Shown: positions 1 to 50,849 of the stretch, piece after piece
How positions within the stretch are numbered: position 1 is the first letter of the stretch
Layout of the letters: each line of letters begins with the position of its first letter
From: a virus
Reading direction: 5' to 3' (one strand)
Virus record (IMG/VR): IMGVR_UViG_3300033977_000034
Location: 1-50,849 of that record
Length of the DNA stretch: 50,849 nt
Translations under genes and position numbers: made by a program
The notes under the pieces: model-generated
Database searches by the model: none
Seen by the model: the letters and a program-made list of their open reading frames with translations, nothing else
Told to the model about the DNA's origin: nothing

Positions 1-19
1 GGGCCTCTTCTCGCTCGCA

Positions 20-322
20 TCACATCACCATTACCTCATCCAGCAACGACTTCCATAACTGACGTTTACCGTTGCCAGAATGGAACCAGATGCGGAATTG
101 GGTATCGGTATTTCGTGTAAGCGCCTCTGCGGCCCAAAGCGCATCGTGGTAGGCGTCCAACCGGTCATAGAGCGGGACACCCTTAAAACGAATGACGGGA
201 GACCAAAGATAGTACCAAGGCTTGACAACCTTAAACCTGAAATTCGGGTGGACGTAGATGATATGTTCCCAAATCCCGTCCGGTTTCTTTGTCTCAACCT
301 CGAAGCATTCGTTGATGTTCAT
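20..322 (-). CDS. hypothetical phage protein, 100 aa
   Basis: I do not recognise a family. The ATG at 320-322 is chosen because GGAAG lies 5-6 bases before it, although the frame is open further upstream. The product is soluble, rich in Trp, Tyr and charged residues, with no membrane segment or obvious metal motif. It begins MNINECFEVETKKPDGIWEH and contains many aromatic residues, as in small phage accessory proteins. It is the last gene visible at the left edge of a minus-strand series that starts with the polymerase. Function unknown. Confidence 0.6.
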   Translation of the reverse strand: MNINECFEVETKKPDGIWEHIIYVHPNFRFKVVKPWYYLWSPVIRFKGVPLYDRLDAYHDALWAAEALTRNTDTQFRIWFHSGNGKRQLWKSLLDEVMVM

Positions 323-366
323 TGTTACTTCCGAATGGCATAAGGCCAGGAAAATCGTTTTGAATT

Positions 367-558
367 TTACCGATTGCACACCCACAAAACAAGCCTGACG
401 GGAAGCCCGAAAGCCAGGCAGGTGCCTATGGCTTTCCCGGCTTGAAGCAGAGCCTCTAGTATTGAGTCGAAGCCGAAAGGCCCCGGCCAAACAATCGACA
501 AAAGCACCGCTGTAAACAAACCGATAACAAACGTGTTAACCCACCACTGAAAACTCAT
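367..558 (-). CDS. small membrane protein, 63 aa
   Basis: Begins MSFQWWVNTFVIGLFTAVLL, so a hydrophobic segment covers roughly residues 5-25. A second, weaker hydrophobic stretch lies near residues 42-60 (GTCLAFGLPVRLVLWV). GAGGAATTT precedes the ATG, a good ribosome site. It follows the DNA polymerase gene by seven bases and is probably co-transcribed. Two weak membrane spans and small size could fit a holin or a membrane accessory protein, but no lysin gene is next to it, so no role is assigned. Confidence 0.55.
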   Translation of the reverse strand: MSFQWWVNTFVIGLFTAVLLSIVWPGPFGFDSILEALLQAGKAIGTCLAFGLPVRLVLWVCNR

Positions 559-565
559 AAATTCC

Positions 566-2929
566 TCACTTCATTTCTGGCGACTTGATTTTGATGACTT
601 GTTCCACTTCGTCACCCTTCTTGCTCGCCCAGTTCTTCGCACGTTGACACCATTCCATGCCAATGAGAGGCACCTTGGATCGGTAACTCTCAACTCCCTC
701 TCTCACAACCTCCGTTATTATATTCATTAACTCGTGTTTATGAACGCATAAAATTTCGTCGTGAACATTAGCCACCATGATTCTCAGTGCATAGATGCCT
801 GCCGGTTGCAAATCCCAAATTCGCCGCTGCACGTTTTTAGTAATCTGCGCGCCCGGCGATTGAATCTCATGGTTTGCCGCGGCCCGCATGTTTGCTGCCT
901 GCATCGCAAAGGCAGCCCCGTAAAGGGCGCTGGCTACTGCACCCGCTGCTGTCTGCACTCGATCGCGCCGCATTACTTTGACTTTCGCTTCCTGCCATTT
1001 CTTCGGAGGCTTGCGAGCTAGCTTGAATAGCTCCCGGCAAATGTTATTCTCAAGCGTGAAGTAGCGGCGGAACCCCAGGAAGGTTTCGATGTACTCGGCA
1101 GGCTCAGCCCACACGACCGCCGTACCGATGCCCCCAGGCTGTCTCATCGAGCAGAAGTTATTGAAAGTCTTTTCTCGGGCTTTCTTAATGCCGGGATACT
1201 TTCTACAGAAATTCTCCTCTGCTTGTTGGGCAACATCCGATGGAATGTTAAACTTGTGGACTAATGTATTCCAATCACCGCCATAAATCATGCCGAAGAC
1301 GCCTTGCTTACCTTTGCCATACATATCAAATTCTGTGTCGGCTGATTCAAGCACTTCTTGATAAGTTTTGCCCGGATACATCTCCATTCCGAAGAGCGCA
1401 TGTATCTTCTTGCCGCTGCAAAGTGCTGCTCTCAAATTAGGGTCGTTATACACTGCATCGGCCAGTGTCACCTCGAAGGAGGCGAAATCACCGAGGCTTA
1501 GTACATAACCATCACCCGCTAACGGGAACATCTTTCGCACTTCTTTAGTGTGCTTGATGCCTTGCGGATTGAGCCCATCGGCACCCGCCATGCGCGAAGA
1601 TAGTGTGCCGATAACCACAAATGAAGCGTGGAATTTCCCGGCACGCAATAGCTTGTTGTAAATCTCGACTTCCTTGGCGGCGATCTTCACATCTAGGACT
1701 TGTTCTGCCCGAAGGGCTGCCGGATGTTTGCCAGCTTTCAGGATACCACTGCCGCCACACCGTGAACAAGGGTTCTTGGTACAGCCACAGGGCTCATCAT
1801 CTAAGATCATCCACTCCCTGACGGCTTCCATGTTGGATTTCTTGGTTGATTCCTCCAAGATAAGGGCTTCTATCTCATCCATGGCAGCCGTTACGTAAGC
1901 CCGGACTTCTCCGGCTTTGTTGACGTTTACCGGCGAGGCAGCTACTATAGCTTGCGCCTTTGCACGCAACGTCGTCATGCCGGGTATGTCGATTTTGAAG
2001 CCACGCCAACGGACGACTGCCACCATGCACGCCAGGATTGAATCATCATCCCCAGGCTCAGGATTACCAAAGTGATGGTCAAGAGCGCGCGTATAAACGA
2101 TGTCATCATTGGCGTACTCGCGGGCGTCGGCTCTGGTTGCCCAATGCTCGATATGCTCGGCAATTATGGCAGGCCAGGCTTTGCCAATTAGTTTTTCACC
2201 GTCTCTTACTTCCCAATTCTTCTCGGGCGTCGATACAGCAAGCGCTGTCGGAGCAAAGCCATACTCATACGGGCGGCTCGCGGGTTCCACGTTTTTGTAG
2301 TGAAACTTCGGCTTGTAGCCAAGGGCGTGTTCGGCCAGGAACTTTAAGCCGCCGGCCGGATTGAACCGCAATACGACATCTTTGAAATCAGGATCAATCT
2401 CATCCCAGCGATCCTTGCGGTCGAAGACTTGCCATTTTGGCGCTCCTGGGTCTGCTGATTTGGCAAAATAGATATTATCTAACTGAACACGCTGCTCTAA
2501 TTCTTTGGCGAGAGCATAGGCGAGCGCTGTTGGTACACGCTTGATACGAATATCTTCGCGAGCCATGAGGGATTGATACGGCCCCTTGCGGCTGTGCAGC
2601 ATCAGGTCTAGGGCTGACACGGGCTTGACGCATGGACCTTCTTGCCCCCGTGGCTCAAGCATCGCGATCTCATTGATGTGCTCAGCGGGAATCCAGTCGG
2701 GATTACACAGCCGGAAGATTGTATAAATCTTAACCAGATGAAACCAGTCGAAACTCAGGTTAAAGCCGACAATGGTATTCTTACAGATTAGCTCGATAAG
2801 TGCAAGCGTCTCGTGAATCGGTCGCCGCCAGATTTCATGCAGTTGAATCGGGCCGTCATCGAAGGCATATTGCAGCAACACCGCCATGCCATGCAACCCA
2901 CACGTCTCTGAGTCAATATAGACTTTCAT
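566..2929 (-). CDS. family A DNA polymerase with 3'-5' exonuclease domain
   Basis: Replicative DNA polymerase of the Pol I family, 787 aa. The N-terminal proofreading domain shows Exo I (D6, E8 in DSETCG), an Exo II-like Asp near D61 and Exo III (YANDD near 272-276). The polymerase domain shows motif A (D481 in GDFASFE), motif B (K541, followed by FGMIYGG) and motif C (HDE at 723-725). No 5'-3' exonuclease domain is present, as in many phage polymerases. Residues 381-391 contain CGC..., then CSRC, a possible zinc knuckle inserted between exonuclease and palm. The start ATG overlaps the stop of the upstream small gene (ATGA), suggesting translational coupling. Together with the primase-helicase and Snf2 helicase it should form the replisome. 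Confidence 0.95.
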   Translation of the reverse strand: MKVYIDSETCGLHGMAVLLQYAFDDGPIQLHEIWRRPIHETLALIELICKNTIVGFNLSFDWFHLVKIYTIFRLCNPDWIPAEHINEIAMLEPRGQEGPCVKPVSALDLMLHSRKGPYQSLMAREDIRIKRVPTALAYALAKELEQRVQLDNIYFAKSADPGAPKWQVFDRKDRWDEIDPDFKDVVLRFNPAGGLKFLAEHALGYKPKFHYKNVEPASRPYEYGFAPTALAVSTPEKNWEVRDGEKLIGKAWPAIIAEHIEHWATRADAREYANDDIVYTRALDHHFGNPEPGDDDSILACMVAVVRWRGFKIDIPGMTTLRAKAQAIVAASPVNVNKAGEVRAYVTAAMDEIEALILEESTKKSNMEAVREWMILDDEPCGCTKNPCSRCGGSGILKAGKHPAALRAEQVLDVKIAAKEVEIYNKLLRAGKFHASFVVIGTLSSRMAGADGLNPQGIKHTKEVRKMFPLAGDGYVLSLGDFASFEVTLADAVYNDPNLRAALCSGKKIHALFGMEMYPGKTYQEVLESADTEFDMYGKGKQGVFGMIYGGDWNTLVHKFNIPSDVAQQAEENFCRKYPGIKKAREKTFNNFCSMRQPGGIGTAVVWAEPAEYIETFLGFRRYFTLENNICRELFKLARKPPKKWQEAKVKVMRRDRVQTAAGAVASALYGAAFAMQAANMRAAANHEIQSPGAQITKNVQRRIWDLQPAGIYALRIMVANVHDEILCVHKHELMNIITEVVREGVESYRSKVPLIGMEWCQRAKNWASKKGDEVEQVIKIKSPEMK

Positions 2930-3090
2930 TCTTTAATCAATCCTGCTCTGACCATCGCGGCTCTTGTCGTGTTGATCTTCTCCAGAGCGGCCTTCATTCC
3001 TTGGGCGTCTTGTTCGGCGGCACACTCGATATAAACCTCATACGCGAGTGCGAGGGTTTTCCAGGCTTCAAGTTGTTGGAAGATAGACAT
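2926..3090 (-). CDS. small hypothetical protein, 54 aa, coupled to polymerase
   Basis: Begins MSIFQQLEAWKTLALAYEVY and looks fully alpha-helical. Its TGA overlaps the polymerase ATG. The frame is open upstream to 3177, but ATG 3088-3090 is preferred because the upstream residues are low-complexity and Arg-rich. A strong ribosome site is not visible; a six-base-pair hairpin (3101-3119) lies just before the start. No family recognised. Confidence 0.5.
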   Translation of the reverse strand: MSIFQQLEAWKTLALAYEVYIECAAEQDAQGMKAALEKINTTRAAMVRAGLIKE

Positions 3091-3411
3091 AAATGGGTTG
3101 GGCGGGAATTCCACCCGCCGACTACGGTAACCCGCCTCCCTTGTACCCGTCGTCTTGCACTGGACCGGCCTTCGCAAGGGCTAGGGGTAGTCGTACTGGA
3201 CCTTAGCGGCAGGGTAGTTATTAGCACGCTGCCTCTCGCGCTCTTCTGCGCCTCCAACCCGAATAAGCAAGGGCTCCCGGAACAATACGTCACTATGCCC
3301 TTTGCCGGAGGGCAGTTACCGTTATACCTGGCAAGGAATCCTAGTCACCAGCGACGTAGTTATATAGGTTCAGCGTCACGCCATACGCATACCGGGAGAC
3401 CCTGCACGGGC
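3091..3411. other. 321-base gap without a convincing gene; possible structured RNA
   Basis: No ORF here has a ribosome site or protein-like composition. On either strand several short hairpins can be drawn: GGCGGG 3101-3106 with CCCGCC 3114-3119, and GCCCT 3297-3301 with AGGGC 3309-3313. The octamer GGTCCAGT (minus strand) occurs twice about 30 bases apart. The stretch is more G+C-rich than its neighbours. It lies just upstream of the polymerase operon, so a leader or a noncoding RNA is possible. No known RNA class was recognised. Confidence 0.35.
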
Positions 3412-3777
3412 TCAAAATATCTCGTATTTCCACCCCTCACCTGAAATCGTTGCGGAGACCACGGGACCGCTGAGAAAGAAGCCGTTACGGAACCGAAGGT
3501 ACATTTGCATCGTTCGACCAATCCATCTGTCAATGGTGACTGCTGAATCCAGAACGTAGACCCCGCGCATATACTGGCCGATTGTCGGCCGCTTTAGTTC
3601 CGGTGAAGTGCTACTAACCTCAATCAACCCTTCTTTTGGGGAGAGCACTTTTATCTCGAAAAGATGATTATTGGTCTCAACAATGATCTTTGTGCCCTCC
3701 TTCTGTTTCGTTATATCAATTCCAGGCTGGACTTTCAATGCCGCCAGGGCTTCTTCTCGCGTCGGTAGAGTTGGCAT
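3412..3777 (-). CDS. hypothetical phage protein, 121 aa
   Basis: Starts MPTLPTREEALAALKVQPG. ATG 3775-3777 is chosen over the ATG nine bases upstream because TAGGAG sits 9 bases before it but directly abuts the earlier one. The predicted fold is mostly beta, with alternating hydrophobic strands and no membrane segment. A 14-base motif shared with the helicase gene leader lies just upstream (3794-3807). Function unknown. Confidence 0.6.
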   Translation of the reverse strand: MPTLPTREEALAALKVQPGIDITKQKEGTKIIVETNNHLFEIKVLSPKEGLIEVSSTSPELKRPTIGQYMRGVYVLDSAVTIDRWIGRTMQMYLRFRNGFFLSGPVVSATISGEGWKYEIF

Positions 3778-3793
3778 GTCCGTCATCTCCTAG

Positions 3794-3807
3794 ATAGTCG
3801 TAAAAAT
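3794..3807 (-). promoter_or_regulatory. candidate phage promoter or operator, copy 1
   Basis: On the minus strand this reads ATTTTTACGACTAT, identical to 15732-15745. Both copies lie directly ahead of a gene start (3777 and 15716), within 30 bases of the ATG. Exact 14-base identity at two equivalent positions suggests a shared regulatory site; type unknown. Confidence 0.35.
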
Positions 3808-3818
3808 TGAAGGCTGGC

Positions 3819-4619
3819 CTAGAAATCAAGACCGAATTCCTCCATGAAATCCTTATCCTTAACCTCTCCACACGCCCACGCAAGAGTACGAGGCCCTTCC
3901 GTCAGACCGATGTGCAACATATTCATGCTCATTTTTTGCATTGCGGCTTTGCTTTTACGTCGTTTGAAACTGCGCCTGCAATCATCACTATACCGAAGTT
4001 GCCTATGGTCTCTTTTTGCCGCGGCCACTTCTGTAACGATTTTCTTGGCAGTATATTCCATCTCCTCTGGCGTCTTTTTTTGAGCTATGGCTTCAATATT
4101 CACAGCCGAAAGCAAACCGGCCGCTGCCTGTTTCTGGACGCTTTCAGGCATCTTCAAAAGCCGTAATCGAATATGAATCCAACGAGATGGGCGCTTTAAC
4201 TCCTTTTGGGCTATGTGCAAGGTTACTCCATTAGGATATAAGTTTTGTATGCCTTGCGCCTCTTGAAAGATGTTTAAATCCTTTCGTTCCAAATTCTCAA
4301 TATAGTTCAGCAGATGGGCTTGGTGTTCAGTGAGACCTTTATGAATTCGAGCAGGAATTGTTTTCCACTTGAGAATGACATCAACCGCTCGAAAGCGGCG
4401 GTATCCAGTAAGCAGACGGTACTTGAAGGGAGGCGGCAAACCACCGGTGTCAGTGACGGGTTGGACATCGACAGGGTAGAGAAGGCCGTTGAGTTTAATG
4501 TTGGCAGCCAAATCACTCAGCGACTCGACGGTAAATTGCCCACGGCAATTAAACTCGTAATCAAAGTAAATATCACCTACTTGAATATCGTAGGTATCAT
4601 ACTGACGGAGACGTTCCAC
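3819..4619 (-). CDS. ParB/Spo0J-like nuclease-fold protein (copy 1)
   Basis: 266 aa. The N-terminal ParB domain shows NGLLYPVDV, then the nucleotide-binding segment YRLLTGYRRFRAV (residues about 68-80, the GERR box as GYRR) and HLLNYIENLERKDLN typical of the ParB central part. A helix-turn-helix-like region follows. GTG 4617-4619 is taken as start, with GGGAG 8 bases before it; the phosphoesterase stop is three bases upstream. The C-terminus is Lys/Arg-rich (RRSFKRRKSK). No ParA is nearby, so a plasmid-type partition role is unlikely. ParB-like phage proteins can be DNA-binding regulators or CTPases. A second, divergent copy lies at 17121-18005. Confidence 0.85.
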   Translation of the reverse strand: MERLRQYDTYDIQVGDIYFDYEFNCRGQFTVESLSDLAANIKLNGLLYPVDVQPVTDTGGLPPPFKYRLLTGYRRFRAVDVILKWKTIPARIHKGLTEHQAHLLNYIENLERKDLNIFQEAQGIQNLYPNGVTLHIAQKELKRPSRWIHIRLRLLKMPESVQKQAAAGLLSAVNIEAIAQKKTPEEMEYTAKKIVTEVAAAKRDHRQLRYSDDCRRSFKRRKSKAAMQKMSMNMLHIGLTEGPRTLAWACGEVKDKDFMEEFGLDF

Positions 4620-4622
4620 TGG

Positions 4623-5408
4623 TCATTCTCCCAAGACAACAGTGTTCGCGATTGGATAATCGAGCCAATCGAAGATTCGTACCTCGCCGCCAGTAATCCA
4701 GATGAAACTGTTAGGTTTCACAGTACACCAAGACCCGGAGTTGTAATACCAGTTGCCGATCTGACCCGGCGTGTGCGTATGTCCGGCGACCACCATATCG
4801 CATTCGTCATTGTCAACAGCCACCTTGAGGCCCTGCATCAATTCCAGGTCACGGGGCTTCTTGCCCCAGAATCTCTCGTGGAATGTGACCATCTTTTCGA
4901 GGCCGCCGACAAATAGCTCTTCGATGCCCTTGCCGTGCCACACAGGGCCGCCATTCTTCTCTTCCATCTGAGCAGTAATGATTGCTAGGATATGACCCAT
5001 GCCGGGCATATCATTGGCACAGTAGGCATCAGCTTCGTGGCCGTGCATGATCTTGATTCGCTTGCCACAATCATTAAGAATGAAGGGCAGCGACATTTTT
5101 TTGAAGATTGGATGTGTCAGATGATCGGTGCCGATGAAATACCGCAGATCACAGTCGTGGTTGCCGAGCACATAGACGGCACCCATAGCAGCAAGGCGAT
5201 CCAGCAGCTTTGCATAGTGCATCATCGCCTTGCTAAAGTTGCCCCGCCATAGATCAAGCAAATCACCGGCAATAATTAAATGGCCGGAATGCTCCTCGAC
5301 AAAATCAAGAAAGGAATTGAAGTGTGGCAGGCGGTCACCCCAGGCGAATGGGTCGCGAGGGCCGCCGTCTACCAAGTGTAAATCTGAGATTACGTATGTA
5401 TTGATCAT
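4623..5408 (-). CDS. calcineurin-like metallophosphoesterase, LpxH-like
   Basis: 261 aa. All five metal-binding blocks are present in order: SDLHL near residue 8, GDLLDLW near 49, GNHDCD near 92, MHGHEAD near 121 and GHTHTPG near 195. The GNHD(C/x)D and GHTHxPG forms are typical of the UDP-2,3-diacylglucosamine hydrolase (LpxH) branch, but phage members often act on nucleotides or nucleic acids. The ATG has GGAGG 5 bases upstream. It is upstream of the ParB-like gene in the same operon and directly downstream of tRNA-Thr. Substrate not deducible. Confidence 0.85.
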   Translation of the reverse strand: MINTYVISDLHLVDGGPRDPFAWGDRLPHFNSFLDFVEEHSGHLIIAGDLLDLWRGNFSKAMMHYAKLLDRLAAMGAVYVLGNHDCDLRYFIGTDHLTHPIFKKMSLPFILNDCGKRIKIMHGHEADAYCANDMPGMGHILAIITAQMEEKNGGPVWHGKGIEELFVGGLEKMVTFHERFWGKKPRDLELMQGLKVAVDNDECDMVVAGHTHTPGQIGNWYYNSGSWCTVKPNSFIWITGGEVRIFDWLDYPIANTVVLGE

Positions 5409-5420
5409 AAAACCTCCAAG

Positions 5421-5493
5421 AGCCGGAGGAGGGATTTGAACCCCCGCACATCGGTTTACAAAACCGTTGATCTACCAACTGAACTACTCCGGC
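5421..5493 (-). tRNA. tRNA-Thr (UGU)
   Basis: Acceptor GCCGGAG pairs with CTCCGGC, T arm GGGGG-TTCAAAT-CCCTC, anticodon loop TTTGTAA giving anticodon UGU (reads ACA). Discriminator is U and CCA is not encoded. The D stem (one U-U) and anticodon stem (one A-A) each carry a mismatch, which is common in phage tRNAs. Confidence 0.9.
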
Positions 5494-5497
5494 AAGT

Positions 5498-5519
5498 GCC
5501 GATGCACTAGAGCATCGGC
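5498..5519 (-). terminator. hairpin between tRNA-Thr and upstream small gene
   Basis: Perfect 8-bp stem GCCGATGC / GCATCGGC with a 6-base loop. No clear U-run follows, so it may be a processing or stabilising hairpin for the tRNA transcript, not a terminator. Confidence 0.4.
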
Positions 5520-5526
5520 TAAATAA

Positions 5527-5646
5527 CTAGGTAAGGTATGCTCCATTAGTACCAACATAAGCTGGTGGTGAATAAGTTGGCGCTCCTGTCGAGACAACCG
5601 CAGAGCAAACATCAATCCAAATTAGGCTGACCTGAAGACTACACAT
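5527..5646 (-). CDS. candidate small protein, 39 aa
   Basis: The minus-strand ATG at 5644-5646 follows a strong ribosome site (GGGAGG, 5 bases before). The product starts MCSLQVSLIWIDVCSAVVS and ends PPAYVGTNGAYLT. The first half is hydrophobic, the second Pro/Tyr/Gly-rich. It fills most of the gap between the 57-aa gene and tRNA-Thr. No family recognised; the case rests on the ribosome site and position. Confidence 0.45.
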   Translation of the reverse strand: MCSLQVSLIWIDVCSAVVSTGAPTYSPPAYVGTNGAYLT

Positions 5647-5664
5647 GCAGTCCTCCCTTTCTAG

Positions 5665-5838
5665 CTAATTGATTCTCCCCGCCTGACTGCCGCGATTACG
5701 ATTCAGCGGCACTTGCTGCCGTTGTGCTTTGAATTCCACGTTCGTCTCGCGCTGAGCGCGTTTGAAAGCATTACGCCCGAACCGCTTCCGCAGATTCTCA
5801 AGCGTCTTTGATAGTTGGTTTGTTGTTTTTTTTGCCAT
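5665..5838 (-). CDS. small basic protein, 57 aa
   Basis: Starts MAKKTTNQLSKTLENLRKRF and is strongly basic (about 14 Lys/Arg). The ribosome site is nearly ideal: GGAGGTGACAC before ATG. It lies between tRNA-Asn and the 39-aa gene. A basic, likely helical and possibly disordered protein; a nucleic-acid-binding role is plausible but not shown. Confidence 0.75.
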   Translation of the reverse strand: MAKKTTNQLSKTLENLRKRFGRNAFKRAQRETNVEFKAQRQQVPLNRNRGSQAGRIN

Positions 5839-5852
5839 GTGTCACCTCCAGA

Positions 5853-5925
5853 CTCCGGGGGCAGGACTCGAACCTGCGACCCAGTGATTAACAGTCACTT
5901 GCGCTACCGACTACGCCACCCCGGA
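5853..5925 (-). tRNA. tRNA-Asn (GUU)
   Basis: Acceptor TCCGGGG pairs with CCCCGGA, anticodon stem AGTGA/TCACT with loop CTGTTAA (anticodon GUU), T arm GCAGG-TTCGAGT-CCTGC, discriminator G as expected for Asn. CCA is not encoded. All stems are well paired. Confidence 0.95.
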
Positions 5926-5931
5926 TCAATA

Positions 5932-6201
5932 CTACTCGGGCTGACCGCCTTCGGTCTCCCAAGTGTCAGTGTCGTCTTCCTCATCTTCCTCGTCATCCAA
6001 GTCGTCGTCCCACTCATCGTCATCATCGTCATCCCAGCTATGGTTCCAACCTTCGTCGTCACCCCAGTCTTCTTTGGTGTCCCAGTCGTCGTCATCCCAG
6101 TCATCATCCCAATCTTCGTCCCAGTTTTCATCGTCGTCGCGATCCTCGTCATCGGCGACTGCGGTGCCAGCATAAATCAATTCGTCAAATTCAGTAAACA
6201 T
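5932..6201 (-). CDS. extremely acidic Asp/Glu/Trp-rich protein, 89 aa
   Basis: Starts MFTEFDELIYAGTAVADDED. By my count 35 Asp, 15 Glu and 9 Trp in 89 residues, with only three Lys/Arg/His. The acidic part is built of loose W-D3-4 repeats, encoded by an imprecise Asp-codon (GAY) repeat at about 5965-6150. GGAG is placed 8 bases before the ATG. Other frames through the repeat are shadows. Such acidic proteins can mimic DNA or bind basic proteins; here this is inference only. It sits between tRNA-Asn and the tmRNA. Confidence 0.75.
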   Translation of the reverse strand: MFTEFDELIYAGTAVADDEDRDDDENWDEDWDDDWDDDDWDTKEDWGDDEGWNHSWDDDDDDEWDDDLDDEEDEEDDTDTWETEGGQPE

Positions 6202-6225
6202 GATAAGGCTCCAGGGTTAAAGGAA

Positions 6226-6568
6226 TGGAGGCGGCGGGAATCGAACCCGCGTCCCACGACATTTCCGTATGGATTTACTACGTTCATTTGCCGGTTGTTG
6301 ATCTCATCACAATGAACCGAACCGACCTGAATCTATTGTGACCAGTCGATGTGATTTAATCCAGGCTACTCGACGCTTACCCGGACTATTCGGATTTACA
6401 GCCGGTAGTCGAGTCTCTCCGACTAAGACTCTCAACCGGTGGCGGTACTAGGCCGCCATGGCCATTGGAGTGGCACTTAGGTTTTGGTCGGCTTTTTACG
6501 CGGCCCGCTGACCAACCGCGAAACGCAATCCATACTTCAACCTGTCGGGTCGAATCCAATTCACCCCC
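6226..6568 (-). ncRNA. ssrA: transfer-messenger RNA (tmRNA), one-piece
   Basis: The 5' end GGGGGTGAATTGGATTCGAC and 3' end with T arm GCGGG-TTCGATT-CCCGC are the classic tmRNA ends. The 7-bp acceptor GGGGGUG / CGCCUCC pairs fully (two G-U pairs), with discriminator A. CCA is not encoded. A tag reading frame lies at 6448-6492. Downstream, several pairable segments (for example GACTACCGGC near 6400) fit pseudoknots. Length 343 nt is normal for tmRNA. tmRNA with SmpB rescues stalled ribosomes; no smpB is visible here, so host SmpB would be needed. The 5' eight bases overlap the thyX 3' end. Confidence 0.93.
6448..6492 (-). other. tmRNA proteolysis tag ADQNLSATPMAMAA
   Basis: Resume codon GCC at 6490-6492, stop TAG at 6448-6450. 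It is preceded by the A-rich resume determinant GTAAAAA. The tag encodes ADQNLSATPMAMAA. The C-terminal small/hydrophobic AMAA matches the usual ALAA-type end read by ClpXP-like proteases. The frame is chosen by that ending and by the upstream motif. Confidence 0.85.
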
Positions 6569-7208
6569 GCAAATCGTCAAAACACCACGGTAGCTTCTCA
6601 ATGAAGCGGTCTAACACTTGTTGAGTCAAACTCCGAATCTGTTGTTGTGCTCGCGGATTTAATGCCCGTTCGTGAAACACGTTCCGCCAGCTTCGGAGAT
6701 TCATAGTAGTCACAATCTCCGTCTTAGTCGCACCAGGCAGCACGCTTGCAGCCTCCTCTGCTGGTATGCCTTCTTTTCGTTCAGCTATATATTCCGCGTA
6801 GCTCTGTCCGATAACATAGAGCCAACATCGTTGTCGCAATGATAATCCAAATGGGAGATGGTTTATATCATAATCGCCAACTTGAATCGCAATACATGGT
6901 GGTGCTATTACTTGTAAGCCGAGTCTTGCATAGTCACAGAATCGCTGGCTTTCCTGTAGGTAACTGGCAATTCGGTGTCGAACAAGCTGATGGGAACATC
7001 GCCGGTCGCAAATAAATCGCACGGTAACGTAGGCATGTTCAAAGATACCTTGATGATTGCGGTGCCGTCGAAGGAAAGGATCAGCCGTTCCAGGTTCAAT
7101 TTTTCCTTCAGACTTATAGCAAGTTCGCGCCAGCCTTTCCAAAAGCTCCGGGAAGCCGTCAAGCGGAGTTTCAAACACGACGCTAGGTTCTATAACTTCA
7201 ATTATCAT
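6561..7208 (-). CDS. thyX: flavin-dependent thymidylate synthase
   Basis: 215 aa. Converts dUMP to dTMP using FAD, NADPH and methylene-tetrahydrofolate. The ThyX signature RHRxxSxxxxSxR is present as RHRIASYLQESQRF near residue 80, and HQLVRHR precedes it. The C-terminal part TMNLRSWRNVFHERA matches the family's substrate-binding region. ATG 7206-7208 overlaps the nrdJ stop (ATGA), so translation is coupled; an in-frame TTG lies nine bases upstream. The TGA stop falls inside the tmRNA acceptor stem. It acts with nrdJ and dcd in dNTP supply. Confidence 0.95.
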   Translation of the reverse strand: MIIEVIEPSVVFETPLDGFPELLERLARTCYKSEGKIEPGTADPFLRRHRNHQGIFEHAYVTVRFICDRRCSHQLVRHRIASYLQESQRFCDYARLGLQVIAPPCIAIQVGDYDINHLPFGLSLRQRCWLYVIGQSYAEYIAERKEGIPAEEAASVLPGATKTEIVTTMNLRSWRNVFHERALNPRAQQQIRSLTQQVLDRFIEKLPWCFDDLRG

Positions 7209-8902
7209 AATCCACAAGTCCCGCCATGTGCCGTTAGGGAACAGACATCGTGAGTTTGCATGGCGTCTTCAAACTCGATGCCAAGATTCGCTTTTGCCTC
7301 TTTGTATGGAACCGGTGTAAGTGGTTGACCGCCGCGAGCGCCTTCTGGATATACGGTAAAGCCGCGCAGCTTTGATGCATATTTTGCCAGCATGTTGGCA
7401 AAATCTTTCACTGTATCAGGATTATTATGGTGGCTTCCCCATCTCGGCAAGTTAATCGTGCTGCTTATAGCTTGATCGACATACGCTTGAACTTCAGCCT
7501 GAAAACGAATTCGACTTTCATAGTCTTTCGTCAAGCCGATGGCGTTCTCAATCTTGTCGGAATCAAGACCATATCTGTCAATTAGCTCTTGAGCGGCAGC
7601 ATCGATGACATATTGATAATGCCATTTTGTCCCGGCTCGCAAGTATCGACGCTTATAGGCGACGGCATAAACTGGTTCAATACCGGTACTGGTCCCCGCC
7701 AAAATTCCAATGGTCCCCACGGGTGCTATTGCGCGTCGAGCCTTAGACCGGCTTATGCTTAACTTATCGCAAAAATCAAAGGCAGCCTGGTCGCTGACAT
7801 GCTGATAAAGATGGAGCCAAGTATGCAATTCTGGCACGACCTCATATCGGTAGCCACGTTTCAATAGCCATTCGTGAAGACCCATCAACCCCAGTCCAAT
7901 GCGGCGATTTTTTGCTCGCACCCCTTCAATTAAAGGATATGGTACGTGGGCTCGAAGTGTTCCGCAAATAAGAAACTGAGTCGCTAAAGTAATGGCATCA
8001 CGCAACTCGTCCAGTGTATTGATTCGACTCAGATTCAATGAACCGAGATTACAAACATCAGAATCATCTTCGCTACAGAACTCGCCGCAGGCGTTACGAA
8101 GTGTTTCTCTTACATGCTCAAAAAAGTTAAATGAGAACCCCGGCTCTCCAGTCGATAGTGCTTGTTCGACATTCTTTATGAAAGTCTCCCCCAACTCGCC
8201 CGTCCGATAGTAATTCATCAACCATTCAGTGTCGTAATTCACTGATAGATTCGTCATATCGAGAGGAGCAGGCCAATTAAAATCAGCTACCTTGAGATCG
8301 GACAGCATCAATTTCATACCTGGCACCGGCATTTCATGCCAGTTTTTAGCCTTGAGAAATTGAAATATGTCGCCGTGCCGCCAACTCAAACTTGCATACA
8401 TAGCGCTGCGTCGATCACCGCCTTGCATCACGTTTCGGCCAATCTCATTGATCATCATCATCTTTGGAATCGTACCGCTAGCAACACCACCCGTGCTTGC
8501 TAATCTATTGCCTGACGGCCGGTAGACTGAATAATCAACACCAATACCGCCGCCTGTAAGCAGACAAGATTCCGCTTTCCAACTGAGATTAGCCCAATCC
8601 TCTCGCGTATCCTCCAAGGCGCGAAGACAGAAACAGTTGCAAAAGTATTTCTTTGGTCTGCCTGCATAGTAGAGATAACGGCCGCCGGGGATAAATTTCA
8701 GGTCTCGAATCAAACCAGTCAATGCCCAACGCTCTTCTGTTGATAGCAACTCTGGACTGTTGTTGTCGGGGCCGCACACGTCTGCTACCAGAACATTTGC
8801 TAATTTCTCCCACGTCTCACAGCCCGAGTGAGCATATTTCTGATCGAAGATATTTTCACTAAACTTGCTTCGGAACATTGGATTACGTTCACTCTTGAAC
8901 AT
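7205..8902 (-). CDS. nrdJ: class II (B12-dependent) ribonucleotide reductase
   Basis: 565 aa. Reduces ribonucleotides to deoxyribonucleotides with an adenosylcobalamin radical. The active-site NACGE (N270, C272, E274) matches the NxCxE signature. The likely redox pair is C113 (ESCLLTGGGIG) and C284 (DVCNLGSLN). APVGTIGILAGTSTGIEP near residue 400 is the phosphate-binding region. The C-terminal pair C554/C563 would re-reduce the active site. The length is that of short phage forms, without an ATP-cone. AAGGAG lies 8 bases before the ATG. The dcd gene overlaps its start by 14 bases and thyX follows by ATGA. Confidence 0.95.
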   Translation of the reverse strand: MFKSERNPMFRSKFSENIFDQKYAHSGCETWEKLANVLVADVCGPDNNSPELLSTEERWALTGLIRDLKFIPGGRYLYYAGRPKKYFCNCFCLRALEDTREDWANLSWKAESCLLTGGGIGVDYSVYRPSGNRLASTGGVASGTIPKMMMINEIGRNVMQGGDRRSAMYASLSWRHGDIFQFLKAKNWHEMPVPGMKLMLSDLKVADFNWPAPLDMTNLSVNYDTEWLMNYYRTGELGETFIKNVEQALSTGEPGFSFNFFEHVRETLRNACGEFCSEDDSDVCNLGSLNLSRINTLDELRDAITLATQFLICGTLRAHVPYPLIEGVRAKNRRIGLGLMGLHEWLLKRGYRYEVVPELHTWLHLYQHVSDQAAFDFCDKLSISRSKARRAIAPVGTIGILAGTSTGIEPVYAVAYKRRYLRAGTKWHYQYVIDAAAQELIDRYGLDSDKIENAIGLTKDYESRIRFQAEVQAYVDQAISSTINLPRWGSHHNNPDTVKDFANMLAKYASKLRGFTVYPEGARGGQPLTPVPYKEAKANLGIEFEDAMQTHDVCSLTAHGGTCGL

Positions 8903-9416
8903 GATTCAACTCCTTAAAAAGCAAGCTAGGTTGAATATCACTATTGTCTTGATACTTGCTGGTGTAGGTACTAAAACTACCGCGTATATCATGGTAGAAA
9001 ATTTGACAAATCCCTACGCCAGCATAAATACGAATTGGTTGCACGGCTATCATTTCAAGCGTCCAATAGCCGCAAAACCCCACATCTCCAAATCCAGCAG
9101 TCACATGAATGAAAAGTCCCAGCCGACCGATAGACGACCGACCTTCAATCATAGGCACGTAGCCATGTGTTTCAGTTCTCTCAATTGTTCTTCCTAAGTA
9201 GAGGCGATAAGGTTGCAATATCAACCCCTCATCAGGAATCGTTAGATATTTGAATCTATTCGGACGACGCATATCGAGAACGATTTCATCGTAAACCAAT
9301 AGCTTATTGTGCAGAGTCAGGTTATAGCTATTAGGATTTAGACGGTCCTCCTCGAAAGGATCAATGATAATGTTCCTTCCTAACTGACTACGAATTTCAT
9401 TACCAGAAAGTATCAT
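8889..9416 (-). CDS. dcd: dCTP deaminase / dUTPase-family protein
   Basis: 175 aa. Makes dUTP (or dUMP) from dCTP, feeding ThyX. It starts MILSGNEI, the usual dcd N-terminus (MILSDxxI), which decides the start against an upstream in-frame ATG-like codon at 9479. The catalytic block EGRSSIGRLGLFIHVTAGFGDVGF is present, including E, R, S, and the GF(I/D)D-like turn. LNPNSYNL near residue 26 matches the N-terminal strand. The 3' end overlaps nrdJ by 14 bases. The acting form (mono- or bifunctional) cannot be told. Confidence 0.92.
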   Translation of the reverse strand: MILSGNEIRSQLGRNIIIDPFEEDRLNPNSYNLTLHNKLLVYDEIVLDMRRPNRFKYLTIPDEGLILQPYRLYLGRTIERTETHGYVPMIEGRSSIGRLGLFIHVTAGFGDVGFCGYWTLEMIAVQPIRIYAGVGICQIFYHDIRGSFSTYTSKYQDNSDIQPSLLFKELNHVQE

Positions 9417-9450
9417 ATACTCTATCAGGTGCTGACGAGCCGCTTGAGTG

Positions 9451-9798
9451 TCAGGGCTTCTCAATCTCCAAGCTGTCAAAAGCGATTGTTCGCATATCTT
9501 CCAGGTGGGACCGTACAGCCGACAACATGCCAGCCGTACCTACTTCCTTCGGTCGAAAGCCAGCCGCCCAAAGGTCTTCGAGAAGTTCCTGAGCCTCGTC
9601 ACGGTAAAGCGTAAAAGTCGTCTCAACTGCTTTTCCCTCGGGGGTTTTATAGTCGAAGACTATACTGCCTGTACCAAGTGGTCGATCATCTCAATAATGG
9701 CGCAGGTAGATTGAAATCCGGTCGCCGCCTTCCCAAGAGTTTGTATGGGCATTGGCCCGGATAAAGTTGTAGCCGTCAAGCTGCCGAAGATCTCTCAC
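9451..9798 (-). CDS. small phage protein interrupted by in-frame TGA
   Basis: GTG 9796-9798 has GGAGG a few bases before it. The first 35 codons (VRDLRQLDGYNFIRANAHTN ... ISIYLRHY) end at TGA 9691-9693. The same frame then continues 79 more codons to TGA 9451-9453 (DDRPLGTGSIVFDYKTPEGK ... HLEDMRTIAFDSLEIEKP). The downstream part has no in-frame ATG/GTG/TTG near its beginning, but has good protein composition. From memory it resembles a small phage family ending in HLEDMR. Options are stop readthrough, nonsense mutation or sequence error. TGA is an ordinary stop elsewhere, so global recoding is excluded. Confidence 0.55.
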
Positions 9799-10012
9799 TT
9801 TTTCCTCCGTAGTAATTAACAAGTAGAAACAATATCTCTGAGTCACTTGAACTTTCAAGTTTGAAAACGCTCGTATCTGTGAAAGCCAGAGACTCAACAT
9901 AGCGAACCATTTTAGGCGCAAATATAGTAGTCATCTGACGGTCAATAGTACGCCATTGACCGTCTAATGGGCCACCGACAAAAACCGCTGTTTTGAAACC
10001 GTTGCGACTCAT
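9776..10012 (-). CDS. hypothetical phage protein, 78 aa
   Basis: Starts MSRNGFKTAVFVGGPLDGQW. The VFVGGPLDGQ start is typical of small phage proteins of unknown role. ATG 10010-10012 overlaps the stop of the upstream 57-aa gene (ATGA). Its 3' end overlaps the next gene by 23 bases. No catalytic motif seen. Confidence 0.7.
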   Translation of the reverse strand: MSRNGFKTAVFVGGPLDGQWRTIDRQMTTIFAPKMVRYVESLAFTDTSVFKLESSSDSEILFLLVNYYGGKSERSSAA

Positions 10013-10182
10013 AGTTCAGGTTTCTTTCCAGTGCTTCTTGCGACCGCCAATCCCTGTCGAATGGCTTTCTTCTTGGCGGCCATCATACTCTGCTTATTGC
10101 CTGGCGTATAAGGATATTTGGCTCCCGTCTTCCCCCACTGCCACGCAGGGCGACCGTCTTTCGTTGCACGATGGATCGGCAT
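10009..10182 (-). CDS. small basic phage protein, 57 aa
   Basis: Starts MPIHRATKDGRPAWQWGKTG and ends RQGLAVARSTGKKPEL. The PIH...WQWGxxGxxYP pattern recalls a frequent small phage protein of unknown function. GGAGGG lies 6 bases before ATG. Basic, with Trp/Tyr pairs. The stop overlaps the next ATG. Confidence 0.75.
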   Translation of the reverse strand: MPIHRATKDGRPAWQWGKTGAKYPYTPGNKQSMMAAKKKAIRQGLAVARSTGKKPEL

Positions 10183-10184
10183 TC

Positions 10185-10367
10185 TCAACCCTCCAAAAAG
10201 CGGATCAACTCTTTCAAGCTGAAACTAAGTTCATCGTCCGTGTTTAGTGTAATTGTCGCGCGAGGAATCCTGATGGTTAGGTTCTCTCCCTCCCTCTTCA
10301 ATTTCGACACCTTGAACTTGGCGATCAATTCATCATCACGCCAATGCTCGACTGTAAAAGTAGCCAT
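10185..10367 (-). CDS. hypothetical phage protein, 60 aa
   Basis: Starts MATFTVEHWRDDELIAKFKV. GAGGAGG precedes ATG 10365-10367, which decides the start over a long open upstream frame that overlaps the phosphoesterase gene. The beginning (VEHWR..EL.A.F.V) is echoed in the structural protein at 36257-36904 (VEHWRAGKLLAEFDV). Function unknown. Confidence 0.7.
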   Translation of the reverse strand: MATFTVEHWRDDELIAKFKVSKLKREGENLTIRIPRATITLNTDDELSFSLKELIRFLEG

Positions 10368-10377
10368 AGCAACCTCC

Positions 10378-11685
10378 TCATTGCAGCGGGCCGACCTCTC
10401 TCCCTCCGTCGATAAGATACCGCTTAGGACCAGACTTTTCACCGTCATGGCGAAGTTTAATGTTGAGACGCCACGAGAGACCGTTCTTTTCGTGGACACC
10501 ATGGAGCCACTGGGCCGGCTCCCGATAGCCGCTAAGGACGTTGTAACTGAACGGATCGGTGCCAATCCACGCACCGTTAATCAGCAATTCACCGTCGATG
10601 TCCGACAGTGTAGCGGCGACATGATGATGCCCCATGCAAAAGTAGCGAACGCGCGAGGTTCCCGATGCAGCACCTAGAGCAATCAAACCCTTCTGGCGAC
10701 GAACCATACCGTACCACGGAATTGAAAGATTCGAGCGAACATCATCGCCGTGGGAGATGTTGAAGCCGATACCATTGATATTGATATTCGCGCTCCAGGC
10801 ATCAGGAATCGAAAAGCAAACATTTGAAATATCGCGGCAATGAAGCCGAGCAATCTCCGCAACTAAGTAATCCCAATTCTCATGTGCGCCGTAGTAATCC
10901 TTCTTCGGCGTCCGGCGTCCATGGTTGCCTGCCAGATACAGAACATTGACATGCCGAAAGTATGGTGAAAGGTCACGATACATCAAAGCATGTAGCTGCC
11001 CGATTGCCAGGCAGTTCTTGAACTGGTTCCGGTAATATGACCGCTGTACGGCATTGTGGATTTCACCACTAGTAAAGTCGCCGTAAGCCAGCACATTGAG
11101 AACGGGAAATTTGAACTTCGAGGCCATCGTGTCTTGTGTCCACTCGATGACTGACTGGACCAATCTCTCGGCGCGGGCACAACTAATCGGGAAATTATAC
11201 TCCTCCAAGCCGCCAACTTCCTCGGGCCTAACGATTTGATCGTGGTGCCCATCCGACAAGTGCAACACGCATTCCTCGGTAATTTGGGCCTTGCGCCGGT
11301 ACTCGAATACATTAGGCAATGAGGTGAAGGGCTTGATTCGGCTGTCCATTTCATTGACAACGGCTTTGAATAGGCCGGCGATTTTAGCACCAGCCTTGAC
11401 CTTCATCCGTTCTCGATTTCGTTCCTCCGTGAGGTGGACAATCTCGCCCTCCAACTCTAAGATGCGCTGGTTAGTCGGATCGTAGTCGAGTGACTTGTGC
11501 TGGCCGCCTTGTGGCTTAGGTGCTGGTTGAACCCCTGGCCAGGGAATACTGGCATGGCTCCGGCCCGTAGCAATGTCGCTCACAGTAGATCGGCTAATAC
11601 CACGTTTCTTTGCTATCTCCGGCTGCGATAGGCCGGCTATAATATCCGTTTTGATAGCTGTGACTTTGTTATCGGTTAGCTTCAT
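10378..11685 (-). CDS. HTH-fused calcineurin-like phosphoesterase
   Basis: 435 aa. Residues 1-45 form a helix-turn-helix like that of resolvases or transposases (GLSQPEIAKKRGISRSTVSD). A charged, coiled-coil-like linker follows (about 65-110). The phosphoesterase domain has SDGHHD near 142, YGDFTSGE near 200, GNHGR near 248, SHGDD near 306 and GHHH near 347: the D-x-H, GD, GNH, H and GHxH metal ligands. Probably a nuclease or phosphatase acting on DNA, targeted by the HTH. AGGATG precedes the ATG. It is second of two phosphoesterases in the window; they share only the metal motifs. Confidence 0.85.
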   Translation of the reverse strand: MKLTDNKVTAIKTDIIAGLSQPEIAKKRGISRSTVSDIATGRSHASIPWPGVQPAPKPQGGQHKSLDYDPTNQRILELEGEIVHLTEERNRERMKVKAGAKIAGLFKAVVNEMDSRIKPFTSLPNVFEYRRKAQITEECVLHLSDGHHDQIVRPEEVGGLEEYNFPISCARAERLVQSVIEWTQDTMASKFKFPVLNVLAYGDFTSGEIHNAVQRSYYRNQFKNCLAIGQLHALMYRDLSPYFRHVNVLYLAGNHGRRTPKKDYYGAHENWDYLVAEIARLHCRDISNVCFSIPDAWSANININGIGFNISHGDDVRSNLSIPWYGMVRRQKGLIALGAASGTSRVRYFCMGHHHVAATLSDIDGELLINGAWIGTDPFSYNVLSGYREPAQWLHGVHEKNGLSWRLNIKLRHDGEKSGPKRYLIDGGREVGPLQ

Positions 11686-11706
11686 GATGCATCCTAACTA
11701 AAAGAA

Positions 11707-11732
11707 GTCTGACGTCCCGAAGGGCGTCAGAC
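11707..11732 (-). terminator. rho-independent terminator after the protease gene
   Basis: Read on the minus strand: GTCTGACG, CCCTTCGGGA, CGTCAGAC, then TTCTTTTAG. Strong stem with UUCG loop and U-rich tail, just past the protease stop. Confidence 0.8.
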
Positions 11733-11747
11733 GCCGGTAGCACGACC

Positions 11748-12653
11748 TCAGTAAGGTCGAAGAGACTTGAGAAGGTCTTTGATAACCCTGACTGTATCAG
11801 GAGATCGGCTGGCAGTCGGTTCAGCCGAATAGATACCACCCTCTTCAACAGGAATGGCTTCGATCTCTTTCATGTTGGGTACTTCCACTGTGGGATCAAT
11901 AGCCCACTCAACTTTCACCTCCTTTGCCCAAGCATGAATACGACGCACCGGCACGATGAAATTGAAGCCTTGAAGCTGCATGACTCCTTGAGTCAACATG
12001 CCAACATAGTCACCAGTTTTCTTCTCAAAGATACCGCCGCCCGATGACCCAGGGAATGCAACCGCCGTAACCTGATCGAAAGTCTTGGCATTGGCTCCGC
12101 GCATCTCCAGGATTCGACCGACCTGACTCAAGACGCCTTCCGTATAGCTATTGGCACCAAACTGACCGAGCAAACTGCCGCAATGACTCAACTCGACGCC
12201 GATAGCAGGAATATAATTCAACTGGGTCTTGAACTTCGCGGATAGAGACAGGGGATTCGCGTCCAAACGCCGGACCATCAATAGGGCCAGGTCTTCACCG
12301 TAGTCGGCATCGCTATACTTGATAACCTTGCATTCCAACTTTGTCTCACCGACGCGCCGACCGTCTTGTTGAAATTCCTGAACTATTTGTGCATCGCGAA
12401 ACTCCACCAGCACGCGGGTTTCCCCGGCAGCGGTGATGATCTTGCGGACGTTACGAAGGTTCTCGACGACGTGCCCGGCTGTCCAAATGAAAGATACAGT
12501 GTGATTACCAACTTGTCGCGTGACGATGGTGCCCGAGCCCTGGTACGGATCGGCCTTGATGGTGACGCTCACTTGCTGCAATTCATCGGGAATACTGGCG
12601 ACCGCAGGAATGGCCAACAAAAGAACAAGAAACAAACAAACCAGACGCTTCAT
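11748..12653 (-). CDS. secreted trypsin-like serine protease
   Basis: 301 aa. Signal peptide: MKR then a Leu-rich core (LVCLFLVLLLAIPAVAS), with likely cleavage after residue 20 (AVAS). Catalytic triad of the chymotrypsin/DegP fold: His in TAGH (H61), Asp in EDLALL (D121), Ser in GSSGG (S204). No PDZ domain follows; the last 50 residues are Glu/Pro-rich. GGAG lies 6-7 bases before the ATG. A terminator follows. Export by the Sec route implies action in the periplasm or outside the cell. In phages this could process surface proteins or exclude rivals; the role is inference. Confidence 0.88.
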   Translation of the reverse strand: MKRLVCLFLVLLLAIPAVASIPDELQQVSVTIKADPYQGSGTIVTRQVGNHTVSFIWTAGHVVENLRNVRKIITAAGETRVLVEFRDAQIVQEFQQDGRRVGETKLECKVIKYSDADYGEDLALLMVRRLDANPLSLSAKFKTQLNYIPAIGVELSHCGSLLGQFGANSYTEGVLSQVGRILEMRGANAKTFDQVTAVAFPGSSGGGIFEKKTGDYVGMLTQGVMQLQGFNFIVPVRRIHAWAKEVKVEWAIDPTVEVPNMKEIEAIPVEEGGIYSAEPTASRSPDTVRVIKDLLKSLRPY

Positions 12654-12687
12654 GATAGCGACTCCAAGGGAAAGGGGACAAACAAAG

Positions 12688-12990
12688 CTAAATTGTGCAG
12701 ACTTGCTCGACTTCGATCATCGTTTCAAACTCTGGCACAAAACGACGTAACAACGATTCATAAATGCAATCCTTCACAGTCTCAGGATCGACCGATGTTA
12801 TCAAAGTAACACACGCCACCCAACACTCCTCCATGTTGTTATACTCGAAACTCAACTCCTCTAAAGACTCGACCCAAGCCGACCCACGAACACAAGGTAG
12901 CAATCGATATTGATAAGGGGTTTCTTTCCAAACGCCTTTATAGAGTCGAATTTCAAAGTTGTAACAATCAAGATCAGGCTGCCAGATCAT
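12688..12990 (-). CDS. hypothetical phage protein, 100 aa
   Basis: Starts MIWQPDLDCYNFEIRLYKGV. Its ATG overlaps the helicase stop (ATGA), so it is coupled to it. Mixed alpha/beta composition, Glu-rich, no motif recognised. It may be an accessory factor to the helicase by position only. Confidence 0.65.
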   Translation of the reverse strand: MIWQPDLDCYNFEIRLYKGVWKETPYQYRLLPCVRGSAWVESLEELSFEYNNMEECWVACVTLITSVDPETVKDCIYESLLRRFVPEFETMIEVEQVCTI

Positions 12991-15716
12991 GTTCGATATT
13001 CCTCAAACTGGCCTTCTTCCGTGGCAGCATCATTCCAGTCAACACCCTCCAGAATCTCACCCATCGTCATCAGTTCCAACTTGCGGTTGTCTTTAATTAC
13101 ATCGAGTACGCGCTGATCAGTAGGCAGGTGGATCAAATCAACAATCTCACAACCGAGATTCAGGTCCATGCCCTTTCTATGAACACGACCCTCGCTTTGG
13201 ATTCGGAACTCCGGCTTCCAAGTGTTTGACCAATAAACCGCCATGCGCGATTCCGTCAGCGTCAAACTCATGCCGCCTGACTCCGGGTTCGCAACGAAAG
13301 CAACATGCTGATGCCTTTCAAGATCAGCCCAAAAATCCAGAGGCTCTTCTTCGACAAATGAGCCATTTTGAGTCAGAATTTGAAAATTCCCCTCATCACA
13401 TCGTACCACGTCCCACTTCTCTTTTAGAATGAGCCGACAGATGCGATCAACACTGCCCGTGAAACCCGCAAAGATTACGATGCGCCCTCTCTCCTCGCAC
13501 TCATCGAGCAACATCTTCAAGGCGGGTTCCTTCGGGCATGGAACCTCTCGTGTATTACGGACGATCTTATCCATCTCTCCAGACCCACCACAACTCGGAC
13601 AGGTGATAGTGCGTTTCAACAACCGCTCTATAACATCATCCGGGAGTAAAGTAATGTCTTGAAAGACACGATCCTCTTCATCCGGCAGATACCATTCATC
13701 CACCGTGCCATCTTTGCAAAGTGTGCATTTGGTTTTGCCATCAACACCTTTTACATAGATAAAGCCGTCACTTAGCTCTCGCATAAGAGTCATGCCAGTA
13801 ATGGCATTCGGCGCGCTAGCCGCTAAGGCTTGAGCCGTCCGCAAGGTGCTGGCTGTCGGCTTGCAAACAATCCTGCGGTATCTCTTCTCTGGCAGAGCAA
13901 TGCAGTCTTTCAAGTGCTTGACTACCACAAGACCATTCAGACGTTCATAGAGGTAGGAGACCTCATTCTTGCTTGGCTTAAATGGATGATATTCGTCCGG
14001 GTTTGTAATGCCGTCCAACGTGTGTGGACCAATTTCTCGAAACGCCCCGCACACATCACACTTTCGTTCATCGTCTTTCCAGCCAACGCGCTTCTTAAAC
14101 TTAGCAGTGTCGAATTCTTGATCGACCATAAATGCTAGTCGCTGTTCCAGTGTTTTAGGACTGCCCTCACGAAGAAAACCAGGCCATGCAATTTCCGCCG
14201 GACTCCACCAGTCTACAGGGGTCTTTGGGGCTGGCGTGCCAGACATCTCGATGACAAAACCGGCATAGCCCCACTGGGCTCGAATCATATCGGCCAGCTT
14301 TTGTACAGCGTGCGACCGCTGACTAGTGCTGGTTTTCAACCGTGAGCACTCGTCACAAATCAAACCTTGAGGCGGGAGTTGACCTTTCGGCCAACTGTCT
14401 ACCAGAGTCTTGAGCCCTTCATACGTGAAAAACTGGACGTTGAACTTGTGCGAGGGGAAACCCCACAAGCGAAATTCACGCTGGATGTTCGGGAGACTTG
14501 TCTTTGGGCCAACCCAGTACCATTCAGCAATGCCAGAATTTTCAATCACCATCTGGGCTGACAGAGTTTTGCCACAGTTATGGACGATAATTCCGTTGGC
14601 GACAAAATTATGGTGTGGATCATCACAAATGATGTCGTAAACATCTGTTTCTCCGTCAGGAGTAACAGAGACTATAGTATCAAACTTAGGAACAAAACAA
14701 ACTAACCCACCCTTACTACTTCGGCCGCCGTCCATATTACGGTAAGTATCTATCTTACCGTGTAAGGCTGCATGTTCACTAGCACCTTTAAGCAATACTT
14801 CTAAATTCTCAGGGCGATTGTCATGTTTAACACCGTTCTTATGATGAACTACTTCATCCTGAAAAATGTCTCTTCCCAACATTTTCTCAGCCACAAGAAT
14901 ATGTTCGTAAATCCCGCCTGTTGTTTCACGGTGATGCCGAATACCATGTACTCGAACATACCCATCTTTGTCAACTATCAGACCGTTAGTAAGAACAAAC
15001 CCACCCGCGACTAAATTATCGGCCCGTATAAATAAGTCATAATCAACGCAAATCTCATGGTCTGCCGTGACTCGAATACATTTGCCAGAGGCCAGTAGTA
15101 AACGTACAACTGGCTTACGCCCTTTCGCGAGAACCTTCCAAACACGATTCAGTCGTAATGATTTTCCACAAAGAGAGCGAATATAAGTTGGAACAGATAA
15201 ATCCCAGACACGTCCTCGTGTGTGACCTCCATTAAACTTAAAATAAAGATCAGAAAGTTTTATCGTGAAACCTTTACCAGCACGATTCACATGTACGATT
15301 GCATCACCATCAACACAACCCATTTCTGCCGCCCAAATCTGATAATGGTACGTCAAGCCAGAATCGGCCATGTCCACCTGGTGGGGCATCAATTCTTCCG
15401 GCTTGCCGGCGCGAGTCAGGTTGCGATAGACGTGCCTGATTAGTTCTCGATCAAACCAAACGTAGGCAACCTTACCTTGCAATATATCAAGCTGAAAATT
15501 GTTTCGCTGGCAATCATCAATCGACCACTGCTTCAAAGGATTCTCTTCATCGTAGCCGTGCCACTTTGAGCCCTTCATAGCCTTGATTTCGTGCCGCAGC
15601 TTATAGTCAGACTTGACAAAAAAGATGCGGCCGTCACGCCGTTCAATGACCGCAGGCAAACGAATAGGGCGTCCGCTACTGGTCGTTATTTCGAGTTTAA
15701 TTGTTTCCAACGACAT
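12987..15716 (-). CDS. Snf2/SF2-type DNA helicase, intein-containing precursor
   Basis: 909-aa precursor, 662 aa after splicing. The Walker A motif is split: EMG at 131-133, intein 134-380, then CGKT at 381-384, giving EMGCGKT when joined. Motif II is DECS (454-457). Motif VI is QSEGRVHRKG near residue 850, typical of Snf2 remodeller-like helicases. Three Cys pairs (CDVC, CTLC, CPSC) in the C-terminal half may bind zinc. GAGG precedes ATG 15714-15716, and the 14-base leader motif (15732-15745) lies just upstream. Likely a replication or recombination helicase; ATP hydrolysis would need intein removal. Confidence 0.92.
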   Translation of the reverse strand: MSLETIKLEITTSSGRPIRLPAVIERRDGRIFFVKSDYKLRHEIKAMKGSKWHGYDEENPLKQWSIDDCQRNNFQLDILQGKVAYVWFDRELIRHVYRNLTRAGKPEELMPHQVDMADSGLTYHYQIWAAEMGCVDGDAIVHVNRAGKGFTIKLSDLYFKFNGGHTRGRVWDLSVPTYIRSLCGKSLRLNRVWKVLAKGRKPVVRLLLASGKCIRVTADHEICVDYDLFIRADNLVAGGFVLTNGLIVDKDGYVRVHGIRHHRETTGGIYEHILVAEKMLGRDIFQDEVVHHKNGVKHDNRPENLEVLLKGASEHAALHGKIDTYRNMDGGRSSKGGLVCFVPKFDTIVSVTPDGETDVYDIICDDPHHNFVANGIIVHNCGKTLSAQMVIENSGIAEWYWVGPKTSLPNIQREFRLWGFPSHKFNVQFFTYEGLKTLVDSWPKGQLPPQGLICDECSRLKTSTSQRSHAVQKLADMIRAQWGYAGFVIEMSGTPAPKTPVDWWSPAEIAWPGFLREGSPKTLEQRLAFMVDQEFDTAKFKKRVGWKDDERKCDVCGAFREIGPHTLDGITNPDEYHPFKPSKNEVSYLYERLNGLVVVKHLKDCIALPEKRYRRIVCKPTASTLRTAQALAASAPNAITGMTLMRELSDGFIYVKGVDGKTKCTLCKDGTVDEWYLPDEEDRVFQDITLLPDDVIERLLKRTITCPSCGGSGEMDKIVRNTREVPCPKEPALKMLLDECEERGRIVIFAGFTGSVDRICRLILKEKWDVVRCDEGNFQILTQNGSFVEEEPLDFWADLERHQHVAFVANPESGGMSLTLTESRMAVYWSNTWKPEFRIQSEGRVHRKGMDLNLGCEIVDLIHLPTDQRVLDVIKDNRKLELMTMGEILEGVDWNDAATEEGQFEEYRT
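14577..15317 (-). mobile_element. intein with HNH homing endonuclease domain
   Basis: 247 residues within the helicase. Block A starts CVDGDAIVHVN (C134). Block B is VTADH with T217 and H220. The HNH part is EVVHHKNGVKHDNRPENLEVL (residues 288-308), of the HNH type found with group I introns and inteins. Blocks F/G are DVYDIICDDPHHNFVANGIIVHN, ending in H379-N380, followed by Cys381 as the +1 nucleophile. All splicing residues look intact, so it should be active. It sits exactly in the P-loop, the favourite insertion point for inteins in ATPases. Confidence 0.93.
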
Positions 15717-15731
15717 TTTAACCTCTACCTT

Positions 15732-15745
15732 ATAGTCGTAAAAAT
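15732..15745 (-). promoter_or_regulatory. candidate phage promoter or operator, copy 2
   Basis: Minus-strand ATTTTTACGACTAT, followed by AAGG then GAGG and the helicase ATG. Identical to 3794-3807. Spacing from motif to ATG is under 20 bases. Confidence 0.35.
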
Positions 15746-15766
15746 AGAGGCATGGCCGGTAATTTT

Positions 15767-16291
15767 CTAACGATTTCGCCGATCTTCCAGATAAAATGTC
15801 TGGTCCCGATCCGACTGTGGCTGCGAATCTGTCCAGATATTCAGACTGGCTAACTCGAAAAGACTATACAGCTTATTGAAACAAGCCCGTGCCGAAGGCA
15901 CAACAACAGGTGCATTACCCATTTTGATGGCTTCCTTCCACTGAGCCAGCGTACCAGTAATGACAGCAAGCCGAACGTGGCAGGTTTCAGTCTCAACTTG
16001 AATAAATGACATGCCGGAACAGCATTGAAGAATATCGAGCATATCCTCCTCTTCTGCCGCTACCAAAGCACTAAAACTAGCGTGAGAAAGCAATCCAGAC
16101 GGCAATCCGGCAGGGGCATTTGGATCGCGTAAAGCCGCCAAACAACTCAGAAACTTCTCTGTATCTGACAGCTTCTTGTGGCTGGCATCCGATGATTGTG
16201 ATAGGCTATAGCCCAACATATTACTGGCAAGACCGAGAAAGGTATTGAAGTCGAAGGTGGGGCTACTAATGAGTCTGGCATCTGCTTTCAT
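15767..16291 (-). CDS. hypothetical phage protein, 174 aa
   Basis: Starts MKADARLISSPTFDFNTFLG. ATG 16289-16291 is chosen because TTGGAG precedes it and because the upstream extension runs through a terminator hairpin. Mostly helical. The segment VRLAVITGTLAQWKEAIKMG vaguely recalls the C-terminal helix of ThyX, but the catalytic RHRxxS signature is absent, so I do not assign it. Between an Snf2 helicase and a conserved phage gene. Confidence 0.65.
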   Translation of the reverse strand: MKADARLISSPTFDFNTFLGLASNMLGYSLSQSSDASHKKLSDTEKFLSCLAALRDPNAPAGLPSGLLSHASFSALVAAEEEDMLDILQCCSGMSFIQVETETCHVRLAVITGTLAQWKEAIKMGNAPVVVPSARACFNKLYSLFELASLNIWTDSQPQSDRDQTFYLEDRRNR

Positions 16292-16305
16292 AAGAACTCC
16301 AAAAC

Positions 16306-16328
16306 GCCCGCAGGCGGTGCCTGCGGGC
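16306..16328 (-). terminator. rho-independent terminator
   Basis: 10-bp stem GCCCGCAGGC / GCCTGCGGGC with 3-base loop; on the minus strand followed by GTTTTGG. It ends transcripts of the 16342-17085 gene. Confidence 0.75.
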
Positions 16329-16341
16329 AACGAACTACTAA

Positions 16342-17085
16342 TCAACGGGCTCGACGTTTCTTGCCCTCGGGCTCCTTGACGATCTCGACTTCATCACCCT
16401 TGCACGCGAGGAACCGACCGATCTCCGCGACGATCTTATCCTCGGCCGGCAGCTTGAGCCAGGGGGTACTACACTTCGACACAACCGGAACGTGCCACGA
16501 ATATGCACCCTTTTCTACCAGTCGGCTCTTGAGTGTCATTGCCAGTGGACCGTGTGCCTCCAAATCGGAGACATCGTTTCCAGCGGAGCGCTGTCGCTCG
16601 ATGTCGGCATCAGACAGAGGGCAGAACGGATAAATCTTCTTGGCTTCATTCCTCATGCTCTTGGTGCCGCAGAAGAACTCCAGGAAGCGGCCTTCCTTCT
16701 TCTCGATCACAAGGAAAGAAGGTCCATACATGCAATGGCTTTCCTTCTCCAAGGAAGCTGATGCAATCCGTTTGAATTCTTCATTGTCGGGATCATAGCT
16801 GGTGATGATCGCCTCAATGTCGGTCAAGTCGATGGCCTTGGGCCGGCGGGCAAACGGAAGAAGATCAACAACACTGCCAAGATCAACCAACTCATCTTCA
16901 TTGATTGGAATACCGTAATTACCCGGCTTGATGAGTCCCTTGTTGATGGCCTTGCCCTTGGTATAGAGTTGCAAACGAGCCAGGAACTCGCTGCTCTTGG
17001 CAAGTTCCATAAACTGCTCATCGGTGCCGATCTGCGTGATTGGAAGTTGGGATAGATTGACGGGAACTAAACTGGTTTCGGACAT
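16342..17085 (-). CDS. conserved phage protein, 247 aa
   Basis: Starts MSETSLVPVNLSQLPITQIG. ATG 17083-17085 has GAGG 9 bases upstream. The central part (DLGSVVDLLPFARRPKAIDL, then ITSYDPDNEEFKRI, then FLEFFCGTKSMRNEAKKIYP) looks like a soluble alpha/beta domain. The C-terminus is basic (EGKKRRAR). From memory similar proteins occur in environmental phages without known function. The terminator behind it and strong ribosome site suggest separate and high expression, perhaps a DNA-binding accessory protein; that is inference. Confidence 0.7.
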   Translation of the reverse strand: MSETSLVPVNLSQLPITQIGTDEQFMELAKSSEFLARLQLYTKGKAINKGLIKPGNYGIPINEDELVDLGSVVDLLPFARRPKAIDLTDIEAIITSYDPDNEEFKRIASASLEKESHCMYGPSFLVIEKKEGRFLEFFCGTKSMRNEAKKIYPFCPLSDADIERQRSAGNDVSDLEAHGPLAMTLKSRLVEKGAYSWHVPVVSKCSTPWLKLPAEDKIVAEIGRFLACKGDEVEIVKEPEGKKRRAR

Positions 17086-17120
17086 AGTAAACCTCAAAAG
17101 TAAAAGGAAAGGAAAGAAAC

Positions 17121-18005
17121 TCAGGACTCAATTACATCGGACGCCTCCTTCTTGAAAGTCTTTTTCGCTCGTCTCAGAAATTTTGCTCGCTGCTCTGCAA
17201 CGCTTTTCTTATCAAGGCTTATAATCCAAGTCAAACATGCATTCCAGCCATTTAGTGCAGTTTTTGCGTTTGATAGTAAAATTGGCGCTGCCACAGGATC
17301 ATCGCGCTCACGCAAAATATCTTTCAGGCTGCGCAAGTACGGATTCGGTTTGAAATCCTCGGCAAAAAGTCTATCCAACCTGCCCTGTCGGCATCCCTCA
17401 CGTTGCTCCTTGATAATCGGTATGACCTCTGCTTTGAATTTCTCGAAAGCGGCTACTTTCGCAAGATCAACAAAATCCTTTTGTTGCTTCCAAAAAACAC
17501 GCGACAGGAGGTAGGCAGAATTTAATGGAATCTCGCCCCTATCAACCATCTTCCGAATTTCCGGCAACAATCGAAGTAAGCCTAATTGGTCATGAATCCA
17601 TTTTGGGCTCTTATGAATCAGGCCGTGTAAACGCGCTACCGTAAGAGTCGGATTCAGATTCATAAGCTGCTTGATATGTCGAGCGTACTCGATTGGCTGG
17701 GTTTCCAGACGAATTGAATTGGCTTGAATCTGCATTGTCAATACCTGCTCATCCGTCAATTCTTGGATCGTGCAGGGAATCGTAGGCAGTCCCAAATCGA
17801 CACTGGCTGCGTACCGCCGCATTCCATCGGCTACTTCAAACGTACCTGGAGGGGGAACAGCTCGCACACAAATTGAATTCAACACCCCATGTGCCGCAAT
17901 CGAGTCTTTCAACTCCATGTATTCAAGTGACTCCTTATTTACTAGGCGCAAAAGCAGCCTAGTCTCACGAATATCGGTCAGAGGAATATCGCGTGTTTCT
18001 GGCAT
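17121..18005 (-). CDS. ParB/Spo0J-like nuclease-fold protein (copy 2)
   Basis: 294 aa. ParB N-domain: ELKDSIAAHGVLNSICVRAV near residue 31, then VADGMRRYAAS near 59 (the GERR box as GMRR), then EQVLTMQIQANSIRLETQ. A helix-turn-helix region (TLTVARLHGLIHKSPKWIHD) follows near residue 117. The basic C-terminus (FLRRAKKTFKKEAS) could bind DNA. Divergent from the copy at 3819-4619. First gene of the leftward block, reading away from the plus-strand primase, so possibly an early regulator. Confidence 0.85.
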   Translation of the reverse strand: MPETRDIPLTDIRETRLLLRLVNKESLEYMELKDSIAAHGVLNSICVRAVPPPGTFEVADGMRRYAASVDLGLPTIPCTIQELTDEQVLTMQIQANSIRLETQPIEYARHIKQLMNLNPTLTVARLHGLIHKSPKWIHDQLGLLRLLPEIRKMVDRGEIPLNSAYLLSRVFWKQQKDFVDLAKVAAFEKFKAEVIPIIKEQREGCRQGRLDRLFAEDFKPNPYLRSLKDILRERDDPVAAPILLSNAKTALNGWNACLTWIISLDKKSVAEQRAKFLRRAKKTFKKEASDVIES

Positions 18006-18159
18006 AAAACCTACAATCCGGTGTCACATATAGGGAAGGCTTGGTAGAAGTAATTTTCCAGAAGAAAACATGAAAAAATAAGGCTCACAGGCATTCCTTT
18101 TACTAGCGGCCGAAATAGGCCGCCAATCGAAAAAGCGTGTAAACGCACTAAGGAGCAGC
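18006..18159. promoter_or_regulatory. divergent intergenic region between leftward and rightward blocks
   Basis: The only divergent gap here, so it should hold promoters for both directions. It contains a 6-bp hairpin GCGGCC-GAAATA-GGCCGC at 18106-18123 and A/T-rich tracts near 18055-18080. AAGGAG lies before the primase ATG. No clear -35/-10 pair could be assigned. Confidence 0.5.
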
Positions 18160-20784
18160 ATGACAGTCACAGAGGCCATCAAAGTTTTCCTTGAAAAGAC
18201 TAAACTTTCGGCCAACGCCGATCTCATTGCGCGCTGGTCACCCGCCATGGAATGTCAGATCAACGTAGCTGCTGGCGAAGGTGAGCCAGTCGAGGGAAGA
18301 CGGTCTACCTGGACTGATGGCATCAATACTTGGTGGTCAATTAGAATACCGAAAAATGCTAATGCCGAGCCATCGTGGCAGGATTATGAACTGACATTTC
18401 CTTTTGAGCTTCATGCCGAAGGCATAGGTCTAACCGGTTGGAACTGGCAAGATCGCAAATCTCTTTGGGTGGCTTTCGACGTGGATTCATTGGTATCCCA
18501 CGCCAAGGGCATCGGTATTACCGACGAGGAATTGGAGAAAGTCAAGCAGGCCACCAGCGCCCTGCCCTACGTTGAAACTCGCAAAAGCACTGGCGGCGGC
18601 GGCTTACACCTCTATGTCTATTTAGACGGCATCCCAACAGCAAACCACACGGAACACGCTGCCCTAGCCCGCTGCATCCTTGGTATGATGTCTAATGAGA
18701 CGGGGTTTGATTTCGCCAGTCAGATTGACGCCTGCGGCAGTATCATGTGGTTCTGGGCACGAAAAATGACGACTGAGAATCATGGACTCGAAATTCTCAA
18801 ACCATCAACCAAGATTCTCTCAATCAGTGATTTGCCTGCGAACTGGCGCGATCATATCGAGGTCGTGACCAAGAAACGCTCGAAGGTTCGGGTCAACGAA
18901 GTCGCTGACGACGGAATGGACGAGTTTGAACGACTAGCTTCCAGTCGTAAAATCATCCCGCTCGATGATTCACACAAAGCCCAGGTCGAAGCCTTGATGC
19001 GCTCCGGCTTCACAACACTCTGGATTACTGACCATCACCTTCTCCAGACCCATACCTGCGCTCTCAGGAAGATAATGGCCGATAAGGAATTGAAACTCAT
19101 CGGCTACTTCGAGACTATCAGTGAGGGCAAAGACCCAGGCACCCCAAATGCCTTTCTCTTCCCGTTGCTCAACGGTGGTTGGAAGGTCTACCGCTTCTCT
19201 CCCGGTATCACTGAAGCACCATCCTGGACCCAGGACGGCGCTGGTTGGACGACAACATTCTTCAACAGACAACCCGATCTCGGGATTGCCGCCAAAGCCT
19301 ACGGTGGCGTTGAGGATGCGGATAAAGTCGGTCAATATGTCTTCGAGGAAATGAGTCAAGCAATAAAGGCTGCTGCCACTCTTGGGCAAGAAATCAACCC
19401 TATCAATGACATGGATCGTGAAACCCGACTCAAGACAACTAAAGACGGGCGTTTGACAATGGAAATCACAAAAAAGGATGAAGATGAGAAAATGCCCGGC
19501 TGGCTTGAGAAGAAAAACAAATGGATTCGTATTTTTGACGTGAAACTTGATACCAAGAAAAATGAAGAACTTGGTTTTAATGCGTATGACAATCTTATCC
19601 GGGAGTTAATAGCCCAGTCAAGGGAGACTGCTGGATGGGTTATCTTCAAAGATGGTGTCTGGGTACATGAGCCAATCAACCACGTCAAACTACTCCTCCA
19701 AAATCTCGGCAACGACAAAGGCGAGGCTGAGAATATCATGGGTGGAATTGTCAATAAATCCTGGCGGCTTGTCGATTTACCCTTCCATGAAGAGTATCCT
19801 GGCGGCCGACAATGGAATAAAGACGCGGCCCAGCTAAAAATCCAGCCAGCCAATCTCGAAGATGATGAAAAGCCCAGCCATCCACACTGGGACAAGATTC
19901 TCAATCACGTCGGCCAAGAGTTGAACGCCGCTCTTCGAGATTCACCATGGGCGCAACGAGCCGGGATTAAGACTGGTGCCGACTATCTACTGGCTTGGAT
20001 TGCTTCTGTCATTAAATATCCCTTCGAGCCTCTGCCCTATTTGTTCTTATGGGGTCCAGAGGATAGTGGAAAGTCTATCTTCCACGAGGCCATTAGTGAG
20101 TGCTTATTTACTAGAGGCTGTGTTTTTGCCGATCGCGCGCTCACCAGTTCCAATGACTTCAACGGTGAGTTGGCAAATTGCATCGTTGCAGTTATAGAGG
20201 AAAAGGATATTTCCAAAGCAAAGGGAGCACACAACAAAATCAAATCGTGGGTGACGGCCAGAAAACTTTCAATACGTCGGATGCGTACCGATGCTTATGA
20301 GAAGCCCAACACGACCCACTGGATACAGTGTGCCAATCATCGTCAAAACTGTCCAATCTTTCCTGGAGATACGCGCATCACCGTGCTGCACGTCCCCGAT
20401 CTCATGGAGATGATTCCCAAGAAGACTCTAATGCCCCGCCTCATAGACGAGACACCACACTTCTTATATACGCTGATGAATACTCTCCTGCCTGAGCCTT
20501 CCGACAGATTGAACATACCAGTTGTTGTTACTGAAAGCAAAACCCTTAGCGAAGAGGCAAATCGGTCAGTGCTTCAACAATTCATCGATGACTCTTGCCA
20601 AGATGCCCCCGGTGTTCTCACTCTTTTTCGTGATTTCTTCAACACTTTCTACGAATCGCTCACTATCAATGAAAAAGACGAGTGGACAACAAGCCGGGTA
20701 CTTCGCGAACTGCCGCCGAACCATGCAATCAGCAATGAGAATGGCAACAAGTATGTAACTAACCTCACGCTTCCTGGAGATTAA
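18160..20784 (+). CDS. primase-polymerase / SF3 helicase fusion
   Basis: 874 aa. The N-terminal part fits an archaeo-eukaryotic primase-polymerase domain: catalytic DxD in AFDVD (D107, D109), KSTGGGGLH (143-150) with the conserved His, and a third Asp near D190. The C-terminal part is a superfamily 3 helicase: Walker A GPEDSGKS (632-639), Walker B CIVAVIEE (674-681), motif C ending in Asn (HWIQCAN, 720-726), and an Arg-rich segment IRRMR after it. This layout is typical of phage and plasmid replication initiators that prime and unwind. AAGGAG before the ATG. First gene of the plus-strand block, followed by dNMP kinase after one base. Confidence 0.9.
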   Translation: MTVTEAIKVFLEKTKLSANADLIARWSPAMECQINVAAGEGEPVEGRRSTWTDGINTWWSIRIPKNANAEPSWQDYELTFPFELHAEGIGLTGWNWQDRKSLWVAFDVDSLVSHAKGIGITDEELEKVKQATSALPYVETRKSTGGGGLHLYVYLDGIPTANHTEHAALARCILGMMSNETGFDFASQIDACGSIMWFWARKMTTENHGLEILKPSTKILSISDLPANWRDHIEVVTKKRSKVRVNEVADDGMDEFERLASSRKIIPLDDSHKAQVEALMRSGFTTLWITDHHLLQTHTCALRKIMADKELKLIGYFETISEGKDPGTPNAFLFPLLNGGWKVYRFSPGITEAPSWTQDGAGWTTTFFNRQPDLGIAAKAYGGVEDADKVGQYVFEEMSQAIKAAATLGQEINPINDMDRETRLKTTKDGRLTMEITKKDEDEKMPGWLEKKNKWIRIFDVKLDTKKNEELGFNAYDNLIRELIAQSRETAGWVIFKDGVWVHEPINHVKLLLQNLGNDKGEAENIMGGIVNKSWRLVDLPFHEEYPGGRQWNKDAAQLKIQPANLEDDEKPSHPHWDKILNHVGQELNAALRDSPWAQRAGIKTGADYLLAWIASVIKYPFEPLPYLFLWGPEDSGKSIFHEAISECLFTRGCVFADRALTSSNDFNGELANCIVAVIEEKDISKAKGAHNKIKSWVTARKLSIRRMRTDAYEKPNTTHWIQCANHRQNCPIFPGDTRITVLHVPDLMEMIPKKTLMPRLIDETPHFLYTLMNTLLPEPSDRLNIPVVVTESKTLSEEANRSVLQQFIDDSCQDAPGVLTLFRDFFNTFYESLTINEKDEWTTSRVLRELPPNHAISNENGNKYVTNLTLPGD

Positions 20785-20785
20785 A

Positions 20786-21430
20786 ATGATTATTGGTTTA
20801 GGTCATTACTCTCGCACTGGTAAGGATTCATTTGCCAACTACTTTGTCGAGTGCATGAAGAAACACGGCGGCGTTCGCGTACTCAAGCAATCGTTTGCAT
20901 GGAAATTGAAACAGATAACCTATGAACTCTATGCGTGGGCTGGCATGAAGCCGCCAGAACACTATGATACCAAGGAGGGCGAGAAGGATCGTGACGTGCT
21001 ACTTCCAGACTTGGGGATGACCCCTGTAGAATTATGGGTCAAGTTCGGCACGAATGCCATTCGCAATAATGTCTACGACCGAACGTGGGTAGATTATTTG
21101 CTTCAATCCGATCTAAACTGCGACATTCTCGTAATTCCCGATGTTCGTTTCCCTAATGAAGTCGAAGCTATTCAGGGTGTCGGCGGCCTCGCCATCAAAG
21201 TTGTGCGGCCTGGGTATGGCCCTCGCAAAACCGTCGCCGACCGGGCTCTGCTTGGTTACGACAAGTGGGACTATGTTATCGGGTCTGAAGGCACGATGAA
21301 AAGCCTGAAATACTGGGCAGAGCGCTTTGCCTTTACTTTTGGCGAGGGTGGAGACCTCCCCTCACAATCACAAAACGAACGGCAGCACGCCTTGGAAGTC
21401 GAACATATTGAACCTTGGACCACACAATGA
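20786..21430 (+). CDS. deoxynucleoside monophosphate kinase
   Basis: 214 aa. Phosphorylates dNMPs to dNDPs. P-loop-like GLGHYSRTGKDSFA at residues 4-17 (GxxxxGKD, as in the T4 gp1 family). DVRFPNEVEAI near residue 119 is the family's central DxRFxNE motif. GGAGATTAAA before the ATG. It overlaps the next gene by ATGA. It completes the dNTP supply set with nrdJ, dcd and thyX on the other strand. Confidence 0.92.
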   Translation: MIIGLGHYSRTGKDSFANYFVECMKKHGGVRVLKQSFAWKLKQITYELYAWAGMKPPEHYDTKEGEKDRDVLLPDLGMTPVELWVKFGTNAIRNNVYDRTWVDYLLQSDLNCDILVIPDVRFPNEVEAIQGVGGLAIKVVRPGYGPRKTVADRALLGYDKWDYVIGSEGTMKSLKYWAERFAFTFGEGGDLPSQSQNERQHALEVEHIEPWTTQ

Positions 21431-22044
21431 AGACATATTCTTCACTCGTTAGCTGTAATGGCAACCTTCTGTCGGCCATAGACCTGGAGACCACAGGCGT
21501 ACAACCAGGGTATCATGAAATCGTCCAAATCGCTATTGTCCCGCTGAATAGCGATATTCGACCAAACAATGATCTGCCGATTTTTTATACCAATATGAGG
21601 CCGAATTACCCGGAACGGGCCGCCCGCGCAGCCATTGCTAAACACGGCATCAATATCGAATCTCTCATGCTCGAAGCCCCACCCCCGGAAAAGGTCGAGG
21701 ATATGTTGGTCGATTGGTTCAACCATCTTGACCTTCCATTTGGAAGGTTGATTGTGCCGCTAGCACACAACTGGGCCTTCGAGAGTGCCTTTCTAAAGGC
21801 GTGGCTCGGCGTGGACATGACTGACAAGATTTTTAGCGGCCTTGCCCGTGACAGTATGCTCACGGCAATCCACCTGAATGATCGTGCGGCTTTCGCGGGG
21901 GAGCCAGAGCCCTTCAACCGAGTCAGTCTATTTGCGGTAACGAAGAAATTCGGCATTGTAAATACACATGCCCACGACGCTCTTGCTGATTGCTACGCCG
22001 GCGCTGAAGCATACCGCTGCATGTGCTTGCAAATGGAGAGGTAA
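21427..22044 (+). CDS. DEDDh 3'-5' exonuclease (DnaQ-like)
   Basis: 205 aa. Exo I AIDLETTG (D19, E21), Exo II-like HNWAFE with neighbouring acidic residue, Exo III HDALADC with the DEDDh His. The start ATG overlaps the dNMP kinase TGA; an upstream in-frame TTG lies four codons earlier. The polymerase already carries its own exonuclease, so this is probably a separate repair or RNA/DNA end-processing nuclease. Confidence 0.9.
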   Translation: MKTYSSLVSCNGNLLSAIDLETTGVQPGYHEIVQIAIVPLNSDIRPNNDLPIFYTNMRPNYPERAARAAIAKHGINIESLMLEAPPPEKVEDMLVDWFNHLDLPFGRLIVPLAHNWAFESAFLKAWLGVDMTDKIFSGLARDSMLTAIHLNDRAAFAGEPEPFNRVSLFAVTKKFGIVNTHAHDALADCYAGAEAYRCMCLQMER

Positions 22045-22758
22045 ATGAGCGTTAGTGGCCCTTTCATCCCGGATACGGTTCTAACACTGAGTCAGTGGAA
22101 CAATACGCTGATTGCAGCAATCAATAACGGTGTCCAGCCTTGCGGCGGTTCCGGCGTGCAAGCAGCAGTCCCCCCTCATGTTGTCACCTTGGCTGACATT
22201 CAAGCTATTATCAATGCTCTAAAAGTTTGCCCGAATTTTACAGCACCAACAATTAACAACCCGCAAGTCATTACTGCCGACCTGCTCAACACTTTATACA
22301 ACGGGGCAAGTGGCTGCCAGTGCGGGAATTGCCTCTATCTCTGGAACGTTACAGTCACGCTTGGATACTATACAAGCGTGTCGGGGGTTTTGTACTACAC
22401 CACCACCACTATTGGCGGCGGCCCGATGCCTGAAGGCCAAATCTACACTGCCGCCAATACCGCTGAAACTCAATTCTCGGCTTCGCACCCCCTTACGCCA
22501 AGCCCAGGTCCGTGTGGGGCTTTGGCATTAGTCACCTTTTCATCCATTCATACAAGTCATGGACCGGGCTTCAATGAAGCCAAGTGTACTCAATGCGGTT
22601 GTGGATGTAACCCCGGCCAGTATGGTCTTTACCTTTATGCAAACTACGGCACATTATATGTAGGCTGCGAATGCGGCAGTTTCGCTCAAATTCAAGCAGC
22701 GGCAAGCGCTTGGGAGAATACCGGCGTCGGCCGCTCTGCCACTTACTTCCAGTGTTAA
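22045..22758 (+). CDS. Cys-rich hypothetical protein, 237 aa
   Basis: Starts MSVSGPFIPDTVLTLSQWNN with GGAGAGG before it and directly abuts the exonuclease stop. About 15 Cys, many in CQCGNC, CTQCGCGCNPG and GCECGS groups, with Thr/Ser/Tyr-rich beta-type sequence between them. It could bind metal or form disulfides; in this position, just before tail genes, it may be a structural protein. No signal peptide. Family not recognised. Confidence 0.6.
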   Translation: MSVSGPFIPDTVLTLSQWNNTLIAAINNGVQPCGGSGVQAAVPPHVVTLADIQAIINALKVCPNFTAPTINNPQVITADLLNTLYNGASGCQCGNCLYLWNVTVTLGYYTSVSGVLYYTTTTIGGGPMPEGQIYTAANTAETQFSASHPLTPSPGPCGALALVTFSSIHTSHGPGFNEAKCTQCGCGCNPGQYGLYLYANYGTLYVGCECGSFAQIQAAASAWENTGVGRSATYFQC

Positions 22759-22761
22759 GCC

Positions 22762-23286
22762 ATGATCGAAATTAAGCCCTGTGCCTACCGCATAAAGAAA
22801 AGCCTGGAAGGTCCGCTCGGTAATCATTCGCTGCAATGCGACCACCCGCGATGCGAACATTTCCAGAAGCCTGTTACGTATTGGATTTGCGACGCTTGCC
22901 CGCTCCGGTCAGAGACGCGCGAAATGCCTAAACCTGAACCAAGACCCGATCTTCAAGCTATCGAGAACACGCTGCCGCCGCCAGACAACGTGCCCCGGTC
23001 GTTTGCCAGACCTGTATTTAATATGAATGGGTCGATAGAATACCCGCGTCGCGCGGGTGATTGGGAACCGCCGCAAGACATTGAAGGTTGGGTTCGAGAC
23101 AACGAAAACAAGTGGCTCTTTCGGCCACTCTTCCCGCCATGTACCTATCGACACTGTACTGCTTTCTTCAAAGCGAATTGCGGCTGTATCTCAATCGTGT
23201 CACGCTGCACCAATCCATTAGCGATAACTTTCGGGGAGAGAATCACACCTGAAATTTGCAACGCCTGTCCTGTGAGGATGTCATGA
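22762..23286 (+). CDS. Cys-rich protein, paralogue 1, 174 aa
   Basis: Starts MIEIKPCAYRIKKSLEGPLG. Cys motifs at CDHPRC, CDAC and CNAC suggest zinc or iron-sulfur binding. Its C-terminal half (GSIEYP ... W.RPLFPPCTYR ... VSRCTNP ... ITPEICNACPVR) aligns with the next gene product (GSVEFP ... FHPLWPECVKR ... IARCNNL ... VTPEQCAACPCR). The pair is thus a tandem duplication. The stop overlaps the next ATG. No ribosome site is obvious. Function unknown. Confidence 0.6.
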   Translation: MIEIKPCAYRIKKSLEGPLGNHSLQCDHPRCEHFQKPVTYWICDACPLRSETREMPKPEPRPDLQAIENTLPPPDNVPRSFARPVFNMNGSIEYPRRAGDWEPPQDIEGWVRDNENKWLFRPLFPPCTYRHCTAFFKANCGCISIVSRCTNPLAITFGERITPEICNACPVRMS

Positions 23287-23915
23287 ACAAATGCACCGAC
23301 TGTCCGCAGCTTGCTTTTGCTTTGCCTGGCGATATTAAAGAGCCAAATATCCGCTACATACACCATGCAGGCGATAATAAGCAATTCTATGCGGCACTTG
23401 AGAAAACAATTTCAGAGGAAGAAATCACAAACGGCCGCCCAACAATTCATGAAGACGGTTCCGTTGAATTTCCATTAGGCGACCCACCCGATCTCCACGG
23501 CTACAAGCGTGATGAAACAAACAGGCAGTTGTTCCATCCTCTCTGGCCGGAGTGCGTTAAGCGCGTCGTGGGAACATTTGTCAATGAAGGGCGACTCGGC
23601 GTTATTGCTCGTTGCAATAATCTTCGTACCCTTGCGCATTTGAAACTTGAAAAATCCTCAAGAGAAAACCTGCACGAAGCCTACAAACAAATGACTTTCA
23701 CCAAAGCAGTAACTCCTGAGCAATGTGCAGCGTGCCCTTGTCGTGAGCTAGTACCGCCGCCAGCACCGAGAACTTTGAAAGAGTCGTATGACCAATTTCA
23801 ATCTGCCGCACGGAAGAAAGAAAAACAAGCCCTTGGCTCAGACATTTATGAACGAGCCGATGGCATAATAAAAAAGTGGGCACAGAACCGAATTAACCAA
23901 GGGGCTAAGCCATGA
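23283..23915 (+). CDS. Cys-rich protein, paralogue 2, 210 aa
   Basis: Starts MNKCTDCPQLAF at the ATG overlapping the previous stop; an in-frame upstream ATG is less likely. Contains CTDC, CxACPC and the shared core with paralogue 1. A Lys-rich helical tail (about residues 155-205) is extra. Ends overlapping the tail-tip gene (ATGA). The four genes 22045-27793 are packed as one operon, so these proteins may serve tail-tip assembly; this is inference. Confidence 0.6.
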   Translation: MNKCTDCPQLAFALPGDIKEPNIRYIHHAGDNKQFYAALEKTISEEEITNGRPTIHEDGSVEFPLGDPPDLHGYKRDETNRQLFHPLWPECVKRVVGTFVNEGRLGVIARCNNLRTLAHLKLEKSSRENLHEAYKQMTFTKAVTPEQCAACPCRELVPPPAPRTLKESYDQFQSAARKKEKQALGSDIYERADGIIKKWAQNRINQGAKP

Positions 23916-26900
23916 GAAACATTTCAGCAGCCGGATTGACAAAACTGGCGACTCAACTCGGCACCGAGCCGATCAATATTATCGAAATCGACTGGTATAC
24001 TCAGTCAGATGGCACTGCCGCCACTCAAACCTACTCCGATAAAGACCTCACCATCGGCAACACTTTTATACCAGGCAAGATTATTGAAATCAGCCAGATA
24101 GATGATGTCGTAGACATAGTGCTCACCAATAGCAGCACAGCCCAAGTAAATATCACGCTTGATGACACAGACGGGAGTATCAAGAATCTTTTCAACAACT
24201 ATGATCTGCACCTCCAGCCAGTACGGGTCTATCAGTGGTTTGCCGGTCTAGCCTTAAGCGATAGATTCCTTGTTTTCAGCGGCAACATCAATACTCCTGT
24301 CAGTTGGTCCGAGCGCGATCGAACCGTCAAAATCAATGCCGTCTCCACGTTGGAAAATCAAGAAGTCGGTTTCTCTCCTGAACAAGGTCAATTCCCCTGG
24401 CTGCCAAGTACCATGTGCGGGAAGTCTTGGCCGATGATTTTCGGGACGGTACAAGATTGTCCTGCGACTCAAATTACGCGCGTCGCCGAAGCAGTTTCAA
24501 TCACGCCTATTGGCTTCACGGCCGGCATGGACCAATACATGCTGTCACCGCTTTACGTCAATTCAACTGAAGACCGCAATGCCCACGAGGAACTTTTTGA
24601 AGATGGCCTAAAACTCAGCCTTCTCTTGATGGCTGAGCTATGTTGGTTCGGACATGAAGAAGACCAGGGATTTCAAAAACCGTCTGGTGAAACTCTTATT
24701 AAAGCCGACCAATCAGGTCAGGTGCAACAAGCAGCAGCCGAAGAAGATACAGGCATGGGAACTGAATCAGAAGCCTTGGATACGGTTACTGGACTGCCGA
24801 ACGAAGAAGGCTGGACTGTTCAATCATCTACAACAACAAGTGCAGCCGTAACCAGTTCTAGTGCGTCAGTTTCGGCTGCCGATGCATTGGCTGCGGCTGT
24901 TGGAGGGCCGCCAACCGCTGAAGGTTGGGCTGTTGAATCAGTGTCGCCTGCCGCAACAAACCAGATGGTTGAAGAAGCCGCTTCACTCGATGCAGAGGGA
25001 GGAGGCGGTGCAAGTGACGGCACATCAATAAGTGGCGTACCTGTTGGAACACCTGCAGGAGGTTGCAGTAAACAACCTCAAAGTGAAACACTCGCACAAC
25101 AAGTCGCTGACCTCCTAACTAAGATGCAGCAGACGGCGCAAAAAGTCGCAAAAAAAGAATTTTGCACTATGCTTCAACGTCAAGCAAATGCGACTTTCTT
25201 GTCAGGTGGTCAGTTATATTACGCTGGTAACATCGTAGGAATCCCGACTACTCAGCCTACTAATTTTCAAGTTGCCTATGGTGAAGACCTCACTGAAGCC
25301 TTTAGTGGCGGCAGTATTTTTGGCGTGAATCCAATTCAAACTTTAGGAGGTGAAGACTTCCCACAAAATGTGCCAATCACAATCGCCATGGGCGGTGTCT
25401 GGTTTACAGGACATTTCGATGGGAATAGTTTCTACGTCTCAGGGGCACTAGACTTTGCCGGAGAGCAATCTTTCAAGCGACAACTGATGACAGAATCACC
25501 ATTATTGCTTACATATTGCCAACAGACTTCTTCGGCACAACAAGGGAAACTAATCGACCTCTCACAAAAAATTCCCTGCGGCTCAACGTGTGACGGCAGT
25601 AATGGTCAAGCAACTCAAGTAGCCGCTGTTCCAGGCTGCAAGCCGCCAAGTAATCTCTGTACGCCTCCTTGCACAATGCGACGAATGGCCTGCATTCTAC
25701 CTCCACCACCACCGCGACCCGCGCCTCTTATTCCTCCCCACTACATCTGGAAAGAGGGCGGTCAGCGTATTACCATGGCCGAGGGGCAGCCAATCTCCTA
25801 TGTTATCTCCATTGTGCCTGGTGAAGTGCTTTGCGTAAAGGCTTTCAAACAATATGACGGGCCTTCAGTTCTCACAGTAATACCGACCGATTATTATACA
25901 ATCTCTACCGTAAACTATGGGCCAATTCAAGCCGTCGTCTTGACAATGAATCAAGAACTCAAGACCTATTACTATGACGACCTGGAAAACCAAGGTTGGA
26001 GTGACGAAATATACGTCTCATTCCAATCATCGGTTGGGCCAAACACGGTCGATATTATGAAGTACCTGATCGCGACCTATACCCCGCTTACTTGGGATGA
26101 CGATTCGTTTGATTACTGCGCATCCAAACTGACGGCTTTCCCATCGAACTTTGCACTTCTTGAATTGAAAAACATCATGGATGTGCTCCGTGAAATCGCT
26201 TTTCAATGCCGCTGTGCAATCTGGATCGAAGATAATATATTCTATATGAAGTACCTGCCAGAAGAGCCCAATGCTCCTGATTTTACGCTGGCTGGCGTAG
26301 ATGTAGACGACATGACCACCTGGGGCAACGATCCAAACTATAATGCATTACCGGCTCCATACGTGGACACTACGGGGCTAGTCACCACATCAATAACACC
26401 TGCCGGTCAACTAGTCACGCTCGACTATCCCCCTGGAACTGAATTTCCAATCAATACCCCACAGAATCAAGTAGTCGATGTTATCACCATTAGCGATATT
26501 GACGCAGACAAGGGCGTAGAAATTGGTTACACCCCAACTGAAGATGTTTGCACCAAGATGAAAGTCACTTGGCGTTTAGACCTGGCACCCGATAATCCAT
26601 ATCCCAGTGATCGGGAAAAGCACGAGCAAGTCCTGATCCTGCGGCACAACATGGCAATGTATGGCTACAAGGAAAAGACCTTCAACTGGTACATTTACAA
26701 TCAACCTGACATCATTTTGAAGTGCGCCACATTCTGGTTGATTCGCCAATCGATTACCTGGAAGACTTTGAAGTTTAGTGCCTACCTAAACAAGTTGAAT
26801 ATTCAAACACTCGATGCTGTCATCTTTGATGATGGTGGCCGCAATTATGTCTCAAACGGGCCTATTACGTGTGTTGTCAAAAAGGCTCAGTATAATTCAG

Positions 26901-27793
26901 CCGACAACATGATCGACTTTGAATTAGAGGTGCCGGTAAAAGCCGGGGAACTGAATTATTACCCGTTTTATTGGCCCAGCAAACTGCCTTCAAGCGTCAC
27001 TTGGCCGCCGGCCGACGAAATTGCCAGTGGCGCTGCTGGCGGCGGCGGTATTGGCGTATGGGCAACCGGAAATCTGCCGGTAGGTGTCATGCTTACCAGT
27101 AGCGGCGCTCTCGCCGGTCCCCTCAGCGGTGGAAGTGCCGGTGAGCTTAGCGGAAATACAATTTTTGTTGGCGGTCCAAACGTAGTCTATGGTTCAAATA
27201 TTGACTGGGGTGATCCAACACCTACTGACCAGGGTTTCACGGCACAAACGACTGTCGATGCTACAACCCTAGCAGCGCCAATAGCCAACCCTGATAGCGG
27301 CACAAAACCCTATGGAGTAATTCCTCAAGTCTACACCATTCCTGAGCCGCCACCTATCCCCGAGCCGCCAGATGAAACTGAAACTGTAATTGATCTCTAT
27401 AGCACCAGGATAACAAACTGGACGATGCCGCACCTATCCGGTCGTCTTGGTGATTTTTTCAGCATCACACCTAACGGAGGTCTTCGCTTAGAATTGGCCG
27501 TGGCTCAGATTGTCGATAACCGAACATCTAATGGGCCATTAGGCACCGCATTAGCAACCACAGGGCGGGATGCCACACTTAGTGACCTTATTACTGTGCA
27601 ACCAACACCGTCTGGTGTTACCAATCAAAGCACTATGATTGCTGTGTTAGATGCCACTTCACCGGGTATCTACGGTATTACTGACGACTCTCAAGGGGCC
27701 GTTGAAATCGACTTCAAATATGATGACAATGGCGAGAAAATCGGTATTGCCACTGCCTTCTTGAATACCACAGACGGGGCTAGCGGACCATGA
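23912..27793 (+). CDS. large tail-tip / baseplate-hub-like protein
   Basis: 1293 aa. The N-terminal 200 residues (IEIDWYTQSDG..., FSGNINTPVSWSERDRTVKI...) resemble the N-domain of phage tail proteins (DUF2163-like). A Ser/Thr/Ala-rich linker (about residues 275-395) contains an imperfect repeat (GLPNEEGWTVQSS, GGPPTAEGWAVES). A Cys/Pro-rich segment near 560-600 includes TMRRMACILPPPPPRPAP. The later part (about 620-1050) is beta-rich. The C-terminus has Gly-rich and Pro-rich stretches. It is the only large virion-type gene on this strand, away from the main tail cluster. Likely a tail-tip or receptor-region protein; exact role uncertain. Confidence 0.75.
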   Translation: MRNISAAGLTKLATQLGTEPINIIEIDWYTQSDGTAATQTYSDKDLTIGNTFIPGKIIEISQIDDVVDIVLTNSSTAQVNITLDDTDGSIKNLFNNYDLHLQPVRVYQWFAGLALSDRFLVFSGNINTPVSWSERDRTVKINAVSTLENQEVGFSPEQGQFPWLPSTMCGKSWPMIFGTVQDCPATQITRVAEAVSITPIGFTAGMDQYMLSPLYVNSTEDRNAHEELFEDGLKLSLLLMAELCWFGHEEDQGFQKPSGETLIKADQSGQVQQAAAEEDTGMGTESEALDTVTGLPNEEGWTVQSSTTTSAAVTSSSASVSAADALAAAVGGPPTAEGWAVESVSPAATNQMVEEAASLDAEGGGGASDGTSISGVPVGTPAGGCSKQPQSETLAQQVADLLTKMQQTAQKVAKKEFCTMLQRQANATFLSGGQLYYAGNIVGIPTTQPTNFQVAYGEDLTEAFSGGSIFGVNPIQTLGGEDFPQNVPITIAMGGVWFTGHFDGNSFYVSGALDFAGEQSFKRQLMTESPLLLTYCQQTSSAQQGKLIDLSQKIPCGSTCDGSNGQATQVAAVPGCKPPSNLCTPPCTMRRMACILPPPPPRPAPLIPPHYIWKEGGQRITMAEGQPISYVISIVPGEVLCVKAFKQYDGPSVLTVIPTDYYTISTVNYGPIQAVVLTMNQELKTYYYDDLENQGWSDEIYVSFQSSVGPNTVDIMKYLIATYTPLTWDDDSFDYCASKLTAFPSNFALLELKNIMDVLREIAFQCRCAIWIEDNIFYMKYLPEEPNAPDFTLAGVDVDDMTTWGNDPNYNALPAPYVDTTGLVTTSITPAGQLVTLDYPPGTEFPINTPQNQVVDVITISDIDADKGVEIGYTPTEDVCTKMKVTWRLDLAPDNPYPSDREKHEQVLILRHNMAMYGYKEKTFNWYIYNQPDIILKCATFWLIRQSITWKTLKFSAYLNKLNIQTLDAVIFDDGGRNYVSNGPITCVVKKAQYNSADNMIDFELEVPVKAGELNYYPFYWPSKLPSSVTWPPADEIASGAAGGGGIGVWATGNLPVGVMLTSSGALAGPLSGGSAGELSGNTIFVGGPNVVYGSNIDWGDPTPTDQGFTAQTTVDATTLAAPIANPDSGTKPYGVIPQVYTIPEPPPIPEPPDETETVIDLYSTRITNWTMPHLSGRLGDFFSITPNGGLRLELAVAQIVDNRTSNGPLGTALATTGRDATLSDLITVQPTPSGVTNQSTMIAVLDATSPGIYGITDDSQGAVEIDFKYDDNGEKIGIATAFLNTTDGASGP

Positions 27794-28176
27794 TAGATTC
27801 ACCTCAACGCTGGCGACTTCCTGAGCAAATTCGCAGACTCATACCACTAGGCAGCCAAATGAGGTGTGGGTCAACCTCTTTAGTCGCTATTGTCGGCGAC
27901 CATGTTGTTAGAGTCCAGCGTGGTCAAGTAAAGAGACCGAAAATCCCTGTTGTGCTTCAGCCAACAGAAACCATAGCATGTGGTCCCTATACAGTTGAGA
28001 TACTGCCGCTTCTAACTCCAGCAGAGCGTCTTCCACGAAAACTCCAGCGAGAGGGGTTTGCTATCATTCGCAAGAATATTCCTCGCGGATATACTGAGGT
28101 CGATCTCCACCTCGGTAACTTTGGCTTTAGCCCTGAGCATGGTTGGAAGATTTTCGATCCCGAGGCATTACAGTAG
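27790..28176 (+). CDS. small protein with kinase-like catalytic motifs, 128 aa
   Basis: Starts MIDSPQRWRLPEQIRRLIPL, overlapping the tail-tip stop. The C-terminal segment EVDLHLGNFGFSPEHGWKIFDPEAL looks like the catalytic loop (D-x-H-x-x-N) and metal-binding Asp (xFDPE) of protein-kinase-fold enzymes. LQREGFAIIRKN before it fits a preceding helix. Length is half of a normal kinase domain; the N-terminal lobe is shortened to about 70 residues. It could be a degenerate kinase-fold protein. The family is not certain. Confidence 0.6.
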   Translation: MIDSPQRWRLPEQIRRLIPLGSQMRCGSTSLVAIVGDHVVRVQRGQVKRPKIPVVLQPTETIACGPYTVEILPLLTPAERLPRKLQREGFAIIRKNIPRGYTEVDLHLGNFGFSPEHGWKIFDPEALQ

Positions 28177-28178
28177 CC

Positions 28179-28754
28179 TTACTGATAAAACTGAGTACTA
28201 ACCATCGAATGATGATCGGGTTGACTTGTTATCAGTTTGAAAACCTTAGTTTCTGCAAAACTGACCAGCTTACACCGAGCTACATAGACTCCATACTGGC
28301 GTAGTTCCCGTCTCACTGCTTTTGTTAGAAGCATTGTCAATGACTCATCGGCAATACCTTTAAGTATCTCATCAACCGTGCGGGTGGCGACGATATTTAC
28401 CACGGCAGATTGCGCTAAATCTGTGACAGTGACATCGGTATCCCAGTTGATCTTGCCGATTGCCTGCACAATATCTCTAATCTTATAGACCACCAACGTC
28501 TTCACTGTCACTTTCTTCCCGTCTTTGGTGGTCAAGATTTGATCAGGAATAGCAAGCGTCTGGCGGGCTGCCACCTGAATTTCAACCTCAGTAGTCAGGG
28601 GCCAATAGAAATGCAATCCGGGGTCCAAAGCCTTGATCTTGTGGCCTCGAACCCATTTTACCCCGGCGTGAGTTGCGCGAATAATTACAATGTGCGGAAT
28701 GAACTTGTAGAAGGTCTCGACAAGTTGCGACAGCCAAGCAAATGCAGATTCCAT
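28179..28754 (-). CDS. SPFH / band 7 membrane protein
   Basis: 191 aa. An N-terminal amphipathic or membrane segment (FAWLSQLVETFYKFIPHIVII, about residues 5-25) is followed by the SPFH pattern: GVKWVRGHKIKALDPGLHFYWPL, then VEIQVAARQTLAIPDQILTTKDGKKVTVKTLVVYKI, then DLAQSAVVNIVATRTVDEIL. This is the stomatin/prohibitin/HflK-like domain. GGAGG precedes the ATG. Converges with the previous gene, three bases apart. Host SPFH proteins control the FtsH protease at the membrane; a phage copy could alter host membranes or that protease. That is inference. Confidence 0.85.
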   Translation of the reverse strand: MESAFAWLSQLVETFYKFIPHIVIIRATHAGVKWVRGHKIKALDPGLHFYWPLTTEVEIQVAARQTLAIPDQILTTKDGKKVTVKTLVVYKIRDIVQAIGKINWDTDVTVTDLAQSAVVNIVATRTVDEILKGIADESLTMLLTKAVRRELRQYGVYVARCKLVSFAETKVFKLITSQPDHHSMVSTQFYQ

Positions 28755-28805
28755 AGCTACCTCCTACTAATTGTGTGAATATTAGTAGTTCGTTAGTGTA
28801 AAACC

Positions 28806-28840
28806 AAAGGGACGAACAGGTTAACCTGTTCGTCCCTTTT
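28806..28840. terminator. bidirectional terminator
   Basis: Perfect inverted repeat AAAGGGACGAACAGG / CCTGTTCGTCCCTTT around TTAA. Followed by TTTTTATT on plus and by TTTGGTTTT on minus. It separates the morphogenesis block from the SPFH gene. Confidence 0.85.
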
Positions 28841-28861
28841 TATTTGCGCCTCACGCCGATC

Positions 28862-29149
28862 TTAGGGAATCGGGCATGGAGCGTCAGGGTCCGGCATTGG
28901 GCCGTCCGGCCCAATCGGATTCATGTCACGATCACGGCGTGCTTCATGAAGCATCGCCATTAGTTTGTCCTTTCCGTACTGATCGACTTGATCCCCAGAA
29001 ACTCTCGCATAATGCGATTCTCGGGCGTCCGCTGTTGCTTGCCGGGCTTTTTGAATATCCTGGTGAACAGCATCAGCATCACGTCCCTGAGCCGGAATCA
29101 AAGCGATGTCGGGAGAACAGCTCATCGGAGGTTTGCCGACATTTTGCAT
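28862..29149 (-). CDS. small acidic hypothetical protein, 95 aa
   Basis: Starts MQNVGKPPMSCSPDIALIPA; GGAG lies 7 bases before the ATG. The middle is helical and charged (DADAVHQDIQKARQATADAR), the tail Pro/Asp-rich (GPDGPMPDPDAPCPIP). Its first 22 residues resemble the start of the next gene upstream (MQN..., then PD..LI.A.G). Possibly a small virion or assembly protein. Confidence 0.6.
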   Translation of the reverse strand: MQNVGKPPMSCSPDIALIPAQGRDADAVHQDIQKARQATADARESHYARVSGDQVDQYGKDKLMAMLHEARRDRDMNPIGPDGPMPDPDAPCPIP

Positions 29150-29200
29150 GGTAGAACTCCTGTCGTTAGTCCTGGAAACTTACCTTATCGGTGAAGTTGT

Positions 29201-29452
29201 CTAGGCCGCGCCTGGAGCGCTCGCCCTGCCGCTATCAGCCTTCTCGTCGATGGCTTTCCAGTCAGTGCCGTCGTAGAACTGCGCGTGCATCCGTTCGGGC
29301 ACTTCCCCCATCTCCTTGTTGAAGTCGTTGAGCGACGAGTCCATTTCACTGTCGCGCTTGACTTGATCGCCAGTATTCCCTTCGGCCTGAATCAGAACGG
29401 TATCGGGACCGCCGAGGCCATTGGAACTGGTCTTGCTCGTGATGTTTTGCAT
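29201..29452 (-). CDS. small hypothetical protein, 83 aa
   Basis: Starts MQNITSKTSSNGLGGPDTVL. GAGGAG is 7 bases before ATG 29450-29452, preferred over ATG 29465-29467, which lies inside that ribosome site. Hydrophilic and mostly disordered or helical, Ala/Gly-rich end. Shares an N-terminal pattern with the 28862-29149 product, which suggests an old duplication. Confidence 0.6.
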   Translation of the reverse strand: MQNITSKTSSNGLGGPDTVLIQAEGNTGDQVKRDSEMDSSLNDFNKEMGEVPERMHAQFYDGTDWKAIDEKADSGRASAPGAA

Positions 29453-29524
29453 CAGAGTACTCCTCATTGAAAAAGGAAAACTTACTTGGAAGCAAGCCTA
29501 CAATGGCTTACCTCTCCACTCGCA

Positions 29525-29704
29525 CTACTTCTTGCGATGATGCGGCATCGCTTTCAGACGCCGAGCCAACGCAATCTGCCGATTAGTCGTCGAGTCTTTG
29601 TGCGGCTTTGCCATGTATTCGGAGAGCGACATGCCCGCCGCCTTGGCTTTTGCCGTCAAAGCACCTGGATGCTTAATGGCTTTCTGAATCCACTTTTCCG
29701 CCAT
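29525..29704 (-). CDS. small basic phage protein, 59 aa
   Basis: Starts MAEKWIQKAIKHPGALTAKA and continues KAAGMSLSEYM. The pattern W.Q.AIK.PGA.TAKAK..GMS..E is common in small phage proteins of unknown role. GAGG is before ATG 29702-29704. Strongly basic C-terminus (ARRLKAMPHHRKK). Confidence 0.75.
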   Translation of the reverse strand: MAEKWIQKAIKHPGALTAKAKAAGMSLSEYMAKPHKDSTTNRQIALARRLKAMPHHRKK

Positions 29705-29883
29705 TGAATACCTCACTGGTGGTTAAAGGGCTCTACGCCTGAAATGACAGTACCGACGATACCATCTTCTATCTTTGACAGCGTAGCAAAGTCAAAAATA
29801 TTTCACCAGCCATTGATCCCAACACTAGCTCCACTGCTAGTGAGTCTGTCGGGGCTAGGTGACATTCCGACAGAGTGTTTCGT

Positions 29884-31089
29884 TTAAGCCGTTACCGCAA
29901 AAGGCCCCGGAATATAAAGCGTGTAGATAGGGGCACCATTTTGGAAGAGATAGCCTCCAAACCAATAATAGGTATTGGGATTACACGGAAAATCTTCTGG
30001 CACAGTCCAGTTGTATGTTCCCGTATAGGTGCCACTCTCAGTCACAATTTCGTTAATCTCAATCCAGTTGACAATAGCAGGGGTGTCACCTGTCGGCGTC
30101 TCCCAAGGCCAATTTGGAGTCGTCATGTAACAGAGACTAATTGTACTGCCACGAGGTGCATTTGACACCTGATACTCGATTGTAATAGTCTGGCCGGGAT
30201 TTAATGGTGATGGATTAAAATATTCAGTGCCTTGAAGCAAGAAACTCTCAATCGTAAACATCGGCACAAACTCGACCGGTGCTGATGCTATCGAGTATGT
30301 AGGCGTGCTATTGGCATAAAGATAACCGCCAAACCAATACTGATTCTCGATAGTAGTGTCATAAGGCTCACCGAGAGCACCTACTTGAAAATCAACCGGA
30401 AGCGTCCACGTATAAGAACCAGGCCCGTTGGTGGCTGTTACCTCACCAATCTCCAGCCACTCTAAAATCGCATTACTCCAGCTAAGCGGTATTGAGGCAT
30501 CCTGTTGAGCCATGTAGCAAAGACTCACATTGCTACCAGAAGGGACGTTCTCTGCTGCCCACTGAATTGTTATTTCGGCACCCGCCGTAAAACTACCGCC
30601 AGAAGGCGACGTGATTATAAAAGAGGGCGGACCTGTTAATCCCGGCCCTGGCGTCGGTGGTATCAACGGTGGCGGCGATGTTGGCGACCCGGACAGTTGG
30701 ACGCCTTCAAAATCAATAGTTATGGTTTGAACCTCACCACGCGGCCAATCTTGTCGAGGCGGATAAGCCCTTTCAGTTGTCTCAAAATCAAAAGGGTTAC
30801 CGGTGAAATAGCCAAGCCACTCACGATTCAAATGATCGACGACAAAAATTTGCGAAACATAGTAGGCTTCAATAAAGCAGCGTAACTCCAAACCCTTATT
30901 CCTGTCGATTAGAAAAACCCACTTTATCTTTCGCCTGCCGCCTTTCGTTTTGACATAGGTACGGCGTGTACCGTCTATCGCATATTTGGTCGAAACTGCG
31001 TCAGTCAATGATACAGCATCGCTAAACAACGGGCTTGGAAGCACCGTCATTGTTTGATATGTTGGGGCTGGTGCTCGAAAGTAAAACAT
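29884..31089 (-). CDS. tail protein with two Ig-like modules
   Basis: 401 aa. The N-terminal 140 residues (DRNKGLELRCFIEAYYVSQI, then DHLNREWLGYFTGNPFDFE) form a beta-rich tail module also present near residues 1440-1550 of the upstream adhesin. A Pro/Thr-rich linker follows. Two copies of an about 115-residue Ig-like module come next: ...W..E.VPSGSNVSLCYM... WLEIGEV... GSYTWTLP... YWFGGYLY, then the same pattern (RGSTISLCYM ... WIEINEI ... TYNWTVPE ... YWFGGYLF). One more copy ends the adhesin. GGAGGG precedes the ATG, which overlaps the adhesin stop by one base. Probably an adhesin partner or tail-tip decoration. Confidence 0.75.
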   Translation of the reverse strand: MFYFRAPAPTYQTMTVLPSPLFSDAVSLTDAVSTKYAIDGTRRTYVKTKGGRRKIKWVFLIDRNKGLELRCFIEAYYVSQIFVVDHLNREWLGYFTGNPFDFETTERAYPPRQDWPRGEVQTITIDFEGVQLSGSPTSPPPLIPPTPGPGLTGPPSFIITSPSGGSFTAGAEITIQWAAENVPSGSNVSLCYMAQQDASIPLSWSNAILEWLEIGEVTATNGPGSYTWTLPVDFQVGALGEPYDTTIENQYWFGGYLYANSTPTYSIASAPVEFVPMFTIESFLLQGTEYFNPSPLNPGQTITIEYQVSNAPRGSTISLCYMTTPNWPWETPTGDTPAIVNWIEINEIVTESGTYTGTYNWTVPEDFPCNPNTYYWFGGYLFQNGAPIYTLYIPGPFAVTA

Positions 31090-34000
31090 TAGCTGCCCTC
31101 CACAACAATGAGGTTGTCACCTTCTTGATAATCAATCTCACATCCAGGCGGAAGCCATATCTTGGGAGGCGGATAATACGGCGGCGGCGTAAGTTGCAAC
31201 GGCTGTTCAGTTAATGAGTAGATTGGAGCATTATTATGCCACAAATACCCGCCAATGTAGTACAAGCCAGGATTCAAACTGTCTGGCGTGTTCCACTCAT
31301 AAGAGCCAGCACCATTGCTAGCTGAAACTTGTCCAATCTCAATCCAAGTAACAGGACTCGTAGCCCACCCAGACCATGATGCTGCTGGCACAAAGCAAAG
31401 ACTGATATTATCACCAGGAGAAACACCGGTACAAGTCCATTGAATCGGTACTTGAGCGCCGACTTGATATGGTTGATTCAGTGATACAAGAGTAAACGCA
31501 GTTACCGTTGGCAATGATGCCGGTGTTGGTACGGTGCCTACGTATCCTTCAAATTCAAGCGAAGCTGTGAAGCTATACTTGCTGTCTTGGATAATGGCTT
31601 CATTCGGATTAGTGATAACACCGACCCAATATCGACCTTCCCAATCCCACATACCAATCTCCAAACCGATATGATTCACCATGAATTTAAGCAAGTCTTG
31701 TGCCTGCTTCGGCGTCAAGGCAGAGAAAGTCAAAACCTCAATTTGCAGTTTCGGCCAGACTGGATCGGCAAAAATTACTAGCGTACCTCCCCGAGTCTCA
31801 CGACAGATTCGATTATACTTCAATCGATCTTTATTGCCGAATTCCGGCGCACGCAGCTTGAGTGTGTCCGTAGGCGTGCCGCTAGCCGGATAAACCAATG
31901 TGAATTCCTTCGGTGCCAATGCAAGGTTGGGCGGCACTAAAATCGCTGGCGGTGGTATTGGATTTCCAGCAGTCCCAGGCCCGACAAACGGACTGTATGT
32001 TCGTTTGGTTATGATAGTCGGGTTGAAGTAATTGAATGACTGTTCAATGACAATATGATCAACAGCACCAATAATTCGCACAATCTTGTATGATGCTTTA
32101 TCGGAGAGAATAAGCGGGTCTTTAATCGGCTGCTTTCCAAATGCAACCGTAGCCATATCTCCAAGCCGTATAGCGTCTATTTTTTGAGAGACCTCAGCAT
32201 GTCTTGCAAGATCATGAAGTACTAATGAGTCGGTAGCTGCAAGCGGACGGGCATCCGAATGTAACACGCCGCAATATGCTATATTTCCGACCACAACCCT
32301 ATCTTTTACAGTTTGCACAGCATGATGTACAATAAAAGTAGCCAGATCATTCAAGCCTGTATAGATAGGCACCAACTGATAGGTGTTAGGATCATAGCCA
32401 AAAGTGGTCGTCTGTAGAAGGTCTACAGCCCCGACACGATGCGGGCCAACATACTTATTCGTATGCAGCAACGGGATGACATCCTTCGCCTGAAGATAAG
32501 TCGGCCCGTGAGTTTTTACAGCGGCGTCTTTCAGTTTTAGTAAGTCATTTGCATTGGCGCGTGTTACAGTGTTTCGAGCAGTCGCACGCTGGCCAAGTGT
32601 AAGAATTGGATCAACCACAATAGGATAGATATGATTATCATGTGCAGCAGACACGTTGACAATGTTAATCAAGTCGGTAGCACGGGGGTGACCAATCTTA
32701 TGAACATGCGCTGTATGCGATACAACCAAATGATCTGGGACTCGTTTAGCCACGGCCATAATCGAAACATAGCCAAACGCTAAAGCACCAGAAGCCGAGA
32801 CGTGGTAGGCTTTATGCGCAATGCCGTGATCTGCAACAGATACAGCGCTGCTCGCACGCTCTTCATAGCTATGATGCTCACCCTCTGCTTGCCCGAGTAT
32901 GACGCCAGAAGTAGCAGACGGCGTAAGTGACCAACGTCCACTTTGACAATGATAAGGTGCATCATGCAGGACTATTGAGTCAATAGCACCGACATGTCGT
33001 GAACTTTTGAATGAGGCGGTATGTCCTAAAGTCAGGCTAAGTGTATCACTCGCCTGAATCGCGGGTATTGCCTCCGCAATCAAATAGATTTGACCGATTG
33101 TTGTGGCATCGCCCCCGTTATTTGCCGTAACATTTAGCCGATAGTAAGTATATGAGCCGGGCGTTACCTCATAAGCCCGTCGCTCACCAGCATTCCAGTT
33201 GGTCTCCGAAGTAATCGGAATAGTCAGTGTGGTCCAAGTAGACCCGTCATTCGAGCCTTGCAAACTGAATGCCTGTGGCATGTTGCCAGCCAGCGTATCA
33301 TCGGCCGGAGCCCAGAGCGCCAAAGTTTGAATTGTCACAGCTTCGGGGAACTGATACTGCCACCAGACAGGCGAGCCAGACGATGGTACAGCCGATATAG
33401 TCGGGACGTTGGCATAAGAATTGCCAAAAGCCTTATAAGCATTCGTAGAACTGTCCGAGGAGCTAGCCGTGCCAAACGGTGCTGTATTACTTGACATCAC
33501 CGGAACCAGATTCGACGGCCCAAAAAGATACAGTTTACCAAGTATGACTTGAGTTGCATCTCCGTTATTGGACGATACCCGAAGACGATAACGTGTATAC
33601 CAGCCAGAAGACGTAACAGCATAAAGCTGAAGTTGATTTGCAGTCCAAGTAGCTCCTGCTACCATGGCAACCGTTGTCCAGTTTATTCCGTCATTGGAGC
33701 CCATCAACCAGAAGTTCTTTGGCATCTGCGCCATGTTGCCACTAGATGGAGCCTGAAGCGCGAAGCACTGAACATTCTGCGGGTGTTGAAATTCATACTG
33801 CCAATATGCTGGAAAGCTGGCTAATAGGCTGCTGGTATCGCTTGTATTATCGAAGACAGTATATGCCGAGCCGCTATAAACTGTGGTCGAGGTAACAACA
33901 CCCAGTGGTGCCGTGTCGCTCGTCATGATTGGCGTCAATGGCAACTCTATTGCAAGTAGCACAGCCGAAGCAACATCAACAAGCGACAGAGCACTCGTTA

Positions 34001-36152
34001 CTGACTCAATAGTTACCTGAGCATTAGCAGGGGTGCCAACTGATACAAGTGACGTACTTGACTGAATTTGGTAATCAGTCGCAATGTAATTTGCCGACCT
34101 CTGAACAGTTGCAAATCGAACTTCATCTTGGTTACCTTGAGCATAAAATTGGTGCAACTGCACAACACAGCCAACAGCAAGTTCACCGCTTACAAGATTG
34201 ATTGGGAGGGCGTCAACTGTTGTAGCTTGTTGTATACCATCAAGAAACAAGTTAATGCCGCTAGTAGTATTATTACCACTCTGATTAGTTGAAACCAGAA
34301 AGTGCCAAGTATCATCTGCTGTAAATGAAATGTGAGCATCCCCGCCACACACATCCACACCTAGCGAATGAGGTATTGTGACATCGGGCCCGCTTACACC
34401 CTCATAAAAATGTGCCCAACGTCCACTCGCACTATTAACACCTATACCAGCAAATTCACCTAGGTAATTATCATTTGCTGTTGGTATTTTGAACCATTGC
34501 TGAACTGTTAAAGCAGGCTGACCACTGGGTGTTGTTGCGCTAACAGTTGCAGGGTTACTAACTGGTAGGTCTCCACCAATGTAACCCGCATCGGCCGGGA
34601 ATGCCTCCGTCAAATCAGTAAGATTGAGTCCATTAGCAGTTGAATCGTTGCCTGATGGAACTGTCGGCGAACCAAAATGGTAGACGGCAAACATATTGCC
34701 GATTGCGTTCCATACACCCTGGCTGCCGTATGTACTATTGGCGACAACCGGTACTAGAATAGTGCCAGAGTTTGCTGACTGATACCAAACATAAACTGTT
34801 GCATTAGTGTCAGCCGTCAACGGTACAGCGACCCAAATCTCAGCCTTCTTATTGCTGTTATCAATCCACACCAACTCCATCGGCAAATATGTAACCCCGG
34901 CGGAGTCTGACGTGAAACAAATATCACCGCCGTCCGACTGGCACAACTCAAAAAGTTCATCAGGTAGGCGTGTGCCAAAAGTTCCGCCGCTACCATCAAA
35001 AAGTACGGCATAGGTGCCACTCTCAGCCACCAATGAACCGTTAATAGTCAGGGCACACTTACGATTACACAAACTCGGGGCAACAGTTTCATAGGGCGAG
35101 GCCCCCGCCGTCCCAACAGTCACCAGCGACGTGCTCGATTGTATATTATATTGTGTTGACAGATAATTTGCCGAACGAGTAGCTGATGTGAAGCGAACTT
35201 CATCAATCACACCTTCGAGGCCAAACACATTAGAAACTGCGTTTCCAAAAGTCACGTATGAACTTAATGTATTAGTACCGCTAACTGGTCCTAATGAGAC
35301 GCCATCCAACACAACATTGAGTTGTGTCGCGCTAATTGTCATTGCAGCATAGTGCCAATTACCATCTAAAGCATCAGCATTCGTTCCGACAAAATTAACA
35401 TTGCCAGCACCATTGCCGAGATAGGCATTCATCTTGCCGTTTCCATCAAGATAAAATCCCGAGCCACCTCCGCAACAAGCCCCGTTACTTTCACAACGAG
35501 AGTCAAACAACCCGTTTGCACCGTTTGAGTTTACGCTGTTACTTTTGAACCAACACTCAAACGTAAATGGTTGGGCTGTATTAAGTGTATTCAACCAGCC
35601 AAAATCACCGGCAGCAGCGAACTCCATGGCACCGCCACTGAATTTACCGGCGGCAGGCATACCACCACTGTTTGAAGCAGCAGCGCCGTTGGGTGAGCTA
35701 TCAAGCCAATATGTAACTGCTCCCGTCTGATTACCGTGAAGGATAGTCTCATAGTTGCCAAGTGCCACCCAAACATACTGGCTGCCATAAGCAGAGTTTG
35801 CCGCTGGTTGAGTTAACGTGCCCCTGCTACTCTGATACCACACATAAATTGTGGCGTTTGTACTTGCGGTAAGCGGCACTGCGACCCAAATCTCTGCCGT
35901 CTTTGCACCTGTATTGATAGTAACAATTTCTACCGGCAGAGGCTCAGTTCCGGCAGAATCCGATGTAAAGCAAATGTCACCACCGTCTGACTGACATAAA
36001 CTGAAAAGTTCGTCTGGCAAACGAGTACCAAACGACAATGAATCCCCGCTGCCGTCAAATAACACTGCATAGGTAGCGCTCTCAGCTATCAACGAGCCGT
36101 TGATAGTCAAGGCGCACCTACGTTTGCAGAGACTCGCAGTTACGACAGCCAT
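31089..36152 (-). CDS. giant modular tail adhesin (DUF2341, LamG-like, discoidin-like, repeats)
   Basis: 1687 aa. Two tandem copies of a module that starts CALTINGSL.AES.TYAVLFDGSG (DUF2341-like) followed by a laminin-G/concanavalin-like domain (ending SANYLSTQYNIQSS and SANYIATDYQIQSS). Then two discoidin (F5/8C-like) domains, each with QGSNDGSTW or MGSNDGINW and a WWQYQF/YWQYEF core. Next a long series of 20-22-residue repeats (A.D.L.L..., about residues 1090-1430), a tail beta module, and a C-terminal Ig-like copy. Such carbohydrate-binding modules fit receptor binding. GAGG lies 8 bases before the ATG. The duplicated halves may be prone to recombination. Confidence 0.85.
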   Translation of the reverse strand: MAVVTASLCKRRCALTINGSLIAESATYAVLFDGSGDSLSFGTRLPDELFSLCQSDGGDICFTSDSAGTEPLPVEIVTINTGAKTAEIWVAVPLTASTNATIYVWYQSSRGTLTQPAANSAYGSQYVWVALGNYETILHGNQTGAVTYWLDSSPNGAAASNSGGMPAAGKFSGGAMEFAAAGDFGWLNTLNTAQPFTFECWFKSNSVNSNGANGLFDSRCESNGACCGGGSGFYLDGNGKMNAYLGNGAGNVNFVGTNADALDGNWHYAAMTISATQLNVVLDGVSLGPVSGTNTLSSYVTFGNAVSNVFGLEGVIDEVRFTSATRSANYLSTQYNIQSSTSLVTVGTAGASPYETVAPSLCNRKCALTINGSLVAESGTYAVLFDGSGGTFGTRLPDELFELCQSDGGDICFTSDSAGVTYLPMELVWIDNSNKKAEIWVAVPLTADTNATVYVWYQSANSGTILVPVVANSTYGSQGVWNAIGNMFAVYHFGSPTVPSGNDSTANGLNLTDLTEAFPADAGYIGGDLPVSNPATVSATTPSGQPALTVQQWFKIPTANDNYLGEFAGIGVNSASGRWAHFYEGVSGPDVTIPHSLGVDVCGGDAHISFTADDTWHFLVSTNQSGNNTTSGINLFLDGIQQATTVDALPINLVSGELAVGCVVQLHQFYAQGNQDEVRFATVQRSANYIATDYQIQSSTSLVSVGTPANAQVTIESVTSALSLVDVASAVLLAIELPLTPIMTSDTAPLGVVTSTTVYSGSAYTVFDNTSDTSSLLASFPAYWQYEFQHPQNVQCFALQAPSSGNMAQMPKNFWLMGSNDGINWTTVAMVAGATWTANQLQLYAVTSSGWYTRYRLRVSSNNGDATQVILGKLYLFGPSNLVPVMSSNTAPFGTASSSDSSTNAYKAFGNSYANVPTISAVPSSGSPVWWQYQFPEAVTIQTLALWAPADDTLAGNMPQAFSLQGSNDGSTWTTLTIPITSETNWNAGERRAYEVTPGSYTYYRLNVTANNGGDATTIGQIYLIAEAIPAIQASDTLSLTLGHTASFKSSRHVGAIDSIVLHDAPYHCQSGRWSLTPSATSGVILGQAEGEHHSYEERASSAVSVADHGIAHKAYHVSASGALAFGYVSIMAVAKRVPDHLVVSHTAHVHKIGHPRATDLINIVNVSAAHDNHIYPIVVDPILTLGQRATARNTVTRANANDLLKLKDAAVKTHGPTYLQAKDVIPLLHTNKYVGPHRVGAVDLLQTTTFGYDPNTYQLVPIYTGLNDLATFIVHHAVQTVKDRVVVGNIAYCGVLHSDARPLAATDSLVLHDLARHAEVSQKIDAIRLGDMATVAFGKQPIKDPLILSDKASYKIVRIIGAVDHIVIEQSFNYFNPTIITKRTYSPFVGPGTAGNPIPPPAILVPPNLALAPKEFTLVYPASGTPTDTLKLRAPEFGNKDRLKYNRICRETRGGTLVIFADPVWPKLQIEVLTFSALTPKQAQDLLKFMVNHIGLEIGMWDWEGRYWVGVITNPNEAIIQDSKYSFTASLEFEGYVGTVPTPASLPTVTAFTLVSLNQPYQVGAQVPIQWTCTGVSPGDNISLCFVPAASWSGWATSPVTWIEIGQVSASNGAGSYEWNTPDSLNPGLYYIGGYLWHNNAPIYSLTEQPLQLTPPPYYPPPKIWLPPGCEIDYQEGDNLIVVEGS

Positions 36153-36177
36153 CAGTCAGCCTCAAATATGGTAAATG

Positions 36178-36236
36178 GCCGGGAACCGGTTTCCCGGCTC
36201 CCGACCTTCTTGGTCAGGGGCCTACGGCCCCCGACC
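36178..36236. terminator. pair of G+C-rich hairpins
   Basis: GCCGGGAA / TTCCCGGC (36178-36198) and GGTC-GGGGCC / GGCCCC-GACC (36212-36236). They lie between the 36257 gene and the adhesin. There is no U-run, so they may act as processing or stabilising structures. Confidence 0.45.
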
Positions 36237-36256
36237 CAGCGAGGGAGAGATCGAAA

Positions 36257-36904
36257 CTATGCCGTGACAGTATAGGTAACCTTCAACTGGTCACCGTTCT
36301 GCACAGTCACATTACCCGCCGTAAACGCAGCAGCAGACCAAAGTGTGCTGCCTGTAGTGTTGTTGCCTTGTGTCTTGGCATTCGTACCGGAGCCGCCGCC
36401 CACAATGAAGAGGCCAACAATCGTGCCGGCCGCTGTAATATCAAACACGGCAGTTGTCGCATTCGTGACTTGAGCAACATTACTGGTGACAGAAGAAGCA
36501 CCAGCACCCCACGAAGGCCGAGTTGCACCGCCGCCGCCCAAATCATCAGTGTAACTGACAAATTCCGACCAACCGTTACCCGGACTGCCACCTGTGGCCG
36601 CGATACCGGTATATACGTCTCCTTGGGCGAAAGCCGAGAAGCCCGAACTGTCCACGAGCCCCATGTACCATAAGGCAATCGCCGATGCCGTCACGCCTGA
36701 AGCCCCGGTAGAGAACATCAGATTCAAAAGATACTGACGCCCTTGATTGGTAATGTAGTTGTCTACATCAAACTCGGCAAGCAGCTTGCCAGCCCGCCAA
36801 TGTTCAACATGAACACGCCCGTGGCAGTCAAGTCTGTCTTTTGGCTGGCCCCGGACCAACGTAACCGAGGCTCGATGGTCCACATTTAATTGATCACGCA
36901 TCAT
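36257..36904 (-). CDS. small virion protein, possible tail fibre or decoration
   Basis: 215 aa, starts MMRDQLNVDHRASVTLVRGQ with GGAG before it. Residues about 45-75 (DNYITNQGRQYLLNLMFSTG, then WYMGLVDSSGFSAFAQGDVY) have the pattern of phage tail-fibre-type proteins with a G...Y/L..L core. The rest is Gly/Ser/Thr-rich beta, as in decoration proteins. It lies between tape measure and adhesin. Confidence 0.65.
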   Translation of the reverse strand: MMRDQLNVDHRASVTLVRGQPKDRLDCHGRVHVEHWRAGKLLAEFDVDNYITNQGRQYLLNLMFSTGASGVTASAIALWYMGLVDSSGFSAFAQGDVYTGIAATGGSPGNGWSEFVSYTDDLGGGGATRPSWGAGASSVTSNVAQVTNATTAVFDITAAGTIVGLFIVGGGSGTNAKTQGNNTTGSTLWSAAAFTAGNVTVQNGDQLKVTYTVTA

Positions 36905-36962
36905 AATAGTTTCCTCTCCTCGCTGGTCTTAAAACCACCGGCGCGAGTAACCAGCAGTCCTA

Positions 36963-39900
36963 TTAAAGTTTCACGTTGCCACGGCGCAATTCACGCCGGA
37001 TTTCAGTGCCAATCTCCCTGCCTAAGCCAGGACCGATACGCTGATGGTGATTCAAATTAACATTGATGTCACCAACATTTGTTACAGAACCTCCATGATT
37101 ATAATGATTCGGTCTGCTTCCAGCGTTCATTGCCGAAAGTTGAGTAGCAAAATGCCGTGCCGAGCGAGCGTTGATAACCATTTCTCCCGGAGAAAGCATC
37201 GCCTGAATCGTATCTGTGCCGCGCTTTGCTGATCCACCAGCCGCAAATTGAGAAGCAAGATGCGCCGTATGAACCCAGCCTCCGTGTGCCCATTGACAAC
37301 CATGAGCCTCACCAAGCGGTGTCCCTCCAGTAGGAACCGTGCCAGCACCAGCCGCACCTTGAACAGGTATATTGACGCTGTGTGTAGTTTCCGACAAAGT
37401 TGACACACTTTCAGTGAGAGCATCTACTTGTTTAATTGCTTCGGGAATATCAACATCACCAAAACCCTGCATAAGTGCTCGATTTTTTTCAAGAGGAGTA
37501 TGGGCTTTTTTAATAGCCTCCGATATTTGTTCCTCTTGTATAGTCCCAGCGCCACGCAAAAAGTATTGAGCCTCTCTCGATTTTGATTCGCCACCCTCCA
37601 GTTTTCCCGTGTATCCTTTAATACTTTGTGACGTTTCAAGAGCAGTTTGTAAGGATACGGCTTGCTTACCAAGTATATCAAGTCGGCTTTGCTCCGGCCA
37701 CGGAGTACGGTTGCCTAAATAAGTATATTGACCCATTAGTGAAGCAACATTTTCAGGGGTTAAAAGTCTCGGAGTTCCGGCTACCTTTGCCATCATAGCC
37801 GTCAACCTTGATATAGCCTCCTCCAATTCTCCATATTCCTTTTTACCCAACTCTCGAACTCCTTCCGGCGTCTCTATCGTAGCTGTTCCAACGAGTTTTC
37901 TTTTGGCTCCAGTCTCAGCAGCAAGACCCCAACTCTCAAGTTCTGCTGGACGTGCTAACATTTTATTTTGAATAGCTAGCAAATTCTGTTCGGCATCAGT
38001 ACGTTTTTGTTCTAAGTCACCCCGTTCTTTTGTTGTTAAAACAGCTTGACGAGATGCTTTTTCTGCTTCTTCAAAAGCCTTACCCATTGTAGATTTCTTG
38101 ATGTCGAAATCTTTAGGCAAGAAAGGCTCTATTGCCACTTTTATGACACCGACGCCTTTAGTAATCGCCGTATTGAGTCGAGAAAGTGCCGTTGGCAAAA
38201 CTTGAATTTGTTCAATCTGCGGTCGTACCTCCTGCATCTGTTCTTGCATCTTCTTTTTCAAGTCCGTGACATTAAGAAGAGTAGAGACATCCCACTTCTT
38301 TCCTTCAAGAGAGGCTTTTTCAAAAGTTGTCCAATACTTCTCAAACTGTTTATGTGCTTTCTCAGCCTCCGCCCCTGTAAGTGGCTCGCCTTTTTTATTG
38401 AAAAGATCAACAGTCTTAACAAGTCCCTTCCCAGCCTCCCGCATCTTATCGACACGTTCTAGCTCTTCTTTTACCGCATCTGCGGCAGCCGCAGACCTTG
38501 CACGTTCTGTCATAGCAAAACGCTCGCCAGCCTTAATACGACTCCTTTCAATAGACTCGCTCTGAAGCACAGCCTCCTTCTCCAAGTAGGCGTTTTTCAT
38601 CGATACAGCCTGGGTCTCAGCCACTTTAGCCATACTGTCTGCACGTTTTAGCGTGGCTTCAGCGGCCTCACGTTCATCTTTAGTCGTAGCCGCAGCCAGT
38701 TGACGAGTCCCCTCTGCCTGTAACTTCTTAGAACGCGCTAGCTCATCTTCAAATTTTTGAGTGTCAGGTATGCGGGTAGACTTTTCCTTTCGTAAAAATA
38801 TCCGATCAGCCAGGTTTCCCCTCATCTCCGCGACACGTTTTTCCTCGTCTTCCGCAGATTTAAGAGAGCTAGTCTCCAACTCACGCAGAGTATGAAGACG
38901 TTTTTCATAGATTGAGACTATATCCGAGACCGATCTGGCTGTGTCATTTACAAGGTCTTGATTCTTCTCTTTGAGACGATCTACTACCTCGCCCCATGCC
39001 TCTCGAATCTTGGCAACAGCCGTCAAATATGTTTGTGCGGTTTTTTCAGCAGCCTCGTTTGCTGCATTTATTTCTGCTTGCTTCGCTGCCATTATCGCCG
39101 ATTTTCTCTCCTCCATAAACCTGTCAAAATCTCGTTCAGCATTCGCCCAAGCATTCTTTGAACCTTCCGTGAATATATTAAATGCAGTATAAAGAGTGGC
39201 ACCAACACCGACTACCCCTCCGATACCTGCTTCAAGAGCATTCAACTGTTTTCTGAAACCAGTCACTTCTACCGCTGTCGCGGCTAGATTAGTTTTAACA
39301 ATCAAAGTACCAACACCCCACGCAGCGAAAGCAGCGGTAGCCGCAATAACAACGGGAGCCAACGCAGTAATAACAGTTTTCAAAGTATCAACACCACCGA
39401 CAAACGCGAGACTTTTCTGTAGTGATTCAACCAGTGACTCTCCAAGATCGGTAGCCAAATAGGTCTTCAGCTTCTCTATCTCTGCTTGAACCTTAAAAGC
39501 ATTAGTCTCTATGAACACTTTGTACGATTTGTTAAGCGTTTCGGCAGACGCTTTTTTCATCCTCTCTAATTCAGCGTTTGCTTTCTCAGCGGCTTCGCCT
39601 GAATCACGAAACGCAGCAGACAAGCCGCGAACATTTTTCATTAGGCCGACTAGACTAGCAACCGAGCCGTCAGTCGAGTCTCGCATAAGCTGTATGCCGC
39701 CGATAAAACCGTGCGCGGCAAACAGTTGTTCTGCTGAGCTATAAGCCTCACCATGAAGATTTTTCAACTCTTTCTTCAGGTCTTCTGAAGGTTTAAGCAT
39801 CGACATCATTGCAGCGCGAATCGATGTGGCAGCTTCCGCTGGCTTTACGCCTGAGACCGTCATCTGAACCATGGCCGTCAAGACTTCATTCAAACTAACT

Positions 39901-40745
39901 TTCAAGTCCGCAGCCATTGGTAGAATCTTACCAAGCGAACCAGCTAGCTCCTCACCGCGTACTTTTCCATCGCGAATCGCTTGAAAGAATTTAGCCGATA
40001 CAGTTTCTGCTTCTACTGCTGACAGCCCGTAAGCATTCAAAGCACCAGTAACAAGGCCGACTGCTGTATTCAATTCCATGCAGCCGACTCTAGCCAATTT
40101 CATGGATGCTGACATGACATCTGAACGTTCCGACGCCTCTGTAAACTGTGCGGATACAGCTTGATACTCAGCCTCTACGACTTCTTTTATCGGAAAGGCA
40201 AATTGAGCGGATAGATCAGCCATTTGCTTACCAAGACCTTGAATCTTTGTCCCTGGCTCGGCAAGAATTGAATTCAACTCTGAGACCCGCTTTTCAAACT
40301 CCAAGTTGGATGTAATAGCCATCTCGAAAGCATCGCGGATCAAATTTATTCCACGAACAAGCATCTGCGTGAAAGCAACACGGCTGAGAGTCTGAAGACT
40401 AACAGTGAATCGATTCACAGATTTTGTGGCATCATCGAAACTAGGCGGCTTAGGCGGGGCGGGCGGTGCAGGCGGTGCAAGTGGGGCTGGCGGGGCCGGC
40501 GCTTTAGGAGTTTTGCTAAAAGCGTCATTCAATTTTTGCATTGCCGTAGCGGCACTTTGAGCCGCTGCGGCAATATTATACAAATTGGCCACTGTAACAG
40601 ATGCACCGCTATTCCACGTTGACATTGATTTGCCAAGGTCGCCAAAACGGCCCGACATGGCAGCCATCGCCGCATCCATTTTGAATAGAGCAGCAATAGC
40701 GTCATTACAATCAAAGCCAAGTTTATTGAGAATTTCACCGGGCAT
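36963..40745 (-). CDS. tail tape measure protein
   Basis: 1260 aa, the longest protein of the tail block except the adhesin and tail-tip proteins. Residues about 175-390 match the classic tape-measure region: LGKQMADLSAQFAFPIKEVV, then MKLARVG, SAVEAETVSAKFFQAIRDGK, GSLGKILPMAADLKVSLNEV and VKPAEAATSIRAAMMSM. A Pro/Ala-rich linker sits near 80-100. A hydrophobic stretch follows near residues 445-480 (TVITALAPVVIAATAAFAAW), then long coiled-coil regions. It sets tail length, so the tail could be fairly long (by the usual rule about 1.5 angstrom per residue). Preceded by a gp10-like gene. Confidence 0.92.
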   Translation of the reverse strand: MPGEILNKLGFDCNDAIAALFKMDAAMAAMSGRFGDLGKSMSTWNSGASVTVANLYNIAAAAQSAATAMQKLNDAFSKTPKAPAPPAPLAPPAPPAPPKPPSFDDATKSVNRFTVSLQTLSRVAFTQMLVRGINLIRDAFEMAITSNLEFEKRVSELNSILAEPGTKIQGLGKQMADLSAQFAFPIKEVVEAEYQAVSAQFTEASERSDVMSASMKLARVGCMELNTAVGLVTGALNAYGLSAVEAETVSAKFFQAIRDGKVRGEELAGSLGKILPMAADLKVSLNEVLTAMVQMTVSGVKPAEAATSIRAAMMSMLKPSEDLKKELKNLHGEAYSSAEQLFAAHGFIGGIQLMRDSTDGSVASLVGLMKNVRGLSAAFRDSGEAAEKANAELERMKKASAETLNKSYKVFIETNAFKVQAEIEKLKTYLATDLGESLVESLQKSLAFVGGVDTLKTVITALAPVVIAATAAFAAWGVGTLIVKTNLAATAVEVTGFRKQLNALEAGIGGVVGVGATLYTAFNIFTEGSKNAWANAERDFDRFMEERKSAIMAAKQAEINAANEAAEKTAQTYLTAVAKIREAWGEVVDRLKEKNQDLVNDTARSVSDIVSIYEKRLHTLRELETSSLKSAEDEEKRVAEMRGNLADRIFLRKEKSTRIPDTQKFEDELARSKKLQAEGTRQLAAATTKDEREAAEATLKRADSMAKVAETQAVSMKNAYLEKEAVLQSESIERSRIKAGERFAMTERARSAAAADAVKEELERVDKMREAGKGLVKTVDLFNKKGEPLTGAEAEKAHKQFEKYWTTFEKASLEGKKWDVSTLLNVTDLKKKMQEQMQEVRPQIEQIQVLPTALSRLNTAITKGVGVIKVAIEPFLPKDFDIKKSTMGKAFEEAEKASRQAVLTTKERGDLEQKRTDAEQNLLAIQNKMLARPAELESWGLAAETGAKRKLVGTATIETPEGVRELGKKEYGELEEAISRLTAMMAKVAGTPRLLTPENVASLMGQYTYLGNRTPWPEQSRLDILGKQAVSLQTALETSQSIKGYTGKLEGGESKSREAQYFLRGAGTIQEEQISEAIKKAHTPLEKNRALMQGFGDVDIPEAIKQVDALTESVSTLSETTHSVNIPVQGAAGAGTVPTGGTPLGEAHGCQWAHGGWVHTAHLASQFAAGGSAKRGTDTIQAMLSPGEMVINARSARHFATQLSAMNAGSRPNHYNHGGSVTNVGDINVNLNHHQRIGPGLGREIGTEIRRELRRGNVKL

Positions 40746-40748
40746 AAA

Positions 40749-41243
40749 TTACCCTACTGTTTGTTTCAGGCCGCGTATTATATAAGGTGCAACAGGCGGC
40801 AAACTCACACTATCTACGAAGCGATCCCAGGCTGCTTTACCTTCAATTTGAAAATCGTATGGGCCTGGTGTTATCAGATGAAAGCCGTAGTCTGCATTAG
40901 CATTGTTGTACTCATTATACACCAAGTAGAAAAGGTCAGTGTAATAAGTAAATGAGTAGCAATTAAGCGGGGAGTCTATGTCCACTTTACCGTGGCTGGC
41001 AGCCTCCCCCATAAACTCCCTGCTCGGCACGACAGGTGTGATTTCAACATTGTAGCCAATCTCATCTGCGAGTTTAACAAAAGTGGCGCGAGATGCGCCA
41101 CTCCACGTGGGAATCTTAGCAAGAACTGCTCCAAGCCACTCATTTAACCCAGCAGAAATTGCTTCGCGCATCGCTTTATTCAAAGCACTCTTGTAACCGT
41201 CAATATCGATTCGAGGAGTGCCTAAATCACCGGTGAACTTCAT
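40749..41243 (-). CDS. HK97 gp10-like minor structural protein
   Basis: 164 aa, starts MKFTGDLGTPRIDIDGYKSA with GGAGGTGATT before ATG 41241-41243. Helix (LNKAMREAISAGLNEWLGAV), then TWSGASRATFVKLADEIGYN, the pattern of the HK97 gp10 family (x-x-P-x-x-[ST]G-x-L/RA). Position between chaperone extension and tape measure is unusual for a neck protein, so it may be a tail minor component. Confidence 0.65.
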   Translation of the reverse strand: MKFTGDLGTPRIDIDGYKSALNKAMREAISAGLNEWLGAVLAKIPTWSGASRATFVKLADEIGYNVEITPVVPSREFMGEAASHGKVDIDSPLNCYSFTYYTDLFYLVYNEYNNANADYGFHLITPGPYDFQIEGKAAWDRFVDSVSLPPVAPYIIRGLKQTVG

Positions 41244-41245
41244 AA

Positions 41246-41485
41246 TCACCTCCAGGGATTCCCCGCCTTAATCATTTCAATATCACGCTCATTCTCATCA
41301 TGACTTCGAGTTTGGTGATATGCAATAATCAAGGCTTGTGTTTCCGTACCACACTCGTCCCAGGATGATTTGACCCCTGGCGGTAGAATACCAAGACGTT
41401 CACAAGCGCCCCAGATTACGTATTCGCCGGTTCGGTCAGAAGGCCAGAGCGTTTTGACGCTACCTCCTGACCAGCAAGAAAAACC
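41246..41485 (-). CDS. -1 frame extension of tail assembly chaperone (gpGT-like)
   Basis: Up to 79 codons in the -1 frame after the chaperone's slippery region, ending TGA 41246-41248, three bases before the next ATG. No good start codon of its own. The frame reads SCWSGGSVKTLWPSDRTGEYVI and then ACERLGILPPGVKSSWDECG, then LIIAYHQTRSHDENERD. This is like the second part of phage tail chaperones. It probably exists only as a fusion to the upstream protein, as in lambda gpG/gpGT. Confidence 0.75.
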   Translation of the reverse strand, partial: GFSCWSGGSVKTLWPSDRTGEYVIWGACERLGILPPGVKSSWDECGTETQALIIAYHQTRSHDENERDIEMIKAGNPWR

Positions 41486-41916
41486 GCCCGAGCCTTCTCC
41501 AGCTTGTCGTCGTCAAGAGTGTTGGCTTCCATGACAAGTGTAAATACGCGGTTGACTTCAAAACGACTTAACCCGCTATCCAACAACTCTCTCTCCCAAT
41601 TCTCCCATGTTGAGGGATCGGAAACTTTTACCGTTTCCCACTCAATCTCCGAGGGCTCCAGCGATTTAACCGCAAGATAGCCTAATCGTTTCTTGCCCCA
41701 CTGAACCATGACCTGCTGATAGGTCGGATCATTCGTGTGGGGCACGAAACCGTCTTTTGTTAGTTTACCCGGTGCCTTCGGCTGCGGGCATAGGGCGATA
41801 AATTCATCCATGTCTTTCAAGCCACGAGCACGAAAAACAATCTGTGTCTCACCTCGCGGCAAAACCAGAATGATTTCATTCATCAAACTCTTAGGATCAA
41901 CGCCTGCGATCTTCAT
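41416..41916 (-). CDS. tail assembly chaperone (gpG-like)
   Basis: 166 aa, starts MKIAGVDPKSLMNEIILVLP with GGGAG 8 bases before ATG 41914-41916. The upstream in-frame start runs through a terminator, so it is discarded. Lies between major tail protein and tape measure, the usual chaperone place. Its last 25 codons overlap the -1 frame extension. Binds and folds the tape measure during tail assembly (family knowledge). Confidence 0.8.
   Translation of the reverse strand: MKIAGVDPKSLMNEIILVLPRGETQIVFRARGLKDMDEFIALCPQPKAPGKLTKDGFVPHTNDPTYQQVMVQWGKKRLGYLAVKSLEPSEIEWETVKVSDPSTWENWERELLDSGLSRFEVNRVFTLVMEANTLDDDKLEKARAVFLAGQEVASKRSGLLTEPANT
41451..41485 (-). other. candidate -1 frameshift region
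   Basis: Two slippery candidates in the overlap: GGTTTTT, read G-GTT-TTT (41479-41485, like the T7 gene 10 site), and TCAAAAC (41451-41457). Both frames stay open over the whole region. The first gives the longer fused part. Confidence 0.6.
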
Positions 41917-41943
41917 ATACAATTCTCCCTCAAAGTGAAAAGT

Positions 41944-41969
41944 GCAGTGCCGCACCGGTGCGGCACTGC
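41944..41969 (-). terminator. terminator after the major tail protein gene
   Basis: Perfect 26-base palindrome GCAGTGCCGCACC / GGTGCGGCACTGC, then ACTTTTCACTTT on the minus strand. It would limit read-through into the chaperone gene. Confidence 0.7.
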
Positions 41970-42023
41970 GTATAGCTAGTCTTATAGACCAACCAAACCG
42001 ACCTCAAGGATCGGGGAGTCGTC

Positions 42024-43199
42024 TTAGTATTGGCTACCAGGAGCCGATACGTCCCAACCCGCCGTCACATTAGACGGTAGCAAGGCTGGCTCATACGAGC
42101 CGTTGCCATAGCCGGTTGGCGGCGTACCACGAGTGGTCACAGCCTTGGTAACGTTGCACTTGCCGTTCACCGAGATCATGGCCTTGTTGTAATCAATTTC
42201 GCGCGTCTCGGCCCGATAGTCGGGGAAGAGCGTAAATTCGGGGTCCGCACCGGAACACGGCGGTGTATACGTAACAAACATGCCGACGCAATACGGTTGG
42301 CAAGGATCATAGGGATCGGATGTGACCCACTCCGAAGCCCCGCCGATGCCCTTCAAGGCGTCCATCGGGCAAATCAACTCACCAGTGCCGGTAGTGATAT
42401 GCTCGTACACGCACTCGAACTTCATGTCAACCGGCACTTCGTTGCCCTCTCGCACGGCATCCAGGTTGCCACGCTCCAGGTCATACTTGTACTCCATCTT
42501 CTCGGTGTAAGTGCAGTTGCCCTCGCCGATCTTGATTTCGAGTTGCTGGTTAAAGAAGCTAAGTAGGTCGCCGATTGCATACGAGGTGATCGGAGCGGCC
42601 AAGGCCGGTGAGAACGTAATTGCAGTTGTCGAGCCAGGGGTCAGGCCGGCGGTCGCTGTCGTTACCGTAACTGCTGGTGTTGAGCCAGTAAGAAGGGATG
42701 TATCGACACCAAGCAAGGGCTGCGGCTGAAGTCCAAGAGCCCCTTGGAATGTAATCGCATACGCACCACTGGAACCTGTGACCGCAAAACATCCTGACAC
42801 ACCGGACAGGGCATTAAGCGCCGATGCTACCTGTGCTGCGGTGGCCTGGTAGCCTAGTTGGATCGTCTCCATGCCGCTATAAAGCAGACCAAAGGTGCCG
42901 CCCGAAGCAGACACAGAAACGTCTTGCACCGCATTCGCCCCGTTAAGAGTGTTAGTCCTGCCGGTGACAATGTGCAGCGGTGTGCCAGTCTCAGAGGCTA
43001 GTGTAAAGCGAGCACCGATAGGAACCCTGCCCGTGTTAGCGGCGCGAGGGATATAGGTGTTCTGAAGAGAAAGAGTTGTCACTCCCGAAGACCCTGAAGC
43101 ACTTGCTTGAGAGGTAGGAGGAGTGATACCATCGACGCCGGGCAGACCAAGGCCATCGTTCAGCGTAATGGTGCAGTATCGTAGTTCAATACGGGCCAT
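42024..43199 (-). CDS. major tail protein with inserted decoration domain
   Basis: 391 aa, starts MARIELRYCTITLNDGLGLP, AAAGGAG before the ATG. The first 25 and last 190 residues (QLEIKIGEGNCTYTEKMEYK, RGNLDAVREGNEVPVDMKFE) fit a tail tube subunit. Residues about 30-210 are a Ser/Thr/Gly-rich insertion; its part GGTFGLLYSGMETIQLGYQA, ending in ITFQGALG, recalls a beta repeat seen in other phage virion proteins. A strong terminator follows, as expected for an abundant protein. Confidence 0.85.
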   Translation of the reverse strand: MARIELRYCTITLNDGLGLPGVDGITPPTSQASASGSSGVTTLSLQNTYIPRAANTGRVPIGARFTLASETGTPLHIVTGRTNTLNGANAVQDVSVSASGGTFGLLYSGMETIQLGYQATAAQVASALNALSGVSGCFAVTGSSGAYAITFQGALGLQPQPLLGVDTSLLTGSTPAVTVTTATAGLTPGSTTAITFSPALAAPITSYAIGDLLSFFNQQLEIKIGEGNCTYTEKMEYKYDLERGNLDAVREGNEVPVDMKFECVYEHITTGTGELICPMDALKGIGGASEWVTSDPYDPCQPYCVGMFVTYTPPCSGADPEFTLFPDYRAETREIDYNKAMISVNGKCNVTKAVTTRGTPPTGYGNGSYEPALLPSNVTAGWDVSAPGSQY

Positions 43200-43269
43200 A
43201 TTGGCTCTCCTTTAGTTAAGGGAAAACCGCGCGGTCTTCCCGGCGGTTGGGATCAGTCAAATTGATACT

Positions 43270-43782
43270 TTACGTAGGAGGATACGCATCATCGGGTAGG
43301 TAGGTGAAGTATCGGGCATCTACCAACGTCGATTTAATCCGATTAGTCAGGTCGGCTTGACCAAGATGCAATACGCGCGTCGATTCACCTCGATTCTTTC
43401 GAGGCTCCAAGACGCCAAAAATGCCGCCGTCGTCAATATCTTGATTGCCAAGCCGGTAAAGTGGAATAGGCGAATCCATCGCCTGTTGAAAAGCCCCAAC
43501 GGCAGCAAGAATATCATATTTGTTCTTACCCTCCTCGTAACGGCTGAAGAACAAAGCATTGGCATCCACAGCACATTCGTAGTATTTTACACTCAAGTCC
43601 CGTATAAACGGGCCTGTGATGCGAACTTCCACTCGATCTGTGGCTTCCATAAACTCGGTCGTTCTCTCATCCAATCCTTCGACCAAAACCGGTATATTGC
43701 ACTTTTGAGCAACACTTGTGAAGTAGGTAGCCAATGAGGCGAAAACCCAGCGAGCCCAGTTGGGATTACTGTTATTCTCCAT
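43270..43782 (-). CDS. tail terminator-like protein
   Basis: 170 aa, starts MENNSNPNWARWVFASLATY. AGGAGATCCC before ATG 43780-43782 decides the start. Alpha/beta content with VEGLDERTTEFMEATDRVEV. It sits between the head-closure gene and the major tail protein, where tail terminators are found. Assignment rests mainly on position. It overlaps the previous gene by 11 bases. Confidence 0.65.
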   Translation of the reverse strand: MENNSNPNWARWVFASLATYFTSVAQKCNIPVLVEGLDERTTEFMEATDRVEVRITGPFIRDLSVKYYECAVDANALFFSRYEEGKNKYDILAAVGAFQQAMDSPIPLYRLGNQDIDDGGIFGVLEPRKNRGESTRVLHLGQADLTNRIKSTLVDARYFTYLPDDAYPPT

Positions 43783-44305
43783 GGGATCTCCTATAAGTAT
43801 TGCTGTCGGCAATCGACACCTTATCAATCGCTGAAAGGTGATAGAGGTCCATCCCTTCCGTGCGTCCGCGAATCTCCTTGCCGATCACCACCCAAGCCGT
43901 CCGACATTCATATTCCGTAAGCGTATCGATATCGTAGTGCTTACCGTCGTAGACAATCCAATCGTCTTTCTGCAAAGTAAAATCACGAACAACTTCTGGC
44001 GGAATGTCCCGACGTTCGATAATAAACGTTCTTTTACCAACGTCAAAACCGCCGCCCTGGACCATTTGCTTTTGTGCCGTGATAAGCGAAATGCTTTGTT
44101 TGGCCTCTCTCGTGACAACTCCTTGCAACACAACCGCCCGTCGAATGCGGATCGTCTTAATGGATGAACTTGTCACCCCTGTCTGAGGATCGCTCCAACT
44201 GTTCAACTTTCGTCGAATCAGAATCGGGCAACCAAACTGGCGCTTCATGGCATAGATAGCCGATCTGACGAACCAATTCAGAGTGTTGTTGTAAGGAGGT
44301 TTCAT
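43772..44305 (-). CDS. head closure / head-tail joining protein
   Basis: 177 aa, starts MKPPYNNTLNWFVRSAIYAM, GAGAGGAAG before ATG 44303-44305. The C-terminal strand pattern DDWIVYDGKHYDIDTLTEYE is characteristic of head-tail joining proteins (D-x-I-x-x-x-G-x-x-Y-x-I). Its ATG overlaps the stop of the membrane protein (ATGA). Confidence 0.75.
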   Translation of the reverse strand: MKPPYNNTLNWFVRSAIYAMKRQFGCPILIRRKLNSWSDPQTGVTSSSIKTIRIRRAVVLQGVVTREAKQSISLITAQKQMVQGGGFDVGKRTFIIERRDIPPEVVRDFTLQKDDWIVYDGKHYDIDTLTEYECRTAWVVIGKEIRGRTEGMDLYHLSAIDKVSIADSNTYRRSHGE

Positions 44306-44586
44306 GATGCTTCCTCTCGCATCGGGCATTTATGCTTGAACGGACACTCGAAGCGAGAGTCGAGGGCTCTCTCCAGGCTCTCCATAACGGCTGTGCTCTG
44401 AGTTATCACTTCAGTACACCGTTCGACCAGTGGAAGAAGAACGTCACGTTGCTCACTTTCCAACTTGTCAATGCGTTTAACCATCCGAAGTTCTCGCATC
44501 CAATTCTGCCATAGCAGAAAAGCAGCCAGTATAACCAGCGGCCCGTACTGCTTTATAGCAGGCAAGATTGTGTAAATGAAATCCAT
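44302..44586 (-). CDS. single-pass membrane protein, holin-like
   Basis: 94 aa, starts MDFIYTILPAIKQYGPLVIL; one hydrophobic segment at about residues 4-25, followed by a charged coiled-coil and a Cys pair (CPFKHKC). AAAGGAG precedes ATG 44584-44586. Located between major capsid and head-closure genes. Holins with one span and charged tail exist, but no endolysin is near, so lysis is not proven. Confidence 0.6.
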   Translation of the reverse strand: MDFIYTILPAIKQYGPLVILAAFLLWQNWMRELRMVKRIDKLESEQRDVLLPLVERCTEVITQSTAVMESLERALDSRFECPFKHKCPMREEAS

Positions 44587-44606
44587 GGCTACTCCTTTCA
44601 AAGGGT

Positions 44607-44632
44607 GCCCCGCCCGGCAATCCGGGCGGGGC
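44607..44632 (-). terminator. G+C-rich hairpin behind the capsid gene
   Basis: Perfect 11-bp stem GCCCCGCCCGG / CCGGGCGGGGC with loop CAAT. On minus followed by ACCCTTTG. Second hairpin after the capsid stop; the two together likely stop or protect the capsid message. Confidence 0.65.
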
Positions 44633-44645
44633 ATCTTAAACACGT

Positions 44646-44685
44646 CAAGTTGATAGTATATATATATATATATACTATCAACTTG
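44646..44685 (-). repeat. 40-base perfect (TA)n palindrome after the capsid stop
   Basis: CAAGTTGATAGTATATATAT and its exact complement, starting two bases after the major capsid TAA. The minus-strand RNA forms a long hairpin; flanking TTTT lies on plus, so it might act in either direction. Possible terminator, RNase barrier or cruciform. Confidence 0.6.
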
Positions 44686-44687
44686 TT

Positions 44688-46145
44688 TTAGCCCTGGAGC
44701 ACGACGCAGAGGCGGTCGTCGAGAACCGCGACACCAGCGAGGATGTCGAGATTGACCACGGTGCCGCCAGCGGCGATCTGGTACTGCATGGAAACACGCA
44801 TTGCCACGTCGTTGTAAACGCCGACGTGGGACAGCACGCCCATCGCATTATTCGGAATCGCCAGAGGCCGTGTGACCAACGCGATTGCATTCCGATGGAA
44901 GGCCAGGTTCAGGGCACCGGCCGGACCAGGGAAGCACAAAGCATTGGAAGCCACTGCCGCGTCAAGCGGACGATCCAGAATGACGGCCTGGATAATTTCC
45001 GTGTTGGAGGGCGGGTTTGCGTAGCCGACCTGATACGATTCAATGACCGTATAGGTCTGACGAGCCGAACCCGTGCCAAACGCGAGCAACTGACCGATCT
45101 GAGGAGCCGGAGAGTTTGCGTTGCACTGCACGTAAACTTCCTGCGCCCATTGATACGGATACGAAGTGAGGCCGGCAGCAGAAGTACCAGCCGGAGCACA
45201 AAGCTGCTCTGCACGGTACACAGTCAACTGAGCACCGGCAGCGGTGGAATACTTGTTGACCTCGTTGAGGGTGATGCTTGCGGTGTAATCACCAGCACCG
45301 TAAGGCCCGGACGCCCCAGTTGCGCCGGTTGCACCTGTCGCGTTCTCGGACGCCGTAACCCATGTCGGCTGATCATTGCCGCTAACCACGGCGAACTCAC
45401 CCGGATTGACTCCCCAACCAGCGAGAGAGACGGCCTGAGCGCCGTTCGCGCCGGCAGCCAGAGCGTTGGTGACGGTGCCCGTCACGAAGTCGCCGTTGCC
45501 CGGCAACACGCTGTTCACGTTCTGGTCCATATAGGTGTCAAACCCGAGGATACGGCCGAGAGTAGCGCCTTCCAACGCCGAACCGAAGTCACCGCGCTTC
45601 TGGGCAGCGATGAACAGTTCGTTCTTCAACAGAGCGGTCTCGCTGATAGGAGCAAGAACCAAGTTCCTGCCATCCAGTGGGGCTTTGTTGACGTTCAGCG
45701 TCTCACGCGCGTCCAGCACGAAATCCTTGCTATTCATGGCCGACAGCTTGCCCAAAGCACCAACACGCCCAGTCGGGCCGCCGTTGGCGGTCGAAGGGGT
45801 GAGGAACTTGTGAACCTGACCAAGCACCGCGCGGTCCACCGAACGGGCAATAGTCATCATGCCGGGGCGCAGATAGATGTCCACCAAGTCTTGAAACGAC
45901 TTGCTGGCCTCTCCATCCCGAATGGTGAAGCTGGTGTAAAACCACTGATTGAGGGGAACCTGCACATTGGTCGCGGTAGCGTCCTGGTTCTCCAGCGTGG
46001 AACCATCCACCTTCCTGCGAATCTGGAAGGTACCGGGCCGGCGTGTGTTGACCACATCGCCGAACTGCCGGATTTCATTCTCAAAGTCACGATGGACTAG
46101 GTTGGCGATGACCATGTTCTCTTGAAGAATGGCCAAGCCTTCGTT
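44688..46145 (-). CDS. major capsid protein, exon 2
   Basis: Codes 485 residues, beginning NEGLAILQENMVIANLVHRD after splicing. The pattern VHRDFENEI..FGDVVNTRRPG, then NQWFYTSFTIRDGEASKSFQDLVDIYLRPGM, is that of P22-type or related coat proteins of the HK97 fold. Residues near 290 carry a short collagen-like insert GATGATGAS. The total protein is 512 aa. An independent start at GTG 46173-46175 has no ribosome site and would miss the conserved FIPELWA. So this is the second exon of a gene whose 5' part is at 47068-47148. Scaffold is upstream. Confidence 0.9.
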   Translation of the reverse strand, partial: NEGLAILQENMVIANLVHRDFENEIRQFGDVVNTRRPGTFQIRRKVDGSTLENQDATATNVQVPLNQWFYTSFTIRDGEASKSFQDLVDIYLRPGMMTIARSVDRAVLGQVHKFLTPSTANGGPTGRVGALGKLSAMNSKDFVLDARETLNVNKAPLDGRNLVLAPISETALLKNELFIAAQKRGDFGSALEGATLGRILGFDTYMDQNVNSVLPGNGDFVTGTVTNALAAGANGAQAVSLAGWGVNPGEFAVVSGNDQPTWVTASENATGATGATGASGPYGAGDYTASITLNEVNKYSTAAGAQLTVYRAEQLCAPAGTSAAGLTSYPYQWAQEVYVQCNANSPAPQIGQLLAFGTGSARQTYTVIESYQVGYANPPSNTEIIQAVILDRPLDAAVASNALCFPGPAGALNLAFHRNAIALVTRPLAIPNNAMGVLSHVGVYNDVAMRVSMQYQIAAGGTVVNLDILAGVAVLDDRLCVVLQG

Positions 46146-47067
46146 CATTCTTGTTACCGTTACTAAACGGGTCACGTCATTTCTGCGTAACTCTGCATGT
46201 TTCCATGCAGATCGGACTATATCATCATCAAGTAATCAAGACATATTTGAATGCGCCTCTCCTGTGCAGGCGTTTCGTTGCGAAGCGTACTATTACAGCC
46301 GTTGCACACGATGCCGCGAACAACATTACCAACATGGTGAATCTGTTTGTCATCATTAGGAAACGGAAGACCGCAGCAATCACATAATTCGGCACTATAG
46401 AGCCACCGAACCATTGACTCTGGCAGTTTGTACTTACGCATTACGTAATAGACAATTTGGCATTTCTTGCACCACCGTTTGCGAAAGCCGCAGCTTATAC
46501 TAAATGCGTCTTTTGGCAATAATCGTCTACAACCAACACACTCAAATAATCCAGATACTTGCGTCTGGCATGTAGTCTCTGAGGGGTCACGAAGACTTCC
46601 CTGCGGATTGACCCTATTGAAGAGATTTTTACGTAAAGTTGGCTCAGTATCAGGCATTTTGATAAACTCAAGACAGCTTATGAGACGATGGGCATCAGCG
46701 CCCGTCTCCTGTCCGATCAGTTTATTGCAGTAATAGCATACCACCAGTGTTTTACTGCCGATATGATGAATATGCTGCAACAGCCTTCTCTCAAACCTAT
46801 CATGACAAATTGAACAGTGTGTAGCAGCATAAAGTGCCTCGCACTTTTCAATCGTGATGCCGTATCTCCGTGCTTGATCCTTAATCTTCTTGCAGTGCTT
46901 ACACAGACTGTATTGAAACCTTCCATTCTTGGAGAAGCCTCTATCAGTCCGCCCACAGCAACTACACGCACGGATGGCAAACATTACGTACTCTTCACCT
47001 AACAGGTGTTTCCCGCATATAGCCAGATTTACCGTATCAGTCACCCAATACGGGGCCTACGAATTCA
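46146..47067 (-). mobile_element. group I intron in the major capsid gene (922 nt)
   Basis: Elements drawn by eye. P1: exon GGGCU with IGS GGCCC (47053-47057), U-G pair at the splice site. P10: UUCGU (47059-47063) with exon ACGAA (46140-46144). P3: UCUGGC (47022-47027) with GCCAGA (46564-46569). P4: UGCGG (47013-47017) with CCGCA (46602-46606). P6: hairpin 46583-46601. P7: GACUA (46573-46577) with UAGUC (46215-46219, in the classic GATATAGTCC). P8: CAAGUA (46556-46561) with UACUUG (46229-46234). P9: CUGCAUG-GAAA-CAUGCAG (46193-46210). The intron ends in G. Splicing gives FIPELWA joined to NEGLAIL in frame. Confidence 0.9.
46217..46984 (-). CDS. intron-encoded endonuclease VII-like protein, two tandem modules
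   Basis: 255 aa from ATG 46982-46984 (the frame is open to 47044). Two copies of a module: zinc-ribbon CSCCGRTDRGFS...LCKHCKK, then CSICHDRF...LQHIHHIG...VVCYYCNKLIG; and CVGCRRLL...WCKKCQ, then CDCCGLPF...QIHHVGNVVRGIVCNGCNSTL. The second fits endonuclease VII (HHVG..RG..C..CN); the first has a less complete RG turn (SKTLVVCYYCN). The link between them (NPQGSLRDPSETTCQ) is coded by the ribozyme core. AGGTGAAGAG precedes the start. The stop TAG lies in P7. Likely the homing enzyme of the intron. Confidence 0.85.
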   Translation of the reverse strand: MFAIRACSCCGRTDRGFSKNGRFQYSLCKHCKKIKDQARRYGITIEKCEALYAATHCSICHDRFERRLLQHIHHIGSKTLVVCYYCNKLIGQETGADAHRLISCLEFIKMPDTEPTLRKNLFNRVNPQGSLRDPSETTCQTQVSGLFECVGCRRLLPKDAFSISCGFRKRWCKKCQIVYYVMRKYKLPESMVRWLYSAELCDCCGLPFPNDDKQIHHVGNVVRGIVCNGCNSTLRNETPAQERRIQICLDYLMMI

Positions 47068-47148
47068 AGCCCAAAGTTCCGGAATGAAAGCACTATTGTC
47101 GTTGTCAAAGCAAGCGACACGAGCGCGAATCACGTAATTGGGATTCAT
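47068..47148 (-). CDS. major capsid protein, exon 1
   Basis: 27 codons: MNPNYVIRARVACFDNDNSA then FIPELWA. CAGGAGATTAAC is an excellent ribosome site before ATG 47146-47148. Without splicing the next codon is TGA, so only a 27-residue peptide results. The FIPELW motif is the normal start of related capsid proteins, and NEGLAIL in exon 2 continues it. Confidence 0.88.
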
Positions 47149-47222
47149 GTTAATCTCCTGTTTCAAAGTGAAAAAGACCTACATTGTAGTCTTTAGAATA
47201 CTAACGGAACCCCTGAGACAAA

Positions 47223-48098
47223 TTAAAGCGCGCGGCGTTTGTCGCGACGGAGACCAAGCAATTCAGGGTTCTTGGCTCTGATCTCCTGATACTGTTGAGG
47301 TGAAAGATTTTTCACATCAATTTTTCCGCCCGGACCCGACATAGGGCCGCCGGTAGCCGTATTTGAACCGATGCCGCCTACAACACCGGACTTAAAGAGA
47401 TTGCCGTAATCATTAGGCAACTCCTTCATCCGTTTGACGGCCGATTCAGGCGTATGCAAAGTCACAACCGATTGACCCGTCGCGGGATCAATGTCGGGAA
47501 AATCGACTACAACTTTGAAATGGCCAGTGCCCTTTCCGGTCTTCTCATCCGTAATCTCGGTAATCCGTGTCCACGGACGAAGCTGCGTGACCATTTGGGA
47601 CACCTTGAAAGCCTCACCGTTGACCGCCGCATCCTGCAAAGCCCGGTCAACCATGCTCTCTCGATAACGAGTCTCCCACCGATCCGCACGAGTCTTCTCG
47701 TCGGTCAACTTGATAGCATACTGCTCCTCAAGCTGCTTTCTCTCATGGGCCTGCTGTTGATCCTTCGTGCGAGACTCTTTCTGTACGTCTTCCAATCGTT
47801 GAGCCAGTTGCTCGCGCTCCTGCGCGGTCAGGTTCTTACTGGTCAACGTTTCTTCCAGGGTCTTCTGGATTGTTGATAACTGCGCCTGGTGCTTTGCCTC
47901 GGCTTTCCGACGTTCCTCCGCAACAAACTTGTTTACATCAATCTGTGAAAACTTTGTTTCGGCATTAGGATCAGGTGCCCCTGCGGCGACGGCTGCGGCT
48001 GCGGCCGCGGCCTTAGCGGCTGCTGCGGCATCTTCGCCTTCTCCATCATAGCAAGCCAGACGGACGCGCGAATTGCTCGAAAAATGAAATTTGAACAT
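47223..48098 (-). CDS. capsid scaffold protein
   Basis: 291 aa, starts MFKFHFSSNSRVRLACYDGE. TAGGAG is 8 bases before ATG 48096-48098. Ala-rich stretch (about residues 20-40), then a long coiled coil (residues 55-140: Glu/Lys/Gln-rich heptads), then a folded part and a basic end (RRDKRRAL), which in scaffolds binds the coat protein. It directly precedes the capsid gene, the usual order. Confidence 0.85.
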   Translation of the reverse strand: MFKFHFSSNSRVRLACYDGEGEDAAAAAKAAAAAAAVAAGAPDPNAETKFSQIDVNKFVAEERRKAEAKHQAQLSTIQKTLEETLTSKNLTAQEREQLAQRLEDVQKESRTKDQQQAHERKQLEEQYAIKLTDEKTRADRWETRYRESMVDRALQDAAVNGEAFKVSQMVTQLRPWTRITEITDEKTGKGTGHFKVVVDFPDIDPATGQSVVTLHTPESAVKRMKELPNDYGNLFKSGVVGGIGSNTATGGPMSGPGGKIDVKNLSPQQYQEIRAKNPELLGLRRDKRRAL

Positions 48099-48203
48099 GA
48101 AATAGCTCCTAGCCCGCATAAGTTTAGATTAGTAAGCTGCGGTAACTTACCAACCAAGCCCCGGTTAAAGCGTACCGGGTAACGCTTACCGAACAACTCG
48201 GCG

Positions 48204-49061
48204 TTATGTTACGCGAGACATTTGAACCATCTGGCTATCTCGCAAGAACGGACGCAAGATATTCCATCCAAGCGACGACGGGCACATATTGATCAAATGC
48301 TCAATCGGTCCCATATTTCGTTCATAATGGGCTCGCACCTCACCATAGCCGTGACTCGTGACCTGAAGATTTTCAAGTTCCATCTCCGGGTCTTTCCCGT
48401 CCAATAGGCTGTAGGCTATCTCGTAGCAAGCCCGACGAATTTCCATCGGTACTTCGGTATCACTGCCGCGCGGAAATTCAAGTGGCTGTAACTCGCAAGC
48501 GGCTCGAATCTCTGCTTCTCTATCCCGCCATAGTTGATCCGACACGAAAACATCAGTCGGACTGTATTCATAAGGCAAGGTCTTTAGCAATTCCCACACC
48601 GTATGCCGGACGCCTTTGAAATCAAGAGCGTCAATGATTCGTGTGGCAGCCAACAGGGCTTTTGGCTTATCTTTCGGATCGGCTGCCGTCCAAGCAAATT
48701 CATGAAGCCGCATGGCGAAATACTGCTCGGCTTCCGCCATCGTGCCGTAATAAGTAAAGTCCATTGTGATGCCAGTATCAGCACTTTGTTCCGTCTCACC
48801 TGCAATACCAGTGACAGTGAAGACTGCGGCATCACCAGTTGTTAGTTCGACGATTGTTACAGAGCCATCTTCTATGCCGGTTGAAAGTGTGAATGTAGCC
48901 GTGATTCCGTTAATCACGTCGGCCGATCCCAATGTGGCAAGATTCGAGCCGGATGCAATTATAAATTGTGGTGATGTTATAAGCCACTGTGCGTTTGTAT
49001 CAACTGCTGTTACAGTGACAATGTTGCCGGCCTGAGCAGTATTTGGCGTAATGCTTAGCAT
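48204..49061 (-). CDS. head completion (DnaT-like) protein with N-terminal Ig-like domain
   Basis: 285 aa, starts MLSITPNTAQAGNIVTVTAV, GAGGTGATGAT before the ATG. Residues 1-95 form an Ig-like/IPT-type beta domain (DGSVTIVELTTGDAAVFTVTG). Residues 100-285 are helical (YYGTMAEAEQYFAMRLHEFA, then ALLAATRIIDALDFKG) as in phage neck/adaptor proteins annotated DnaT-like. Located between fibre and scaffold. Confidence 0.75.
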   Translation of the reverse strand: MLSITPNTAQAGNIVTVTAVDTNAQWLITSPQFIIASGSNLATLGSADVINGITATFTLSTGIEDGSVTIVELTTGDAAVFTVTGIAGETEQSADTGITMDFTYYGTMAEAEQYFAMRLHEFAWTAADPKDKPKALLAATRIIDALDFKGVRHTVWELLKTLPYEYSPTDVFVSDQLWRDREAEIRAACELQPLEFPRGSDTEVPMEIRRACYEIAYSLLDGKDPEMELENLQVTSHGYGEVRAHYERNMGPIEHLINMCPSSLGWNILRPFLRDSQMVQMSRVT

Positions 49062-49072
49062 ATCATCACCTC

Positions 49073-50849
49073 TTAGAAGACATAAGAGCCATAGTTACCG
49101 GCTGCGCCGCTACTACTAGTTGTCGGCGTGGGGAGTGTGTTATTACTGTTATTTGTAAATGTTGTAATTGAGCCTGTTGACCCATAGACAACCGAACCAT
49201 AACTCGCTTCAATACCGTAAGACGTATTATTTTCAATCACCATACTTGATGATAGAGTAATATTCGAGCCATTTGTCGCACTAAGGCCGACTACACAAGT
49301 ATTTATTGTGGAATTGGCAAGTGTAACACTGCTCCCATCGTTGATAGTGAGTCCATAAGAAGTGCAATAACTAACAACCGTAGTGGAAAGATAAGCATTG
49401 GAACCGCCCGTAAGAAAAATACCGTTCGACGATGATGATCCGGTTGCTCCAACTGTGGCACCGCTTAAATAAATACTTGACCCGTAATATCCTCTAATAT
49501 TGGTGGTACTATTTAATACCGTGCATGTTGCATAGAGACTTGATTGGTTTTCAATGTAGATACCTGTCGCCGTGTTGTTTACTACATTAGAACTTAAAGC
49601 ACCAGAAGATGCCGAACCTGTCGCACCAGCAGACCCCAAGATAACACTTGAATTAATCGAAGCACTGATACCAACAGAATTGTTTTGGTAAACAAATACA
49701 ATGCCTGTGCAAGTTGAGTTCTCATAGACATTGATACCGGTATTGTTATTACCTACAGAAATTATATTCAGCACATAGCCAATCGAACCATAGCCAATGT
49801 AGACACCATACGTTGAACAACCATTCGCTACTGCCGAACTCAAAATGCCTATCGAGCCAAATTCTAAGCTAAAACCGTTAACACAACCACTGGCAATCGC
49901 ACTCCCAGAGTTAAAAACCCCTCCATAATATGCCAAAACACCGTTTCCACCCCAAGTGATAAAACCAACATTGGCTCCAAGATTCACTTTACCACACGAC
50001 AAACCTGTATAACTACCACTTGCCTGTCCTGGCTGTCCAGTCGGTCCCGTAGCTCCAGTCGGACCTGCGAGCACAATTTGTGCTAAAGAACCAAGATTAT
50101 ATTGTATACCACCATTGTATAAAACCAAGCCGTTGCAGCCAGAAAAACTGAGTACAGTTGGAACGAAGGTAACATTGACGTTACCCATAATTGTACCGGA
50201 CGGCAAACTTGACGAATAAGTGTAAAGGATAATCGAAATGTTATTTCCAGAAACCTTCGTAATCGGGTGGCAGCCGTTAAGTAACCAGGGAGAGCTTGAT
50301 GGTCCGTTCACACCGCCGTTCGGACCCGACGGGCCAGTAGCAGTTGTACTCGCTGGTGCCGTACCGCAGCCTGTAATCAAAGCACAGCCACAAGCTGCAA
50401 AACCAGAGGCTGAGGCAAGAGTGAGAGTACCAGTTGATGAACCGCTAGAAGCCGTTGAAAACGAACCTGAGATGCTGCTAAGTGTTGTTGTAGTAACAGT
50501 TGCCCCTTGAATAGCAATCTGACTTCCATTCGGATGGAAAATATTTACTGCACCAGTTATAGAATATACTCCAGCACCAATGTTGATCGTGACTGTGACG
50601 CCGGGTTCAATAGTATAACCATTCAAATAACTGATTGCATATCCAAGAGTTGCCCAAGCCCCAGAACTACCTGTTGATGTGCCGCTGTTTGAATCAGAAC
50701 CATTTGTAGCAATATAGTAATTAGTATTTGATGAAATCACAGGAAGCCCAGGGCCTGTCGGACCTGTCGGGCCTGTTGCACCAACACCACCAACACCACC
50801 AACACCACCCGTTCCGCCTGCTGCCCCCGTATTACCTGCTAGCGAAAGA
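49073..50849 (-). CDS. beta-helix fibre protein with collagen-like stem, 5' truncated
   Basis: Open to the window's right edge (592 codons seen, start not included). The first visible part is collagen-like (GNTGAAGGTGGVGGVGGVGA, then TGPTGPTGPG). The remainder (about 550 residues) begins ISSNTNYYIATNGSDSNSGT and is a right-handed parallel beta-helix: repeated V.N...GI.....S...... units, as in pectate-lyase-type tailspikes. A second collagen-like patch (GPTGATGPTGQPGQ) interrupts it. Ser/Thr/Asn/Gly-rich. Likely a head or tail fibre that binds the host surface. Confidence 0.85.
   Translation of the reverse strand, partial: LSLAGNTGAAGGTGGVGGVGGVGATGPTGPTGPGLPVISSNTNYYIATNGSDSNSGTSTGSSGAWATLGYAISYLNGYTIEPGVTVTINIGAGVYSITGAVNIFHPNGSQIAIQGATVTTTTLSSISGSFSTASSGSSTGTLTLASASGFAACGCALITGCGTAPASTTATGPSGPNGGVNGPSSSPWLLNGCHPITKVSGNNISIILYTYSSSLPSGTIMGNVNVTFVPTVLSFSGCNGLVLYNGGIQYNLGSLAQIVLAGPTGATGPTGQPGQASGSYTGLSCGKVNLGANVGFITWGGNGVLAYYGGVFNSGSAIASGCVNGFSLEFGSIGILSSAVANGCSTYGVYIGYGSIGYVLNIISVGNNNTGINVYENSTCTGIVFVYQNNSVGISASINSSVILGSAGATGSASSGALSSNVVNNTATGIYIENQSSLYATCTVLNSTTNIRGYYGSSIYLSGATVGATGSSSSNGIFLTGGSNAYLSTTVVSYCTSYGLTINDGSSVTLANSTINTCVVGLSATNGSNITLSSSMVIENNTSYGIEASYGSVVYGSTGSITTFTNNSNNTLPTPTTSSSGAAGNYGSYVF

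Follow-up and report, generated by a model that had tools for sequence, protein, structure and literature searches.

Splicing of a group I intron from a phage capsid gene has been described in the mycobacteriophage LittleE (Cluster J), whose major capsid gene carries an 819 bp group I-like intron with a homing endonuclease ORF; RT-PCR and N-terminal sequencing were used to show the splicing (PMC3706429). For the lactococcal phage Tuc2009, known here through its citation in PMC3706429, a capsid subunit gene with a group I intron is likewise on record, and the window is like it in this respect. T4 EndoVII and F-CphI have a D-H-D-H, R, N motif, and some F-CphI/DHHRN homing endonucleases are encoded by group I introns that sit in DNA polymerase genes of podoviruses (PMC6083498). 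LittleE and Tuc2009 are thus precedents for intron-bearing capsid genes, and homing enzymes of the EndoVII type are known as well.

The window, i.e., the whole 50,849-base stretch of virus DNA analyzed here, has its major capsid gene on the minus strand, where exon 1, a 922-nt intron and exon 2 follow one another and give a joined product of 512 aa. With a probability of about 95%, judged from the sequence, codons 27 and 28 of this tailed-phage major capsid gene are separated by a mobile group I intron that encodes a double nuclease. A ribosome-binding site, AGGAG (47155..47159, minus strand), lies upstream of exon 1 (47068..47148, minus strand). The 27 codons of exon 1, MNPNYVIRARVACFDNDNSAFIPELWA, begin with the ATG at 47148, end with the residues FIPELWA and are also present in uninterrupted homologues. 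Directly after FIPELWA, the first intron codon is an in-frame TGA. Exon 2 (44688..46145, minus strand) opens with AACGAAGGC at 46145 and closes at 44688. Exon 2 alone matched PF11651 (P22_CoatProtein) with 86.6 bits and the PHROG 283 major head protein with an E value of 1.1e-48, while the spliced protein reached 88.9 bits against a PF11651 cut-off of 24, indicating a P22-type (HK97-fold) major capsid protein. Immediately after the capsid stop, a long AT-rich inverted repeat (CAAGTTGATAGTATATA...TATACTATCAACTTG) was found at window 44646-44685. A promoter and terminator scan gave chance-level matches only.

The intron (46146..47067, minus strand) starts with UGAAUUCG and terminates with AAGAAUG, as delimited by the Rfam group I intron model RF00028, P1/P10 and helix covariation. 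RF00028 matched 47076-46193 on the minus strand over the full model (1-253) with 75.9 bits (cut-off 50) and an E value of 1.4e-17, and no second group I match was found in the 50,849-base virus record. The initial annotation had proposed a capsid gene split by a group I intron with exactly these boundaries, preceded by the same ribosome site and 27-codon piece, and this reading was borne out both by the Infernal score, which is well above the curated cut-off, and by uninterrupted homologues that match the junction. The P3, P7 and GAAA-capped P9 helices that it had noted are present in the RF00028 alignment: the P3 5′ strand UCUGGC (47022..47027, minus strand) pairs with GCCAGA, located 3′ of the P7 5′ strand, the P7 3′ strand GAUAUAGUC (46215..46223, minus strand) holds the stop codon of the intron ORF, and P9 (46193..46210, minus strand) is the hairpin CUGCAUG-GAAA-CAUGCAG. 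Covariation was also seen for P3 and P9. P1 is formed by GGGCU:GGCCC with a U.G pair at the splice site, and P10 by ACGAA:UUCGU. The splice sites predicted from P1 and P10 gain support from nine related introns in which the same features recur. In all ten introns, the last base of exon 1 is U and the last base of the intron is G, P1 joins the exon end to an intron guide that also pairs with the 3′ exon as P10, and an in-frame stop occurs inside the first three codons; P1 of L210 has only 3 bp. All pairs in P1, P2, P3, P9, P9.1 and P9.2 are canonical across the ten introns, with alternative pair types in each helix, and exchanging 3′ strands between introns reduced pairing in nearly all trials. 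The helix strands were chosen by hand and eye to pair, so this covariation count is supportive rather than independent.

The spliced capsid protein was used to search viral contigs (IMG/VR), and 80 loci were collected. The predicted continuity of FIPELWA-NEGLAIL held in 70 of them, which read straight through the junction, many with identical FIPELWANEGLAILQENMVIAN; in six, the gene is interrupted 7 nt upstream of it by a related group I intron, and four stop short of the junction. Five further intron-bearing capsid loci (L143, L210, L211, L218 and L219) came from intron-motif and nuclease-alignment searches. Against bacterial genomes, the capsid alignment recovered one 53% relative (a MAG labelled Anaerolinea) and weak ones, and no host is claimed. 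A capsid protein starting at GTG 46175 was also considered, with the 27-codon piece as a relic and the sequence between as a degenerate nuclease insertion rather than an active intron. The frame from this GTG is open for 495 aa, and its product loses very little of the family match (87.3 versus 88.9 bits). However, its first 10 residues would derive from the 3′ end of the intron, in all 70 uninterrupted relatives the protein runs on across the junction, the match to exon 1 beginning at residue 1 in most, and the full RF00028 model matches with helices intact and co-varying pairs. This start and the decayed insertion were rejected, and the reading behind them is highly improbable. Gene callers would be likely to put the capsid start at this wrong GTG, and the intron reading corrects such an annotation.

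The relatives define two insertion sites 7 nt apart. Site A lies between GAGCU or GGAACU on one side and UUGGGC (or a near variant) on the other, and is occupied in L035, L036, L057-L060, L143, L210, L211 and L218. Site B, used in the window, in L219 and in L218, follows UUGGGCU, 7 nt downstream of site A. RF00028 scores were 55.9 bits for L035, 50.1 for L036, 51.8 for L057 (from which L058-L060 do not differ in the 1,120 bases compared), 50.5 for L218 intron A and 48.4 for L219; L218 intron B scored 40.1 bits, below the 50-bit cut-off, its 5′ part being poorly placed by the model. L218 holds introns at both sites (A, 1796-2465; B, 2473-3399) separated by the mini-exon TTGGGCT, and removing both in silico restored a continuous capsid reading frame. 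This doubly interrupted capsid gene spans L218:1725-3430, each site being singly filled in other phages. L218 is unlikely to be an assembly artifact in which two alleles were joined, as such alleles would share just about 7 nt at the join. The recurrent introns at two sites 7 nt apart probably mark a homing hotspot in an essential capsid gene. Each virion requires hundreds of copies of the capsid protein, and an intron in its gene must therefore splice very well.

Other introns and elements were seen in the same data. Capsid relatives have group I introns of about 220 nt that lack a nuclease ORF (L063:7525-7749, also L202, L203, L205 and L206), located at the gene for the major tail protein or close to it; the one in L063 follows the opening codons MARIELR. 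The homologue of this gene in the window (42024-43199) is uninterrupted. At L144:746-1387, a major head protein gene of a different kind (PHROG 27239/267) is interrupted by a group I intron that holds an EndoVII-like ORF, and capsid genes thus seem to be a repeated target. Several group I intron matches lie in or around a terminase large subunit gene at L169:1-1329, together with an EndoVII-like ORF. Window positions 6226-6568 and 5420-5925 hold a tmRNA (tag ATPMAMAA), a tRNA-Asn and a tRNA-Thr.

The intron ORF (46217..46984, minus strand) encodes 255 aa from its ATG, or 275 aa if GTG 47044 is used as the start, and its stop UAG lies in P7. Two EndoVII/HNH-like domains are encoded in one frame that runs across the ribozyme core. 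Domain 1 occupies the P5 loop (46658..46972, minus strand) and was recognized by a self-built profile that includes the domain itself, by alignment and by a structure model; domain 2 occupies the P8 loop (46226..46546, minus strand) and was recognized by a profile of the same kind, by alignment and by secondary structure. The initial annotation was silent on this double nuclease and on the neighboring insertion site of the relatives. The two domains are 31.6% identical, and each shows CxxC...CxxC followed by C..C...IHH...C..CN with the motifs intact and a predicted strand-strand-helix at IHH/CN, the order of elements in a beta-beta-alpha metal fold. PHROG 2633 (endonuclease VII) matched the ORF with an E value of 2.1e-12, and PF02945 (Endonuclease_7) with 20.8 bits, below its gathering cut-off of 23.6. 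The protein falls outside the DHHRN definition (D40, H41, H43, R54, N62): IHH replaces DHDH, Arg is present in one domain only (absent from domain 1), and Asn is retained in both. An AlphaFold model of the full-length protein from two sequences was poor (pLDDT 55.9), and a one-domain model was better (80.6). With the latter, a PDB fold search found nothing at E<=0.001; among nucleases, the HNH nicking endonuclease 4h9d came closest (E 0.25, prob 0.84), which is not significant. The intron protein resembles EndoVII/HNH nucleases, with a family assignment that is only approximate because of the sub-cut-off PF02945 score and the replacement of DHDH by IHH.

No relatives of the nuclease ORF were found by tblastn in annotated phages, nor with the single sequence in viral contigs; they were reached only by alignment-based searches. 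In the single-domain relatives, the nuclease occupies the P8 loop only and the ORF enters from P4, crossing the core in the frame that the window also uses, with core-derived residues that align. The extra P5-loop domain was found in the window and in L218 intron B, whose double ORFs are 43% identical and have the same site and the same architecture. It might be supposed that the two domains are separate proteins with their own starts that share one frame by chance, since the P5 and P8 loops are independent insertion places and single-domain relatives exist. However, the single-domain family keeps the same frame through the core linker and the diverged intron B of L218 joins both domains likewise, making two separate proteins unlikely.

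When the window was compared with L218 intron B, the differences counted at codon positions 1/2/3 were 50/50/77 for domain 1 and 57/48/77 for domain 2. The core linker gave 8/9/8, and a silent change was seen at just one of its 13 identical residues. From the third-position excess in the domains and the flat pattern in the linker, selection looks to act on protein in the domains and on RNA in the linker. These counts also bear on whether the intron splices while its ORF is a decaying passenger and mobility has been lost. The catalytic Asp of EndoVII is absent, as is Arg in domain 1, and L218 is the only close relative of the double ORF among viral contigs, as decay would allow. On the other hand, the CxxC pairs and IHH/CN motifs are intact in both domains, there is no internal stop, changes against L218 are in excess at the third position, IHH is also the motif of the relatives, and L035 and L036, which are close to each other, give a dN of 0.063 versus a dS of 0.40. 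A decaying ORF is improbable. The site-A nuclease of L035 is 42% identical to domain 1 and 35% to domain 2; a nuclease-domain tree had long branches and was not relied on.

In the preferred reading, a mobile intron with a double nuclease, the transcript would fold into a ribozyme (P1-P9 plus P10), the 922 nt would be excised, and ...UUGGGCU would be ligated to AACGAAGG... to give the junction CTTTGGGCT/AACGAAGGC and the 512-aa P22-type capsid protein. On unspliced RNA, ribosomes would halt at the UGA that forms the first intron codon. One protein, with its two EndoVII/HNH-like domains in the P5 and P8 loops, would be translated through the core; it would most likely cut the intron-less capsid gene of co-infecting relatives, and repair would copy the intron in (homing). 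The ribozyme match, the splice sites, the homologues without an interruption and the conservation of the two nuclease domains are shown by the analysis. We infer splicing in the cell, DNA cutting and homing from the sequence, the homing role because of the nuclease family resemblance and the patchy presence of the introns. It is also conceivable, though doubtful, that the heads of this one protein differ in target or role and that neighboring capsid introns compete between co-infecting phages, both having settled in L218. If so, one head could serve, e.g., the site-B allele and the other relatives with the intron 7 nt upstream, and the settling of both introns in L218 would have left the 7-nt mini-exon. 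The nuclease fusion through the core, kept in two diverged introns, offers a clear case of a single stretch that does double duty, as part of a ribozyme and as a protein linker.

The literature searched, which took in few subscription papers and so leaves absence unproven, yielded no phage ribozyme with a doubled EndoVII-type ORF running through its core. LittleE and the window are alike in that the capsid gene has an intron with a nuclease ORF, exon 1 closes with U and the intron with G, and intron-less relatives exist (PMC3706429). LittleE is, however, an unrelated phage with a LAGLIDADG-like ORF on the opposite strand, whereas the window has a doubled, core-threaded ORF of EndoVII/HNH-like type that shares the strand of the capsid gene (PMC3706429). 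With the F-CphI/DHHRN enzymes the window shares EndoVII-like character, CxxC pairs of the putative zinc type and the CN motif; unlike them, it has IHH for DHDH, two domains per ORF and a capsid host gene (PMC6083498). Composite fungal mitochondrial introns also lie one or a few nt apart, with mini-exons and in-frame fused nuclease ORFs, as here (PMC12308204 and work cited there). They are mitochondrial and use other nuclease families, whereas here it is a phage intron, with one intact ribozyme core, that the fusion crosses. The doubled nuclease, together with a second site only 7 bases away in relatives, is what is unusual about this capsid intron.
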